Position numbers and translations under genes: made by a program | Notes under the pieces: model-generated | The model's database searches: none | What the model was told of the DNA's origin: nothing | Seen by the model: only the letters and a program-made list of their open reading frames with translations | NCBI GenBank assembly: GCA_030272155.1 | Contig: CP126203.1 | Location: 992,001 to 1,056,000 of the forward strand | Direction: 5' to 3' | Length of the DNA stretch: 64,000 nucleotides | Source: Tetradesmus obliquus | Taxonomy: Eukaryota > Chlorophyta > Chlorophyceae > Sphaeropleales > Scenedesmaceae | Part shown: piece by piece, positions 1 through 64,000 of the stretch | How the letters are laid out: each line of letters begins with the position of its first letter | How positions within the stretch are numbered: position 1 is the first letter of the stretch

Positions 1-1190
1 GCCGGTGCCTCCTGCAAGCAAGACACAAGGACAGTTTCAAAGTGTTACTAAGAGTAAGGTGCCAGACAGGGCAGCATGGGTCTGTCGTTGGGCCTGCTTG
101 GCCTGTGGCTAGCTGCATCCCTGCCAGCACCTCCTGCAAGCAAGACAGCAGTTGTGAAACAGACAGGGCAGCATCAAGTCAGATCCTGTCTCTGCTGCTG
201 TCCCTGGTGCGGTCCTTGTCCCGCCTGCTGCTGTCGCTGGGCCGGCTGGGCCTGTGGCTAGCTTAGTCCCTGCCAGTGCCTCCTGCAAGCACAACAGCAA
301 GACAGTTTCAAAGTGTTACTCAGAGTAAGGTGCCAGACAGGGCAGCATGGTTCTGTCGTTGGGCCTGCTTGGCCTGTGGGTGGCTGCATCCCTGCCGGTA
401 CCTCCTGCAGGCAAGACAGAAGTTAAACGCAGACAGGCAGCTTGATTTCAAAAAGATATGAGACAGGACAAGTGGGTAACAACAGCTGATCCTGTGGGCG
501 CTGGGCCTGCTCGGCCTGTGGGTGGCTGAGTCCCTTCCAGTGCCACCTGCAAGCAGACAGCGCAGCATAGCTGTGAGACAAAGCAGGGAGGAGAAATGTG
601 CATCAAGAGCTGGGCCGGCTGGGCCTGTGGCTGGCTGCACCCCTGCCAGTGCCTCCTGCAAGCAAGACAGCAGTTTGACAACATACGTGGCAGCATCAAG
701 TCAGGTCCTGTCTCTGCTGCTGTCCCTGGCGCGCTCTTTGTCCCGCCTGCTGCTGTCGCTGGGCCGGCTGGGCCTGTGGCTGTCTCTTACGGTGCCTCCT
801 GCAAGCAACACAGCAGGACATTGTACAAAGAAGCTGTCAGACAGAGCAGTATGTTTGTCCCGCCTGCTGCTGTTGCTCGACCTGCTGGGCCTGCGGCTGG
901 CTGCATCCCTGCCAGTGCCTCCTGCAGGCAAGAAAGAAGTTCAAATGCAGACAAGCACCTTGATTTCAAAAAGTGAACGAGACAGGACGAGAGGGTAACA
1001 ACAGCTGATTCTGTAGGCGCTGGGCCGGCTGGGCCTGTGGGTGGCTGAGTCCCTGCCAGTGCCTCCTGCAAGCAACAAAGCAGGACAGTTCAAAAGTGAG
1101 GCTTCAGACGGGCAAGTTTGGGTCGGTCGCTGGGGCCATGTTGGTTGCTGTCGCCGCCAGCACCTCCTGCAAGCAGAGGAATTCATATCA
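1..1190 (-). repeat. Tandem array of exon-like units of the SR-rich gene
   Basis: About ten copies of a 100-150 bp unit occur here. Each has on the minus strand a TTGCAG or CTGCAG acceptor followed by GAGGCACTGGCAGG or a close variant. The acceptor-side edges lie near 8, 130, 283, 403, 548, 655, 800, 921, 1066 and 1168. A higher-order period of about 520 bp is visible (130 against 653, 403 against 921). Entered in phase 1, the phase of the upstream donor, the units read GGTGRD followed by Arg/Ser/Pro-rich residues, so at least some may be real or alternative exons. Confidence 0.75.
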
Positions 1191-2390
1191 TATGAATCAA
1201 ATGCAGGCAGGGCAGTGTTGCTGTGATGCAAAAGTAATCAGGACTTCCGCACCCTGCTGCCACCCACCTCTCCCTCCAGGCGAGCTGCGCCGCCTGTCCC
1301 TGCTCCTGCTCCTGCTGCGGCTGCCGCGCCTGCCACTGCCACTGCCACGCTTCAGCTCCTGCTGCTGCTCCCTGCCACGCTGCCTGTCCCTGTCCCTGTC
1401 CCTGCCGCTAGCTCTATCTCTGTCCTTCTCTTTGTCTCTGCTGCTGCTGCGCCGCCGCCGCCGATCTCTGCTGCGGCTGCGGCTGCGCAGAGCATCCTGC
1501 TTCTTATCCTTGTCAGCGCGTGCCCTGTCCTTGCTCCTGCTCCTGCTGCGGCTGCGGCTGCGGAGAGCTGCCTGCTTGTCCTTATCAACACGTGTCCTCT
1601 CTCTGCTGCGGCTGCGGCTGCGGGGAACTCCCTGCTTATCCTTATCAACACGCTTGCTGTCCCTGCTGCGGCTGCGGCCACCACGGGAGCGGTCCGGCTG
1701 CTTGCTCTTATCAGCCTTGTCTGCTATTTCTACCTTGTCTGCTGCATCTGCCCTGCCTGCCGCTGCCGCTGCTGCTTTTCCTGTCTCTGCTTTGTCTGCT
1801 GTTGTTGGTGTGCCTTGCTGCGCTGCGTCCTGCTGCTCCTTGGGCTGCTCTGTGTCAAGGCCTGCTGCTGCTGCTGGCGGTTCCTTGTGACTGGCATCGT
1901 CTTTCACAGCAGCAGCACCAGTAGCAGCAGTTCTCATTGCGGCCGCACCCGGAGTTGCTGATGGACCATCATCACTGTCACCATCTGCTGCTGCTGCTGC
2001 TGCTGCATCTGGTGCTGCTGCACCTTCTGCTGCTGCCTCTGGCACTGCTGGCTTGGGTTCTGTGGCGTCCTGCACTGGCAAGCTGCCTGCGGCAGCAGCA
2101 GCAGCAGCAGCTGTAGCAGGTCCATCGCTGTGCTCCTCTGCCTTGCCGATGTCAGCTGCTGCTGCGTCATTTGCTTCAGCCGGCAAACTGCTTTTGCTTT
2201 TGTCTTCCTCTGCCTGCTGATGCTCGTCAGCAGCAGCAGCAGAGTCCTGCTCCTGCTTGTTGGGCTGCTCTGCTGTGTCAGATGGTTGTACAGGTGGTCC
2301 TGCATCTTCCGCAGCAGCTGCTGCCTCCTCTTCCCCCATGATGCTGCTTGATATGTTTCGCTGCTGCGGTGGTGCTACCTGGGCGGGCAT
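1..2390 (-). CDS. SR/RD-rich nuclear protein, 5' part (3' end lies off the left edge)
   Basis: The first coding exon is 2390 down to 1268, starting at the ATG at 2390 (a second in-frame ATG is at 2339). It encodes about 374 residues. Residues 1-230 are Ala/Glu/Gln-rich and acidic. From about residue 233 there is a classical RS/RD domain with runs of SRSRSR and RDRDRDR, including a ~20-residue module (VDKDKQ followed by RSRSRSR) repeated three times. Such domains are typical of splicing factors and their cofactors in nuclear speckles, but no RRM or other folded domain is visible, so the family stays open. The exon ends in phase 1 at a GTGGGT donor at 1267. Phase-matched acceptors follow in the tandem array at 1-1190, where each unit reads GGTGRD...RPSRPS, continuing the RD/RS character. 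The true 3' end is outside the window. Confidence 0.72.
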
Positions 2391-3105
2391 TTCAAAGGTG
2401 GCCAGTACAGCAGCAGCACAGGTTCGGCACGCAGGTTGTGGGCGGGTGACTTGATGAACTGTGTAAAAAACCTCAAGGAATACAAGTTCAGCTAGCCTGA
2501 ATATTAATGTTCTCACCACGCCCGAAGACGAGTGCTCTGCACAACTGGCGCACTGCCTGTTCACTCCTTGCGTTGTGTGGCACTCGGCTGTCTAAGATGC
2601 TCAGCAAAGCATCCAACTTGTTTCAAAGTCTGATCGCACGCAACAACGATCATCTCCGAGGGGTGACACACGGCTTGAAAGCCCTGGTGACTCTGTTACG
2701 CTGCTTTAGACCGCCTCAGCTTCAACCTTGTGGCTGCTGCAACATCATCATCGGGTATAATCTTCTTCCTGTTCATTATCAGCAGCTCCAGAAGGCCAGC
2801 CGAGCGGCAGAAAGGCCCCACGCCAGCAGCAGCGGCACTCGCAAGAAGCATCATCAACCTTGGCTGGGTCGTTGTCTGTGTGATCGCTTTCTGCTGCGCG
2901 TGGTACTTACATTCAATTGGTGAGCATACCCTCATGCATATGAACTTTCGCATGCAGGCAGCAGCTAGGGCTTGGGTGCTGCATGCATGCATGCCAACTG
3001 TGTGCACCCTGGAACTTGCAGGACACGCAAGGCTGACTGCCTTTAGGCAACAGACGTTCCGACAGGCAGCATCTGCAAACTCTGCTGCAAGCGTATTAGC
3101 GGACC
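2391..3105. promoter_or_regulatory. Divergent intergenic region between the SR-rich gene and the RING/DUF1232 gene
   Basis: Two start codons point away from each other across about 715 bases, so both promoters and 5' leaders should lie here. No TATA element or other motif is convincing. One plus-strand frame ending at 2919 contains a hydrophobic run (about 2859-2915) followed by a good GTGAGC donor. Animal RNF170 has an N-terminal TM segment, but no acceptor here joins that frame to the RING exon, so I do not include it in the gene. Confidence 0.4.
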
Positions 3106-4342
3106 ATGGGCGATGCAGCAGACAGCCACTTGGCATGCGGCGTGTGCTTTGCTGCTTTCGATGGCGACCAGAGGCGTCCATGGGTAAGCTGTGCTGCTGC
3201 TGCTGTGCAATGCATGCATGGTTACTGCATTAATACTGTGGGAAGACTATGCACTGGTCACCGGATACTGTCTGTTGCGTCGTGTGCAGGCTGGTTTGAT
3301 GCATTTGTTCATACCTCTAGTTTTCAGATGTCAGGCTAGGGGTCCTGACAATGCTGCTGCATTAAGTGCATGCACAGTGGTGACCAGACCTTGGCCCCTA
3401 GCTGCAGGAACATCAAAATCTGGCTAGTTGCTGATCATTGCTCTCGCATCATGACATGTGGTCTGCCGCGGCATGCTGCATTGCGGCATCGCTTCGATGA
3501 CAACCCTGCAGGACATCGGCTGCGGGCACAGCTTCTGCGAGCAGTGCCTGCAGCAGCACCCGGGCAGCTCCAGGCTTCTGCAACATGACACTGGGCCTGC
3601 TGCAACCTGCACTGCCTTGTAAGCTGTCGACAACCCTGCAGGACATTGGCTGTGGGCACAGGTGCTGAGAGCGCCCTGGGCGTTCCACTGCATGTTACAC
3701 ACATGTCCTTATTGGTCTTGCTTCATCCACAACCCTGCAGGACATCGGCTGCGGGCACAGCTTCTGCGAGCAGTGCCTGCGGCAGCACCCGCGCAGCTTC
3801 AGGCACTGCCCTGAGTGCAGGGTGCGCGCGAGCAACCCACACGTGAACATTGCGCTGCTGCGGCTGGTGGACGCTGCAGCAGGAGGGCAGCAGCAGCAGC
3901 AACAGCAAGCGTCATCAGGTGCGGGTGATGGCTGCCTGTAACTGGTTTTGGTTACATTGTATCAAGCTGTAATGCTTGCGCTGCTGAGTCTGGTGGAGGT
4001 TGCAGAGCCGCAACAGCAGCAGCAGCAGCAGCAGCCGGGGTCAAAGGTCAGGTGGTTTTGCACTGTCTGGCTGCAGCATGCTTCTCGTTTGTGTGGCTGC
4101 AGTCGTCTTGCACTTTACCAGCGGGTGGATGCTTGTGCTGCTGAGGCGTGCATGCATTGCAGCAGCGGCAGCAAGAAGGGACAGTACATCCAGCTCTACC
4201 ATCTGTCAGCTGCCCAGCACTGCACATCACACGAGCTGCACATGCCCGTTCCCTTTTTCTGCTGCTCCACTTGCAGATGTACAACAACAGCAGCAGCAGC
4301 AGCAGCAGCAGCGGGGGCGAAGCAGTACGCTTGGCGACGCAG

Positions 4343-4374
<32 letters not shown>

Positions 4375-5560
4375 TCCCAGCAGCCGCAGGAGTGGCTGCA
4401 GCAGGTGCTGAGTCGGCAGCAGGGTTCAACGCCTGCCCCAAACCCTACAGGGCCCATGATGCAGACTGTGCTGCGTGCCCCTGCCCCAGGTGGCCTGGCG
4501 GCTCACCAGGCAAAGATAGCAGAGATCCGCACGGCAATGTGGGGTGAGAACCTACAATTACAAAAAATCAGCGGGTGTGCAGTTTGTGACGGCAAGGAAT
4601 CTTTTGCACTGCAATTGTGGGCAAACGCATGCAGCTGTAGCAGCTGGAGGAGAGAAGTGTAGACGTACCATGTACTGTGCAGTGCATGCTATTGTGCAGC
4701 CAGCGACAGTACCAAAGATACTTGGCGGTAGCTGCAGTGTGCATTGGAGGCAACCGCCTACTGAATAGGTGTCCTGCCTTTCCTTGGTGTCTTCTGCATG
4801 GTTCAAACAGCTGCTTGACCACCTTAGATAACTGCAGCTGATGCAATTAGTGCCACTGCTGCTGCTGCTGCTGCATTTTGGCTGACCCCCCTGCTGGGCT
4901 TCCTGTGCCTGCTGTCACACCTAGACATCATCCCTGACTTCCTGCCTCTAATCGGCTGTTGCACACACCGCTGCTGCTGCTGCTGCTGCCGCTGCTGCTG
5001 CCGCCGCTCCTGCTGCAGTATGGCTGACCCCCCTGCTGGGTTTCCTGTACCTGCTGTCCCCCCTCGACATCATCCCTGACTTCCTGCCACTAATCGGTTG
5101 CTGCACACACTGCTGCTGCTGCTGCAGTATGGCTGACCCCCTTGCTGGGCTTCCTGTACCTGCTGTCCCCCCTCGACATCATTCTCGACTTCCTGCCTCT
5201 TACCGGCTGTTGCACACACCGCTGCTGCTGCTGCTGCTGCCGCTGCTGCTGCCGCCGCTCCTGCTGCAGTATGGCTGACCCCCCTGCTGGGTTTCCTGTA
5301 CCTGCTGTCCCCCCTCGACATCATCCCTGACTTCCTGCCACTAATCGGTTGCTGCACACACTGCTGCTGCTGCTGCAGTATGGCTGACCCCCTTGCTGGG
5401 CTTCCTGTACCTGCTGTCCCCCCTCGACATCATTCCCGACTTCCTGCCTCTTATCGGCTGGCTGGATGATTTGCTAGTGCTGGTGTATGTGGCCTGCAGC
5501 ATGTATGGCATGTTTGGGGGACGGAGGCAGCAGCAAGATCGCAACCGGATGACGCTGTAG
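3106..5560 (+). CDS. RING finger + DUF1232 membrane E3 ubiquitin ligase, RNF170-like
   Basis: Exons 3106-3183, 3741-3918, 4277-4543 and 5379-5560 join in phase to give 234 residues ending at TAG 5558. Residues 11-52 form a complete C3HC4 RING: ACGVC, GCGHSFCEQC and CPEC supply all eight zinc ligands. A polyQ/polyA linker follows. The last exon (from about residue 175) reads LLGFLYLLSPLDIIPDFLP, then IGWLDD and a hydrophobic segment, which is the DUF1232 signature. RING followed by C-terminal DUF1232 is the architecture of animal RNF170 and its plant relatives. RNF170 is an ER-membrane E3 that degrades activated IP3 receptors in animals; the algal substrate is unknown. Length fits (human RNF170 is 258 residues). 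The ATG at 3106 gives a plant-like form without an N-terminal TM. Introns 1 and 3 contain extra copies of the exon edges (separate entries). Confidence 0.82.
3509..3740 (+). repeat. Truncated copies of the RING exon upstream of the full one
   Basis: The sequence AACCCTGCAG|GACAT(C/T)GGCTG occurs near 3500 and 3632 before the full exon at 3741. The first copy extends through the Cys/His-containing part (about 3510-3575), then diverges without a usable continuation. The second is shorter. Only the last copy carries the CPEC half of the RING. Confidence 0.75.
4867..5378 (+). repeat. Four truncated copies of the DUF1232 exon with CTG-rich intron ends
   Basis: Copies begin near 4870, 5019, 5130 and 5268, each with a (CTG)n...CAG acceptor followed by TATGGCTGACCCCC or a variant, and each breaks off after the IIPDFLPLIG-coding part. 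The fifth copy at 5379 is full-length. Two of the units form a higher-order repeat of about 249 bp. One copy has drifted (ILDFLPLTG). Confidence 0.8.
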
Positions 5561-6300
5561 CAGCAGACTGCAAAATGTTGTGGCTGTAGTGTTGCCTTGT
5601 TCCGCATGACAAGCAGGATTGAAACGTTGAAGGCGCGTTGCGCTGCGCTACAGTCCGAGCTTTGGTGGCACCAGAGTTGCCACGTCTTGGATGTCGGCAT
5701 GATCATCAACCTGCAGTACGAGTTCTGATGTGTACCGCATTTTCACACCAGCAGCCTGGCTCGACCTTGCTTGGCACGCAGTAACGGTAGGAATATTGCA
5801 TCGTCTTTATTTTTCAAGACAATTTGGCCATCACATCATGAAGAACTCGGTAGCTAACCTTCAGGGCCAGAGCTGTCGAGTTGAGCACAGCGTGCAACAC
5901 AACGTCCTGATCGCTCTGCTATTGGCACAAGTGACAGACACCTAACTTTTATGTGTTGACAATTTCTTGTAGTTGAGGTGGAGCCTTTCAAAATGTGTGA
6001 ACATTGACACCATCTCACACCACCGTGCTCATAACAGCTGGTGTTGAGCACAGTACAGTTCGGGCTGATAATTGCACTAGCCTGTGTCATCAGTCCACAC
6101 TTCAGCCGTAGACTGGACGTGTTCTGCTCGCAGATTCAGTTGCCACTGCCTTTGCTGAGACAGCTCGCGTTGTAGTTCATCACGTGCTCGCGCTGCCGAA
6201 GCTAGGCCCCTTGTGCCTGATCTTTCAAGCTTTAAGGGTTTGGATGACTGCTCATTCGGTGATTGAACTGATGGCATAAACAACTGAGCTGCTCACTCAC
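5561..6300. other. Intergenic, no gene seen
   Basis: This is the 3' flank of the RNF170-like gene and the 5' flank of the next plus-strand gene. I see no open frame with consistent splice sites and no clear regulatory motif. Confidence 0.5.
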
Positions 6301-9300
6301 ATGGAGGCGACACTGGGCCCCGCGCCATTAGCAAAGTCCTGGAAGCAATATAGGGGCAACAAATACTACCAGCAGCAGGAGTTTGAGCTGCATGCGCACT
6401 CCAAGGAGCTGCAGGTCGTCGCCCAGCTGCTGGAGCAGCAGATTGCACAGCAGCATCTGAGGGCGAGGACCTTGCAGGAGCTCGTGCTGCAGCAGGAGGC
6501 AATATGTGCAGCTATGGAGGCCATCAAGGCCCCGGCAGCAGCGCCAGCAGCGCGAACAAACGTCGCAGGCAGCTACACTCAAGGCCTGCTGCTGTCTGCG
6601 CCACCACAGCTGTGGCACAAAGTCAGCAGCATGACACCAAAGGTATGCTGTGTGTGCATGGATGCCTTTCTTATGCCATGGCAATAACAAACACGGACAG
6701 CTGTACTCTGCAATGAGCTCCTATGCAAGCTTTAGGCACTGGTCCCGTGGTATGTTGTCATGCTGCCCACTGAAATCGTTTTTGCTGCACCTGCTGCAAC
6801 TACTGCACCTGCTGCAGGAGTGGTGTACCGCCTTGCCAGCAGCGACGACACAGCAACATTCTATATTTGTCTGGTGCCACATGCTGCCTACTTGATCGTT
6901 TTTGCTGCTACTGCTGCAGGAGTGGTGCACTGCTTTGCCAGCAGTGACGACACAGTAACAGTTCAAAGTTGTCTGCTGCCACATGCTGCCTACTCGACCG
7001 TTGTTGCTGCACCTGCTGCAGGAGTGGTGCACCGCATACAGCGCAGCATGTGCGCGCCTATGCATGCTGGGCAACATGGCCCGCGGCGCACAGCACGCCT
7101 GGGCACCACAGCAGCAGCAGCAGCAGCACCAGCAGCCTGCTGCGTTGACCGCAACCTGCAGCTTGCAGGAAACTGCCTTCCTGCAACAGCAGACTTTGAC
7201 TTTCAAGCAGGAGGAGAAGGAGGCTGTACATTCAAAGGATGCCACCTGCCACAGCAGCGGCAGCAGCGGCAGCAGCCGCAGCAGCTCTCTTGCAGGCGTC
7301 ATGCAGGACAACATGCGCAGTTGCGTGGATGCGTTTGTGCAGCTGGCTGTGCTCGCCATGGCATCCAAGTGCACGGTGTCCTACAGGCAGGCCAGTCAGG
7401 TCAACCTTGCCACTGGTGAGGATAAGGAATTGCAGGGGACACAATACATTCTGCAATAGCCGCATGAAACATTTTGCTCGCTCACATATCTAGAAGGGTG
7501 AGTAATGTATCTTCAGTTAGGCAGTGGGTGAGTTGCGTGTGCAGCTGGCAACGTGGTGCCTGTGCTGCAACTCTGTAGTTCGGTGCAACTATGTAAATTG
7601 GTGCCTGTGCTGCAACTGTGTAATTCCGTCGGCGTGGTGCCTGTGCTGCAACTATGTACTTCTGTGTCTGCTGCTGTTGCAGGCCAGCCTGCAGGCACCA
7701 TCCCCGCCACCCACTGGCAGTGCAGCACCATCGTCAGATCCACATCTCCTTGCGATAATCATATTATTTTGCGTCTGCTGCTGCTGCAGGCCAGCCTGCA
7801 GGCACCATCCCTGCTGCCCACTGGCAGCGTGTTGTCACAATCAAATTGACAGCCTATTGTTACAAATCTGTTATTTTGTGTCTGCTGCCCCACAGGTGCC
7901 TGCAGGCACCATTCCTGCCGCACACTGGCAACGCAGCACCATCGTCAGATCCACATCTCCTTGTGATGATTATGTTACTTTGTGTCTGCTGCTGCTGCTG
8001 CAGGCCAGCCTGCAGGCACCATTCCTGCAGCCCACTGGCAGCGTGTTATTACAATCAAAACGACAGCCTCTGATTACAACTCTGTTGTTTTGTTTCTGCT
8101 ACCCCCACAGGCCAGCCTGCAGGCACCATCCCTGCCGCTCACTGGCAGCGCGTGGCGGAGGCGTTGCAGCTCAGCAGCAGCCAGGTGGCGCGGCTGTGCT
8201 TTGCATACGAACAGTTTTGCAGGTGAGACAAAGGCAGATGCACCTTCGCGATCAAGTTTCGACCGGCAGTGTGGTGTTGGTTCAAACGAGTTGGGGCTGG
8301 CAGGTCAGAGGAGCAGATGCCTTCTTTGAACCGCCTGTGTCAGTGTAACAGGTTGAAGGTTTTGCAGTTTTGCTTGCCACCCCGCTTCAGCTGCACGTTT
8401 GTTTGACGAGATTTGGCGCCCATTGCGTGCTGCAGGTGCAAGCAGCAGCTGAAGCAGGAGCAGCAGGCGGCCTCCAACCACCTGGCAGCAGCAACACACG
8501 AGCTGCAGCAGGCGCTCAGCCGAGCAGCAGCTGTTCCTGCTAGCCTCATCAGCAACAGCAACAGCACCCCGGCCACAGCATCTCCTGCTGCTGCTGCTGC
8601 TGCCGGCGCTGATGTGGAAGATGTTTCAGCGATCAGCAGCAGCAGCAACGCAGCAGCAGAGGCCGGCAGCAGCGATGGTGACAGCACGTGCTCAGATGAG
8701 GCGGCTGTGGTTGATAAGCTGGAGGCTGTGCTCGCTGGAACTGTGGTGGCCTCTGACATGCAGGTGAGGTGCTGAGGCTGTGGTGTGCTGTGGTGGGCTG
8801 TGGTGTGCTGCCACTGCTACTGCTGTTATTTTCTGCATGCTTCCATCCCAGCGGCGCTCACCCGTGACTCTCAACGCTGCTGCCGCTGCTGCTGCTGCTG
8901 CTGCTGCTGCTGCAGTGCTTCTACTTCATGGATGTGCTGTCACCTGAGCAGCGCGCAGCACTGGTCAAGGAGTGCTACCCCTACATACCCAGGATCGCCC
9001 CTGGTGAGTGCACTGCTGCTGCTGCTGCTGCTGCCTGTATGTACTCAGGATCGGGGCGAGTGTCGATGTTTTTGCTAGGACGTCAAGACTGATGTGTGTT
9101 GTGGAGCGTGCGTCAGGCAAGCGTACAAGTGACAGCAGATGGGATCTGCTGCAAGCAGCAACAATTGCATGCTGCGTGTTGCTGTGCACTGACCGACATA
9201 GCATGGCAGCACTGCTATCGGAGGAATACGTCACCACTGAACCCTCCGATGCTGCTGCTCCTGCTGCTGCTGCTGCTGCTTCTGCTTCAGTGATGGAGGC

Positions 9301-9601
9301 CGTGCATGCTATGGCAGCACAGCAGCGGCTGGAGCAGCTTCAGCTAAAGCAGCAGCAGCAGCAAATCTCACCTCCGCAGCAGCAGCACCAGCAGCGGAGG
9401 AACAGGCACAAGCAAACCCCTGAGCACCAGCAGCAGGAGGAGCAGCAGGGCCAGCAGCTGCAGCACGTGCAAAAGGAGGTGCTGCCTGCGTCGCTGCTGC
9501 AGCAGCATACGCAGCAGCTGGCTGCGCGGCAGGCAGCACTGAAACAGCAGGCGAGCCAATACTGGCAGTGTGCAGCGGAGCTGCTGTCTGCACGCACATG
9601 A
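6301..9601 (+). CDS. Coiled-coil, Gln-rich protein of 568 aa, function unknown (possibly a diverged bZIP-like factor)
   Basis: Exons 6301-6642, 7022-7415, 8111-8222, 8436-8763, 8916-9003 and 9159-9601 are all phase-consistent and end at TGA 9599. The N-terminus is strongly helical with Leu heptads (from about ELHAHSKEL onward). Later segments include HWQRVAEALQLSSSQVARL, another Gln/Leu coiled coil, CFYFMDVLSPEQRAALV with CYPYIP, and a very Gln-rich C-terminus (about residues 450-560). The Leu-heptad N-terminus followed by a compact helical region recalls green-algal bZIP proteins. The diagnostic basic region with Asn-x7-Arg is not visible, so this is only a suggestion. I do not recognise the family with certainty. 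Introns 1 and 2 contain arrays of truncated exon copies, and the gene's tail is itself tandemly duplicated downstream. Confidence 0.62.
6818..7021 (+). repeat. Two truncated exon-2 copies, 102-bp period
   Basis: The acceptor plus exon start CTGCAG|GAGTGGTG occurs at 6818, 6920 and finally 7022, exactly 102 bp apart. The first two break off after about 30 exon bases; only the third continues into the coding exon. Confidence 0.8.
7683..8110 (+). repeat. Four truncated exon-3 copies, ~107-bp period
   Basis: CAG|GCCAGCCTGCAGGCACC or a near variant begins at about 7683, 7790, 7896 and 8004, before the full exon at 8111. Each copy carries roughly 45-50 exon bases and lacks the donor end. Confidence 0.82.
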
Positions 9602-10430
9602 GGCTGCTGCGCCTCTGTTTTGTTCTGCTTGTGACGTTGAGAACAGGGGTTCCATCAGTAGGCTCCTGCAGCATACTCATTACAGACACCTGGTGGTGTC
9701 GGAAGCTGCTTCAGCTTCTGTAGTGGTGTGAGGCTCACCTTGCATGGGTTATGTGCTCCGGTGAGCCTTCCAGATTTGATGAACAAAATCGAAGGCGAGC
9801 CAGTACTGGCAGTGCGCAGCGGAGCGGCTGTCTGCACGCAAATGAGGCCGCTGCACCCCTTTTTGGTTCTGCTTGTGAAGTTGAGAACAGGGGTTAGATC
9901 AGTAGGCTCCTGCAGCATACTCATTACAGACACCTGGTGGTGTCGGAAGCTGCTTCAGCTTCTGTAGTGGTGTGAGGCTCACCTTGCATGGGTTATGTGC
10001 TCCGGTGAGCCTTCCAGATTTGATGAACAAAATCGAAGGCGAGCCAGTACTGGCAGTGCGCAGCGGAGCGGCTGTCTGCACGCAAATGAGGCCGCTGCGC
10101 CCCTTTTTGGTTCTGCTTGTGAAGTTGAGAACAGGGGTTACATGAGTAGGCTCCTGCAGCATACTCATTACAGACACCTGGCGGTGGCGGAAGCTGCTTC
10201 AGCTTCTGCAGTGGTGTGGTATCAGTTGGTGCTCGATGATGTCGTTTCTCCAATGTGACAGCAGCAGCGGCAGCAGCAGCGGTAGCAGCAGCGGCAGCAA
10301 CAGCGGCAGCAGTGGTGTCAGGCTCAGCATGGGTTATGTGCTCCGGTGAGCCTTCCACACTTGATGAATAAAATGGAAGGCGGGCCAGTACTGGCAGTGT
10401 GCAGCGGAGCTGCTGTCTGCACGCACATGA
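9548..10430 (+). repeat. 244-bp tandem repeat including the gene tail and stop codon
   Basis: The 3' end of the 568-aa gene (from about 9548, through TGA 9599-9601 and into the 3' flank) recurs downstream. The marker GTAGGCTCCTGCAGCATACTC occurs near 9658, 9902 and 10146, i.e. every 244 bp. The second and third units are nearly identical and the last (to about 10430) is more diverged and carries an inserted AGCAGCGGC tract. Confidence 0.85.
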
Positions 10431-12556
10431 AGTGATTGTGCTTGTGTACACCTGCCGTACAGCATGTGTTCAGCTGGTGTACAGCATGTGTACAGCTGGT
10501 GTGTGCTGTTACAGCTGTTGTGTGAGGCTCGGCCCACATGGGTGTTGTGAAAGGGTGAGTTTTTATTCTACAATATGTGAGCACACAACATCCACTTGGG
10601 TGGAGTACATGTTGTGCTTGTAAGCTGTCCGTCACCTGAAAAACCCAATCAGGACGAGTACAGGGCAATGTTTGTTCGTCCGCGTTGCATAACTTAAATC
10701 TTGCTTTCAAACAACGTCATTTGCATGGGTGTGCCTGCACGTATGGCTGATGCCTTGGGTATGGCACGTGCCGGCTGGAGTATCCTGTCACATTTGTCTG
10801 GCATACTGCCTTATGCTGCAGTATTCTGACAGATAGTTGTCCGATAGCACTTGCAATGTGAATGGGAGCATTGGCTGTATAGCGGCACACTTGAGGCGGC
10901 AGCAGGGCATTAGAAGCCTCTAAAAACGCAGCCTGCTGCTGGGTGTGCTGTCTGGCATGCTGCTTTATGCTGCAATATGCTGCCTGCTGCCTGCTACTCT
11001 GCTAAGCGAGGTAGTCAGTGTGCTTTGCAGGTGTGCAGTGCATGTGTATTCTTCGCGCACTGTCGGTATCGCTTTGGGGGTTGCTTTTGGGCAGGTGGCT
11101 GTTTGCCTGCGGCAGCGTTGCAGCACAGCTGCTATGTTTACAGCAGAGATGCCTGTGTGTCATGTGCTTAGCACACCGAGGCGCTCCTGCGGCACACCGC
11201 CCTGTTTGGAATGCTCATGTGAGCTAGTGGAGGTGTGTTCAGTGTGTATCTTGCTTCAGACAATGGAAACGGTGCCGAAATTCTTTTTAGCGGCCATCTT
11301 TTCAACGGTATTTTTACCCGAAGTTTCCAGAGCACAATTTAGGAAACAGTGCATATTTCTGCAAGGCCTGGCAGGCAGCAGCAAAGAGGCATTTTGAAGC
11401 ATGGTAGTTATTGCCCTTGTATGAGGAGGCTGTCAGTGGCTTTTGGCTAACACGTGCTTAGGTTGGTGGTGTGCTTAGCGTGTTGAGGTGCGGCGGGGCG
11501 CTGGCAGTTTGACGCACTGGGTCTATGGGTCTGGGGTTGGTGAGCGCATTGTTACATGCGGCTATTGCAGAATGTTTTGTCTTCCGTGCAATTCTTTGTA
11601 TTGGTGCTGTACTGCATACAGGGCGCCGCGCCGTTGTTGTTCCTGCAAGATGGCTTCAGTGGATGCTTCAGGTTGAATTGGCTCTGGCAGTTTGCTGACT
11701 GTGGCTCAGCAGTCAAGCACTATCAGCTGTGTTTGAGATTGAAGTACTGCGTTGCCATGTTGGTGGGTCGCTAATGGCTGTAGCGAATCATGATTGCTGG
11801 TGTTGAAGTTGTTGGCCTGCGTGCTACGCACTGCTAGGTGGCATTTATTGCTTGGCGATGTTTTCCTGTGAGCCTGCAGCAGCTGTTGCCCTTGTCCTGA
11901 ACGTGGAGAGGGTCCATGCATGCATATAAGGGAGGTTTTATAAGGGAGGTTCTTCTTACTCTGCTGTTGCTTTTGTTGCTTCTGTTGAAGGTGATGCATG
12001 TCCACATCTGCAATACTGCTTAGGCGAGCAACGACTTGCGGCTTGTGTTTATGGAGAGAAAAATATGCACATGAGTGCTGTTCTTACCTGCAGAAAGGGG
12101 GTTGTTGCTTGACATTTGCACCATGGGCAGTCGGCTGTGAGTCCTTGCGCATTTTGTGATGACAAGGGTTGTAGGGTCGTGATGTTGTTTTGTGCGACGC
12201 CTAGGATGCAGGGCACGGCTGCATGTCGTGGATACTGCGTATGAAGGGTTGGAAGTCATTCACCGCATGTTGGCGCCGCAGGCCTGCTTGCCACCATGGG
12301 GTGACAGTAACAGTCACTTCACCATGTTACGTGTAACTGCCACTGCCATTGTCTGACCTGACAGGTCTTGCGTCCACTCAATAACGAAGTGTTGGAGCAG
12401 CAATTGACTTTCGTGGCGCAAGTGCTGTTGTTGGGGGTGTGGCAGGGAGCCACGGCCGCGTACTGCTGCACCTTGCCAGAGCTGTGTGTCACCGCCCTTG
12501 TCCAGCTCCCCTCTTCCTTGCTTCGACACCTGCAGCCTCGCATATTCAATTTATAC
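10431..12556. other. Intergenic, about 2.1 kb, no supported gene
   Basis: The region is rich in TGTGCTG-like simple sequence. One open frame around 10945-11397 encodes a hydrophobic stretch with many Cys, but it has no recognisable domain, no conserved splice structure and biased composition. I do not call it. The promoter of the gene starting at 12557 should lie toward the right end. Confidence 0.5.
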
Positions 12557-15348
12557 ATGCTTCACTTAATGGCACACCTCATGCATCCGTGCCGTTTGCT
12601 CACGCATAGCAAGGCAGCAGGCAGGGCCCGCCCTTTCCCACGTCACTTCCCCAGCAGCTCGGCCGTGGCTGCACGCACGCTGAGGCTCTGCCGACGCAGC
12701 CGAGGCGTTGTTAGGAATACGCAGCAAGCTCAGGAGCCTGTGCTGCCGGAGAACCTGGACCTCAACGACCCTGAGCTGCAGGCACAGATTACTGCTCTGC
12801 TAAAGGAACTGGACCCAGACCTGCTGCTGGTACGTGAAGAACCAAGCGCATTTCAACGCTGATACATGCAAAGCAGAGACTAAGGCAATGATGAACAGTT
12901 CATTCACCTGTGATGGTATGAACCTGTTTGCTGCACCAAGGCAGCACACAACAGAGAAAGTTGGGCAGCTGCTGCAGGCTGCTGCTGCAGCAGCAGTTGA
13001 TCTGACAAAGTCAAAGCTACAGCCATGCAGGAGCTGTATCCACCACAGCTGATTGTCCTTGGCATAATGGTAACATACCTGCTTGCAGGAAGACACACAA
13101 GACCTCTTGGCAACTGTAGCAGCAGCCAGCCAAGGCCAGCAGCAGCAGGGGCAGCAGCAGCAACCGCCCCACACAGACCAACCTCATGCATCGCAGCAGC
13201 AGCATCAACAGCAGCAGCAGCAGTTTGCAGGAGAGTTTGCAGGAGCAGGCAGTGCTGCACAGCAGGCAACAGCCTGGCAAGAGGAGGCAGGAGACGATGA
13301 GACAGAGTCAGGCTTGCCAGACGACATTCAGCTGGTGAGGCATGCACTGCGCTGCTGCTGTTCCGCACTTGTTAATGAAAAACTGACATAACAGTCTGTT
13401 CACACACCGTGCAATCCTTCCTACCATCGACCATGATAAGGCAATAGTGTGCGCAGCAACCATCGATGCTGCGCACAGTAGACGCAGTGCAGGGTATCAG
13501 CCAACATGCTGCAGACTACTTGTCATTTAGCAGTGCTGCGGGAAGCAGTGGCAGCACACTGGAAATATTTGGTTTGTTAATGGTGTTCCTGGCGACATTC
13601 GTGCAGACGCGTGCTGAGCACAAGCGCAAGGCTGTAATGCTGCTGGAGCTGATGGCAGCGCAGCAGCAAGTCACCACTACTCATCATGTGCTTGGCTGTG
13701 GCGTTACATGACATGTCACATGTTATGTTAACGAACATGGTATCAACATGTTACTGCAGACGCGTGCTGAGTACAAGCGCAAGGCTGCAGTGCTGTTGGA
13801 GCTGATGGCAGCCCAGCAGCAAGTCACCCCTACCCATCCTGTGCCTTGCTGTTAAGTTATGTTATGATTTATGTTATGTGACTTGTTATTTCCTTTTTGC
13901 TGCAGACGCGTGCCGAGTATAAGCGCAAGGCCGCAGTGCTGCTGGAGCTGATGGCAGCGCAGCAGCAGGTCAATCAGGAAGGCGGCCAGGAGGCATTGCA
14001 GCAGCAGCTGAGCGCCTTTAGGGGCGAGGTTGATGCAGCACTGCTGCACATGCTGGCACGACGGCTGCAGGCGGCGCAGCAGCACGGCCAGGTGGGTGCA
14101 ACTTGCAGCTTTGTGGTGTACATGTCAGGTGTGGGAGGCCTCACTCAGCAGCTGCGGTGTTGATGGTGCTGCACATGCTGGCGCGGCGGCTGCAGGCGGC
14201 GCAGCAGCATGGCCAGGTGGGTGGGGTTGCAGTTTCGTGTGAGGCGTTGTGTCAGGGCTTGTGTGCCGCCATAGGCAGCGTTGTGCAGTAGCTGAGGCAG
14301 CGAGGTCTGGGCGGCAGGCGGCACAGCAGCACGGCCAAGTTGCCGGGCTGCTTGATGTAAGGCGTTGTTTGAGGACCCATGGGCTGTCACGTCCGCAGTC
14401 TTGTGAGACAGTAGCTGAGGCGGTATCAAGGCAATGCGTTGACACAGTGCTGCTGGTTCAACTGTGGTCGTGCGGCAACGCAGTGCGTGCTGCCACCTGC
14501 TCTGCTCATAGCCGAGGCAGCAGCAGCATCCCCAGGGGCACATCTGAGTGGAACATTGCAAATCGGCGCCAGCCACCGCGGCGGCATCTGCGAGGACACT
14601 CAGGATTATTCTGGGCGCAGGAAGCAGTCAAAACGTTGGGGTGGAAATTGCTAACCAAGCATCTTGATACGCGCCTGCCCCACGCTGGTGCTGCCCCTCT
14701 GCAGCACAAAACTGAGCTGTCGCAACTGCAGCAACGCTTTGACACCCTTGATGCTCTGCTGATTATGTCAATGCATGTCCCTCTGCTGCCCTGCTGCAGA
14801 ACGAAGCTGAGCTGGCACAGCTGCAGGATCTATATGACTTGCTCAGCTTGGAGCAGCAGCGAGCACAAGCCACCCCTGCACTGAGGCTGTTGGATGAGGC
14901 GCTCGACCTGCTGGGCGATGACCCATACATGCCAGGCGCTAAGCAGCGCGGCGAAGCAGTCGTGCAGCGGCTGCGCGCAGCATTCACAGGAGGTGGGGTT
15001 TGTGTTTTGGCTGGGGCTGTGTGAGCTTTGCCTGATTCCGCTGTGAAAAATCGCTGTCATTGCTGCGGCTGTCTGCTGCATGTTTGCTGGTGGTGGCTTG
15101 TGCGTGAGGCTGTTGGATGAGGCGCTCGACCTGCTGGGCGATGACCCATACATGCCAGGCGCCAAGCAGCGGGCGAGGCTGTGGTGCAGCGGCTGCGCGC
15201 GGCCTTCACAGGAGGTGGGCGTGGTTTTGGGTGTTTGCGCATGGCTTGGTCGCTACTTGGTTGTTTGCCGACGTTGCTTGGGTGTCTTTGCTGCAGCAGC
15301 TGCGCACGGCATTGACACAGGTGAAGGTGCAGCGGTTGACACTTCCTG

Positions 15349-15384
<36 letters not shown>

Positions 15385-16309
15385 GTGCTTGCTTGGGTGT
15401 CCTGCGGCAGCTGCGCGCGGCATGCATACAGGCGAAGGTGCAGCGGATGACACTGCACTGCTGCTGCTGCTGCAGGTGTTGCGGAGGACGTGGACATCTT
15501 TGCTGCTGCTGCCGCTCTGGCGAGTGACAAAGCCCTCGCTGCTGAGGCGCTGTCGGTGGAGTATGTGCCCCAGGTGCGTGCACGGACCACACCTGATTTC
15601 TTATCATTGTTTCCGTATTTATTCATGCATGCTGCATATGCACATACATCAGTTGTTCAGAGCTACTGCTGCAGCAAGCAACCAAAGCACAATCACACAT
15701 TCAACCTGTTACATCACTCAATTTTGAGGACAGCAGCAATCTGCTGTCACTTCTGTCGCAAACACTACAGTGTTACTTCCTTGTCTGGCGGCATGCAGCT
15801 GCTGCATTATTTCTGTTATAACACGAACGTAACCATGACATGGTTATCAATCACTCCCGTCTGCTGCAGGCCTCCTTCCTGTCTGAGGGCATGGAGCTGC
15901 TGCAAGGGGCCAAGGATGAAATGGCGGCACTGGCAGCAGCAGTCAGCCAGGCACAGGTGCGTCAAAGTAACAATCAGCACCATGTTATGACATAGTCCAA
16001 AACCTAGGCATAGATCTGCAGATTAATGCAGCAGGCGAAGGATGAGATGGCGGCCCTGGCAGCAGCAGTCAGCCACGCACAGGTGCGTCAAAGTGACACT
16101 GGGCACCATGTTTAGACGTGTTGTAAGACCATGCGTGCTTTATCCCATTCAAAGCGGTGCTGCGAGACGTGCTGTTGCTCAAGTCCCAAGCTAACATGGT
16201 GACGCAGAACAGCAGCAGCAGACAGTTCTGACATCTGCCTGCTTGAGTATTGCCACACAGCAAACCATGCACAGCCACAGCTGACAAACGATGCATTTCA
16301 TTTGCCGTG

Positions 16310-16366
<57 letters not shown>

Positions 16367-16724
16367 CCATCAGACTGAGCTGCAGCAGGTGCGCAACAGC
16401 CAGCCGCAGCTGCTGCAGTCCCCTGAGGCGCAGCAGCACATCGCACAAGTTGCAGCAGCAGACGAAGCCCTGCGGCGGCGCAAGACGGCAGTGGGCCAGC
16501 TCGCATACATCCTGGACATTGCACAAGACCTGGATGGTGCTGAAAGGGCTTTAGCAGGGTCTGGTACAGGTGGTGATGGCGGTATCAGCAGCAGTGGTGC
16601 TGGTGGTGGATTTAGGGTGGAGCAGGGTGGGGGGAGGCTGGGTGCTGCGGCTGCTGCTGCTGCTGCTGCGCCGGCAGATTTGCCTAGCCCTGAGGACCTT
16701 GCGGCACTGCTGGGCATTGAGTAA
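12557..16724 (+). CDS. Probable organelle-targeted helical protein of 477 aa, function unknown
   Basis: Seven exons (12557-12829, 13089-13334, 13906-14091, 14800-14992, 15476-15573, 15870-15956, 16374-16724) join in phase to a TAA at 16722. The first ~60 residues are rich in Arg, Ser, Ala, Pro and His and almost free of acidic residues, as in a chloroplast or mitochondrial transit peptide; ATGs at 12557, 12569 and 12581 are all in frame. An acidic segment (PENLDLNDPELQAQI) and a Gln-rich linker follow. Then come long helices: RAEYKRKAAVLLELMAAQQQ, a segment ending LARRLQAAQQHGQ, and LRLLDEALDLLGDDPYMPG. The C-terminus is Gly/Ala-rich and ends DLAALLGIE. I do not recognise the family. A TGTAA motif, the usual green-algal polyadenylation signal, lies about 45 bases past the stop. 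Several introns contain copies of neighbouring exon edges. Confidence 0.65.
13607..13905 (+). repeat. Two truncated copies of exon 3
   Basis: GCAG|ACGCGTGCTGAG occurs at 13607 and 13760 before the full exon at 13906 (spacing 153 and 146 bp). Each early copy runs for about 65 coding bases, to the AAQQQV codons, then diverges. Confidence 0.8.
14150..14345 (+). repeat. Donor-side copies of the exon-3 end
   Basis: Downstream of the donor at 14092, the coding end (CACATGCTGGC...CAGCACGGCCAG followed by GTGGG) recurs near 14170-14220. A weaker copy lies near 14310-14335. These are echoes of a 5' splice site rather than of an acceptor. Confidence 0.7.
15100..15475 (+). repeat. Copies of the exon-4 end within intron 4
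   Basis: GAGGCTGTTGGATGAGGCGC through the segment coding DDPYMPGAKQR recurs at about 15108-15215. It is followed by two shorter degenerate units with GTGAAGGTGCAGCG and a (CTG)n tract near 15350-15382. Confidence 0.7.
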
Positions 16725-16915
16725 AGCAAATGAAGCGATTACAGAGCTTGTTTGATCGGCGGCTGCGCTGTAATGTGCTGCGCCGCTCACTTGTAGGCAA
16801 GCACGTGATGATGTGGCTTTAGCCTCGTGCCACTAGTAACCGCTGCTGGAGTAGTGTGGAGGATCAATCCTTATCGGGCACAAGTACTTGCTGGTGTCAC
16901 AGTGTCTGAATCAGA

Positions 16916-17163
16916 GTGCAAGACGGCAGGGGACCAGCTCGCTTACATATCCTGGACCGTCTTCAGGGCCTGGACGGTGCGGAAAGGGCTTTAGCAGGGT
17001 CTGGCACAGGTGGCGATGGCGGTATCAGCAGCAGTAGCAGCAGTGGTGGTGGTTTTGGGGTGGAGCAGGGTGGGGGCAGGCTGGGTGCTGCGGCAGCCCT
17101 GCTGCTGCGCCAGCAGATTTGCCTGGCCCTGAGGACCTTGCTGCACTGCTGGGCATTGAGTGA
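16916..17163 (+). repeat. Downstream copy of the terminal exon, with its stop
   Basis: CAAGACGGCAG.GGCCAGCTCGC through GGGCATTGAGTGA repeats the last exon (about 16480-16724) in the 3' flank. It has small length changes and a different stop. It lacks its own acceptor context and is best seen as a tandem duplicate of the gene tail. Confidence 0.75.
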
Positions 17164-17970
17164 AGAAAGTGAAGTTTTTGTTTGAAGGGCGCCTGCACTG
17201 TAAAGTGCTGCGTCGGTCACTTGTGCCACAGATCGCCAAGCTTTGGCTCGAGGCTGGACATGTCAGGTTGATCAACATAATGCTGTTACGAACGAGCCAC
17301 AGGATTTTGAGAGAGGATCGTTACATGTGGGTCCTGGCACCATCTTGGATGGTATGAGCCACAACAGGTTGAAAATGACGGCAATCGCTTAGCTTCTCGG
17401 CTGACAATAGGTTTGTTTACAACTGACAATTCACACGTGCTACTGTCAGCAGGCGCCGCAATCTTGAGCACGGGTCATGGGGCACCGTTGCGGCAGCCTT
17501 GTGCATTGCAGCACGTGCTGTTGAGCATGTTGCAGTAACTCTTTACAGCTGCAACAGCGCTGACTAACACCCCTGCAGGTTTGATGACTACACAGTCACT
17601 GTGTCTTACGGTAAGGCACCAAAAATGAGACACACATGCCATGTGATTGACACCAAGTCAGAACTCCAGCAACACCTCCGCTGGCCGCACTTTGCAGTCA
17701 AGTCAGCAAATCCCGCTTCACTCCTTAAGCCTGTTTAACAGGACAAGAATTGCTCCAAGCCATTACGGCAAACAAGCCTGAATGAAAATATACAGTTGGG
17801 AGACCCAGACGGCGTGCTGCCACAAATAGCAGGATTGTCGATACCACTGGCACGCGCTTGCAACATGTACACCTGCATCCAAGGTTCTCAGGAGTTTCAT
17901 GCCACACACCAAAGCATCTATCTCCGACCCTCAACATGCGATGTAGGCGAACGGCAACCAGAAAACACAA
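17164..17970. other. Convergent intergenic region
   Basis: This lies between the 3' ends of the plus-strand 477-aa gene and the minus-strand reductase. No gene or structured element is apparent. The right part must hold the 3' UTR of the reductase. Confidence 0.5.
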
Positions 17971-18186
17971 TCAGAACACAACCATCTGCTCTGCAGTGTA
18001 GCCCATTGCAGACAGCCCTGGCACCACCACATGCTCAAGCATGCCAGGCGGCCCACACATTAGCGCCAGCGAACCACCCTGCTGCTGCTGCTGGTCGCTG
18101 CCGCTGGGCCTGATCAACGGCTGCGGAGGCAGCAGGTGCTGGGCCATCATGTCCCATGTGATGTACCCCTTGCTGTACGTCCACGG

Positions 18187-18225
<39 letters not shown>

Positions 18226-18359
18226 GTCTGCTGCTGCTGCTGCAAGGCCTCCTGGGCCTGCTCCATGTGTGATGGGTGTGGGGGCGGTGCCTGGCTCCTC
18301 AACCACATACCAGAGGTGGAAGCGCTCCGGGTTGTCGCGAGCCATGTCCTCAAGCTCCT

Positions 18360-18435
<76 letters not shown>

Positions 18436-19281
18436 GTCACTAAAGCATTCACTGCATGTCGTGCAGCAACATGCAGTGGCTGTTGGTGCTGCTGCTGCCA
18501 CCAGCCCCACTTCCGGCAGTGCAGCAGCACCTGCTTGAGCCACGTGGCCTCCCATGAACTGGTGGGTTCAGTGCTGCTGCTGCTGATGGTGGTGCCGCCA
18601 GGCCCATAGCTAGCAGTGCCAGCCCTGGGCTGGGGGCAGTGGGCCCAGTGCCGGCAGTGCAGCAGCGCCTGCTTGAGCCAGGTGGCCTCCCATGAACTGG
18701 TGGGTTTAGTGCTGCTGCTGCTGATGGTGGTGCCGCCAGGCCCATAGCTAGCAGTGCCAGCCCTGGGCTGGGGGCAGTGGGCCCACTGCCGGCAGTGCAG
18801 CAGCGCCTGCTTGAGCCAGGTGGCCTCGTCATCAAGTGAGAAGGCACAAGCTTGCGCTCAGCCTCAAACCAAACCAAACCCTGCCAGGGCTACATGTAGA
18901 ACCCTGGGGCGTTTCAGCCACTTACCCTAAACCCTTGATTCCAGAGCTGCAAAACCCTGCAACCGCACCTGCTTGAGCCAGATGTCCTCCTCGTGCTTGT
19001 TGGCGTAGATGAGGGAGCAGCGCGTGTCATCAGTTGGGTCGCGCAGGATCTCGCGCAGCACACTGCGGCGGCGGCAGCGGCAGTGGTTGCGGCCAGCGTG
19101 AATGCGGACAGCAGGGCAGCGACAGAACGAGGCAGCAACGGAGCAACTGCACCAACGAATGCGCCGCAACGGGTGCTAGATGCTGCAGGCTGGCATTTGT
19201 GTGGCAGCCCTACACAGCCTGCCCGCCAGGCAGCTCACGTAGCCGAAAAAATGTTGCTGCAACCAATGATCACTGACATGT

Positions 19282-19319
<38 letters not shown>

Positions 19320-19916
19320 TGCTGCAACCCCCAGCCAGTTATTACAACAACTCACTCGTAGCAGGGTGTGATGCCACTGCCTCCAGTGATCATGGACATA
19401 TAGCGCGCACGGCCCCGCACCCTGTGCAGCAGTGAGCAGCAGCAGCAGCAGCAGCAGCAGCGGTAATGATGTCGGCGCGCGGCATCAGTGTTGATGTCAG
19501 CAAGTCATCAAGGACGGGAAGCGCACACACGCAACGGCACCATGCGCAGTGGTGGGCGATGATCCAAAGGCACGAGCTACCATGGTATGTGTTGTACTGC
19601 CATGCGTGCTGTACTGCCTAACCTGCTGTTCTGCTATCACCCTGAGTGTGTCCTGCCCCACATGCTATGCCACCTTACAAGCCAAACGTTTCCTGCCCCA
19701 CATGCTATGCTGCCTCACCTGTTGAGTGTGTACTTGCCGTGGCCCTCGTACTGTAGTTGCCACACTGCCTCAGATGGTGTGCCTCACTCGACTTATGATG
19801 TTGTGATACCTCCCCTGTTGCATGTGTACTGCCTCACCTGTTGAGTGTGTACTTGCCGTGCCCCTCGTACTGGAACTTGCCGTAGGGGCCTTTCACATCG
19901 ATGGTGTCGCCCTCCT

Positions 19917-19964
<48 letters not shown>

Positions 19965-22900
19965 GCAGCAGCAAATCAGTGAGTGGTGCGCAAAACGCGA
20001 ATTGTTGGGCATAGCATTGCGTGCACCCAACACCCTGTGATGGTACTGCTGCTGCAACCAAATGTATGTGCCACCTCACCTTCAATACCTGCCATTGGAA
20101 AATTGCTGCTGCTGCTGCTGCTGCTGCTGCCTCACCTTCATTGCTGCCAGGTGCTGCGTCATCTTGCCTCCCTCAGGGAATCTGGGGTTGGCGCCCGCCC
20201 AGTACACCTGCACAGGGCGTTGGCATGTTACATGTTTAGCAGACGATTGCAATTGTGGTATGTGACATAGTTTGTGCCAGTCGCATTCAGCCATGATAAG
20301 TCCAAAGCCGTGCATGAAGGAGAGCCAAACTGCTGCATGGGGCAGCCGACATTAGCAACGGAATACATCTTGCCACCTCTTTTATGTAACATTTTAGACG
20401 CAAGGCGGCACAAATAACACAAAAGTAACGCCCACCTTGATGAGGAACTCCAGCACCCCAGGATCCCTGTCACCGCTGATGGGTGTGTAGGCGCGCACCA
20501 CACCCTCGCCGCCAATGTCTGACGCAGCAGCAGCAGCAGCAGCAGCAGTGGGGGGCAGCGGCGGCAGATGACACATTTCCTCTTCGCTCCCGTTCTATGC
20601 TTTGGACAACCTCTCAGCACCTCAAAACTGTTGAGCTTATGGCCCTGAAACTGCCCGTGTGCATATTAGAGCGTAAAAAAGTACAGCCCAGCGGTGTGAC
20701 CGGCGCATGCAGCAGCAGCAGCAGCAGCAGCAGAAGCAAACAACTTGAAAAGTGCCGCCTGCCCACCTGCGCAGAGGAAGACGTGCTTACCACAGGGCAG
20801 GCCCAGCGTGTGGCAGAGTAACCATCCATCGTGCATACAAACCAGCAAGTTAGCCGCTGCTGATAACAACTGAAAACAGCTGATCATCACGATCCTGAAC
20901 AGGCACACAACGATTTGACATCGGAATCTCAACAATTTAACACGTAACAACAGCCAGGATATGCCCACCTGCGCAGAGGAACACATGCTTGCCGCAGGGC
21001 AGGCCCAGCGTGTGGCGGGGGCTAGGAAGCGCAAAGCGCATGAAGTATGTGTCATGGTTCAGCTGCTGCTTGACCGCCAGCGGCAGCGCGTACCTGGCAT
21101 CAGCATACAAACAAACATATCTTGTCTTGTCGTGTCGTGTCTTGTCCGGTCTAGTCGTTGTGAATGGTTGCTGATGCAGCTTTCTGAGTTCCGCAGTCCT
21201 TGTTACTGCATGGTACTGCGTTGGTTTTCATGAGCTGTGCATGATGATGACCTGCCAAGCTGGCGGTTGCACTGATTCCTGCACTTGTGTGTGCCTGCCA
21301 GCATGCAAGTGTACCGCCATCTTTGTGTATTTCTCTTATCTGACCCGCAGCTGAAAAGCACACCAGAAACTACTAAACAGCATGTTATAGAGCATAGTAT
21401 GACACAACAAGAGAAAAAAAGCAGACGGCAATACATTACCGTCAACCACAAGCCATCAACAATCATCGATAGAAATCAACGAGCCACCCACAATCATCAT
21501 TGAACTCAGCATCAGCAACAGGGCCAGTTCACCTCTCTCGTGGGTCCTGCAGAGTAACCAGAGGCACGCTGGGGTCAGCTGCTGCTGCTGCCGCCGCTGC
21601 TGCCGCCGCATCAATCACCACTGCCGGGGCCTTGGCTGGCTTTTTTGTGCCTGGCTTGACCGTGCCTAATATGAACTTCTCAAGCAGCTCCTTTGCTTCC
21701 TGCAAGCAGTGAAGTTCACAGTGTGAAGTGCGCAGCCTTAGGTATTCAAGATAATGGTCCACAGTGTAAGGTTGTGCAGCGTCTGGTTTGACCGTGTCTA
21801 TGACGGATTTCACAAGCAACTCCCTGGCTTCCTGCAGGCCCAGCAGGCCCAGCAGTGAGGTTGATAGTGTTGGTGAACATAGCTGACAACATGAGCAAAA
21901 GCAGCAGCCGTTGCCTCACCTGGGAGTACACGCCCATGAATTTGTTGGCGCAGTCCACGCCCGTTGCAACGCCCGTTGCAACTGGAAAATACACACACAT
22001 GCATAGGCCACAAAAGCACAAACAGCTGAGTGAGTGAGTGAGCGACTACCCAGGCAGCTCTGCAGCTCCTGGGTAAGTTAAGGCTCAGAGGGTGTGTGTG
22101 GCCAGGGGCGCCGCCCCTGGGCTCCACACCCTCTACCCGTCCACTTGCGCCCTAGGGCATAAGCGGGGCGTAACACAAACATACAGCTGCCGCACCTGCG
22201 AGTGCACTCCCATGAACTCATCCGTGCAGTCCACGCCGGCGTTCTGCAGGATGGTCTCAGCGCCACCAGGGTGGTCGTCAATGTACGCGGTGACGTCATA
22301 CACCTGCATTTGGGGCAAGCGGAAAAGTGCAGCGTAGTGTCAGCTGCAGATACAATGCAGGCTCGTCTCAGCGCCGGCGGGGTGGTCGTCGATGTAGGCG
22401 GTGATGTCATACACCTGCGAGGTATAACAATACAGTTACAGCAACAGTCGCACGTACAGATACAAGGACGGCCAAACGCATCACACTGTATTGGCAGCAT
22501 TGGCTGTGACAATAACTGAGCGTGTAAGCGCTCCGTCACACGATGTATCACTGAAACAAAACACATTGCAAGGACGACACCGCATTGATGCATACTGGTG
22601 GGTGATGAGTAACCACTTGACTCATAACATGTCAGGCCTGCGGAGCACGCATACATCATCCAGGCTCATCATCCACCTCAAGCACAGCATCAGCATCATC
22701 ATCATCATCAGCAGCAGCAGCAGCAGCAATGCAGCAGTATGCTTACCTTCCCATTCACCACGATCCAGCACGTCTCATCCGAGGCGTGTTTTGACACCTG
22801 GCGCATACTGTACTCCTTCAGATCCCCTGCTGCACCAGCCGCCAGCACTCCACCCACACTGGCAGCAGCAGCGGCAGCAGCAGACGCTGCCCCAGCAGTG

Positions 22901-22984
22901 GCAGCAGGCGTGGCGCCTGCTGCTGTTGCTGCAGGTGCATTGATGAAGCTGCTGGTTGCTGCTTCGGAGGCGCTGGTTACCTCC

Positions 22985-23017
<33 letters not shown>

Positions 23018-23074
23018 GCTTCTGCTGGTGCTGCAGTTGGTGTTGTTGACTGTGAGTACAGTCGTGCACAATAG

Positions 23075-23122
<48 letters not shown>

Positions 23123-23726
23123 AGCAATCGTGCTGTGCTGCTGCCGATGTGGCACAAGCTGCTGCTGCGGCTGCTGCTGCTGTCGTGCAGTGCTTGTGCT
23201 GCTGCTGTCGTTGCTGCGCCTAGCGTGCTTGCAGGATTCAAGTGTTGCGCATCGTGACTGACAGATGTGTCGCTGGACATGCAGCAAAGGGCACTTTGCA
23301 GTGACCTTTGCTGCCTGCTGCTGCAAGTACCCTGGTTCCTGCAAAGTGCCATCCATGATCTGCAGCAGGGACCAGCAGTTGAGCAAACACGAAAAATTGC
23401 ACATGTCACACATCATGAGCCCATGCATCACTGATAGGAACTGTGGCGATGGCTCACGGAGTTAATGCATGCTATCAGCTGCAAAACGTCCGTTTGCAAT
23501 TGTTGTACTAGAGATGCAAGCCATCAACTGCTTGACACGCTGCTGCTGGCTCATCAGTGACTCACAGCAACGTCAGCAGCAAGCAAGTCGATGCCGCAGC
23601 AAGCGGTTACGCTGCTGGTGCATGTAGCACAGGGCCAAAACAACATCTGCCGTACCTGGTGGCGTGGCTGCTAGCCAACAGCAGTGACGGTGCCGCATGC
23701 TGCAGCAAAGCTCCCGCTTGAAGCAT
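17971..23726 (-). CDS. Cytochrome b5 + cytochrome b5 reductase fusion, nitrate-reductase-type but lacking the molybdenum domain
   Basis: Eleven exons (23726-23656, 23359-22747, 22303-22196, 21699-21533, 21093-20969, 20518-20436, 20207-20136, 19914-19838, 19421-19356, 19062-18969, 18357-17971) join in phase to 620 residues. Exon 1 and early exon 2 resemble an organelle targeting peptide; a Ser/Gln/Ala-rich linker runs to about residue 200. The cytochrome b5 domain has DDHPGGAE (His 239) and the second haem ligand in GVHSQ (His 262). The FAD domain has VRAYTPIS (Arg 370, Tyr 372) and GGKMTQ. The NADH domain has [29 protein letters not shown] and CGPPGM, ending VVF. Order and motifs match the C-terminal half of eukaryotic nitrate reductase. 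The Moco and dimerisation domains are absent: exon 1 splices straight to the linker exon. It should pass electrons from NAD(P)H via FAD to haem. It is divergent from the hybrid cluster protein gene. Confidence 0.87.
18358..18435 (-). repeat. (CAG)n tract forming the end of the last intron of the reductase
   Basis: About 25 uninterrupted CAG units on the plus strand are read as (CTG)n on the coding strand and run directly into the CAG|GAGCTTGAGG acceptor at 18357. The microsatellite therefore stands where a polypyrimidine tract is expected. Confidence 0.85.
18500..18840 (-). repeat. Three donor-side exon copies, ~140-bp period
   Basis: Units near 18510, 18650 and 18789 share CCGGCAGTGCAGCAG followed by CCTGCTTGAGCCA(C/G)GTGGCCTC. 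The latter echoes, in minus-strand sense, the end of the exon coding DIWLKQ plus its donor (functional copy at 18969). The two central units are nearly identical. Confidence 0.75.
20760..20816 (-). repeat. Truncated copy of the FAD-domain exon end
   Basis: The stretch coding [16 protein letters not shown] with its GTGGGC donor recurs here about 200 bp downstream (on the minus strand) of the functional exon at 21093-20969. It has synonymous changes only, so it still reads as intact coding sequence. Confidence 0.75.
21770..21985 (-). repeat. Copies of cytochrome b5 exon edges
   Basis: One unit near 21834 copies the acceptor and start of the exon at 21699 (EAKELLEKF becomes EARELLVKS). Another at about 21983-21920 copies the end of the b5 exon ([13 protein letters not shown] becomes [13 protein letters not shown]) with a GTGAGG donor. 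In the copy the second haem ligand His is Tyr. A third echo of the DDHPGG-coding start is near 22420-22360. Confidence 0.75.
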
Positions 23727-24205
23727 GCTGCTGCTGTTGCCCTGGGTCCCGGGGGTCTTCCCGCTACTTTCTTGATGTCGTGAACGCCGCTCACAGGATA
23801 TAAGAAGGCAATGTGTTATTAATACGCTCAGCGTAATTAAAAAACGTCTAGCACCAAGATCGAGCCGAAACAGTGGTGCAAAGATCAGCTGATGACAGCA
23901 GGACAGCAGCAGCACAGTGCTTCGCAGCAGCGCTTCATCTGTTTGCATCATGTAAAGCACGGGCGTCTATATCTGCATCGGCTTAGCAGTCCGGCCGCTT
24001 GTTATTGTTGCGTGGGTGTCTTTTCGGGAGCTGATCACATGGGCGTATCATGGGGCATATTAATGCCTGTGCCGATCGCCATGGCTGCTCATTGGCTGCT
24101 AGCAACGTTGCCTGGCACGTTAATTGCTGTTTTATCGCTGTTGGCATTGATCGTCGTTGGCCACTTCCGTAATCCCAGTTGCCACGCTACCGGCAAAGTT
24201 GCGGG
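23727..24205. promoter_or_regulatory. Shared ~480-bp promoter region between the reductase and the hybrid cluster protein
   Basis: The start codons at 23726 (minus) and 24206 (plus) face away from each other across 479 bases, which must contain both promoters. The middle part (about 23800-23870) is AT-richer than its surroundings. I see no motif I can name with confidence. The arrangement makes co-regulation plausible but does not prove it. Confidence 0.5.
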
Positions 24206-25348
24206 ATGCTGCCAACAAGCATGGCGCTTCAGGGCGCGCTGAACGCCGCTGCTCCTGCCCTGTTTGCGGCAAGCCAGCACCTGATGCGCCTTGGTGCATC
24301 AGGTAGCGTGCTGCCACGCTCAACGACAGTGTCGAGCAGCAGTGGGCTGTTGGCACGGGGCATCAGCAGCGCCTCTTCCGATGACAAGAAGAAGTGGTCA
24401 TCCGTGAAGGTCAAGCCCGGCCTGCGCTCCTTCGCAGCCCAGCCCGCGCTCGATGACACGGCCATGTTCTGCTTTCAGGCAAGTGGGCAGCATCTGCCTG
24501 ATTGGTGTTGCTCGCATGATGCTTGCGCTGATCTCAAGGCGTTAATGTTTCCAAAAAAGTTGCGAGTACAGCTTTCTGGATCAGTGTTGCATGCTTGCCA
24601 TAAGCAGCCCAGGCTGCTGCTGTTGGCGCATGTGCTGCAGCTGTTGTGTCTGCCCCACTGGCAATGAGTCATGCATGATTCACCGCACACCCCAGCATGA
24701 GAGCGGAGAAGCACGTAGTACACATATAGTCATTGATTTTGTTCATCCTTGCAGGGCAGTTGCAGTCAAGTCCTGTGCTGCATGGCGCCCTGCTGTGCCA
24801 TATGCCCAAGCATCCCGAGCATCACATTCTCAACGCCATGCATAACACCTTGTCCACCTCTTTTCTTGACTGAATCTGCTGCCGTGCCCCATTGCATATA
24901 CTGTTCATATTGCTGTCCTGCAGTGCGAGCAGACGCAAGATAACAAGGGCTGCACCACAGTGGGCGTGTGCGGCAAGACGCCCGAGGTTGCAGGACTGCA
25001 GGTAGGACCAGCAGCAACGGCTTGCAGCAGACAAACAAACCTGTTTCCTCGCAGGCCAAGGCATGCATGCAAGCAGCTATCGTATGTTATAGCTGCAGAC
25101 CGCTTTGTGCTTGCAGGAACCTACCCTCTGGTGAATCTGCAAGCGTACACGTGCATGCAGGCGTGTCTGTGCACGTGCCGCGTGTGTCAAGAGACAAGCG
25201 GCACGATGATCACGCACATGCGTGACCTTTTGAAGAGCGCTTGCAGGACCTGCCTACCTTAATCACAGCTCCCATCAAGTGCTCCATCAAGTGCTCCAAA
25301 CCGACATCCATGCATGTCTGTGCATGGCCTGCGCCTGCCTTGCAGTGC

Positions 25349-25396
<48 letters not shown>

Positions 25397-28300
25397 GCTC
25401 GCGCTGCTGCTCCCCCTGCCTCCTGCAGGCGCTTCTTTAGCCTGCCTATATGCATGAGACTCTGCACTGCCGCTGCTGCTACCAATTGGTGCATGACCTG
25501 CTCATCGCCAGCTTGAAGGGCCTGGGCAGTCCCTGTGACTGTGTACCATCAGCTGTTTACTGCTGCTGCTTGTTATGCTGCTGCTGCTGCTGCTGCTGCT
25601 GATTATCTCCTGCAGGACCTGCTCATCTGCAGCCTGAAGGGCCTAAGCAGCACGCTCAACCATCTACCACCACCTGCTGCGTGCGCTGGTCATGCTGTTG
25701 CTGCTGCTGCTGCTGCTGCTGCTATTCACTTCCTGCAGGACCTGCTCATCTTCAGCCTGAAGGGCCTGGGCGGCTGGGCACACCTGGCCACACAGAACGG
25801 CGTTGAGGTGCCGCAGAACATCCAGAGCTTCATCACTGGCGCCACCTTCTCCACGCTGACCAATGGTGAGCAGGGCCAGCTGTCTTGTGGAGCTTTGAAT
25901 GTTGTTATCTCTATTTCTGTGTTCGTGTGTACTGCTGCATCCTTGTCAAGGGGTGCTGTTTGTCATGCTGCTGTGTCCCCTGCCGTCATGCTTCTGAACA
26001 ACTTCATTATCATTTGGTCAACTTTGCTGTTCATGCGCATCCCATGATACACTGCGCTCTACTGTCATAGCTGTCCCTGACGCTGCTGCATGGCCACCCT
26101 GCCTTCTCCCCTGCATCCCCTTTCCCCTGTCCCTCCTGCAGTCAACTTTGATGATGCGCGCTTCCTGGCCATGCTGAAGGAGGCAGAGGAGTATGAGGCA
26201 TACCTGAGGGCAGCACTGCAGGCCAAGGGTGTGGCTGCACCTCAGCTGCCAAGCAGTGCAGAGCTGGGCTGGACCGGGGACCTGCCCCACCCCATGGCCT
26301 ACCAGTACCCGGGCAGCAGCGACATGGACCTGATCAGGCACCAGGCCAAGCAGGTGCGCTGCTGCTGCTGTTTACAGTCTAAGTAGGGTCAAACTTGCTG
26401 TTGTCATACACATAGAGGAAATGCGTCTTGGAATGGTGCTTGCATCAAGCCGAGTGTTTGTCTTCTGCTGCCTGCCTCACCCTGCAAGCGAGCTGCTGCT
26501 GTTGGTCAAAGCATAGTCAAACCCCTGGTCAAACTGTGCCGTGTTTCCTGCAGGCTGGTGTCTCTCTGCGCCGCGAGTCACTGGGTGCCACGCTGGCTGG
26601 GCTGCAGGAAATGCTCGTGTATGGCCTCAAGGGCATGGCAGCATACACACACCACGCAGGTGCGCCTCGCCTTGTGCGGTGCAATGCCAGCGATAAGCAA
26701 AGCACTGCTTTGTCTGCATGGTGACGACAAGTGTGTAGAACCTGGCCTGCCATGGCTGCTGCGCATGCTGCTAACTAGTCCAAGAGCGACATTCATGCAT
26801 TTTTTCTGTGTATCACAGTATGTATTGAGCGTATATTTGCCTTTATATCTGCCTGCAGAGGCGCTGGGCTCCACCGACCCTGCTGCGTATGGCTTTGTGA
26901 ACGAGGCGTACGCCTTCCTGGGCAGCCCTGCCTCCAAGGACCCTGCTGCAGTGCTGGGCATGTGCATGAAGCTGGGCGACGCCAACTTTGGCGTGATGAA
27001 GATGCTCAGCGAGGGCCACGCACGCAGGTGCGTCTGGATAACAAAGGAACTGCTTAGGCTGTCTGCTGATTGTGTGTGAGGATGAAGCTGTGGTCGGGGC
27101 AAGGAGCAGCTGCTGCAGCTGGCTACCTTGGGCAACAGCACAACACATGCACTCAGTTGAGTTATAGCTGAGAGTGGTCTTTTCTATAGCTGAAATCTGC
27201 TGCTGCCCCTGCAGGTTTGGCACGCCAATGCCCACCCCTGTGAGCCTGGACCCGTTAAGGGCAAGTGCATCTCTTCTGTTGCTTGCTCACCTTGCTTCCG
27301 TTGCCGCCCGGTGCTGCCCCTGCAGGTTTGGCACTCCCACGCCCACCCCTGTGAGCCTGGACCCCATTGAGGGCAAGTGCATCCTGATCACCGGGCATGA
27401 CATGCACGACCTGGAGACGCTGCTGCAGCAGACTGAGGGCAAGGTGGGTTGGATTGATACAGTTGTCAACATATGACAACATGTACAACTAGTATATCTG
27501 TACCCAAACAGGCAGCTGCAGACATGCAGCCCATGCTAAGGTGGGGGCTGCATGCTGCTGTTTGACACATGTTGTGCATGCCAGTCAGCAGCCTGTGGAG
27601 TTGCAAAGCGCAAAGCATGTTAACATGCACATTTGCTTTCAATGATTCTCCTGCTAATGATGTGTGATGGCGGAGGCTGCTCAAGCTCCCTTTGGTTGTT
27701 ATGCCGTGGCTGCAGGGCATCAACGTGTACACGCACGGCGAGATGCTGCCCGCGCACGGGTACCCAGGCCTGAAGAAGTACAAGCACCTCGTGGGTGAGT
27801 GGAGGAGTCAGCATGCTGCCCCATCCTGTCCCTCAGTGGCTTCCTGTGATAGTTGGCAAGCAGGCTAGGCAGATATCAGCATCCGCCTGGGTGGCTGTGT
27901 CGTGCTGAGTCTCTGAACATTTTTGTGCTTCCCCTGCAGGCCAATCTGGTGGTGCATGGTACCGCCAAAAGACAACCTTTTCCGCCTTCCCTGGTGCTGG
28001 GCATGATGTATTGCTGTTCATGCTCAACATCTCTTTAGGGTGATCTTAACAACAATCGCGCCTGCCCTCCCTGCAGGCCACTTTTGTGGCGCATGGTACT
28101 ACCAGAAGATTGACGCCGCCGCCTTCCTTGGTGCTTTTCATGCATCAAAACTGCCGTGGCACCAAAAAACATCAACCATGTGTCACTTCTGTGCTGTTTG
28201 CAGGCCACTTTGGTGGCGCGTGGTACCGCCAGAAGGTCGACTTCAGTGCCTTCCCTGGTGCGGTGCATGCATCAAACTGCCGTGGCACTCAAAAAATCAA

Positions 28301-30810
28301 CCATTTGTCACTGTCTGTGCTGTTTGCAGGCCACTTTGGTGGCGCGTGGTACCGCCAGAAGATCGACTTCAGTGCCTTCCCTGGTGCAGTGCTGGCTACC
28401 ACCAACTGCGTGCTGGACCCCCCTAAGGCCTACAAGGGCAGGCTCTTCACCACCAACGAGGTACGTAGCGCATGGTGATGATTGTTGAGCCAGACCCTCA
28501 TACACTACCCTGCAGACACTGATGGATAGGCGGGGATGCATGTTTTCCGCATGTGTGCTCTCAATCAGCCTGATTAGTGTTAGGCTTTTGTGCCAGGTGG
28601 GCACGCAGGGCATGCAAATGCAGCTGTGTGCTGCTATGCTGTGTCTCACAGCTGAGAGGTCATTGCTGTGTATGTGTTGTTGCTGCTGCCTGCAGACTGG
28701 CCTGAAGGGAGTGACGCACATCGGCGCCACCAAGGACTACAGCGCAGTAATCGCGGCTGCCCTGGCAGGTGAGGCACGTCATATATCGGCAGCAGCTGCA
28801 TTTCCCCTGATTAAACCGTATGCTGCAGCAGCAGAACCCCTTTTGCGCTGTGCAGGATCCTTGGATAGACAGCCCCCCTGATGATTCTGGGAGCTGCTGC
28901 GCGTTTGCTGCAACACGACCACTGCTTACCTGAAGCTGCTGCTGCTGCTGCTGCTGCTGTGCTTGCATTTTGCAGAGGAGGGCTTCACCAAAGACAATAT
29001 GCCTGACCCGGCTGAGGTGGCTGAGGAGCGTGCCGAGGAGGGCAAGCTGGGCACTGTCACTGTTGGCTTTGGCCATGACGTGGTGCTGAGTGTTGCAGGG
29101 CAGGTGGTGGACGCGGTGAAGACAGGCAAGCTGGAGCACATCTTTGTGATCGGCGGGTGAGTAGCGGCAACAGCTGAAAAGGGCGTTGGCATTGGCGGGT
29201 GTGCAGTGTGTCACGTGTCTTGTGTAGCTGCGCTGTGTCCAGTGATTGGTGCTGAGCGGGTGGTGTTATAAAGCTAGAGCCTCATGCAAGCACGTGATGA
29301 ACTGGCACTTGAGGCTGCTGACCCTGTTATCCTGCTGCTGCTGCTGCTGCTTTTGCCCCCTTGCAGCTGTGATGGCAGCGAGCCCCAGCGCAAGTACTAC
29401 GACAAACTGGCCCGCCTCATGCCCACCAACACCATGGTGCTCACCCTGGGCTGCGGTGAGTGGCCTGAAATTACCATTTGTAGTTGCATTTGTAGTTGCA
29501 TTACGTGTAAATGATCGGCGGTGATGAGAGGATCAGCATTCTTATGCCCACCAACACCATGGTGCTCGCCCTGGGCTGCGGGAGTGGCCAGAGATGAAAG
29601 TGAATGCTCAATGATGTGAAACACATGTTGTGATGATGTGTTGAAATATGCGGATTTTATATGTTTTTAATCATTTGTTGGGACGTTGGCGGCTACTAGG
29701 ACTCTCGCATGATGTCAGGCATTGAATAACAGAGATGTCTAGGGAGGTCACTGCTTGCCTTCTGCTGTCGATTGTGTTTGCTGCCCGCAGGCAAGTTCCG
29801 CATCTTTGACCAGGACTTTGGCATGCTGCCAGGCACAGGCCTGCCGCGCCTGCTGGACATGGGCCAGTGCAACGACGCCTACAGCGCCCTGGTGGTGGCG
29901 ACGGTGAGGAAAAAGGAGAACATTTGCTATGTGTACTGTTGTGCCTGTGCTTTGCTGCACATAGGCCAGTGCATGACGCCTACAGTGCCCTGGTGGTGAC
30001 CACAATGAGGAGCAGCGGTCGTTTGTAACTATTACAAAGTTACGATTCTGCAGCCAGCCTGCCCTTGGCTGCCTTGGTGAGACGTGCATGGGCTGCCGCC
30101 CTCCTGCACATTGCCTGGGTGTTGCCTCCGCCTCCAGCAGTGAACGACATCTGCTGTGTGTGGGCTGTAATCCTGGTTTGTGCTGCAGGAGCTGGCCAAA
30201 GTGTTGAACACTGACATGAATGGGCTGAGCCTAGACAGTGCAAACGGGCTGTTGCTGTTTCCTCAATCAATGATGTACACATTTGCTGCTCTTTATGTAC
30301 TTGCAGGAGCTGGCCAAGGTGTTCAACACTGATGTGAACGGGCTGCCCCTCTCCCTGGACATCTCCTGGTTCGAGCAGAAGGCGGTGGCGGTGCTGCTCA
30401 CGATGCTGCACCTGGGCGTGAAGAACATCAGGTGCGCAGCTGGCTGGGTGTTGTTTAGTGGTTGTTTGTGCATATGGCGTGTGCATGTGTCTGCTGCGTG
30501 TGACAGGTGTTGCGGTGCTGCTCACGCTTCTGCACCTGGGCGTGAAAAACATTAGGTGCGAGGCTGTCTGACTATTGCCTTTGTGTGCCTTGTATCCACT
30601 GCTGATTGGAGCACCTGCATGTCTGCTTCCACAAGTTCTGCCTCACCATGCTGCTGCTGCTGCTGTGCTGTCCTCTGCAGGCTGGGCCCGCGCCTGCCCG
30701 CCTTCCTGACCCCCGATGCTGTCAAGCAGCTGGTGGAGGCCTTTGAGATCAAGCCAGCCAACACAGCAGACCCAGCAGCAGACCTGAAGCAGATGATGGC
30801 CAAGCACTGA
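24206..30810 (+). CDS. HCP: Hybrid cluster protein (hydroxylamine/NO reductase, prismane protein), organelle-targeted
   Basis: Fifteen exons join in phase to 667 residues: 24206-24478, 24924-25001, 25739-25865, 26142-26353, 26554-26659, 26859-27027, 27326-27443, 27716-27794, 28330-28460, 28696-28768, 28976-29156, 29367-29455, 29791-29903, 30307-30431 and 30681-30810. An N-terminal extension rich in Ala, Ser and Arg ([11 protein letters not shown]) looks like a mitochondrial or plastid presequence; ATGs at 24206 and 24221 are both possible. The first cluster motif is C89-x2-C92-x8-C101-x5-C107 (class I, [4Fe-4S]). Hybrid-cluster ligand motifs are all present: [45 protein letters not shown] and SWFEQKA. 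HCPs reduce NO and hydroxylamine and are induced by anoxia or nitrosative stress in bacteria and algae. Intron 1 splits the first Cys motif and uses a GC donor (GCAAGT). The neighbour across the promoter is a flavohaem reductase that could supply electrons. Confidence 0.95.
25250..25738 (+). repeat. Three truncated copies of HCP exon 3
   Basis: GACCTGC(C/T)... units begin near 25248, 25486 and 25618, before the full exon at 25739. The third retains CTGCAG|GACCTGCTCATC and about 50 exon bases ([11 protein letters not shown]). (CTG)n tracts separate the units, including one of about 15 units at 25349-25394. Confidence 0.78.
27216..27325 (+). repeat. Truncated copy of HCP exon 7
   Basis: CTGCAG|GTTTGGCACGCCAATGCC begins at 27215, 111 bp before the functional exon at 27326, and runs for about 48 exon bases. 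It ends where the functional copy continues into the HDMHD-coding part. Confidence 0.8.
27946..28329 (+). repeat. Three truncated copies of HCP exon 9, ~127-bp period
   Basis: Units with GCAGGCCA followed by TGGTGG/TTGTGGCGC and TGGTAC beginning near 27940, 28077 and 28203 precede the functional exon at 28330. Similarity to the true exon increases toward it; the nearest unit matches for about 55 bases through TTCCCTGGTGC. Confidence 0.82.
29540..30560 (+). repeat. Scattered HCP exon echoes in introns 12-14
   Basis: Short second copies follow or precede exons 12, 13 and 14. They are the CCCACCAACACCATGGTGCTC segment at about 29548-29585, the GGCCAGTGCATGACGCCTAC segment at about 29962-30000, an acceptor-side GAGCTGGCCAAAGTGTTGAAC at about 30190-30225, and a donor-side copy at about 30508-30557. 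None has both splice sites. Confidence 0.72.
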
Positions 30811-33333
30811 GTGTGCACGCGGCATGCTGTGGGGCTAGGTGGTGAGGTGTGCCCCTCTCCCCTTTGTAGCCTTTCGCTGCCGGGCGTCCTGCTGGGTGGC
30901 GAGGTGTGCATTGCAGGAGAAGATGTTTGGGCTGTGCTCGCAATGAAGCAGCAGGTTTGGAGTCTGGCCATGGGAAGGGAGTGGAGTGTGGGAGTGTGGG
31001 ATGTATCTGTGTGGTCGGGGAGGGATGATGTTGTGGCTTCGGCGTGGAAGGGGAACAGTGAATATGTCAGCTTACGGCAGGCTGATCTTTTCCTGCAGCT
31101 TGTTATGTTACGTTACTGTTGTCACAGTGGTTTTGCACACGCCATCAACTGATACAGATAAAATTTTCTGAACAGGGGCAAGTTCCCAAAGCCTGAACTT
31201 TTGTGCACCTTGCTGACACAGATTGTGATCAGACCATCATTAACCGCTGTCACCTGGCCAATACTGATGATGTGTTACCAGTCCAACTGCAGTCTCCTAT
31301 TCTTCTGGTTTTGTTTGCCCATGAGGATACATCGTGATGAGATGTCATGCACTTGGATCATAAAATGGGCCATGATGTTGCTCCTATTGGGCATTTTGCC
31401 TTGCACACATGCTTTTTGCCCTGAAAGTGGAGCACAGCGTCAGCAGGTGTTGACCACTTCTCAGAAATGTGTGGTTCAAGCTTGCTGTGTATTGAAGGGG
31501 TGTTTTTACAGCTTGTTTTTCCCTTAGCACTTGTTTTGGCGCGCTGTACACAGCAGTCACCTTGAGTCGTCACTTGTTTTGGCGCATCGCGAATAGTAAT
31601 TGATGGCGGTATTTCTCTTCTTGCCAGCATCGGTGGCTGTGGACCGTACCACAGTTGTTGTGGCTGAATGCAGCAAACTTATAACTGGGTAACCTATCTA
31701 TGCTCATTGACAAAAGTGTACATTTGCAAGCCTGGTTTCTGTGCACACATGGTGTAATGGAATATACTTGCGCTATGAAGCTTTGTTAGTGGGAAGTTTC
31801 CACCCTTATGTACTGTTAGTGGGTTGTTACTGTGTCTGATTCACTGTAATTTGCGAATGGCAACACGTACGTTATTGCCAGCCACTACGTGAGCCAGACC
31901 ATGGTCACATCCACAGACCAAACCAGCGGTTAACAGTTAACTGCAACGTTGCAAGGAGCCAGGATCAACAGCTGCCTACGTCGCTCATGAGTAGTACTCA
32001 TGAAGCCTCTAGAGGCACAGCCGATGAATGATAGGCAATGAGGAAAGTCAGGCGGTGATCCAAGCCATATGCTGGCTGTGGCGGCCTGGCCAATCCGTCA
32101 TTTTTTGTTGGTCCCGCCGGCTAGCCTCAGCTGTACCTTGCAGGTGCAGCTGAGGTTGGAAGCAGAACCATATAGAATGAGAGCCTGGCCTGGCCGGCAC
32201 AGCTGCCATGAGGTGTACCGCACACCAGGTTTAGGTTTGCTTTGGGACCTACCTTGCCCCACCCAAAAACTGGTAATCGGAACAAAAGCATATCAGGCAC
32301 TCCACCTGCAACCATTAGCATTTCTTTTTGTTATTAAGCTATTCAAAGCAGCTGAAATGTCGATTGCGATCACCAGAATTGACCTGCCTCTGCACTTGGC
32401 CGGAGAGTGCTCGGGAGACAGATGCCGAACTTCTGTTGAGTTTGGATCGTGCGTATTGTTTGGAAAACAAGATGATATTATATATGGAATAGTGCATGAA
32501 TTCGTTATCGAGGGCAGCGAGCTGTTGTGTGAGATTCAAACAGTGGTAGTGCGCAAGGGTGTACAACTGACTCAATATGCATTCCACCACGTTTCATAAA
32601 TACATTTAACCCATTCTCAGCTTGCTGTGGCACTACACAAGCGACAATGCGTGCCAAGATCCTGAGCCAAACAAGCCAGGGCTGCTGATACTCGGCCCTT
32701 GCACAACGCTGATCGCCTCAAATCAAAGCAATGATATACTAACATCTATTGTGGGCGTGCAGGCAGCAATCCGCACTGTCTGGGCGGCGAGATCCGCCGA
32801 AATGAATCGACTTCTGAGAACGAACCTTTTAGTAGTGTGCGGCTGATGTCATGGCATCCGCAATGCATCATATACATTTTCATATACCACAATCATTGTG
32901 GTCTATGATAGACCCCTAGGGACAACATATACCGGCATTGCCCTGAGAAATAACCCAGAGCAGCCAACACATCGTTTGAATGCAGTGGCTCTGTGTTGCA
33001 AGAGCTATTGCTGATGACAAGCAATTCAACGTCTTGTCCCAATGTCTTGCATCTAGATCTGTGATGTCTCAAACGCGTATGTCCAGCAGAGCAATATGTA
33101 CACATACACGCTGTCATGACAGCAGAATTGATCAATTCCTGCCCTGATCCCGGGTGATGGCACACACAACTACGCGTGTTTGCAGGATCCCTGCAAACGC
33201 GTGTTGTGCCATACACATACAGCACGTCTACAACACAACAGTGCTACACTCAGCACATGGCACCATCTCAGGTGCAGCTCTTTCTACATTTGCAAGACTT
33301 GCTGGCAGGTCCACTGCATCGAATCAATTAATA

Positions 33334-33334
<1 letters not shown>
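30811..33334. other. Gene-poor region downstream of HCP
   Basis: Base composition is visibly more AT-rich than in the flanking genes. An open frame at 32069-32599 (plus, 176 codons) ends in a plausible beta-rich stretch (DDIIYGIVHEFVIEG), vaguely like the C-terminal part of some transposases. It has no diagnostic motif, so I leave it uncalled. The phrase CACTTGTTTTGGCGC occurs twice near 31530 and 31573. No other gene is supported. Confidence 0.5.
33160..33215. repeat. Imperfect palindrome with potential hairpin
   Basis: GTTTGCAG and CTGCAAAC flank GATCC at about 33178-33198. The pairing extends outward through ACGCGT/ACGCG and CACAAC/GTTGTG with a one- to two-base offset, giving an arm of roughly 20 bases. 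Confidence 0.6.

Positions 33335-33418
<84 letters not shown>
33335..33418. repeat. (AAT)n microsatellite, about 28 units
   Basis: An uninterrupted AAT repeat of about 84 bases, in contrast to the CTG/CAG repeats that dominate the rest of the window. Confidence 0.95.
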
Positions 33419-33767
33419 GTAATCTTACTTGTGGCTGTGCACGTGCTGGCTAGCATAGTGTTCATGCACAATGCTGCAGCACAGGTGCCACACACTGCCG
33501 ATCAACCCAACAATCATGCTACAAATTAAAAGATACAATCATTGGCTAGCTCGCACGTGACTGGCAATCGAGTCATTCAGCCCAGCTCATATGAGCCTGA
33601 AATACCACACAGCTTTGACAGCAAACAAGCCCCTCGCAAATCAATCAATCCTCCAGCAAATGCTCAGCCTGGGTCACAGCAGCTCACCACACAACTGTGC
33701 GCATGCAGCTTGCTAGCAGGCTCACACTAAACATGTGGTCAATTCAAAAATCCCGAGCTTGTCACAT

Positions 33768-34056
33768 TCACAGCATTGACGCGCGCCTGCTGTCAGCAGC
33801 TGGCTGGTACACCATCCCGCTGCCCCTTGCAGCATCTGCTGCTGCCGCTGCAGCCGCCAGCGGTGCCACACTCCCCCCTGCATTGCTGCTGCCAGCCGCA
33901 TATCCATACCCATACGGCGATGGATACACATCTGCATACATATCGGTGCGGCTATACGCATCCTGCTGCTGGTAGCTGCTAGAATGATGCTGTGCTGCTG
34001 CTGCTGCATTATGGCCAGATCCGGAATGCATCATCTGCGAAGGAGCAGGGGCTACC

Positions 34057-34096
<40 letters not shown>

Positions 34097-37000
34097 ACAC
34101 AGCAATAGTGGCTGAGTCAGCGTCGCTGTCAATGCAGTCCTCAGGATCAGCCGCAAAGCCGTTTTCGTACTGCTCGGCGGTCTTGCGCTTGATGCGGCGA
34201 GCAGTAGACCTGCAGCAGCAGCAGCAGCAGCAGCAGCGTGCACAGCACTTGTAAGCATCTTTTCATTGTGCACACCAGATACATCTGCTGGATGTACATG
34301 CACAATACAACGAGCAGCAAGCAGCTGGCAGACACACCATACACTGATTCCCAACAAACCCTGCATCCAAAGAACAGCAGCATTTTCGGCAATGGTGATG
34401 GGCAGATCCTGTCAAGCTGCACTTCTCATGACCATGCATGTGCTGTGCTTTAAGCGGCTGCAGAAATGTGGCGCATGCAGCCGGCACAGCACCCCCTGTA
34501 CACTTGGCAAAAGCCTGAAACCGCAACACCCACCTGTCAAACCGCGCCTCCACATAGTGCCCCGTCAGGATAATCAGCAGCAGCGTTGCTGCCACATACA
34601 TCGCAAACGCCCCTGCGAGCGCCACAATGCCGACCCTCGTGCCTTCGCGAGCAGCCTTTTGAACTGCATTCAGGCTCAGGCTGCCACAGGTGCAGCTGCT
34701 GCTTTGCAGGAACATCGCAAAGCTGCCGAGGTTTAGGCACACCGGAGGGCACAGCGGTTGAAAGGCGTAACTAGCCAGCCTGTTGCCGCCGGGAGTCACA
34801 CCCAGGAGCTGAGATGCCGCATCGGTGGAGCGCACGAGGGGTGTCAGAAAGGCGAGTGCTGCTGCTGATGCGTCAGAGGCTTGGGAGAGGGACAGGCCAA
34901 AGGGGCCCAGCAGGGAGTTGGCCTCACTGCAAAGAAAGTGACAAGAAAAGTGACAGGTGGCGGCGCGGGCAGCAGCGGCATTGATCAGCACGTTGCCAGC
35001 GGACAAAATCACATACGCAAGTGGCTTGGAGGCTTAAGACACAGATTGGTGGAGCGCACGAGGGGTGTCAAAAAGGCGAGTGCTGCTGCTGATGCGTCAG
35101 AGGCTTGGGAGAGGGACAGGCCAAAGGGACCCAGCAGGGAGTTGGCCTCACTGCAGAAAGTGACAACAAAAGTAACAGGAAATTGACAGACAGCAGTGCG
35201 GCCGGCGGTGGCGGTTCTTAGCATGCGACCAGGCCATAGTTGTGCTGACATAAAGCATGTTGCAGCTACATGCATAGTTGCATAACTGAATACACGGACA
35301 ATTCATGTTGTGCCCTGGGTGATGGCTGTGTATATGGCCACCGCCCCGCCCAACCACAGCAGCATCACCGTGCTACATTCACCACTGCCTTACAATTGCA
35401 TCATGTTTCCGCCGCATGTTTCGATCACCTGCAGGCGTACAACAGCCCGCTAGCAGTCACCATTGCTGCCGCCTGCGGCTAGGTTAGACTAACCAGCAGC
35501 AGTGGAGGCCAGCTAGGAAATGCTTATGTCTGATGATTTCTGTACCAATCCACTCACGTGGTGCCTTGGGTGATGGCTGTGTTGCCACTGCCTTGCCCAG
35601 CCACAGCAGCATGAACATGTGACTGAGGCATGTTTTAACTGTGCCAGATGCCCAACGGTATGTGCGACAAACACTGCTGCATCGTTACAGCTGGCCCCAG
35701 CTGGTCTGATCTGTGCGCCAAAAATCAAAGCTGATGTCTATTTGTGAGACGCAATCCAATCACATGGTGCCCTGGGTGATGGCTGTGTTGATGGCCACTG
35801 CGCTCCATCCAGCAGCATGGCCATGCACTAAAAACTACTGCCTTTACCAAAAAGTTTTATTTGCAGCTATCTGGAACAATCCACTCACCTGGTGCCTTGA
35901 GTGATGGCTGTGTTGATGGCCACCGCCCCTCCCAGCCACAGCAGCATGAACATGCTACATTCAACGCTACTGCCTCAAATCTGCGGCTCGAGCTGGACTG
36001 GATCCGCAGCATCTGAAGCCAACCAACACGTGCTATATTGGGAAAGTATATGTAATAAGCCACTGGCCGTGAGTGACTCACGTGGTGCCCTGGGTGATGG
36101 CTGTGTTGATGGCCACAGCCCCTCCCAGCCACAGCAGCATGAACATGAGGCAGGCCACCACGCCCAGCAGCAGCAGCCACATCAGCAGGTTGAGCAGCCC
36201 GCCAAAGGCCCTGTAGACGGTGAACAGCCACGGCTCAGGCTTGCCTGCAGCGCAGCCAGGTGTGTGCAGCAGTCGCAGATTAGGTCAGGGAGGGCATGCA
36301 GCAGCAGCCACACCAGCAGGTTGAGCAGCCCTCCAAAGGCCCTGTACGAGGTGAACAGCCACAATCCCGGCTTGCCTGCAGTGCAGAGTAAAGCAAGCAG
36401 TGTCAGGCTTTGTTCATTGACTGGGCGGCCCAAAGACAGGCTTTGTTTCAGGTTCTCAAAACAGCAGGTTGAGCAGCCCAACAAAGGCGCGGTACGCTGT
36501 GAACAGCCACGCCTCAGGCTTGCCTGCAGTGCAGAGCAAAGGCAACCACCATGTGAGCTTGCAAGTTTCGAGCGTGATGTCAGTTTAGCAGCCCCCCCAA
36601 GGCCGTACAGGCGCTAAAAAGCCACGGCTCTGGCTTGCCTGCAGCGAGTCACAGCAGAACGAGCAGCGTCAGGGCTTGTGCATTGGCTGGGCGGCCCAAA
36701 GACAGGCTGTGTTTCAGGTTCATATCAGCAGTTTGAGCAGCCCTCCAGAGGCCCTGTAGGCGGTGAACAGCCACAGCTCAGGCTTGCCTGCAGTGCAGCA
36801 CAGTAAAGGGCAAACACCACATGAGCTTGCAAGTTGATTTACATGGTTTGAGGCAAAGAGGAGTATGTGATGTTTCACACCAGCAGGTTGAGCAGCCCCC
36901 CAAAGGCCCTGTAGGCGGTGAACAGCAAAGGCTCAGGCTTGCCTGCACGGCAGAGCAAAGCGAACAGTGTCAGAGCTTTGTGCATTGACTGGGCTGTGTT

Positions 37001-37703
37001 TCAGGTTCATCAGAGCAGTTGAGCAGCCCCCCAGAGGCCCTGTAGGCTGTAAATAGCCACGGCTCCGGCTTGCCTGCAGTGCAGCACACAAAACAGCACC
37101 ACCTGGGCTTTGTTGTGGGTTCATAACAGCAGGTTGAGCACCCCTTCACAGGCCCTGTAAGTGTACAGTAAGCTGTCAACCACGGCTCAGGCTTGCCTGC
37201 AGTGCAAAACAACGGCAACCACCATGAACGCTTGCAGGTTTTGAGCGTGATCTCAGTTGAGCAGCCCTCCAAAAGCCATGTAGGCCGTGAACAGCCACGG
37301 CTCGGGCTTGCCTGCAAAGGCCAGCACAGGAAAAAACAGGCGGCGGTGAGCTGCTGCTACTGTACGTCAACGCCAGAGACAGCTTGCTAACGCCTGCAAG
37401 CTCCGACAATTTGCAGTGAAGGACCCAGGACATCCTGAGCATCTGCCAGGCATAACACCTCACAGCAGGCTGCACGCATCAAGTCTCAACGCACTGCCTG
37501 TTTTTGTCACTCACTGCAGCTGCAGCAGCACTCGCCCCACATCATGGACTTGTGTGTCAGCCGCCACAGGCCTTGCAGCACCACCAGAGCGATGATGCTG
37601 AAGCCACAAATGCTGATGGCCAGGATGGCAGTCAGCAGACCGGAATTCAATGAGCTTGCGAGGGAAGGTGCGACGCCGATGGCGCCGGCGATCTGCAGCA
37701 GCA

Positions 37704-37751
<48 letters not shown>

Positions 37752-38149
37752 CCAGCAGTGGCGGTGTTGGTGGCGTGACATGGCTGAGGCGGCAGCACTG
37801 CTGAGGTGAGGTGGCAGGTGTAGGTGAGAGTGTTGTTGTGGCAGAGACACTAGTGCAAGGGCAGGTGTTGAGGTTTAAGCGGTCTGTGCAGGCTATGTTT
37901 TTAACATTTGCAGGGTGGGGCTGCTTGGGTGAGACAGGCATGCACTGCAACAAGACACAAGGGGACTGCTATAACACAATTAGAGTGTATATTTATGTTA
38001 CTCCTTGCTTTCAACCCTTAAAAGCATAGACCTTGCTTCAAAAAGGTCACCTGCATGGCGTGGTCACTAATCCTTGCTGCTCCCACAATGAACATGACCA
38101 GGCCAGCAACAAACAGCGCTGCTGCCAGCAGCGCCGCCCAAGGCGTCAT
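33768..38149 (-). CDS. Four-transmembrane protein, tetraspanin-like topology, 424 aa
   Basis: Exons 38149-38051, 37692-37515, 36244-36082, 34926-34534 and 34209-33768 join in phase and end at TGA 33768-33770. The four hydrophobic segments are TM1 about residues 4-26, TM2 about 50-74, TM3 about 108-133 and TM4 about 245-268. A Cys-rich short loop (WGECCCSCSKPEPW) joins TM2 to TM3. A loop of about 110 residues between TM3 and TM4 holds paired Cys (CPPVC, CTCG). The C-terminal tail is about 155 residues, Ala/Ser/Tyr-rich. Short loop, long Cys-containing loop and juxtamembrane cysteines resemble a tetraspanin, but the canonical CCG motif is not present, so the family is inferred from topology. 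The ATG at 38149 is the first clear one; an upstream exon joined at the acceptor near 38171 cannot be excluded. Confidence 0.68.
35036..36081 (-). repeat. Donor-side and acceptor-side exon echoes in intron 3 of the four-TM gene
   Basis: Four copies of the end of the TM3 exon plus its CAC|GTGAGT-like donor lie near 35905, 35780, 35570 and 35320. One copy of the next exon's start (SEANSLLGPFGLSL-coding, with acceptor) lies at about 35157-35040. The echoes of each exon lie next to that exon. Confidence 0.8.
36245..37514 (-). repeat. Eight acceptor-side copies of the TM3 exon
   Basis: The segment CCTGCAG|GCAAGCC(T/G)GAGCC followed by CTGTTCACC...GGGCTGCTCAA recurs upstream (higher coordinates) of the functional acceptor at 36244. 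Copies start near 36375, 36525, 36638, 36789, 36943, 37075, 37196 and 37313. Each stops before the transmembrane codons. One copy (36943) has lost the acceptor AG. Confidence 0.85.
37693..37752 (-). repeat. (CAG)n tract ending an intron of the four-TM gene
   Basis: About 18 near-perfect CAG units on the plus strand (CTG in the gene's sense) run directly into the acceptor of the exon at 37692. Confidence 0.8.
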
Positions 38150-39626
38150 GGACAGGCAGCCACCGCATGGCCTGCAGTACGGTCAAAGGTCAACGCGAAA
38201 TCGGCTGGGGGTTAGTTGTTTGCTGATTTAAAGTGCAGATTTCGCGCGGGAGCAGCAACTTGTACACAAGCACAGCAAGGGCATGGAGTTGGTCATCAGG
38301 GTGACACATAATCCGGACACGATATTGCAGCCGAGGCGCCTCGCATTCACCTTGATTTACGAGAGCGTTCCATCGAGTCAAGCTCCATGAGGGTCATTGT
38401 AGTCGAGTGATGGCTTGAAGGCTCGAGGGAAGGTGGCAGCGAAACTGGACACCACTTTGTGCCTCGCTGCCTGGAGGGGCTCAGAAACTTCCGATCTGCT
38501 CAATATGATGAAACCTGTTGTGTGCAGCTCTGGCGGTCCTTGTAGCTGATACAGTCTGTAGGCTGGAACTGGTTCACGAAACAGAGTGCTAAGCAGCTGA
38601 ACAAGCAATCAATATGACTTGATATACCAGAACACGATGTAAACTGTGTCACGAAGCTGCTTTGGATGTGTGTAAAAGACGCAGATGGCGGGCAGGGGTA
38701 GAATGCGCGCTCGGTGGCAGCTTCACAAGAGCAGAATAGCATGACGAGGATAATAATAATTCAATCAAGCAAACAACGAACATTATACAAATGGTTGCAC
38801 AGCTGCTGGCACCTGCTGTCACAATGGTTCAGGGTTGGACCGTGACAGTGACTAATCGCACATGCCGTCATCGCGAGGCCGTGCAAACCGTGACTACAAG
38901 CATCGGTATCATCTCGCAAAGCAAACACGCACGACTGCTCGCAGACCACTTAAAGCCTGCAGCGGCTGACAGCTGTACCAGGCTGTGACTGTCTCCAGTT
39001 GAGGGTGGTCAGGCTGCAACCATTGATCAGTCATCCCTCCATAACCCGCAGCCAAGGCTTGGCCACGCCAGCAGCAGAAGACTGAATCTGACCGCAACAC
39101 TGAAAAAAAGGCTCACAACAGGTGTAAGGAACATACTTCTGACCAGCCAGTGCCACATACAACCTGTGAGCAAAATCTGTGAGTACAGTAGTCAGGCTCA
39201 GCCATGGCCACTGATCAGTCATCCCTCCATGCCCCGCAGCCAAGGCTTGGCTGCTGCAGCTGCTGCTGACTACACCTGAATAATGCTTTCAACAAAGGCT
39301 CACAACAGGTGTAAGGAATATAAAGATGCCTCCAGCAAGAGCCACATACAACCTGATGGGTTGACGATGGGTGTCTGTACCATAGCTAGCAGGCTGCACT
39401 CGCTGCTGTACCACCTGCTGCGGCGTGGGCCAGCTGGGCAGCAATGCAGCGAGCCAGGCTGTTTGCATGTGCTGGTGGGCTACATGAGCTGCTGTAGCAC
39501 CATCAACACGTGTATGATGCGGCCCAGGCCTGTTTGGCAGCCAGTGATTTTGGCAGCAGCAGCTGCTGCTGCGGCTGCAACCATTGCCAGCAGGCTGCAC
39601 CTGCTGCAAAATTCCCCTCGGCAATC
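38150..39626. other. Intergenic, with a 194-bp two-copy repeat
   Basis: This lies between the start of the four-TM gene and the 3' end of the WD40 gene. ATGATCAGTCATCCCTCCAT-like blocks with CCAAGGCTTGG and CTCACAACAGGTGTAAGGAA occur around 39010-39150 and again around 39205-39345, about 194 bp apart. A partial copy of the WD40 gene's last exon (CACCTGCTGCGGCGTGGGCC) lies at 39408-39445. No protein-coding gene is supported. Confidence 0.6.
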
Positions 39627-40228
39627 CTATGCTGCATCCTGCTGCATGCCAGGCCACAGCAGCTGCTGCACCACCTGCTGCGGCGTGGGCCAGCTGGGCA
39701 GCAGCAGCACCTGCGGCGCCACACTGCCCGGCTGCCACTCCTGTGGGTTGAACAGCGTGTCGAGCTGCGGCTTCAGGCTGCGGGATGCCACCCAACGAGC
39801 GTCGAGCTGTTTTGGCACCAGCCTGCAGCAGCAGCAGCAGCAGCAGCAACACGAGTTTGAAATGCCTTGCTGAGGCGTAAGGCTGCAGGACACCACCCAG
39901 TGCGCACCATGTTTCGGCACCAGCCAGCAGCAGCAGCTGCAGCAGCAGCAAGGTGAATACAAAGTGTCTAGCTGCTGCCTCAAGCTGCAGGAGGCCACCC
40001 AGCAAGCATGAAGCTGCCTTGGCAGCAGTCTGCACCAGCAGCAACATGAATACCAGTGATGCGTCCACTTCACTTGCACGCTTACATGAAACCTGAACTG
40101 TCTCTGTCAACAACTGCAATGCACCACTTGGGACACCCACAACTGCGAGAATCCAACGCTCAACAAACAACACTCACTTGCGCGCGTGCGCGGGGGTGGG
40201 GATGTCCTGCAAGTCCTGCAGCTCTGTG

Positions 40229-40261
<33 letters not shown>

Positions 40262-41512
40262 GGTGACGACCACATTGCACCACTTTGGAGCATATTGTGA
40301 CGCAACAGCACAAATCAGAGATGGAGGAAACACCTCACAAGAAAACACAACAGAACTGGTGCGTCAGACATCCGAAAACAAACAAAACAGAAAATGAGGT
40401 TTGCTGCAGCGCTCACTTGCGCGCGTGCGTAGGTGTTGGGATGTCCTGCAGGTCCTGTAGGTCAATATACTGCTGCTGCTCCAGAGGCAGGTCCAGCTCA
40501 GCCAGCTGCACTGCCAGCCTCATCGCTGCTGGGGCGGTGGGGTCCACACACACCTGCGGCGGCTGCTGCGCCTCCTGCAACACAGCGCAGTGGAATGCAG
40601 TGCAGTACAGTGCAGTGCAGTGCAGTGCAGCAGAGTCGGCCTAACCGCTGCTGGGGCGGTGGGGTCCACACACCTGCGGCTGCTGCTGCGCCTCCTGCGG
40701 TACATCACAGTGCAGTGTGGTGAAGTACAGTGCAGTGCAGTACAGTGCAGTACAGTGCAGCAGCGTTAGCCTTGTTGCTGCTGGGGCGGTGGGGTCCACA
40801 CACCTGCAGCGCCTCCTGCAGTACAGCGCAGTGCAGTACAGTGCCATACAGTGCACCAGCATGTGTTCATCAGCACAGCTACAGACATTTACAGACTGAG
40901 GCGTTTGTCGCGCACTCCTGCAACGCCTTACAGTGCAGTCTAGTGCAGCAGCATGCCATGTGTCCACGCACAGAGGTGCAGACAGTGATGCAGAGTCAGG
41001 TGCAGAGCGAGGTGACACCTGCAGTTGAAATGTGGCAGGCAGTCACCACAAAAAGCAGCAGCTTACCTGCAGCTTCCGCTCCAGCAGCCTCGAGCTGTTC
41101 ATCACTGCAGAAGCAAGCGGGTGGTCACTGGCCGGCATGGCCGGCAGCATCGCTGCTGCTGCTGCCGCTGCTGCTGCTTTGCCACGTGCTGATACCCCCT
41201 GCCCAGCAGCAGCAGGCGCGTTCTCCTTGTCCTGCTGCTGCTGCTGCTGCTGCTGAGCGCGGCGAAGGCTGAGGCGCTCCTTGACATTCAGCGGCCTGTT
41301 CTGCACCCTCTGCTGCTGCTGCTGCTGCTGGGGCCTGGGTGGTACCTCCACCTGCTGCTCAATCAACTGCTGCTGCTGCTGCCAATCATCAGCTGCCCCT
41401 GCGCGTGTAACATGCACAGCAGCAGCAGCCCAAGCAGCTGGCGGCCGCCTGGCTGACTGTGGCAGCCCCAGCCTCCCTAGCCCTGCAGCTCTAGCAGCAG
41501 CAGCAAGCCCCG

Positions 41513-41553
<41 letters not shown>

Positions 41554-42732
41554 AGGGCACTAGGATGGCTTGCTGGCTGCCCTGCCGATGATGGCGGCCG
41601 CTGCAGTGCAGCTGGCAGCTGCCGGGGCCGTGGCTCACATTCTTCGTCACTGTCTGCTGCTGCTGCTGCTGCTGCGCCGGCAGGCAGCCTAGCTGCAGGC
41701 TCGGCAGCAGTTCCACAGCCAGCAAAGCTAAGCAGGGCTTCTGCATCTGCCTCTTCCTGCTGCTGCTCTGCTGCTGCGCCTGTAGGGCTGTCTTGCTGCC
41801 AGTGGGACCGTGGCGCCGCAGCGTCGGCAGGTGAGGGTGAGTGAGTTCCTTCGTGCTCCTGCTCCTGCTCCTGCTGCTGCTGCAGCAGCTGCTGCTGCAG
41901 TTGTAGCTCCTGGAAGGTCGACTCACACGGCAGCTCATCCTCATCTGCTGCTGCTGCTGCTGCAGCAGCATCTTCTTCAAACTCCTCTGCTGCAGCATCT
42001 TCTCCTGGCAGCCCTGGATGCCTTGCTTCCAGCACCTCATCTGCCTGCTGCTGCTGCTGCTGCTGCTGCTGTGCAGAGCTGGCTGCCAAGCCTGCTTCAG
42101 CTGGTGCCGATCCTGCGGCCCGCTGCTGCTGCTGCTGTGTGGCCTGCTGCTGCATCTCCTCTGCTAGGGCCTCCAGGTCCAACGCTGTCTCAACAGAAAG
42201 CACAGCAATGAATGGTGCAACAGCAGGCAAGCAGGAGCAATCAAAATCAGAGACAAGAGCAGCAGCAGCACAAGCTGTTTTGGTACACCAGCCATGCAAC
42301 ACCAACCTCGGCCTGATGTGAGGCATCACAAAGTGGCACGTGCTGCTCCAGCAAGCTCTGCGATAGCCACACAGCACGATGAAACCAGTAGCTACGCTGC
42401 TACAGCTGCCCCGATCAGCCTGCAACAACCACACAGCATGATAGGACACAATTCTTTTCTGGTCTCAGACCATGTGTTCAAACTGTTGTGGCTCATACCA
42501 TCTGATGGTGCCAGGACCCACATGTAACTATACTCTTTCAAAAGAAAATAACAGCTATGTTATGTGAGGCACTGCCGCACCTGTGGGCCCCTCCGCAGCA
42601 GTGCCAGCAGACAGCACAGCAGCGCGGTCCATCCAGCTGCGCAGCGTGGGTAGGGTTGAGGGCTTCCTGAACCACGACGCTGACTCAGCAGCAGCAGCAG
42701 CACCTGCTGCCTCAGGTTCGGGTGGGCTGCTG

Positions 42733-42767
<35 letters not shown>

Positions 42768-45700
42768 GCTGGCAGCAAGTCCTGCTGACTGCAGCTCACC
42801 GCCATCAAAAAGGTGCCTGCGAGCTCCTGCTGCAGGCACAGCAGCACTCTGCTGCTGCTGCTGCTGCTGTATATCTGACCTGTGCCAGTCGATCGCATCA
42901 TTGGTGCCAACTGCTGCTTGCTGCTGCTGCAGCCCCTCTGCATCTGCAGCACCTGTACCTGCTGCTGCATCTGCTGCTGCCTCTCCAATGACCTGGTCCT
43001 CGAGCGCTGCTGTAGCCTCCGCCACAAGGCTGTCCAGCAATGCCGCTAAGTCAGATTCACCAGGGGCGTCTGCTGCTGCGATGGCCTCTGCTAGTGCTGA
43101 CAAGTCACGCTCCGCAATATTGAGCACATCAGCTGGCAGGTCCTGCATGCCAGCTGCAGCAGGGCCCTCTGCAGCAGCCGGGCTGTCCCACTGCTGCTGC
43201 TGCTGCAGACGGAGTTCAGAATCATCCAATTTAGCTGCATACTCGAGCTGGTCTAGGCTGGCTGCAGCAGCTGGGGAGTACTGATGCCGTACAGGGCTGC
43301 TGCTGAGGCTCCTGGCTGTGGCTGCTGGAGACATGCCCAGGCGCTGCTGCTGCTGCTGTTGATTTACAGGGCTGCTGCCAAGCCTCCTGGCTGCTGGAGA
43401 CATGCCCCGGTGCTGCTGCTGCTGTGCAGTAGGATCTTCCAGAGGCTGGGATGCTGTCAGCACTACGCTGCTGCCGAGCTCAGGGGTGATCAAAATGTGC
43501 AGCACCTGCACGCACAGCAGCCATGTGCTTGTGTCAATTGGTCAGTAGATACACGCAAGGCAGGCAGGACACTTGGCAGCTGCTGCAAGCCTGTGCTGGC
43601 TGAAATGGTAACAAGATATGGGTGAATGTGCAACTGCTGAGCTCACCTGGGTAGCTCCCAGCTGCCTGCCTGTCAGCAGCTGCACGCCGCTGCTCGGCAG
43701 TACTGCCAGACCCAGAGGCAGCGACCGCACACACCACTGCTGCCACAGCTGCAACCCCCTGCTGCTGCTGCTGCTGCTGCTGCTGATGCTGTACAAGCTA
43801 ACTGCACCAGGCTGGCCGCCCGCCGCAGCCACGGCCGTAGCGTCTGTGCCGAGCAGCTGCACTGCAGGGCCTGCTACAGCCAGTGTGTCGCCAGCAGGGC
43901 TGAATGCTACAGCCGTAATGGGGCCTGCGAGGCTGCCTGGGCTGCTGCTGTGCAGCGTGTGCCAGCTGTGGGGCCCTGGCAGTGAGGCTTGGTAGAGCTG
44001 CAGCTGGCCTGCAGGGCCTGCAGCCGCCAGCAGTGCAGCTGGTGGTGCTGCAGTACAATAATGAGACAAAAGGTGATGTGGCAGCAGATGCACAGCGCAG
44101 TCAGATGTAACAGCAGCAAGATGTGCATGCAGGAGTAAGGGATTGTGCTGCATGCCGGTGGCATTGAGTCAACAATAGGTGCCAGCTGTGGGGCCCTGGC
44201 AGTGAGGCCTGGCACAGCTTCAGCCAGCCTCCTGCCTCTTGCCTGGAACAGCTGTACACAGGAATGTGGGATATGCTGCATGCCAGCAATAAGCCTTCAT
44301 CACAACTGCAGCAGCACTCACCAGCGGCTGCATCCTCCTGACGCGCTCCACCCAGCCCCCTCCAAGGCGCCCCAACATTTAGTCCTGGCAGCACGCCCCC
44401 TCCATCAGGCACGCGAGGTCCAGGGGCTGCCAGCGCAGCAGCAGATAGCGGAGCACCAGAAATCAACCCTATGACAAGTTCTACACCACCTGCAGCAGCA
44501 CTCACCAGCAGCTGCATCCCCTTGCGATGCTCCAAGCCCCCTCCAAGGCGCCCCTATATTTGAACCTGGCAGAACGCCCCCTCCATCAGGCACGCGAGGT
44601 CCAGGGGCTGCCAGCGCAGCAGCAGACAGCAGCTGCGGGTCCAGCCAGGCTGCCAGGGCAGTGACTGGCCCCGGTCCTGCAAGCAGCCGCTGCACTGCCA
44701 GCAGGCGGCCTGAGGCGGTATTGTAGAGGGTGATGGAGCCGGCAGCGGTGCCTGCTGCAACCTGAGCAGCAGCAACAGTGGATGAAGCAGTGGGTGAGGA
44801 TGCAAGTCAGTTCAGGTTGAAGTGGGCAACAGGTGACCTGAGCCTGTGTTGTTGAGAGTGTTGGATGCAGCAGCAGACAGCAGCTGCGGGTCCAGCCAGG
44901 CTGCCAGGGCAGTAACCGACCCCGGTCCTGCAAGCAGCCGCTGCACTGCCAGCAGGCGTCCTGAGGCGGTATCGTAGAGGGTGATGGAGCCAGCAGCGGT
45001 GCCTGCTGCAACCTGAGCAGCAGCAACAGTGGATGAAGCAGTGGGTGTGGATGCAAGTCAGTTCAGGTTGAAGTGGGCAACAGGTGACCTAGGTTTGTGT
45101 TGTTGAGAGTGATGGATGCAGCAGCAGACAGCAGCTGCGGGTCCAGCCAGGCTGCCAGGGCCGTGACTGGACCCGGTCCTGCAAGCAGCCGCTGCACTGC
45201 CAGCAGGCGGCCTGAGGCGGTGTCATAGAGGGTGATGCAGCCGGCAGCGGTGCCTGCTGCAGCCTGCACAGCAGCTTTAGGCAGTGATGTTGCTTTTGAA
45301 CAGGTGATTGGGGTAGAGGCGGCCTAGGCGATGTTGTAGAGAGTGTTGGAGCCAGCAGCGGTGCCTGCTGCAACCTGCACAGCAGCAACATACACACAGC
45401 GTCAATCCTTCACAAGGAGTGTTGACTGCTTTCACCTGGGTTGAAGGCAGCGGTAGGTAGGTGATCCCGCAGTCGTGCAGTTCTATCAAGGCATGATGCT
45501 GCCCAAGCAGCTGGAATGCAGCAGCTGCGCAGCTAACACATGCTCAAAACAGCTCAAAAGACTTTTCTGAGGCCCCAGGCACCCCACTGCTGCAATGGCA
45601 GAGCATCAGCCAGCTGGCCGTCAGCCATCCTCCAGACTATCATATTTGCAACAGCAACTCAGACAACCTCTACCAAGGCGTCATAATGACGCAGTTCCTA

Positions 45701-47264
45701 GTGTTGCATGCAGCAGCTTCGCAGTTAACATCTGCTCACCATGAGAGGCCCCAAGCACTCCACTGCTGTCACGGCAGTGCCTGCCCGCTCTGACACTGCA
45801 GCATCAGCCAGCTGGCCAGCAGCCATCCTCCAGACTAACTAACCCGTGACAGCAACACTCAGAAAACCTCTACCGAGGTGTCATAATGACGCAGTTCCTA
45901 GTGTTGCATGCACCAGCTCCACAGTTCACATCTGCTCACCATGAGAGGCCCCAAGCACTCCACTGCTGTCACGGCAGTGCCTGCCCGCTCTGAGACTGCA
46001 GCATCAGCCAGCTGGCCAGCAGCCATCCTCCAGACTAACTAACCCGTGACAGCAACACTCAGAAAACCTCTACCGAGGTGTCATAATAACGCAGTTCCTA
46101 GTGTTGCATGCACCAGCTCCACAGTTCACATCTGCTCACCATGAGAGGCCCCAAGCACTCCACTGCTGTCACGGCTGTGCCTGCCCGCTCTGACACTGCA
46201 GCGTCAGCGAGCTGGCCGTCAGCCATCCTCCACAGGCGGAGCGAGCCCTCGCTGCAGCCGCTCAGGGCGATGTTGCCGTTGGTGGTTATACAAGTGACGC
46301 GGGCTGCGGCAGAAGAGAGAAAAACAAGGGAGAAGCAGCAGCGAGGCGTGTCATTTCTGGTGTGTGGCGGGAGCAGGGCACGGCAGCATCAAATGCTGCA
46401 GCCAAGGGTGTGTCGTTGACAGAGGTATTGCAGTCCAATGCATGCAAGCAGGCTAGTAGAACAAATCAAACGTGTTGTGCTGGGAGGCCTGCGTGGTGAG
46501 CTGAACCTGGGAGGCTCTGTGTGATACACTTCCGCAGCTGTACGGCATGTTCTACTCTGCTGCTGATCCAGAATTCCTTGGCAATTGTTACACTGCTGTC
46601 TGTCCTTGGGTGACAGCAGCTGCTGTGGCAGCACTGCTGCCTGTCTTTCCGCTGCTGATGCCACGCCAGGCGCATGAAGCCAACATCTCCGCTACAGCAG
46701 CATGTGCAACAATCACCAGCACACGCAACAAGCTGCAGCGATGCTGCTGCTGCTTTTGCATACCTGAGTGGGACCCAAACAGGAAGACATCACTTAAATT
46801 TGTGCCCTGCCGGGGCAGGCTTGCGTACAAGATGCGGCAGCTGTTGGCTTGCACCAGCATAATCTCCCCTGGGAGCCCAGGCACAAACTCGAAAGACCAG
46901 GGCTGCTGAATGGGCTCAGGTGCTGCGTCTGGCTCTGGGCTGCACAGCTGCAGCTGGAACGACAGCAGCTCTGTGCTGGCTTTGCTGGCTGCATCAAAGT
47001 GGAAGTAGTGCAGGATGCCCTGCTCATCCACGCTGGCAGCGTGCTGGGTGCTGGATGGGTCCAGCCTGCGGTTTTAAATGCGGGTCGATTTTGCATGTCA
47101 AGTTGAAGTACACGCTATGCTAGAAACGTTGCATCAGGAAGTGCAGCAGCAGCTTGGGGGTGGTTGCCAGCAGCATGCACTTGCCTGCAGTGCCTGGTCT
47201 GGGCTAGCGCCGAGCCATAGCTCCACTGCGGCTTATCCAAGCGTACAAGCACGATTTGTGACAT
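39627..47264 (-). CDS. WD40-type repeat protein with long low-complexity C-terminal half, 1224 aa
   Basis: Ten exons (47264-47185, 47065-46764, 46303-46140, 45510-45436, 44761-44506, 44047-43647, 43505-42581, 42184-41067, 40574-40417, 39822-39627) are all phase-consistent and end at TAG 39629. The first ~425 residues contain beta-propeller-like repeats: VTCITTNGNIALSGCSEGSL followed by LRLWRM, ITLYNTASGRLLAV, and ITAVAFSPAGDTLAVAG. These are the hydrophobic-GS-x-W/Y-D pattern of WD40 blades. Residues about 430-1105 are Ala/Gln/Ser/Glu-rich and probably disordered, with a conserved-looking island NVKERLSLRRA. The C-terminal 120 residues are ordered in character (LPLEQQQYIDLQDLQDIP, ARKLVPKQLDARWVASRSL, LPSWPTPQQVVQQ). 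I cannot assign a subfamily. Intron 1 has a GC donor (GCAAGT at 47184). The start ATG at 47264 begins MSQIVLVRLDKPQWSYG. Confidence 0.75.
39823..40025 (-). repeat. Two truncated copies of the terminal exon of the WD40 gene
   Basis: Upstream of the acceptor at 39822, segments matching the exon start (CTGGTGCC.AAACA.G..CG...TGGGTGG followed by CTGCAGCCT) recur near 39928-39870 and 40030-39965. Each has an acceptor-like CTGCAG/CTGCTGCAG. They break off after about 60 bases. Confidence 0.7.
40590..40835 (-). repeat. Copies of exon 9 and interspersed GTGCAGTACA satellite
   Basis: GAGGCGC(AGCAGC)n.GCAGGTGTGTGGACCCCACC recurs near 40700 and 40820 upstream of the functional exon at 40574. The copies are separated by runs of the pentamer-like GTGCA/GTACA simple sequence (about 40588-40630 and 40725-40760). 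Confidence 0.78.
44270..45380 (-). repeat. Tandem copies of the WD-repeat exon, ~250-bp period
   Basis: Upstream of the functional acceptor at 44761 there are further copies of the exon start at about 45013, 45262 and 45374. Those near 45013 and 45262 are long (about 145 bases) and read as intact blade sequence (ITLYDTASGRLLAVQRLLAG), but they run into intron before the donor. On the other side, a copy of the exon end with its GCTGGTGAG donor lies at about 44430-44322. The spacing of the two nearest units is 252 bp. Confidence 0.83.
45520..46139 (-). repeat. 200-bp tandem repeat carrying the donor end of a WD40 exon
   Basis: CATCTGCTCACCATGAGAGG occurs at about 45728, 45928 and 46128, exactly 200 bp apart, and a weaker fourth unit lies near 45540. 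The unit contains the last ~70 bases of the exon at 46303-46140, its GTGAGC donor and intron sequence. The middle units are almost identical, so the expansion looks recent. Confidence 0.87.
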
Positions 47265-47584
47265 TCTGACTGGACTGTAGCACCTCTGCAGTGTAGCTGC
47301 TGTTCAGTTCAGAGGCTCATGGGTGCTGCTGATGTCCTTGTAGGCATGCTGCCCATCAGCTGCTTGAATGTGCTTGCTATGTGCGACCCAGAGTGTTGAA
47401 GTTCCGGCTTTTAAAGCCACATCGTCAGGTCGCACAACAAGGGACAGCTGGTGTTCAAGCCCACCGGTGTAACAACCCCAGCAGACGCAACATAGCATAC
47501 GCTTGACGACTGTAAAAACAAATGCTCGATGGTTTCAGGCCATCCATACTGCTGAACGCAGGAACTTGCGACAACAATGCAAAC
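47265..47584. promoter_or_regulatory. Divergent promoter region between the WD40 gene and the RINT1 homologue
   Basis: The two start codons are only 320 bases apart and point away from each other, so both promoters must be compact. No motif is identified. Confidence 0.45.
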
Positions 47585-50500
47585 ATGAGTGCTGCTGAAA
47601 GACGGGCTGCCATCAGCGAGCAAATTCAGCAATATCAGCATCACCAGCAACATCTTTTACATGAGATTCAGGCTACCCTTCACAATGCCACGCAGGTGCT
47701 GCACTGTGGAGCAGGTTCGCACGCAGAAAGGCAGTTGCAACTGCTTTCTCACCACGTCTGTGGGTCCGCAGGGGGGTTTTCATCGGGCTTTACACACCGG
47801 ATCTGTGGAGGAGCAGATCGGAACGCTGACGCTGCTGTCCAAGACTCGAGAATATGGTATGCAGTTGGCAGTTTCAATGCCTTGCAGCTCTAGCAAGCTT
47901 GCTCGACCCCCCACGTCAATTGTGTTCGTTATTGCGGCTGCTTTGCTATGCAGTGGCCCGTCTGAAAGCAGCAGCAGAGGCAGTGAAGCAGCTGGAAAGG
48001 CAGGTCCACCCTGCCAGCCACTTGCAAGACCAGGTGAGGACAATCCCCTGAGCAGTTTGGCTAGCAGCAGGCAACGCCAGTGTTGCAGGAGCGAATAGAA
48101 GTACTTATACTCCTTGCTGTTCAGCAGCAGCACTGTTGAGGGGCTCATCAACTAACAAAGGACTGCAGCGCTGCACTGATCTAGCAGCAACAGCGCGCGT
48201 GCAAGTGAGCAGGCCGCCGTGTGTCCCAAAGCCTGGCAGTTCTCCTAATGCAGCTGAGTGGAATGGCGTGATCAGCTGCCAGTCGGCAAAGGGCATAAAC
48301 TCGAGCAGCTGCTGCAGCTGTGAACGCTCCAGCATCAGCAGCCACAGCAATACGTGCTGCAGCGACTGCCAACCCAACAGCAACAGCCCAGCCCTGCAAA
48401 CTTTCCCGCACGGTTCTGCCATTTATTTATACGTTCACACACTTGACTTCTCACACAGCCAGCTGATGTTTCTGTGTCTCTGATATGTTCTGTTGTTTTC
48501 TGCAAGCTGATGTGGAGCCGCTTGTTGAGCTGAGCTTTGCAGCAGCGCAGGGCTACGCCTCTGCGGCTCGCTTGCTTCTGTGCACTGATACGCATCGCCT
48601 GCGTTGTTTCCTATGTTTCCTGCAGGCGGATGTGGAGCCGCTTGTTGAGCTGAGCTTTGCAGCAGCGCAGGGCTACGTCTCCTGCAGCTGATCCCAACTA
48701 TAACACACTGCCTGTGCTGTCTCCTATGTTTCCTGCAGGCGGTTGTGGAGCCGCTGGTGGAGCTGAGCTTTGCAGCAGCGCAGGGCTACGCCTCTTGCAA
48801 GGCTGAGCTAGCAGGCCTGGCAGCCAGCAGCTTCTCGCAGGACGCGGCGCCACAGCAGCTGCGATGCATGGAGCAGCAGCTGGTGCAGCGCCTGCAGGTG
48901 AGGCAGCGGCAGACATCAGCTGGATTAATGTAAGAGAGACAACATAACCATGGCATCAGTTCTCATGGAGCAGCAGGTGGTGCAGTACTTGCAGGAGTGG
49001 CAGCACATGGTCCGGTGCTCAGCACGCTTAGCAGCCAGCCAAATGCACGCTGCCTTATACACTGACCTGCTGCATTATGTTGTGTTTTGCTGCTGCCTGC
49101 AGGCAGCGCACGACCTGGTGCACAGCGCGCTCAGCAGCCAGATACACCGCTGCCTCACCTGTTGAGCTGCTGCTTTGCGTTTTGTCTTACTGTTTCCTGC
49201 AGGCAGCACACGACCTGGTGCACAGCGCGCTCAGCAGCCAGATACACCGCTGCCTCACGCAGTGCGGCTGGCCGCCTCCAGTGGTGCCCCCAAAAGCAGG
49301 CAGCGCTGGCACTGCCCCTGCTGCAGCAGCAGGCACCAGCGGCAGCAGCAGCAGCGGCGAGCTGTTCAGCCCTGCGCAGGCGGCTGAGACAAGCCAGCTG
49401 CAGCGGCTGATGTTGGCGCTCACGAGGCTGCAGCTGGTGTCTCAGCAGGAGCAGATTGCCGCTGCGGTGCAGGTGCGGCGCTGGATTGCATGATGCAGCA
49501 GGCGTAGCATGCCGGTGTGCTGGCAGACGCAACCCAGCGTGGATTGCGTTGGGTGATTTGCAGCAGTTGGGGGCAATGGAAGGTGTCAAAGCCTAACAGC
49601 AGCTGCCGGTTTGGGTCTATGTGCAGAATGTAGCTGCTCATGTGCTGCTCTGCTGGCTGAAATGCACGCTGCGCACAGATGCGCAACACCTAAATCTTAT
49701 GTTGACCTCGATATTCTACAAACTGCTTACTGCTGAATTTTAATTCATTCCTGTGTCACGTGTCTGGCTGCTGCAGTCTGGCGGGGGCGGCGACGCGCCG
49801 CTGCTGTGGGCAGCAGCAGAGCTGGCAGCGCCGCTCAATGCGCAGCTGGTGGAGCTGTTTGGCGCCAGCGGGCGAGGCAGCCCGGGCGATGTGAACAACC
49901 CTGATTTGCTGCTGGGCACAGTACATCGCTTGGCGCTGGAGAATGGGCGGCGCATCGACTTCCTGCAGGTGTGAACTTGTTTTTGATGTATATTTTCGCA
50001 TTTCATGAATTTTTTTTTTATGGTGTGTGTGCTGCTGCCACATTTGTGTGCTGCCTCCTCTGCTCTGTAGCCTGTGGTGCAGGCTGTGGTGCAGGACATA
50101 CGTCACAGCGGGTTTCATATGGGTTGAATATGAACACGGTTGCGTTGTGTGCTGCTGCCTGTCCTGCGCAGGCTGTGGTGCAGGCGCTCGAGCTGCATGG
50201 CGCCTACCACATTGGTGTGGAGTTCACGCGTGCACTGCGGGACGGCGTGAAGCAGCTGCTGCGCACATACAAGCTTCCTGAGGTGCGGCAGCAGCAGCTG
50301 GCTTTAGCGTCAACAGCTGTAGTGACACTGAACAGCTTGCTGTTGCTTTACATCTTGCAGGACGGTGCCGCTCTCATGTGATGTGCTGTTTTTAGTGGCG
50401 CATATGTGACTTTACAGCACCCGAACAAGAGGCTGCGGTTGCTCACAACTGATGCTGCTGGACGCTGCCTGCCATGCTGCTGCACGCGTTGCTGCAGGTT

Positions 50501-53500
50501 GCTGCAGCCGGCACGCGCGAGCTGTGGCTCGCGTGGATTGATGCGCTGATTGCATTCGAAGGCAGCCTGGGGCGCAGCGGGCTGCTGGGCTGCTACTGGG
50601 AGGTGGCTGATGCACGGGACCTGCCGGTGCTGCTGCTGCGGGGCAGCACACTCAGCGTGTTTGGGGAGGACCCTGCCTGGCTGGTGAGTGAGGCGTGTGC
50701 CACAGTGGCATGTAAAATATACAGTGTTTGGTGGCGTGTGGCGGCGCCACATGCCAGCCCGGCACTGGTTATGGCAGGCTGCATGCCATTGCTGTCTTTG
50801 CGGCGTTGTGCTGTGCGGGCGCTGCTGCTGTGGGGCAGCACGCTCAGCGTGTTTGGGGAGGGCCCTGCCTGGCTGGTGAGTGGAGTTTGTGGTGAATGTT
50901 CTTTTGCCAACCGCTTCTTTCACATTGGCATGTACATCAATACAGTGGATTTCTGGTGTATGCTGGCGCCGTGTAACAGCCCGGCACTGGTTATAACAGG
51001 CTGCATGCGGGTGCTGCCTGTGCTGTGTTTGCGGCGTTGTGCTGCTGTGCGGGCGCTGCTGCTGCGGGGCAGCACACTCAGCGTGTTTGGGGAGGACCCT
51101 GCCTGGCTGGTGAGTGAGGTTTGTGGTGGAATATCCTTCAGTACTTCTATTCTTGGTGTGGCGGAATAATCTTCCGTACTTCCCACATGCTTGCAGGACG
51201 CCTGGCTGGAGGCTCCTGCCGCCTCCAAGCATGTGGAGGCCATCCTGCGATGAATATTCCATAAGTCATGCGCACGCAACCTGTTTTACGAACAGTGCTT
51301 TCACTGGATGCTTGCAGGATGCCTGGCTGGAGGCGGAGGCTGCTGCCGCCTCCCAGCGGGTGGAGGCCATCCTGTACAGCGAGGCAGGCTGGGGGCCAGG
51401 GCACATTCAAGACATCTCAAACACTGAATCCGTGCGTTAAGTTCGATCAATATGATGAAAATGTCCAAACTCATGCTTGCAGGACGCCTGGCTGGAGGCG
51501 GAGGCTGCTGCCGCGGCTAAGCAGGTAGAAGCCATCCCGTACAGCGAGGCAGGCTGGGGGCCAGGGCACATTCAAGACATCTCAAACACTGAATCCGTGC
51601 GTTAAGTTCGATCAATGTGATGAAAATGTCCAAACTCATGCTTGCAGGACGCCTGGCTGGAGGCGGAGGCTGCTGCCGCGGTTAAGCAGGTAGAAGCCAT
51701 CCTGTACAGCGGGGCAGGCTGGAATCCAGGGCATATTCCAAGACAGTTCGAACACTGAATCCGTGCGTTGTGTTTGATCAGTGCACTCATACTGTTCATT
51801 TTCATGCTTGCAGGACGCCTGGCTGGAGGCGGAGGCTGCTGCCGCGGTCAAGCAGGTAGAAGCCATCCTGTACAGCGAGGCAGGCTGGGGGCCAGGGCAG
51901 ACGCTGCTGCTGGAGGATGGCCGCCCGGCATGGCATGCAGACCTGTGGCCGCCCAAGGCTGCTGAAGAGGTGCGACATATGATGAGTCAGCTCCACGTTT
52001 CAAAGTTGTTGGTGTGGTGTGTATGGTAGCATCGAGTTGACGGTGTTTGGAGGATGGCCGCCCAGCATGGCATGCAGACCTGTGGCCGCCCAAGGCTGCT
52101 GAAGGGGTGCGCTGTCGCATCATGCAGCAAATATGATGCAGAAGCATTCATAAGTGGCCAGAGACGCATGCGTGGGTGTGGTTTTGCTGGTGCTGTTCAG
52201 TTGGTGGCACTTGCTCAGAGCCCTGGGCAGACGCTGCTGTTGGAAGATGGCCGCCCTGCATGGCATGCAGACCTGTGGCCACCTAAAGCTGCTGAGTTGT
52301 TTTGTGGTACTTGAATCAAGTTTGTAAGATGAGATGTGAGGCAGCACATGTTTTGCCTCAGCTGCAAGCTGAAGAGGTGATATTTGGTGGTAAAAGTGTC
52401 ACGTGTTGACACTCGCTGGTGCCATACCACAGATTTGGTGATAGTACTCCTTGCTGTCTGCTCTGGCATTGCATGTTTAGCCTTGCTGATACATTCTTGC
52501 CTTGCTGCTGTCCCCTCATCGCAATGCTCCTTTTTCCACAAGTCAGGCATCTTGTGCCTCTGCCGCTCTTTCCCGCTTGGTCAAATTTGGTCAAACCTGG
52601 TCAACGCTGCTGCAGCTGGTGTCCCTGGTGGAGAGCCTGCTGGACAAGCTGCGCTTCATCCCACAGCCAGAAGCACAGGAGCGCTACCTTGCAGGAGCAG
52701 TCGGGGCGGTGCTGCAGCAGGCACACGGCCGCATCAGCCGAATGCTGCACCAGGCAGACCTGTTCAAGGACTTCACTAGCGAAACATCGCTGCTGCGGGT
52801 GCGTGGCTGTTTCGATGTTTGACAACAGTGCCTCAGCGTACTAAGGCAGTGGAAAGTGCTGATGTGAAGCAGCGCTGATTCGATTGGGTGTTGTTCAGCT
52901 GCCCCGGGCAGCTGTGAAGGCTGTACAGCGTGCGCGTGTGCCCATGACACTGCCGCGCGTTGCTGCCGTCCTTGAGAAGCGTAGACTCATTTGCAGCAGC
53001 TGCTACTTCCCGTGTGTCACAAGGAGTGTGCCTTTTTGACTGTGTCTCCCTGCTGCTGCTGCTGCTGCTGTGGCGGCTGGCTGGCTGTGCTGCATGTGCA
53101 GGTCTGCATGTGCGTGTGCTTCTGCCACTATGTGGAGCAGCAGCTGCAGGAGCTGCATGACGATGCACAGGTCATGGTGACGCGCATCCTGGACAGCCAG
53201 CAGCAGCAGCAGCAGCAGTATCAGGAGAACAACATCCAGCACGCAGGCCAAGATCAGCAGCAGCAGCATGCGCTGCCAAACGGCAACGACCACCGCCTGA
53301 ACAACAGTAGCTGGCAGGCGGCCGGGCAGCAGCAGCAGCAGCCGAACGGGCCGATGGCAGCACCCGTAGCAGCAGCAGCAGCGGCGCCTGGCGGCAGCGG
53401 GCAGCAGCAGGAGGGTGAGCAGCTTTCCCAGGCTGCTGCTGCCAAGCTGCGCGTGCTGGCAAAGCCGATTGGGGAGTTCAGCACCTGCAGGCGCGAGTGG

Positions 53501-56302
53501 GTGCTGAAGCTGGGCAAGGCTGCTGCCCTGGGTTTCATGCAGCATGCCGCAGGTGCGGTTTGGGTGTTGTTGTCGTTTTTTTTTTTTGATATAAAAGTGC
53601 GCTTTGGCCGGCGCTGTTGGTTGTGCCTGCAGTGTTGCTGATCACATGCACCCTGCTGACTTTCAGGGGACTAGCCGCTGCTGCCCTGGGCGTCATGCAG
53701 CATGCGGCAGGTGCGGTTCGGTTGTTGTTGCTTCATTATGATTGTGCAGCTTGGCCAGCGCTGTTGGTTGTGCCTGCAGTGTTCCTGGTCACACTCACCA
53801 TGCTGACCTTCTTGTGACTAGCCGCCGTTTGCTGCGCTTCATGCAGCTGCTGCAGGTGCGGTCTGGTTGTTTGTTTGTGTGAGTTGGGGTGACCGGTTGT
53901 TATTGTCACCTTCTTGTTACTAGCCGCTGTCTGCTGGGCTTCATGCAGCATGCAGCAGGTGCAGAGTGGCTGGTTTGCGCTGCTATCGTCGTGGGTATTT
54001 GGGTGCACGGCCTTCTGTTTGTTGGCCTGATGGTCCAAGCTGCTCGTGGCTGTCCATGCATGGCTGCCCACACTTGAGTTCAGTAAAGCTGGCGCACGCT
54101 GGCTGTGACATTGCAGGCTTCGCGTAGCAACCTACGCATTGTATGCTGCTGTGTAGCAGCCCAGCAGTCGTGCTAATGCTGTGTGCCAGACACTAGCCAC
54201 TGTACATCGACACAGCCTAACCTTGGCAAAGGCAGCAGCACACCAACGTACTTTGTCTGTACCCTTCCATCTCTCATGGCTGCGCGTGTCGTGCCGCACA
54301 TTCAACCCGCATGCAGGCTACACATCACGCGGCGCTCTGTTCGAGACGAGCAGCGCGCCGCTGCCAGCTTTAGCAGCAGAGGGCCAGCTGTGGCCAAATG
54401 TACCCTACCCTTGCACTGACATTTACACCTGGCTGCGCCTGTCGTGCCGCACATTCAACCCGCATGCAGGCTACACATCACGGGGCGCTCTCTTCAAGGC
54501 GAGCAGCGAGTTGCTGCCAGCTTTAGCAGCAGAGGGCCAGCTGTGGTCCAGTGGGGTGGTGTCAGGCGACCTGCAGCCTGGCTTGGCGTGGCTGGCGGGG
54601 CTGCTTGAGAAGATGAGCGGGCACCTGGATAAGGGCTGCTTCAGGCAGGCGTGGAGTGCGGCCGCTGCAGCCATCAACAGGTGCGTGGGTGTGTGCGCTA
54701 CTCGTCGGATACGATTGGGTGCGATGTCATGTTTTTTTGCCGCATGCTTGGGAGAGAAGGTGAGCGGGCACTTGAGTAAGGGCTGTTTTAAGAGGCGTGG
54801 AGCGCAGATGCGGCAGCCATCGACAGATGCGCTGGGCACTGCCATTGTAATGCGTGGGTGTTGATCCTGCACGTGCATTGGTAGCTGCATGCAGGGATAA
54901 GCACAGGTGTTGTAAGCATTGCTGCATGTGTAGAGCACAGCTGCTGCAGCCATCAACGCTTACAGTTGCCTTCGCCTTCGCATTGCAGGGAGCTGTTCAA
55001 CAACGTGGCCTGTGAAGCGCTGGTCGAGCGATGCCGGCGCGCTGCAGCTGATGATTGACGCTGACACTGACGCTGATGTTGTTACTGTCACTGACGATAA
55101 ACACGCCTGCCAGTGCAGGGAGCTGTTCAACTTCGTGGCCTGTGAAGCGCTGTTCAGCGATGCAGGCGCGCTGCAGCTGGCACTAATTGACATTGCCGAT
55201 TATGTTGATGCTGATGTTGCCTGTGCAGGGAGCTGTTTAACAACGTGGCCTGCGAAGCGCTGTTCAGTGATGCCGGCGCGCTGCAGCTGATGATCGACGC
55301 GCACGCGCTCATGAGCGTGTTTGGGCGCTACACGCCGCGCCCGCAGGCACATTTCAGGGAGCTGCGGGACGCGGTCGCGCTGCTCAACCTGCAGCAGCAG
55401 CAGGCGGACTTTGTGAAGCAGGTGCGTGTGGTGCTGTTTGGTATGCAGCAGCAGCGGCAGGCATGTTTATAGCACAGCAAGTGGCGTTGTGGATGTGCGC
55501 TGTGGCGTGCTGCGAGTGTCTTTCTTGCTTGTGTGTTTGGGCGCTGTAGGCGCACTTTAGGGAGATTCCTAGATGCGGTCGCGCTGCTCAACCTGCAGCA
55601 GGCGGACTTCGTGAAGCAGGTGTTTGCAGCTGGTATGAGGGACCATGGTCGAGTCTGTGTTGACGCCGGCAGCAGCAGCAACCAGCAGCAGGAAGAAGTG
55701 CCGAAGCGAGCGTGGCATCAGCAGTGGGTCTCCAGTGCTGCATGTGGCAATTGTGCTTTGGAATGTGTTGTGTTGCTGCTGCTGCTGCTGCTGCTGCTGC
55801 GGTGGCTGCAAAGACGGTGAGACGTCCAGTGCTTCTGTGTAGTGCAGTAGCTGCAGCCCACCTTTCATGCCTTGATCTGCTGCTGCTGCTAGTGGTGGTG
55901 GTGCTGGTGCTGGTGCACCAGCGGTGGCTGCTGCCAGCCGCGCTGTCGGTGCAGCTGAAGTCGGTGTGCTCACCTGTTGAGAAGCTGCTGCTTACACCTT
56001 ATCACACTTTCCTCCTCTGCTGCTGCCGCCATTGCTGCTATTGCTGATGCGCAGGCTGTGGCGGCTGCCAGCCGTGCCCCCAATGCAGCTCAAGTTGCTG
56101 CACACATCTGTCAGGAAGCTGCTGCTTACACCCTCTCACACCTTCCTCTTGTGCTGCTGCCGTTGCTACTGCTGCTGCGCAGGCGGTGGCGGCTGCCAGC
56201 CGTGCCCCCAATGCAGCTGAGGTGCTCAAGTCGGTTGGGGTGTACCACTTGGACCCTGAGCTCGCAGACACGGTGATGAGCCTGCGCATGTACAAGCCCT
56301 AG
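47585..56302 (+). CDS. RINT1/MAG2/TIP20-family vesicle tethering protein, 835 aa
   Basis: Thirteen exons join in phase: 47585-47714, 47888-48033, 48739-48897, 49203-49472, 49777-49968, 50172-50282, 50498-50683, 51814-51969, 52616-52798, 53102-53552, 54470-54680, 55229-55421 and 56183-56302, with TAG at 56300. The N-terminus is a coiled coil (ISEQIQQYQHHQQHLLHEIQ). The middle carries DKLRFIPQPEAQERYLAG. The C-terminus (NNVACEALFSDAGALQL, GRYTPRPQAHFRELRDAVAL, then LLNL and VGVYHLDPELADTVMSLR) matches the closing region of RINT1: a Phe/Gly-Ala-Gln-Leu helix, a YxxRP motif, a Leu-Asn-Leu helix and a final VG-Y-L segment. RINT1 is 792 aa in human, so the length fits. The family belongs to the Dsl1/NRZ complex, which tethers Golgi-to-ER vesicles; plants call it MAG2. 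The join of exons 1 and 2 is the least certain. A TGTAA lies about 275 bases past the stop. Confidence 0.82.
48508..48738 (+). repeat. Two truncated copies of RINT1-homologue exon 3, ~115-bp period
   Basis: GATGTGGAGCCGCTTGTTGAG-containing units begin near 48509 and 48627 before the full exon at 48739. Each carries the LVELSFAAAQGY codons and then diverges. The first has CAAG instead of a clean CAG acceptor. Confidence 0.82.
49104..49202 (+). repeat. Truncated copy of RINT1-homologue exon 4
   Basis: CTGCAG|GCAGCGCACGACCTGGTGC through TACACCGCTGCCTCAC is a near-perfect copy of the first ~57 bases of the exon at 49203, 99 bp upstream of it. Confidence 0.82.
50810..51120 (+). repeat. Two donor-side copies of RINT1-homologue exon 7
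   Basis: GCGCTGCTGCTG.GGGGCAGCAC.CTCAGCGTGTTTGG through GCCTGGCTG|GTGAGT recurs at about 50818-50880 and 51053-51115, after the functional donor at 50684. Both retain an intact reading frame and donor. Confidence 0.82.
51197..51813 (+). repeat. Four truncated copies of RINT1-homologue exon 8, 165-bp period
   Basis: CTTGCAG|GACGCCTGGCTGGAGG or a one-base variant starts at 51197, 51318, 51483 and 51648; the full exon starts at 51814. The last three intervals are 165, 165 and 166 bp. Copies run into WGPGH and then diverge, lacking the LLLEDGRPAWHADLW half found only in the full exon. Confidence 0.87.
52040..52310 (+). repeat. Two donor-side copies of RINT1-homologue exon 8
   Basis: GGATGGCCGCCC(A/T)GCATGGCATG with GACCTGTGGCC(G/A)CC recurs at about 52050-52105 and 52226-52295. 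These copy the half of exon 8 that is missing from the acceptor-side copies. Confidence 0.8.
53640..53970 (+). repeat. Copies of the exon 10 end
   Basis: The coding end TTCATGCAGCATGC.GCAG|GTGCGG recurs near 53690-53715, 53836-53860 and 53937-53968, about 120 bp apart. Flanking intron text such as CCTGCAGTGTT is repeated with it. Confidence 0.75.
54300..54469 (+). repeat. Truncated copy of RINT1-homologue exon 11
   Basis: CGCATGCAG|GCTACACATCACG through GCAGAGGGCCAGCTGTGG copies the first ~85 bases of the exon at 54470, starting near 54318. A donor-side echo lies at about 54760-54830. Confidence 0.78.
54990..55228 (+). repeat. Two truncated copies of RINT1-homologue exon 12
   Basis: GCAG|GGAGCTGTTCAAC begins near 54989 and 55118; the full exon begins at 55229. 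The copies keep about 75 bases through GCGCGCTGCAGCTG and then switch to GAYGCTGATGTTG-rich sequence. A donor-side copy follows near 55547-55622. Confidence 0.8.
55920..56182 (+). repeat. Copies of the terminal exon start
   Basis: GGTGGC(T/G)GC(T/-)GCCAGCCG.GC with ATGCAGCT recurs near 55923 and 56060 before the functional exon at 56183. Confidence 0.68.
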
Positions 56303-57378
56303 GCCATGCTACGTCAGGATCATGGCTGCTTGCTGTTGCGCTGAAGGGACTGGCCGGTTCCTGCTGGTGGCGCAGCAGCCCAGGATGGTGTCATAATGAG
56401 TTGAAGCCTTTTGACTGGTAACTCTGCTCAAGTCAGTTGGGGTGTACCACTTGGACCCTGAGCTGGCAGACACAGTGATGAGCCAGCGCATGTACAAGCC
56501 CTAGGCTGCAGTGCAGCTGTTGTGCAGCACTGCAGTACAGCTGTGCTGGCCAGGGCCCTGCAAGTAGCTGCGGTTGCTGTAAACTAGCTTGATGAGCCCG
56601 TGCTGGTGCAAGGCGTGAGCTGATCAGCTTGTGAGCTGTTGAACGGGCTGGATAGGGCTTGCAACGTTGCTCGAGCCGGCAGGGGTGCTCGAAAACTGGC
56701 TGTGTTCCCGTCGTGTAACACACGTATCGTGGATCATCCACACAAGTTGTGTAGCCTACACATGATGTGCAGCCTGAGCTGGCAAACACCGTCATGAGCC
56801 TGGCCAGATCTTTTAGTAGCATGTGGATGTGCTGTGGCCAGCAACTGTTAGCGAGCCGGCCAGGGAGGAGCAGCGGTTTGCTGCTGTCAGGGCTGCTGCA
56901 CTGCAGTGGCACCAGCGTCAGATTCATAGCATCAGCGTCTGTGCATGTTGTCATGCATCGGGCCTTCTTGAATGAAACATTGGTGATCAGAAATGATGAT
57001 AGTCCATTTAATCCGCACAGGCTAGCCCTGGAACCTTCCGTTGCTGCCCATTTGGCTATCTGTAGACTCTGTCAGAGCCTGCTGTTACCCGATGGTTAGT
57101 GCACAGGAACGCCTTAGTGTTACTCAGCGCCATTACAGCCTGTGGTACGATCCAGTGGCGGGTCCCATCGTGTCTGCCGGTGCGATGGCAGTCATGAGTC
57201 AGATGTAACCTCATATCTGCTGGTGTATTCCGCAGGAGGACGTCGATCTTCTCAAGCAAAAGGCTATTAGGTTTAACGGTATGAAATTCAAATTTACTGG
57301 TCCACCATATGGTATGGCTGCAGTCTCTGTGCGATTCGTGTGATGACCGTCACTGTCCCAGCACTGTGAGCTGACCCC
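56303..57378. other. 3' flank of the RINT1 homologue with one tail copy; no gene
   Basis: A copy of the gene's last ~75 coding bases, through GTACAAGCCCTAG, lies at 56430-56504. It is identical in most positions but reads MSQRMYKP instead of MSLRMYKP. No open frame in the rest has recognisable content. Confidence 0.6.
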
Positions 57379-58793
57379 CCCCTGTTTCAGCAACTTTCAG
57401 CCACTGGCAGCTGGTAAATTCAGCAACATTCACTGCTGAATCCTCGCAGTTAATATTGCTGAATGTAGCTTAAAACGCTGAATGTGCGTAATAGCGTAGC
57501 TTTTTCAGTGCTCTTTCAGTGCTTTCCGGCATTATTCACTCGCTGCTGCTGAAAATTTCACCGCGGGTAAAAGCGCGCGATAATTCAGCGGCGTGTTTCA
57601 GCAGCGAAAGACGCTGAATAATCGAGTTGCAAGTAATAATTCGTCTCTTTTCAACCACAGTTAGGCAGCACTGTTGTAGCAGCAGCAGACAGCCTCGCCA
57701 AGCTGGTACAGCTTGCTACTGCATGCATCGTGGTCTGTTGCAGGTCGAACAACAGCAGGCAGCCATCAGAAAACAGCCAGATCGCTTGCTGGGATGCAAA
57801 GGCATTACCTGCGGCAACAAACAGCAGAAGCAACAGCAGTTGCAGTAGAAGCAGCAGCAGCAGCAGCCTTGCTCATCAGCCAGTTGAAGACACAACACAA
57901 ACCATCAGCCAGTAGGACACCAGAATGAATCAAACTCTTCACAGCTGCATCCTGCAAGTCTTACTTCTAGTGCATGCCACGCAACATGCTTGGATGGCAT
58001 GATTTGCAGAGGTACCCAAGTGCACTGCAACCCGTTGACCAGCTCTGTCACGTCCCTTTCTCCAACGGCCAGCAGCAGAGGCTGGATGTGCTTGCCGTTG
58101 TGGTTCCCTAGGCCTGTATTGCCTGTGCCCAGCAGCACTCGCAGCACTCGCACGCTACTGACGGACGGTCAAGGCCGGTTGTTGAGTGCAGGCAGGCCTG
58201 TGTGCCTGCTATATGTGTCGTGCACATCAAAATAAAGGATACGATGACTATCAAAAAATTTCAATGCAAGAAACGTGACCAGCAAGATTCGACGCCTGAG
58301 AGCAATTGCGTCTCCACTTGCTCTCAGTGCCGGATGGTCGCAAGCAACAGAAACCAAGCTCTTATAAGCCATTTTACTGGTATAGTATCGTCTTATCTGC
58401 ACAGCATGTGCGTTGCGTGAGAGCTTGGGGCTTAACATATGCTCCCAGGGATTTGAACCTACCTGTCTCGGTCTATGACTGCAAGGCTCTCCGTATTCGC
58501 GACTATTCAGCCTTACTTTTCTTATGATGCATCATAGTGTTGACAAAGAGAGCTTGAGAGAGAGCTTGAGAGCGAGCCAGGACTAGATACACTGAAAAAT
58601 CAGGCTGGTGATGACAAATTCAGGGATACTCAGCAGTGAGAAATGCTGAAAGTGCGCGCCTAAAAAATCAACTTGTTTTCACCCGACTTCAGAGGCCAGC
58701 TGAAAATTTCACCACAGTCAGCAAAATTCAGTGGTGCAGGCGCTGAATTCTGCCTAATGTCTGCTAGCAGACATTTCAGCGCTGAAACAGGGG
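57379..58793. mobile_element. Candidate non-autonomous DNA transposon with 13-bp terminal inverted repeats
   Basis: CCCCTGTTTCAGC at 57379-57391 is matched by its exact reverse complement at 58781-58793. Inside both ends the motif TTCAGC/GCTGAA is densely repeated (roughly 57387-57620 and 58590-58785), as expected for subterminal transposase-binding sites. GCTGAAAATTTCACC occurs near both ends in the same orientation. No transposase frame is present. A clear target-site duplication was not found (the left flank is a C run), so the exact ends and superfamily are uncertain. Confidence 0.55.
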
Positions 58794-60191
58794 CCGGCCC
58801 CATGGTCATGACCATTAGCACTGCTGCTCAGCAGCACGGAACGCCAGAAGGGAAGTAGACTGCTCTGCCACACTGGCTAGGCCATCCAGCCCTGCGCATG
58901 TTTCTGGAAAAGTTATGTTGTGTGTGCTACAGTCCTCTGCACACCTCATCAGCATGTGTGATAGCTGCCCGGCCATGGCCTGTGGCCACAGGCTGTGGCT
59001 GCAACACTGACTGACCCCCTGAGGGGGGCAGGCAAGGGCAGGCGGCTCCTGCAGCTCAAAAAGAGGCTTGTCTGTTGCCCGCAGGCCCAACAAGCACTAC
59101 AAAGGATCTATTAAAAAGTTTGCACCTGCCGTTGCTGGCTTTCGCCGCAGTCACCACCACCCCTAACGGCAGTAAGAGTTACTGCTATAAGCCTGCGTTC
59201 GTACTACTAATTCGTCTTGACTTTCACATCGAAGTATGAAGCCATACATATATAAGTTTAGCGTTTTTGTATAGCTCGCAGCGCTGCGTGCTCGCGGGTG
59301 TCAGTGTGCTTTGGCCGTTGGCATGGCAATCACGTGCCAGAAGCTCCGATGATACTTCGACAAGAGGAATCCAGCTTATTCAAAGCAGATATATAAAAAG
59401 AAACATTCTTATAGGACTCGCTTGTGACTGTCAGGACCCTCCGACAACAGCCTATAAGCGCACAGCTAACAGTGGGGTAGGGTACGAACCTAGCATCCCA
59501 GATATGAGACAAAGCCACATAGCACACAAACAGAAAGCCATGCTGGCACAGCAACCTGCTGCTTGTGGTAGGTACAGCAAGGCACAGCTGCTGAACCTGC
59601 TGCCTTGGTTTGCTTGCATGTCAGCTGTCCTGCAGGCACCTCACCTGCTTGCAGCGCCCGCTCCAAACTGCTAGTTTTTTTCAGCTCCAGAATTCAGCGT
59701 GATCACACAAGATGAATGTCTGCAGGAGAGTGTGTGGACTGGCAGCACTCAACCAACTGTGCTCAACCACCCTAGCTGCACACGCGCAGCAGCTGCCTGT
59801 AATGCTGAAACGTTGATCGGTGATAAGCAACAAGATTAGCAGCAGCAGCACAGCGCACAACGTACAGGGCCAGACAGCAGACCGCAACAACAGCGGCAGG
59901 GCACTTGGCACACCACAGCTGCAGAGCCCGATCAGCCAGCAGGTGCTGCCCAGAAGTAGAAACGGTTACATAAATACATATGTGCAGGCAGCAGCGCCCT
60001 ATAGCAGCAGAAAGCAGCAGATAACAGACCCGCGAAAATTCAAAGAGTCGGGGCGCAGCAGGTGGTTTGCAAGCACTTTACTCAAGTTACACAGCACCCC
60101 ATATAGTGGCTCAATTTGATTTAGATTCGTTGTTGAAAGTTGCATTTAATGAGTATGCTGCCTTTGCGCTACTTTCGTACCAGTGCCTAGT
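58794..60191. other. Region between the TIR element and the transposase; no gene supported
   Basis: One plus-strand frame at 59267-59674 encodes an Arg/Ala-rich protein with no recognisable domain and is not called. A minus-strand Pol III B-box-like AGGTTCGTACC lies at 59481-59491; a similar GGTTCAAATCC lies at 58449-58459 inside the preceding element. Neither folds convincingly into a tRNA. Confidence 0.45.
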
Positions 60192-60301
60192 GAAGGCTGG
60201 TCAAACTCCAGGTTGCTGCAAACATTAGGTTGACCTGACATGTTATTTCTGTTTGCACTGCTAGCAGAAGCACAGCTGACTCCTGCATATGTTTTGAATC
60301 C

Positions 60302-62517
60302 ATGGCTGCAGGGTGGCTGTCCATGGTGCGCAAGCACCCTTTGGGATGGGAGAGCAACCGCAAGTCAACGGGCGCGCGGGTGGCGGCGGTGGTGGCGGTG
60401 CTCACGATGCTAGCCATCGCCGGCAGTCCAAAGGGTGCGGCAGGCTATTACAGAGTACACTTTCCTAAGCATGCTGCTCAAATCAAACAGGACCTGAATT
60501 CCTTCTGCATGACCCACTACAAGAACTTCAAGCAGTATGGCACGGTGGCAACTCCCAAGCACAAGGGCAGACCCCCAAAAGTCCCAGATGACGTGGCATT
60601 AAAGGCCAGTGAAACATTCAAAGCTGGCAAGGTAGTCAAGGCCTACCCAAGTGCAGAAGCAAAGAAGAAAGTCGACGTGCATGTATGGTGGACATCAATC
60701 AAACTTGCTTGTCAGGAAAATGAGTACCTGGGTGGCCTATGCAGGAAGTACAACATCAGGCCCAAGCAACTGCTGAAGCGCATGAAAGCTGTTGACCCCA
60801 ACCTGGTGCGCAGAAGAATAGATGTGAAGATGGACCTGACAGACAAGCAGAAAGACAGGAGAAAGGCTGCAGCAGAGAGGCTCTACAAGATGTTCCAGGA
60901 TGAGCCAGACTTGCTGAGCAGAATTTATTTTGTTGATGAGTGCAAACTCTGGATGTCCAACCTAGCAGGCGGCGCCATCAAGGTGTATTGCGATGCACAT
61001 GATGCAAACGTACATGCTGTGCTACCATGCAAGTGGATGCGCAAGGGCCAGGACAACAAACCAGTCAAGCTACACTTTGTGTGCGCCGTCAACGCGGTGC
61101 ACGGCGCTGTCTACTGCAAGTTCACCACCGGCACAACAGACAACATTGACCACGTTGGCAACCCCAACACACCATACTATGTGAGTGTGTGCTGCTATTA
61201 CTTAGATGCGCGCCATTGAAAGACATGCCAGCTGTTGCGTTCTGTGTACACACAACGTGGCAGTGCATCTCGCAGTGCCTCAGGGAAGGCGCGCTGCACA
61301 CCGCGGCCTGCGCTGACCATAACAGCAGAGTAGCTTGGTGACAGCACAATGACACCACCCCCAGCAGCAAGCTGGAAACCAGTCTCCAGGGAATCCTGCC
61401 AGTCACTTTCACATGTGCGCACCCGCAGCACACTGCCGCCTGCTGGCAGGAACTTGGCATACGCAGCAGCACAGAAGGCAACGTCGCGCTGCAACAGCTT
61501 CTCTGTGCTGTTGTCATACATACCAGTGTCATGGCATGTCCCATCTGCTTGAATCAGCACGCTGCGCTGCGCATGCAAGAAATCGACCCGGCCTCGCCAC
61601 CACCCTACTGCCACTTGCGCGCACATGCTGTCACATATTCCCAACCTGTACAGCTTGCGCATCAGCTGCTCCTCACTTGCAGGCATGTTGCGTGCGCCTG
61701 TGCCACCCACTTTAGGCATCAAACATGCACACTGCTTGCACTCCAGAGCTGCTTCAGTTGCGGCAGCGCGCGGCTCGCAGAACTTGAAGTGCTGCACACC
61801 TGGCAGGCAGCCCGTCATGGCCCAGTACAGTGGCCGCTTGCGTATCCCCAAGCTGATGATCCTGGGCCTGCTTTTACCATCTGCCTCAAGCCTGATGAAT
61901 GGGCGTCCCTTTTCATCCACTTGCACATTCAGCTGCGCTGCTGCTAACAAGGCTTTCCGCTGCCAACCCGGCAAAACCTGCACCTGCAGTTGAAGAGGCA
62001 GAAGAAGAAGAAGAACGTGAAGGCCAAGAGCATGACACAGCTGGAGTTTGTCCACTGCATGAAGGAGCTTGCAGAGAAGGCTAACCAACAGCAGCGCGCG
62101 CGCGGCACTACGCCGCTGTACATCTTCGACAACCCCAGTGTTCATGTCGGGCAGGATGCCGCAGAGCTCCTAGCTGCAGTTGGCATCAGCCCAGAGCAGG
62201 TGCTGCAAATTGCACCCTACTCCCCAGACTTCAACCAGCCCATTGAGCATGCATTCGGCAGCCTCAAGGCTAGCTTCCGCAACCATCTGTACAACACCTA
62301 CCAGCTGACTGGTGCAGATGTATCACCGCGTGATCTGCAGCGGACGCTGCGTGACATATTCATGAACATCACACCTGCCTCTGTCATGGCTGATGCACTG
62401 AGGCTGCCAGATTTGTGGGATGTGGTGCGCAGCAGGCTGGACAGGGTGTTTGTATGCCGTGACAACAAGCAGCGCACGGGTACGGCTGGCAACTGGCCTA
62501 GGGATGATCAGCGCTGA
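60302..62517 (+). CDS. Tc1/mariner-type (IS630 superfamily) DDE transposase, two exons, 468 aa
   Basis: Exons 60302-61180 and 61990-62517 join in phase 0 across a GTGAGT...CTGCAG intron of 809 bp. The catalytic triad is intact: IYFVDECKLWM (Asp 212), LYIFDNPSVH (Asp 340), and APYSPDFNQPIEHAFGSLK (Glu 379). The last is the PYSPDxNPIEHxW block of this superfamily. There are 38 residues between the second Asp and the Glu (DD38E). The N-terminal third holds a basic segment with KHKGRPPK and a probable DNA-binding helical region. No internal stop or frame break is seen, so the gene may be active. Terminal repeats were not found next to it. The intron contains an antisense nuclease-like ORF (next entry). 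The 5' end, including 110 bp upstream, is repeated exactly at 63779-64000. Confidence 0.88.
61181..61989 (+). other. Transposase intron hosting an antisense ORF
   Basis: The donor TAT|GTGAGT at 61181 and acceptor ACCTGCAG|TTG at 61989 preserve phase 0 between the first and second catalytic Asp. At 809 bp it is of ordinary length for this genome, but unlike the other introns in the window it lacks CTG tracts and exon echoes and instead is open in one minus-strand frame from end to end. Confidence 0.75.
61198..61818 (-). CDS. PD-(D/E)XK (DUF559/Vsr-like) nuclease-like protein, antisense inside the transposase intron
   Basis: The frame is open on the minus strand across the whole intron and beyond (from 62145). 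The ATG at 61818 gives 206 aa and is the first in-frame start inside the intron; 61719 and 61686 are alternatives. It contains a possible zinc-ribbon-like pair (CEP...ECKQC), then SEEQLMRKLYRLG, WWRGRVDFLHAQ, VLIQADGTCHD, LLQRDVAF and GGSVLRV. That order, R-x-DF, hydrophobic-(E)-x-DG-x-x-H, later R-D and G-x-VLRV, is the core of DUF559/Vsr-type restriction-like nucleases. The usual Glu before x-DG is Gln here, so catalysis is uncertain. RAP domains share this fold and are the main alternative. The TAA at 61198-61200 lies only 17 bases inside the intron. Expression would need its own promoter. Confidence 0.55.
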   Translation of the reverse strand: MTGCLPGVQHFKFCEPRAAATEAALECKQCACLMPKVGGTGARNMPASEEQLMRKLYRLGICDSMCAQVAVGWWRGRVDFLHAQRSVLIQADGTCHDTGMYDNSTEKLLQRDVAFCAAAYAKFLPAGGSVLRVRTCESDWQDSLETGFQLAAGGGVIVLSPSYSAVMVSAGRGVQRAFPEALRDALPRCVYTERNSWHVFQWRASK

Positions 62518-63778
62518 GCACGCTGCTGCTGCTGCTGCTGCAGGGCTTAGAATGTATATGGCTGCTGGCTGCACTCTAGACAGCTAGCAGCTGTCAGCAG
62601 GTCGTTGATTGACACTCCCTGCAAGCTCACCTTTCTGACAGCTCCTCTGCTGGTTGGGCTCCTGTGTGTGCGCACCGCACGGCGCCGGCGATGTGCTGGT
62701 GCCATGCTGTAGCTGGGTGGTTATGTCTCTGTTTTCAACTGTATGCCAGCATGGACAGCCACAGGCATGATAAGTTGATAGATTGTTATCTGATAATAAT
62801 TGTCAGATGGTGTATTGGTGCATAGACTGGCCCAGAGTGAAAAGCGCGCGCGCGTGGCAAGGCAGTTCTGCCAGGGCAGCAGTGCTGTTGATGGGCAGTT
62901 CACATGCAGGCGAGTTGAGCCAATGTGCGTGAATGATTGTACTTGTTACGGCTAAAATTAATTATTGTACGTGCTAACATGTGCTTCATGCAGCTCCAGC
63001 TACTGAACCACACGTTACTTGTCTCAACGGTTGCCCTACCAAGCAGGATGCTTTGATGTTGCTGCACTCTTGGCATTGTAATAACATCTATTCAAGTATT
63101 TAATTGAGCTGACGCACGGCAGGAGAAAGCTGTGTTTGAGTCAGGTAATCCGTGACGGGGAAGTGCTGCCGAATCAGCCACTCTCGATGCAGACAGCTGT
63201 CACGCTGCAAACTTATCCTCATACATAACAGCTGATTCTTACATCTTACTGGGCCGAGAATTTTCTCCGGTGGGACGCCGGGCAGCCAGCCTGGTCACGG
63301 AGCCAGTGAGTCCAAGACACCTGTGCAGGCTATGCCAGCTCGATCGTGCTGCGGCAGCAACAGCAGACAATTCGGATTGCTTTTAAAACGTCTTTCAAGA
63401 CAAGGCTGTGCTCTGAATGTGCTTTTGTGAATTTAGCAGCAGCACTGCATGACCACCAGGCTGCTGCTGCTGCTGTCTTGCCTGGCAAAGTGTGCATTCG
63501 AAAAACAGAGGCTACAGCAGGTGACAGCACCCTCCTCTGAGCTGCACTCTGCTGTCTGCTGCTGAATGTGCTGCTGGCCAGGCAGGTCCCAGCAATTGCA
63601 AACAACAGTAATGCAGGATTTGGGACAGCTGCACCACCAGCAGCAGTTGCAGCAGGCCTGCTATAACATAAAAAGGTGGGCAGGCATTTCATCAACTTTG
63701 CCCAGAAACAGCAGCAGCAGGATTGCAATGCAGGCTGAGAACTGCTGCAGCAAAGGAAGATGTGCATTTTTGCCTTCA
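62518..63778. other. 3' flank of the transposase; no gene supported
   Basis: It contains a short (CTG)n tract just after the stop and AT-richer sequence around 62760-63120. I searched for an inverted copy of the conserved upstream block (the AAGGCTGGTCAAACTCC end) and found none, so the element's 3' border is not defined. Confidence 0.5.
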
Positions 63779-64000
63779 GAAGGCTGGTCAAACTCCAGGT
63801 TGCTGCAAACATTAGGTTGACCTGACATGTTATTTCTGTTTGCACTGCTAGCAGAAGCACAGCTGACTCCTGCATATGTTTTGAATCCATGGCTGCAGGG
63901 TGGCTGTCCATGGTGCGCAAGCACCCTTTGGGATGGGAGAGCAACCGCAAGTCAACGGGCGCGCGGGTGGCGGCGGTGGTGGCGGTGCTCACGATGCTAG
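63779..64000 (+). mobile_element. 5' end of a second transposase copy, cut by the window edge
   Basis: 63779-64000 is identical, as far as I can read, to 60192-60413: 110 bases of leader and the first 37 codons (ATG at 63889, MAAGWLSMVRKHPLGW...). Upstream of 63779 the two loci are unrelated, so this position is the left boundary of the shared unit. Identity over 222 bp suggests a recent duplication or transposition. Confidence 0.88.

Follow-up and report, generated by a model that had tools for sequence, protein, structure and literature searches.

We analyzed a stretch of 64,000 bp of the Tetradesmus obliquus genome (C13:992001-1056000, here called the window; the assembly has 104.66 Mb in 17 contigs) and found that it contains the beginning of a tandem array whose repeated unit carries a transposase gene and, on the opposite strand, a nuclease-like gene. 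As read from the sequence, the two genes appear to be interlocked, the second exon of each lying within the predicted intron of the other. The explanation that we favor, at a probability of roughly 55%, is that of a DNA transposon with two genes, one of them coding for an accessory, DUF559-like protein that may act by cutting.

RESULTS

Predicted structure of the two genes

The following features were assigned to the two genes. Family A is the window's own family of copies, and family B is a second one, with about 60% protein identity to A.

60302..61180, plus strand: transposase exon 1 (dN/dS of 0.40 between A and B)
61181..61989, plus strand: transposase intron, GTGAGT...CTGCAG, phase 0, 809 bp, splicing predicted
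61990..62517, plus strand: transposase exon 2, bearing most of the DDE_3 match (dN/dS of 0.40 between A and B)
62631..62705, minus strand: nuclease-like gene, predicted exon 1, 25 codons, basic, MAPAHRRRRAVRTHRSPTSRGAVRK
61984..62630, minus strand: nuclease-like gene, predicted intron, GTGAGC...CTGCAG, phase 0, enclosing the whole of transposase exon 2
61198..61983, minus strand: nuclease-like gene, exon 2, 261 codons plus stop, with the DUF559-like core RVDF...IQADG...
61984..61989, no strand: CTGCAG palindrome, the predicted 3' splice site of both genes

The transposase had been described in the original prediction as cleanly split by a single 809-bp intron, and this was borne out, the interval 61181-61989 having GT-AG borders and the two exons joining in frame into a protein of 468 amino acids. 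A Pfam scan of this protein at E values of up to 1 listed DDE_3 alone and no CACTA-type transposase family; the DDE_3 match (E = 1.2e-6, 28.9 bits) barely passed the cutoff of 28.6 bits. The protein search retrieved 11 relatives (33 to 93% identity), with every match restricted to exon 1. In 10 of the 11, the donor column reads V-S, as GTGAGT would be translated, and the sequence ends within about 10 residues; the eleventh, P0032, has V-G in that column and continues past it. Since V-S occupies the same donor column in 10 of the 11 relatives, compared here as proteins, the intron site looks old.

The opposite strand of the intron is a single open frame, as had been claimed: the minus-strand frame runs without a stop between 62169 and 61198 (323 amino acids from stop to stop), and 17 bases separate the end of its stop codon (61198-61200) from the transposase splice donor. 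The proposal that the nuclease-like gene is simply nested in the intron was not upheld in that form, as the gene appears to have a conserved predicted exon 1 of its own at 62705-62631, beyond transposase exon 2. A start codon inside the intron, and with it the proposed product of 206 amino acids, is disfavored because the aligned relatives extend further upstream; the predicted joined protein has 286 amino acids and a basic first exon.

The predicted first exon was identified by scanning each strand of the 1,261-bp 3' flank, in all three phases, for mini-exons with an ATG, a length of at least 15 nt, a GTRAG donor, and conservation between A and B. There was exactly one match, 62705-62631 on the minus strand in phase 0, which is the phase required for joining to the CTGCAG acceptor, and no conserved mini-exon was present in this flank on the other strand or in the other phases. 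The predicted exon is open and has its ATG in 43 of the 44 loci compared, the exception (L043) being truncated before it, while the CTGCAG acceptor is kept in 44 of 44; these loci represent 42 distinct copies and 38 of them are near-identical members of family A, so the counts are not independent. The antisense gene probably starts outside the transposase intron, in the exon at 62705-62631. The apparent interlocking of the exons suggests that the nuclease-like gene probably has a genuine function in the element.

Conservation of the antisense frame

We then determined whether the antisense frame is kept in related copies and whether it is under purifying selection. The genome was searched with the protein encoded in this frame, and 145 of the 274 candidates were scored (the unscored ones could alter the distribution). 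The frame turned out to be stop-free in 144 of the 145 scored copies and was kept between the two families in spite of their divergence in protein. The sole stop-bearing copy, L043 (C6:5692300-5698299), is a truncated family A-like copy without antisense exon 1. Among 20,000 random sequences generated by a first-order Markov model of matching composition, 22 were open over the full length in any of the three frames of one strand. When all six frames of the intron were compared in four copies (A, L044, L040, and L039), the antisense frame alone was stop-free.

Purifying selection on the minus frame was found to be moderate. Between A and B, antisense exon 2 had a dN/dS of 0.60 (P = 0.003 in a simulation with random placement of substitutions), the lowest of the six intron frames, the other five ranging from 0.73 to 1.16; the same simulation gave a P value of 0.0005 for the absence of stops. 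The A-B alignment of this exon has two gaps, of 9 and 6 bases, and no stops at a divergence of about 28% (214 of 774 sites; the non-coding 3' part differs more, at 442 of 1,051, P = 2e-10). A similar dN/dS, 0.605 (P = 0.0035), was obtained for L044 versus L040. For A versus L044 it was 0.62 and not significant (P = 0.21), another frame being lower there, and the close pair L039-L040 differed by eight nonsynonymous changes and one synonymous change, so recent constraint is not shown in that pair. These values have to be read against the antisense frames across the transposase exons, which reach 0.52 and 0.59 as a mere shadow of sense coding. For the predicted antisense exon 1, the dN/dS was significantly low for A versus L044 (0.25; P = 0.0045) and not significant for A versus B (0.64; P = 0.22) or L044 versus L040 (0.76; P = 0.28). 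L044 aligns to A from unit position 405; the dN/dS of transposase exon 1 was dropped for this pair and the simulation took the last 63 codons. The comparison of A with the truncated L043 was dropped as well. Judged by these alignments, the antisense frame is more than chance.

L044 (C6:5536900-5542899) is a mosaic: the part of its exon 1 that was read has diverged from family A roughly as much as family B has, while its intron region is 5.6% diverged. It has a stop in transposase exon 2 and a still open antisense frame.

Element architecture and genomic arrays

The transposase gene (60302..62517), on which the original prediction was centered, is part of a larger element with the architecture S-L-S, in which a coding body, L, is flanked by 723-bp S modules with inverted repeats. 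The array features of the window are as follows.

59470..60192, no strand: S module on the left of the first array unit, 723 bp long and judged to be non-coding
60193..63776, plus strand: L body, the coding part of the first array unit, with the ends AAGGC...GCCTT
63777..63779, no strand: CAG footprint at the S-less junction of array units 1 and 2
63780..64000, plus strand: start of the next array unit, identical to the first unit up to the window edge

The S module, about 723 bp in length, is bounded by imperfect inverted repeats of 24 to 25 bp, which in the copy at 59470..60192 read CAGTGGGGTAGGGTACGAA.. / CACTAGGCACTGGTACGAA.. The S modules of families A and B are 72% identical over 726 columns. 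The possibility that S is a gene was considered and rejected: the longest stop-free stretch has 101 codons in family A and 194 in family B, with no equivalent of the latter in A. No Rfam match at the gathering score was found within the window. The ends of L are also short inverted repeats, family specific yet complementary (AAGGC/GCCTT in A, AGAC/GTCT in B).

A DNA search of the genome yielded 276 candidate copies, 40 of which were scored. The 145 copies scored by the antisense frame (of the 274 candidates) are spread over 10 of the 17 contigs, and the majority form head-to-tail arrays in which the copies recur about every 3.6 or 4.3 kb. Family A occupies the interval of C13 between about 1.052 and 1.266 Mb as well as part of C10, a near relative of it (98%) is present on C4 and C14, and family B forms arrays on C1, C4, C12, and C14 and has single copies elsewhere. 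The arrays on these six contigs are long and satellite-like, with nearly identical units, and some array copies are reversed in orientation. For six of the relatives (P0001, P0006, P0007, P0009, P0011, and P0024), the longest contigs measure 4.3 to 4.5 kb, approximately one array unit, and may be collapsed tandem arrays in environmental assemblies.

Target duplications were determined on single family B copies read at both ends (L039, L042, and L040; L041 was left out), and all three testable insertions had a duplication of 3 bp (AGC, ATC, and TCA). Tc1/mariner-IS630 (DDE_3) elements duplicate a TA target; this hallmark was absent from the three insertions, which had the 3-bp duplications instead. 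Elements of the CACTA/EnSpm type have CACTA-like ends, a 2- to 3-bp duplication, and a transposase family of their own. The S ends (CAGTG/CACTA in A, CAGCT in B), together with the 3-bp duplications, agree with the ends of this type.

The S module is inverted in L040 and L036. Six distinct L-L junctions without S were found in the C13 array (at L001, L002, L014, L015, L018, and L020), reading GCCTT-CAG-AAGGC in one case, -CTG- in four, and -CATG- in one; L007 and L019, without the exact 60-base start, were left out of this classing. The CAG, CTG, and CATG residues resemble excision footprints and are as expected if excision of S leaves 1 or 2 bases of its CA...TG ends.

Protein family of the antisense product

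The antisense product had been assigned a DUF559/Vsr-type PD-(D/E)XK signature, and this assignment could be upheld in part. The motifs on which it was based (RVDF, QADGTCH, LLQRD, and VLRV) are all present in the antisense frame, and a resemblance to DUF559 recurs among the relatives. The protein search gave 22 matches (55 to 98% identity), and a search with the alignment of those relatives gave 29, adding the distant P0039 and P0040 at 25 to 26%. The similarity to DUF559 is weak: it was seen in 16 of the 23 aligned proteins at E values of up to 10, the best being 0.0018, with 0.23 for the window protein and 0.075 for a consensus. The curated cutoff of DUF559 (PF04480), 20.6 bits, was reached neither by the window protein (11.8 bits) nor by P0020 (16.6 bits).

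The core motif of DUF559 and the PD-(D/E)XK nucleases consists of D...ExDG, a helix Glu, and a following Arg. Across the 23 aligned rows, D136 and Q147 are invariant (23/23 each), and D169 (22/23), D149 (21/23, with Gly in P0004 and P0011), E106 (20/22), and R189 (21/22) are nearly so; all six residues also occur in P0039 and P0040. A comparison of these residues in ten rows used hand-chosen rows, without P0004 and P0011. The invariant Gln stands at the site where DUF559 usually has Glu, and with the match also lying under the Pfam cutoff, the protein is to be regarded as a putative nuclease. As for the possible Cys-rich ribbon, most of the Cys residues that could form a zinc ribbon are kept, P0005 and P0040 being without one each.

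Neither the antisense frame nor the 23 aligned rows matched a Pfam family of Fanzor/TnpB-type RuvC nucleases with a C4 zinc finger. A search of solved structures by sequence gave one chance-level match (E = 0.78), and single-member matches in NCBIfam and PADLOC (E values of 0.1 and 0.025) were also judged to be due to chance. There was no relative among 40 pattern matches in viral contigs or among 86 in prokaryote genomes.

The Gln in all 23 rows, the basic first exon, the mostly conserved Cys residues, and a DUF559 match under the cutoff would all suit a DNA- or RNA-binding protein devoid of catalysis, similar to RAP proteins or to a DUF559 protein with an inactive site, and serving as a regulator of the transposase or of the element's RNA. 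We regard such a function as possible but rather doubtful, given how well the other core residues are kept, both in the alignment and in the two distant relatives.

DISCUSSION

In the two-gene transposon that we favor, the S-L-S element would combine a DDE_3-like transposase with an interlocked antisense DUF559-like gene, and the spliceosome would remove both introns. Because the palindromic CTGCAG would be the common 3' splice site, the coding portions of the two mRNAs would share no complementary bases. The transposase would mobilize S and S-L-S by cut and paste, while the nuclease-like protein, with its basic N terminus, possible zinc ribbon, and PD-(D/E)XK-type core, would cut or bind element DNA near empty or S-less sites, and repair from an intact copy would then restore the element. 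Such restoration would help to build and homogenize the arrays, an effect comparable to that in the TnpB proposal. More tentatively, and we would not put it above a possibility, the element may represent a new transposon design, in which interlocked genes on opposite strands use one palindromic hexamer as both 3' splice sites, splicing removes the complementarity of the coding mRNAs, neither gene can be lost alone, and the nuclease drives re-copying into S-less or empty sites, giving rise to satellite-like arrays.

A different role for the nuclease would be that of a homing enzyme of a spliceosomal intron, cutting intron-free transposase alleles so that the intron copies itself in, as has been proposed for the shintrons of mirusviruses. 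The DUF559-like gene does sit between canonical splice sites, and in both pairs profiled, the intron is contained in a block of low divergence: 5.6% (62/1,100) at 60992-62091 for A-L044, versus 23% just to the left and 12% just to the right, and 0.9% (14/1,497) at 60492-61991 for L039-L040, versus 4% to the left and 3 to 7% to the right. Synonymous divergence in close pairs was also lower in antisense exon 2 than in the transposase exons (P = 0.005 for L039-L040, 0.025 for L039-L042, and 0.0004 for A-L044, the latter for transposase exon 2 only). These blocks and the synonymous deficit resemble co-conversion and keep homing alive. The pairs are, however, few and not independent, gene conversion in arrays can yield such blocks, and A versus B showed no synonymous deficit (P = 0.39). 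The intron alone as the mobile unit is disfavored because the conserved predicted antisense exon 1 lies outside it, and an intron that had homed would be without a complete gene; the intron site is, moreover, common to at least 10 of the 11 transposase relatives. Both the predicted exon 1 outside the intron and the common intron site point to a fixed design with two genes, and we consider homing unlikely.

That the intron owes its conservation to something other than coding (RNA structure, regulatory DNA, or gene conversion), with the open frame being incidental, would fit the modest dN/dS, the absence of visible selection in close pairs, and the lowered synonymous divergence there, but it is highly improbable in view of the 9- and 6-base gaps and the lack of stops at about 28% divergence between A and B (P = 0.0005), the coherent domain of the relatives, and the matching first exon.

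If the splicing of the two-gene transposon is real, a compact mobile element packs two genes on both strands while its coding mRNAs lack complementarity, and an intron is kept because another gene needs it. Nuclease-bearing spliceosomal introns, described in mirusviruses, would then also occur in a cellular genome, as part of a DNA transposon. The element is also a testable case of a transposon turning into a homogenized tandem satellite by way of mobile end modules.

A limited literature search found no interlocked transposon of such design, and in the parts of the sources that were covered, none of the shintron, Fanzor, or group I precedents combines interlocked genes with a single acceptor used on either strand. 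Nuclease genes in spliceosomal introns have their nearest precedent in the mirusvirus shintrons, endonuclease genes in introns with typical spliceosomal sites, including 16 VSR-like and 15 PD-(D/E)XK cases; the same report knows of no earlier observation of an association between a nuclease gene and a spliceosomal intron (PMC12768974). In our case, it is the second exon of a putative nuclease gene that lies within an intron having predicted spliceosomal sites. Unlike in the shintrons, the host gene here encodes a transposase and is repeated in tandem arrays within a cellular genome, and the nuclease-like gene is antisense and interlocked, with its predicted exon 1 outside the intron; the main text of that report never uses the word antisense (PMC12768974).

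For a second, nuclease-like gene on a DNA transposon, the nearest precedent is Fanzor, which, like TnpB, is described in the part of the source covered as an accessory protein of transposons (PMC3627910). The present element differs from those systems in having a DUF559-like protein with no Fanzor/TnpB Pfam match, no evidence of a guide RNA, and a predicted splice site common to both genes.

An antisense gene inside an intron and itself bearing an intron has a parallel in a nuclear group I intron, whose antisense homing endonuclease gene contains a spliceosomal intron (PMC9548176, as far as its covered part goes). That intron is a self-splicing one in ribosomal DNA and its nuclease is of the His-Cys type, whereas here the intron is predicted to be spliceosomal and the protein is DUF559-like. 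Finally, sense-antisense overlap may force introns to persist in Giardia (PMC6545626), and the antisense gene that overlaps the transposase intron may likewise compel its keeping; the Giardia genes are cellular and the abstract of that report mentions no common splice site, while the genes described here belong to a mobile element.
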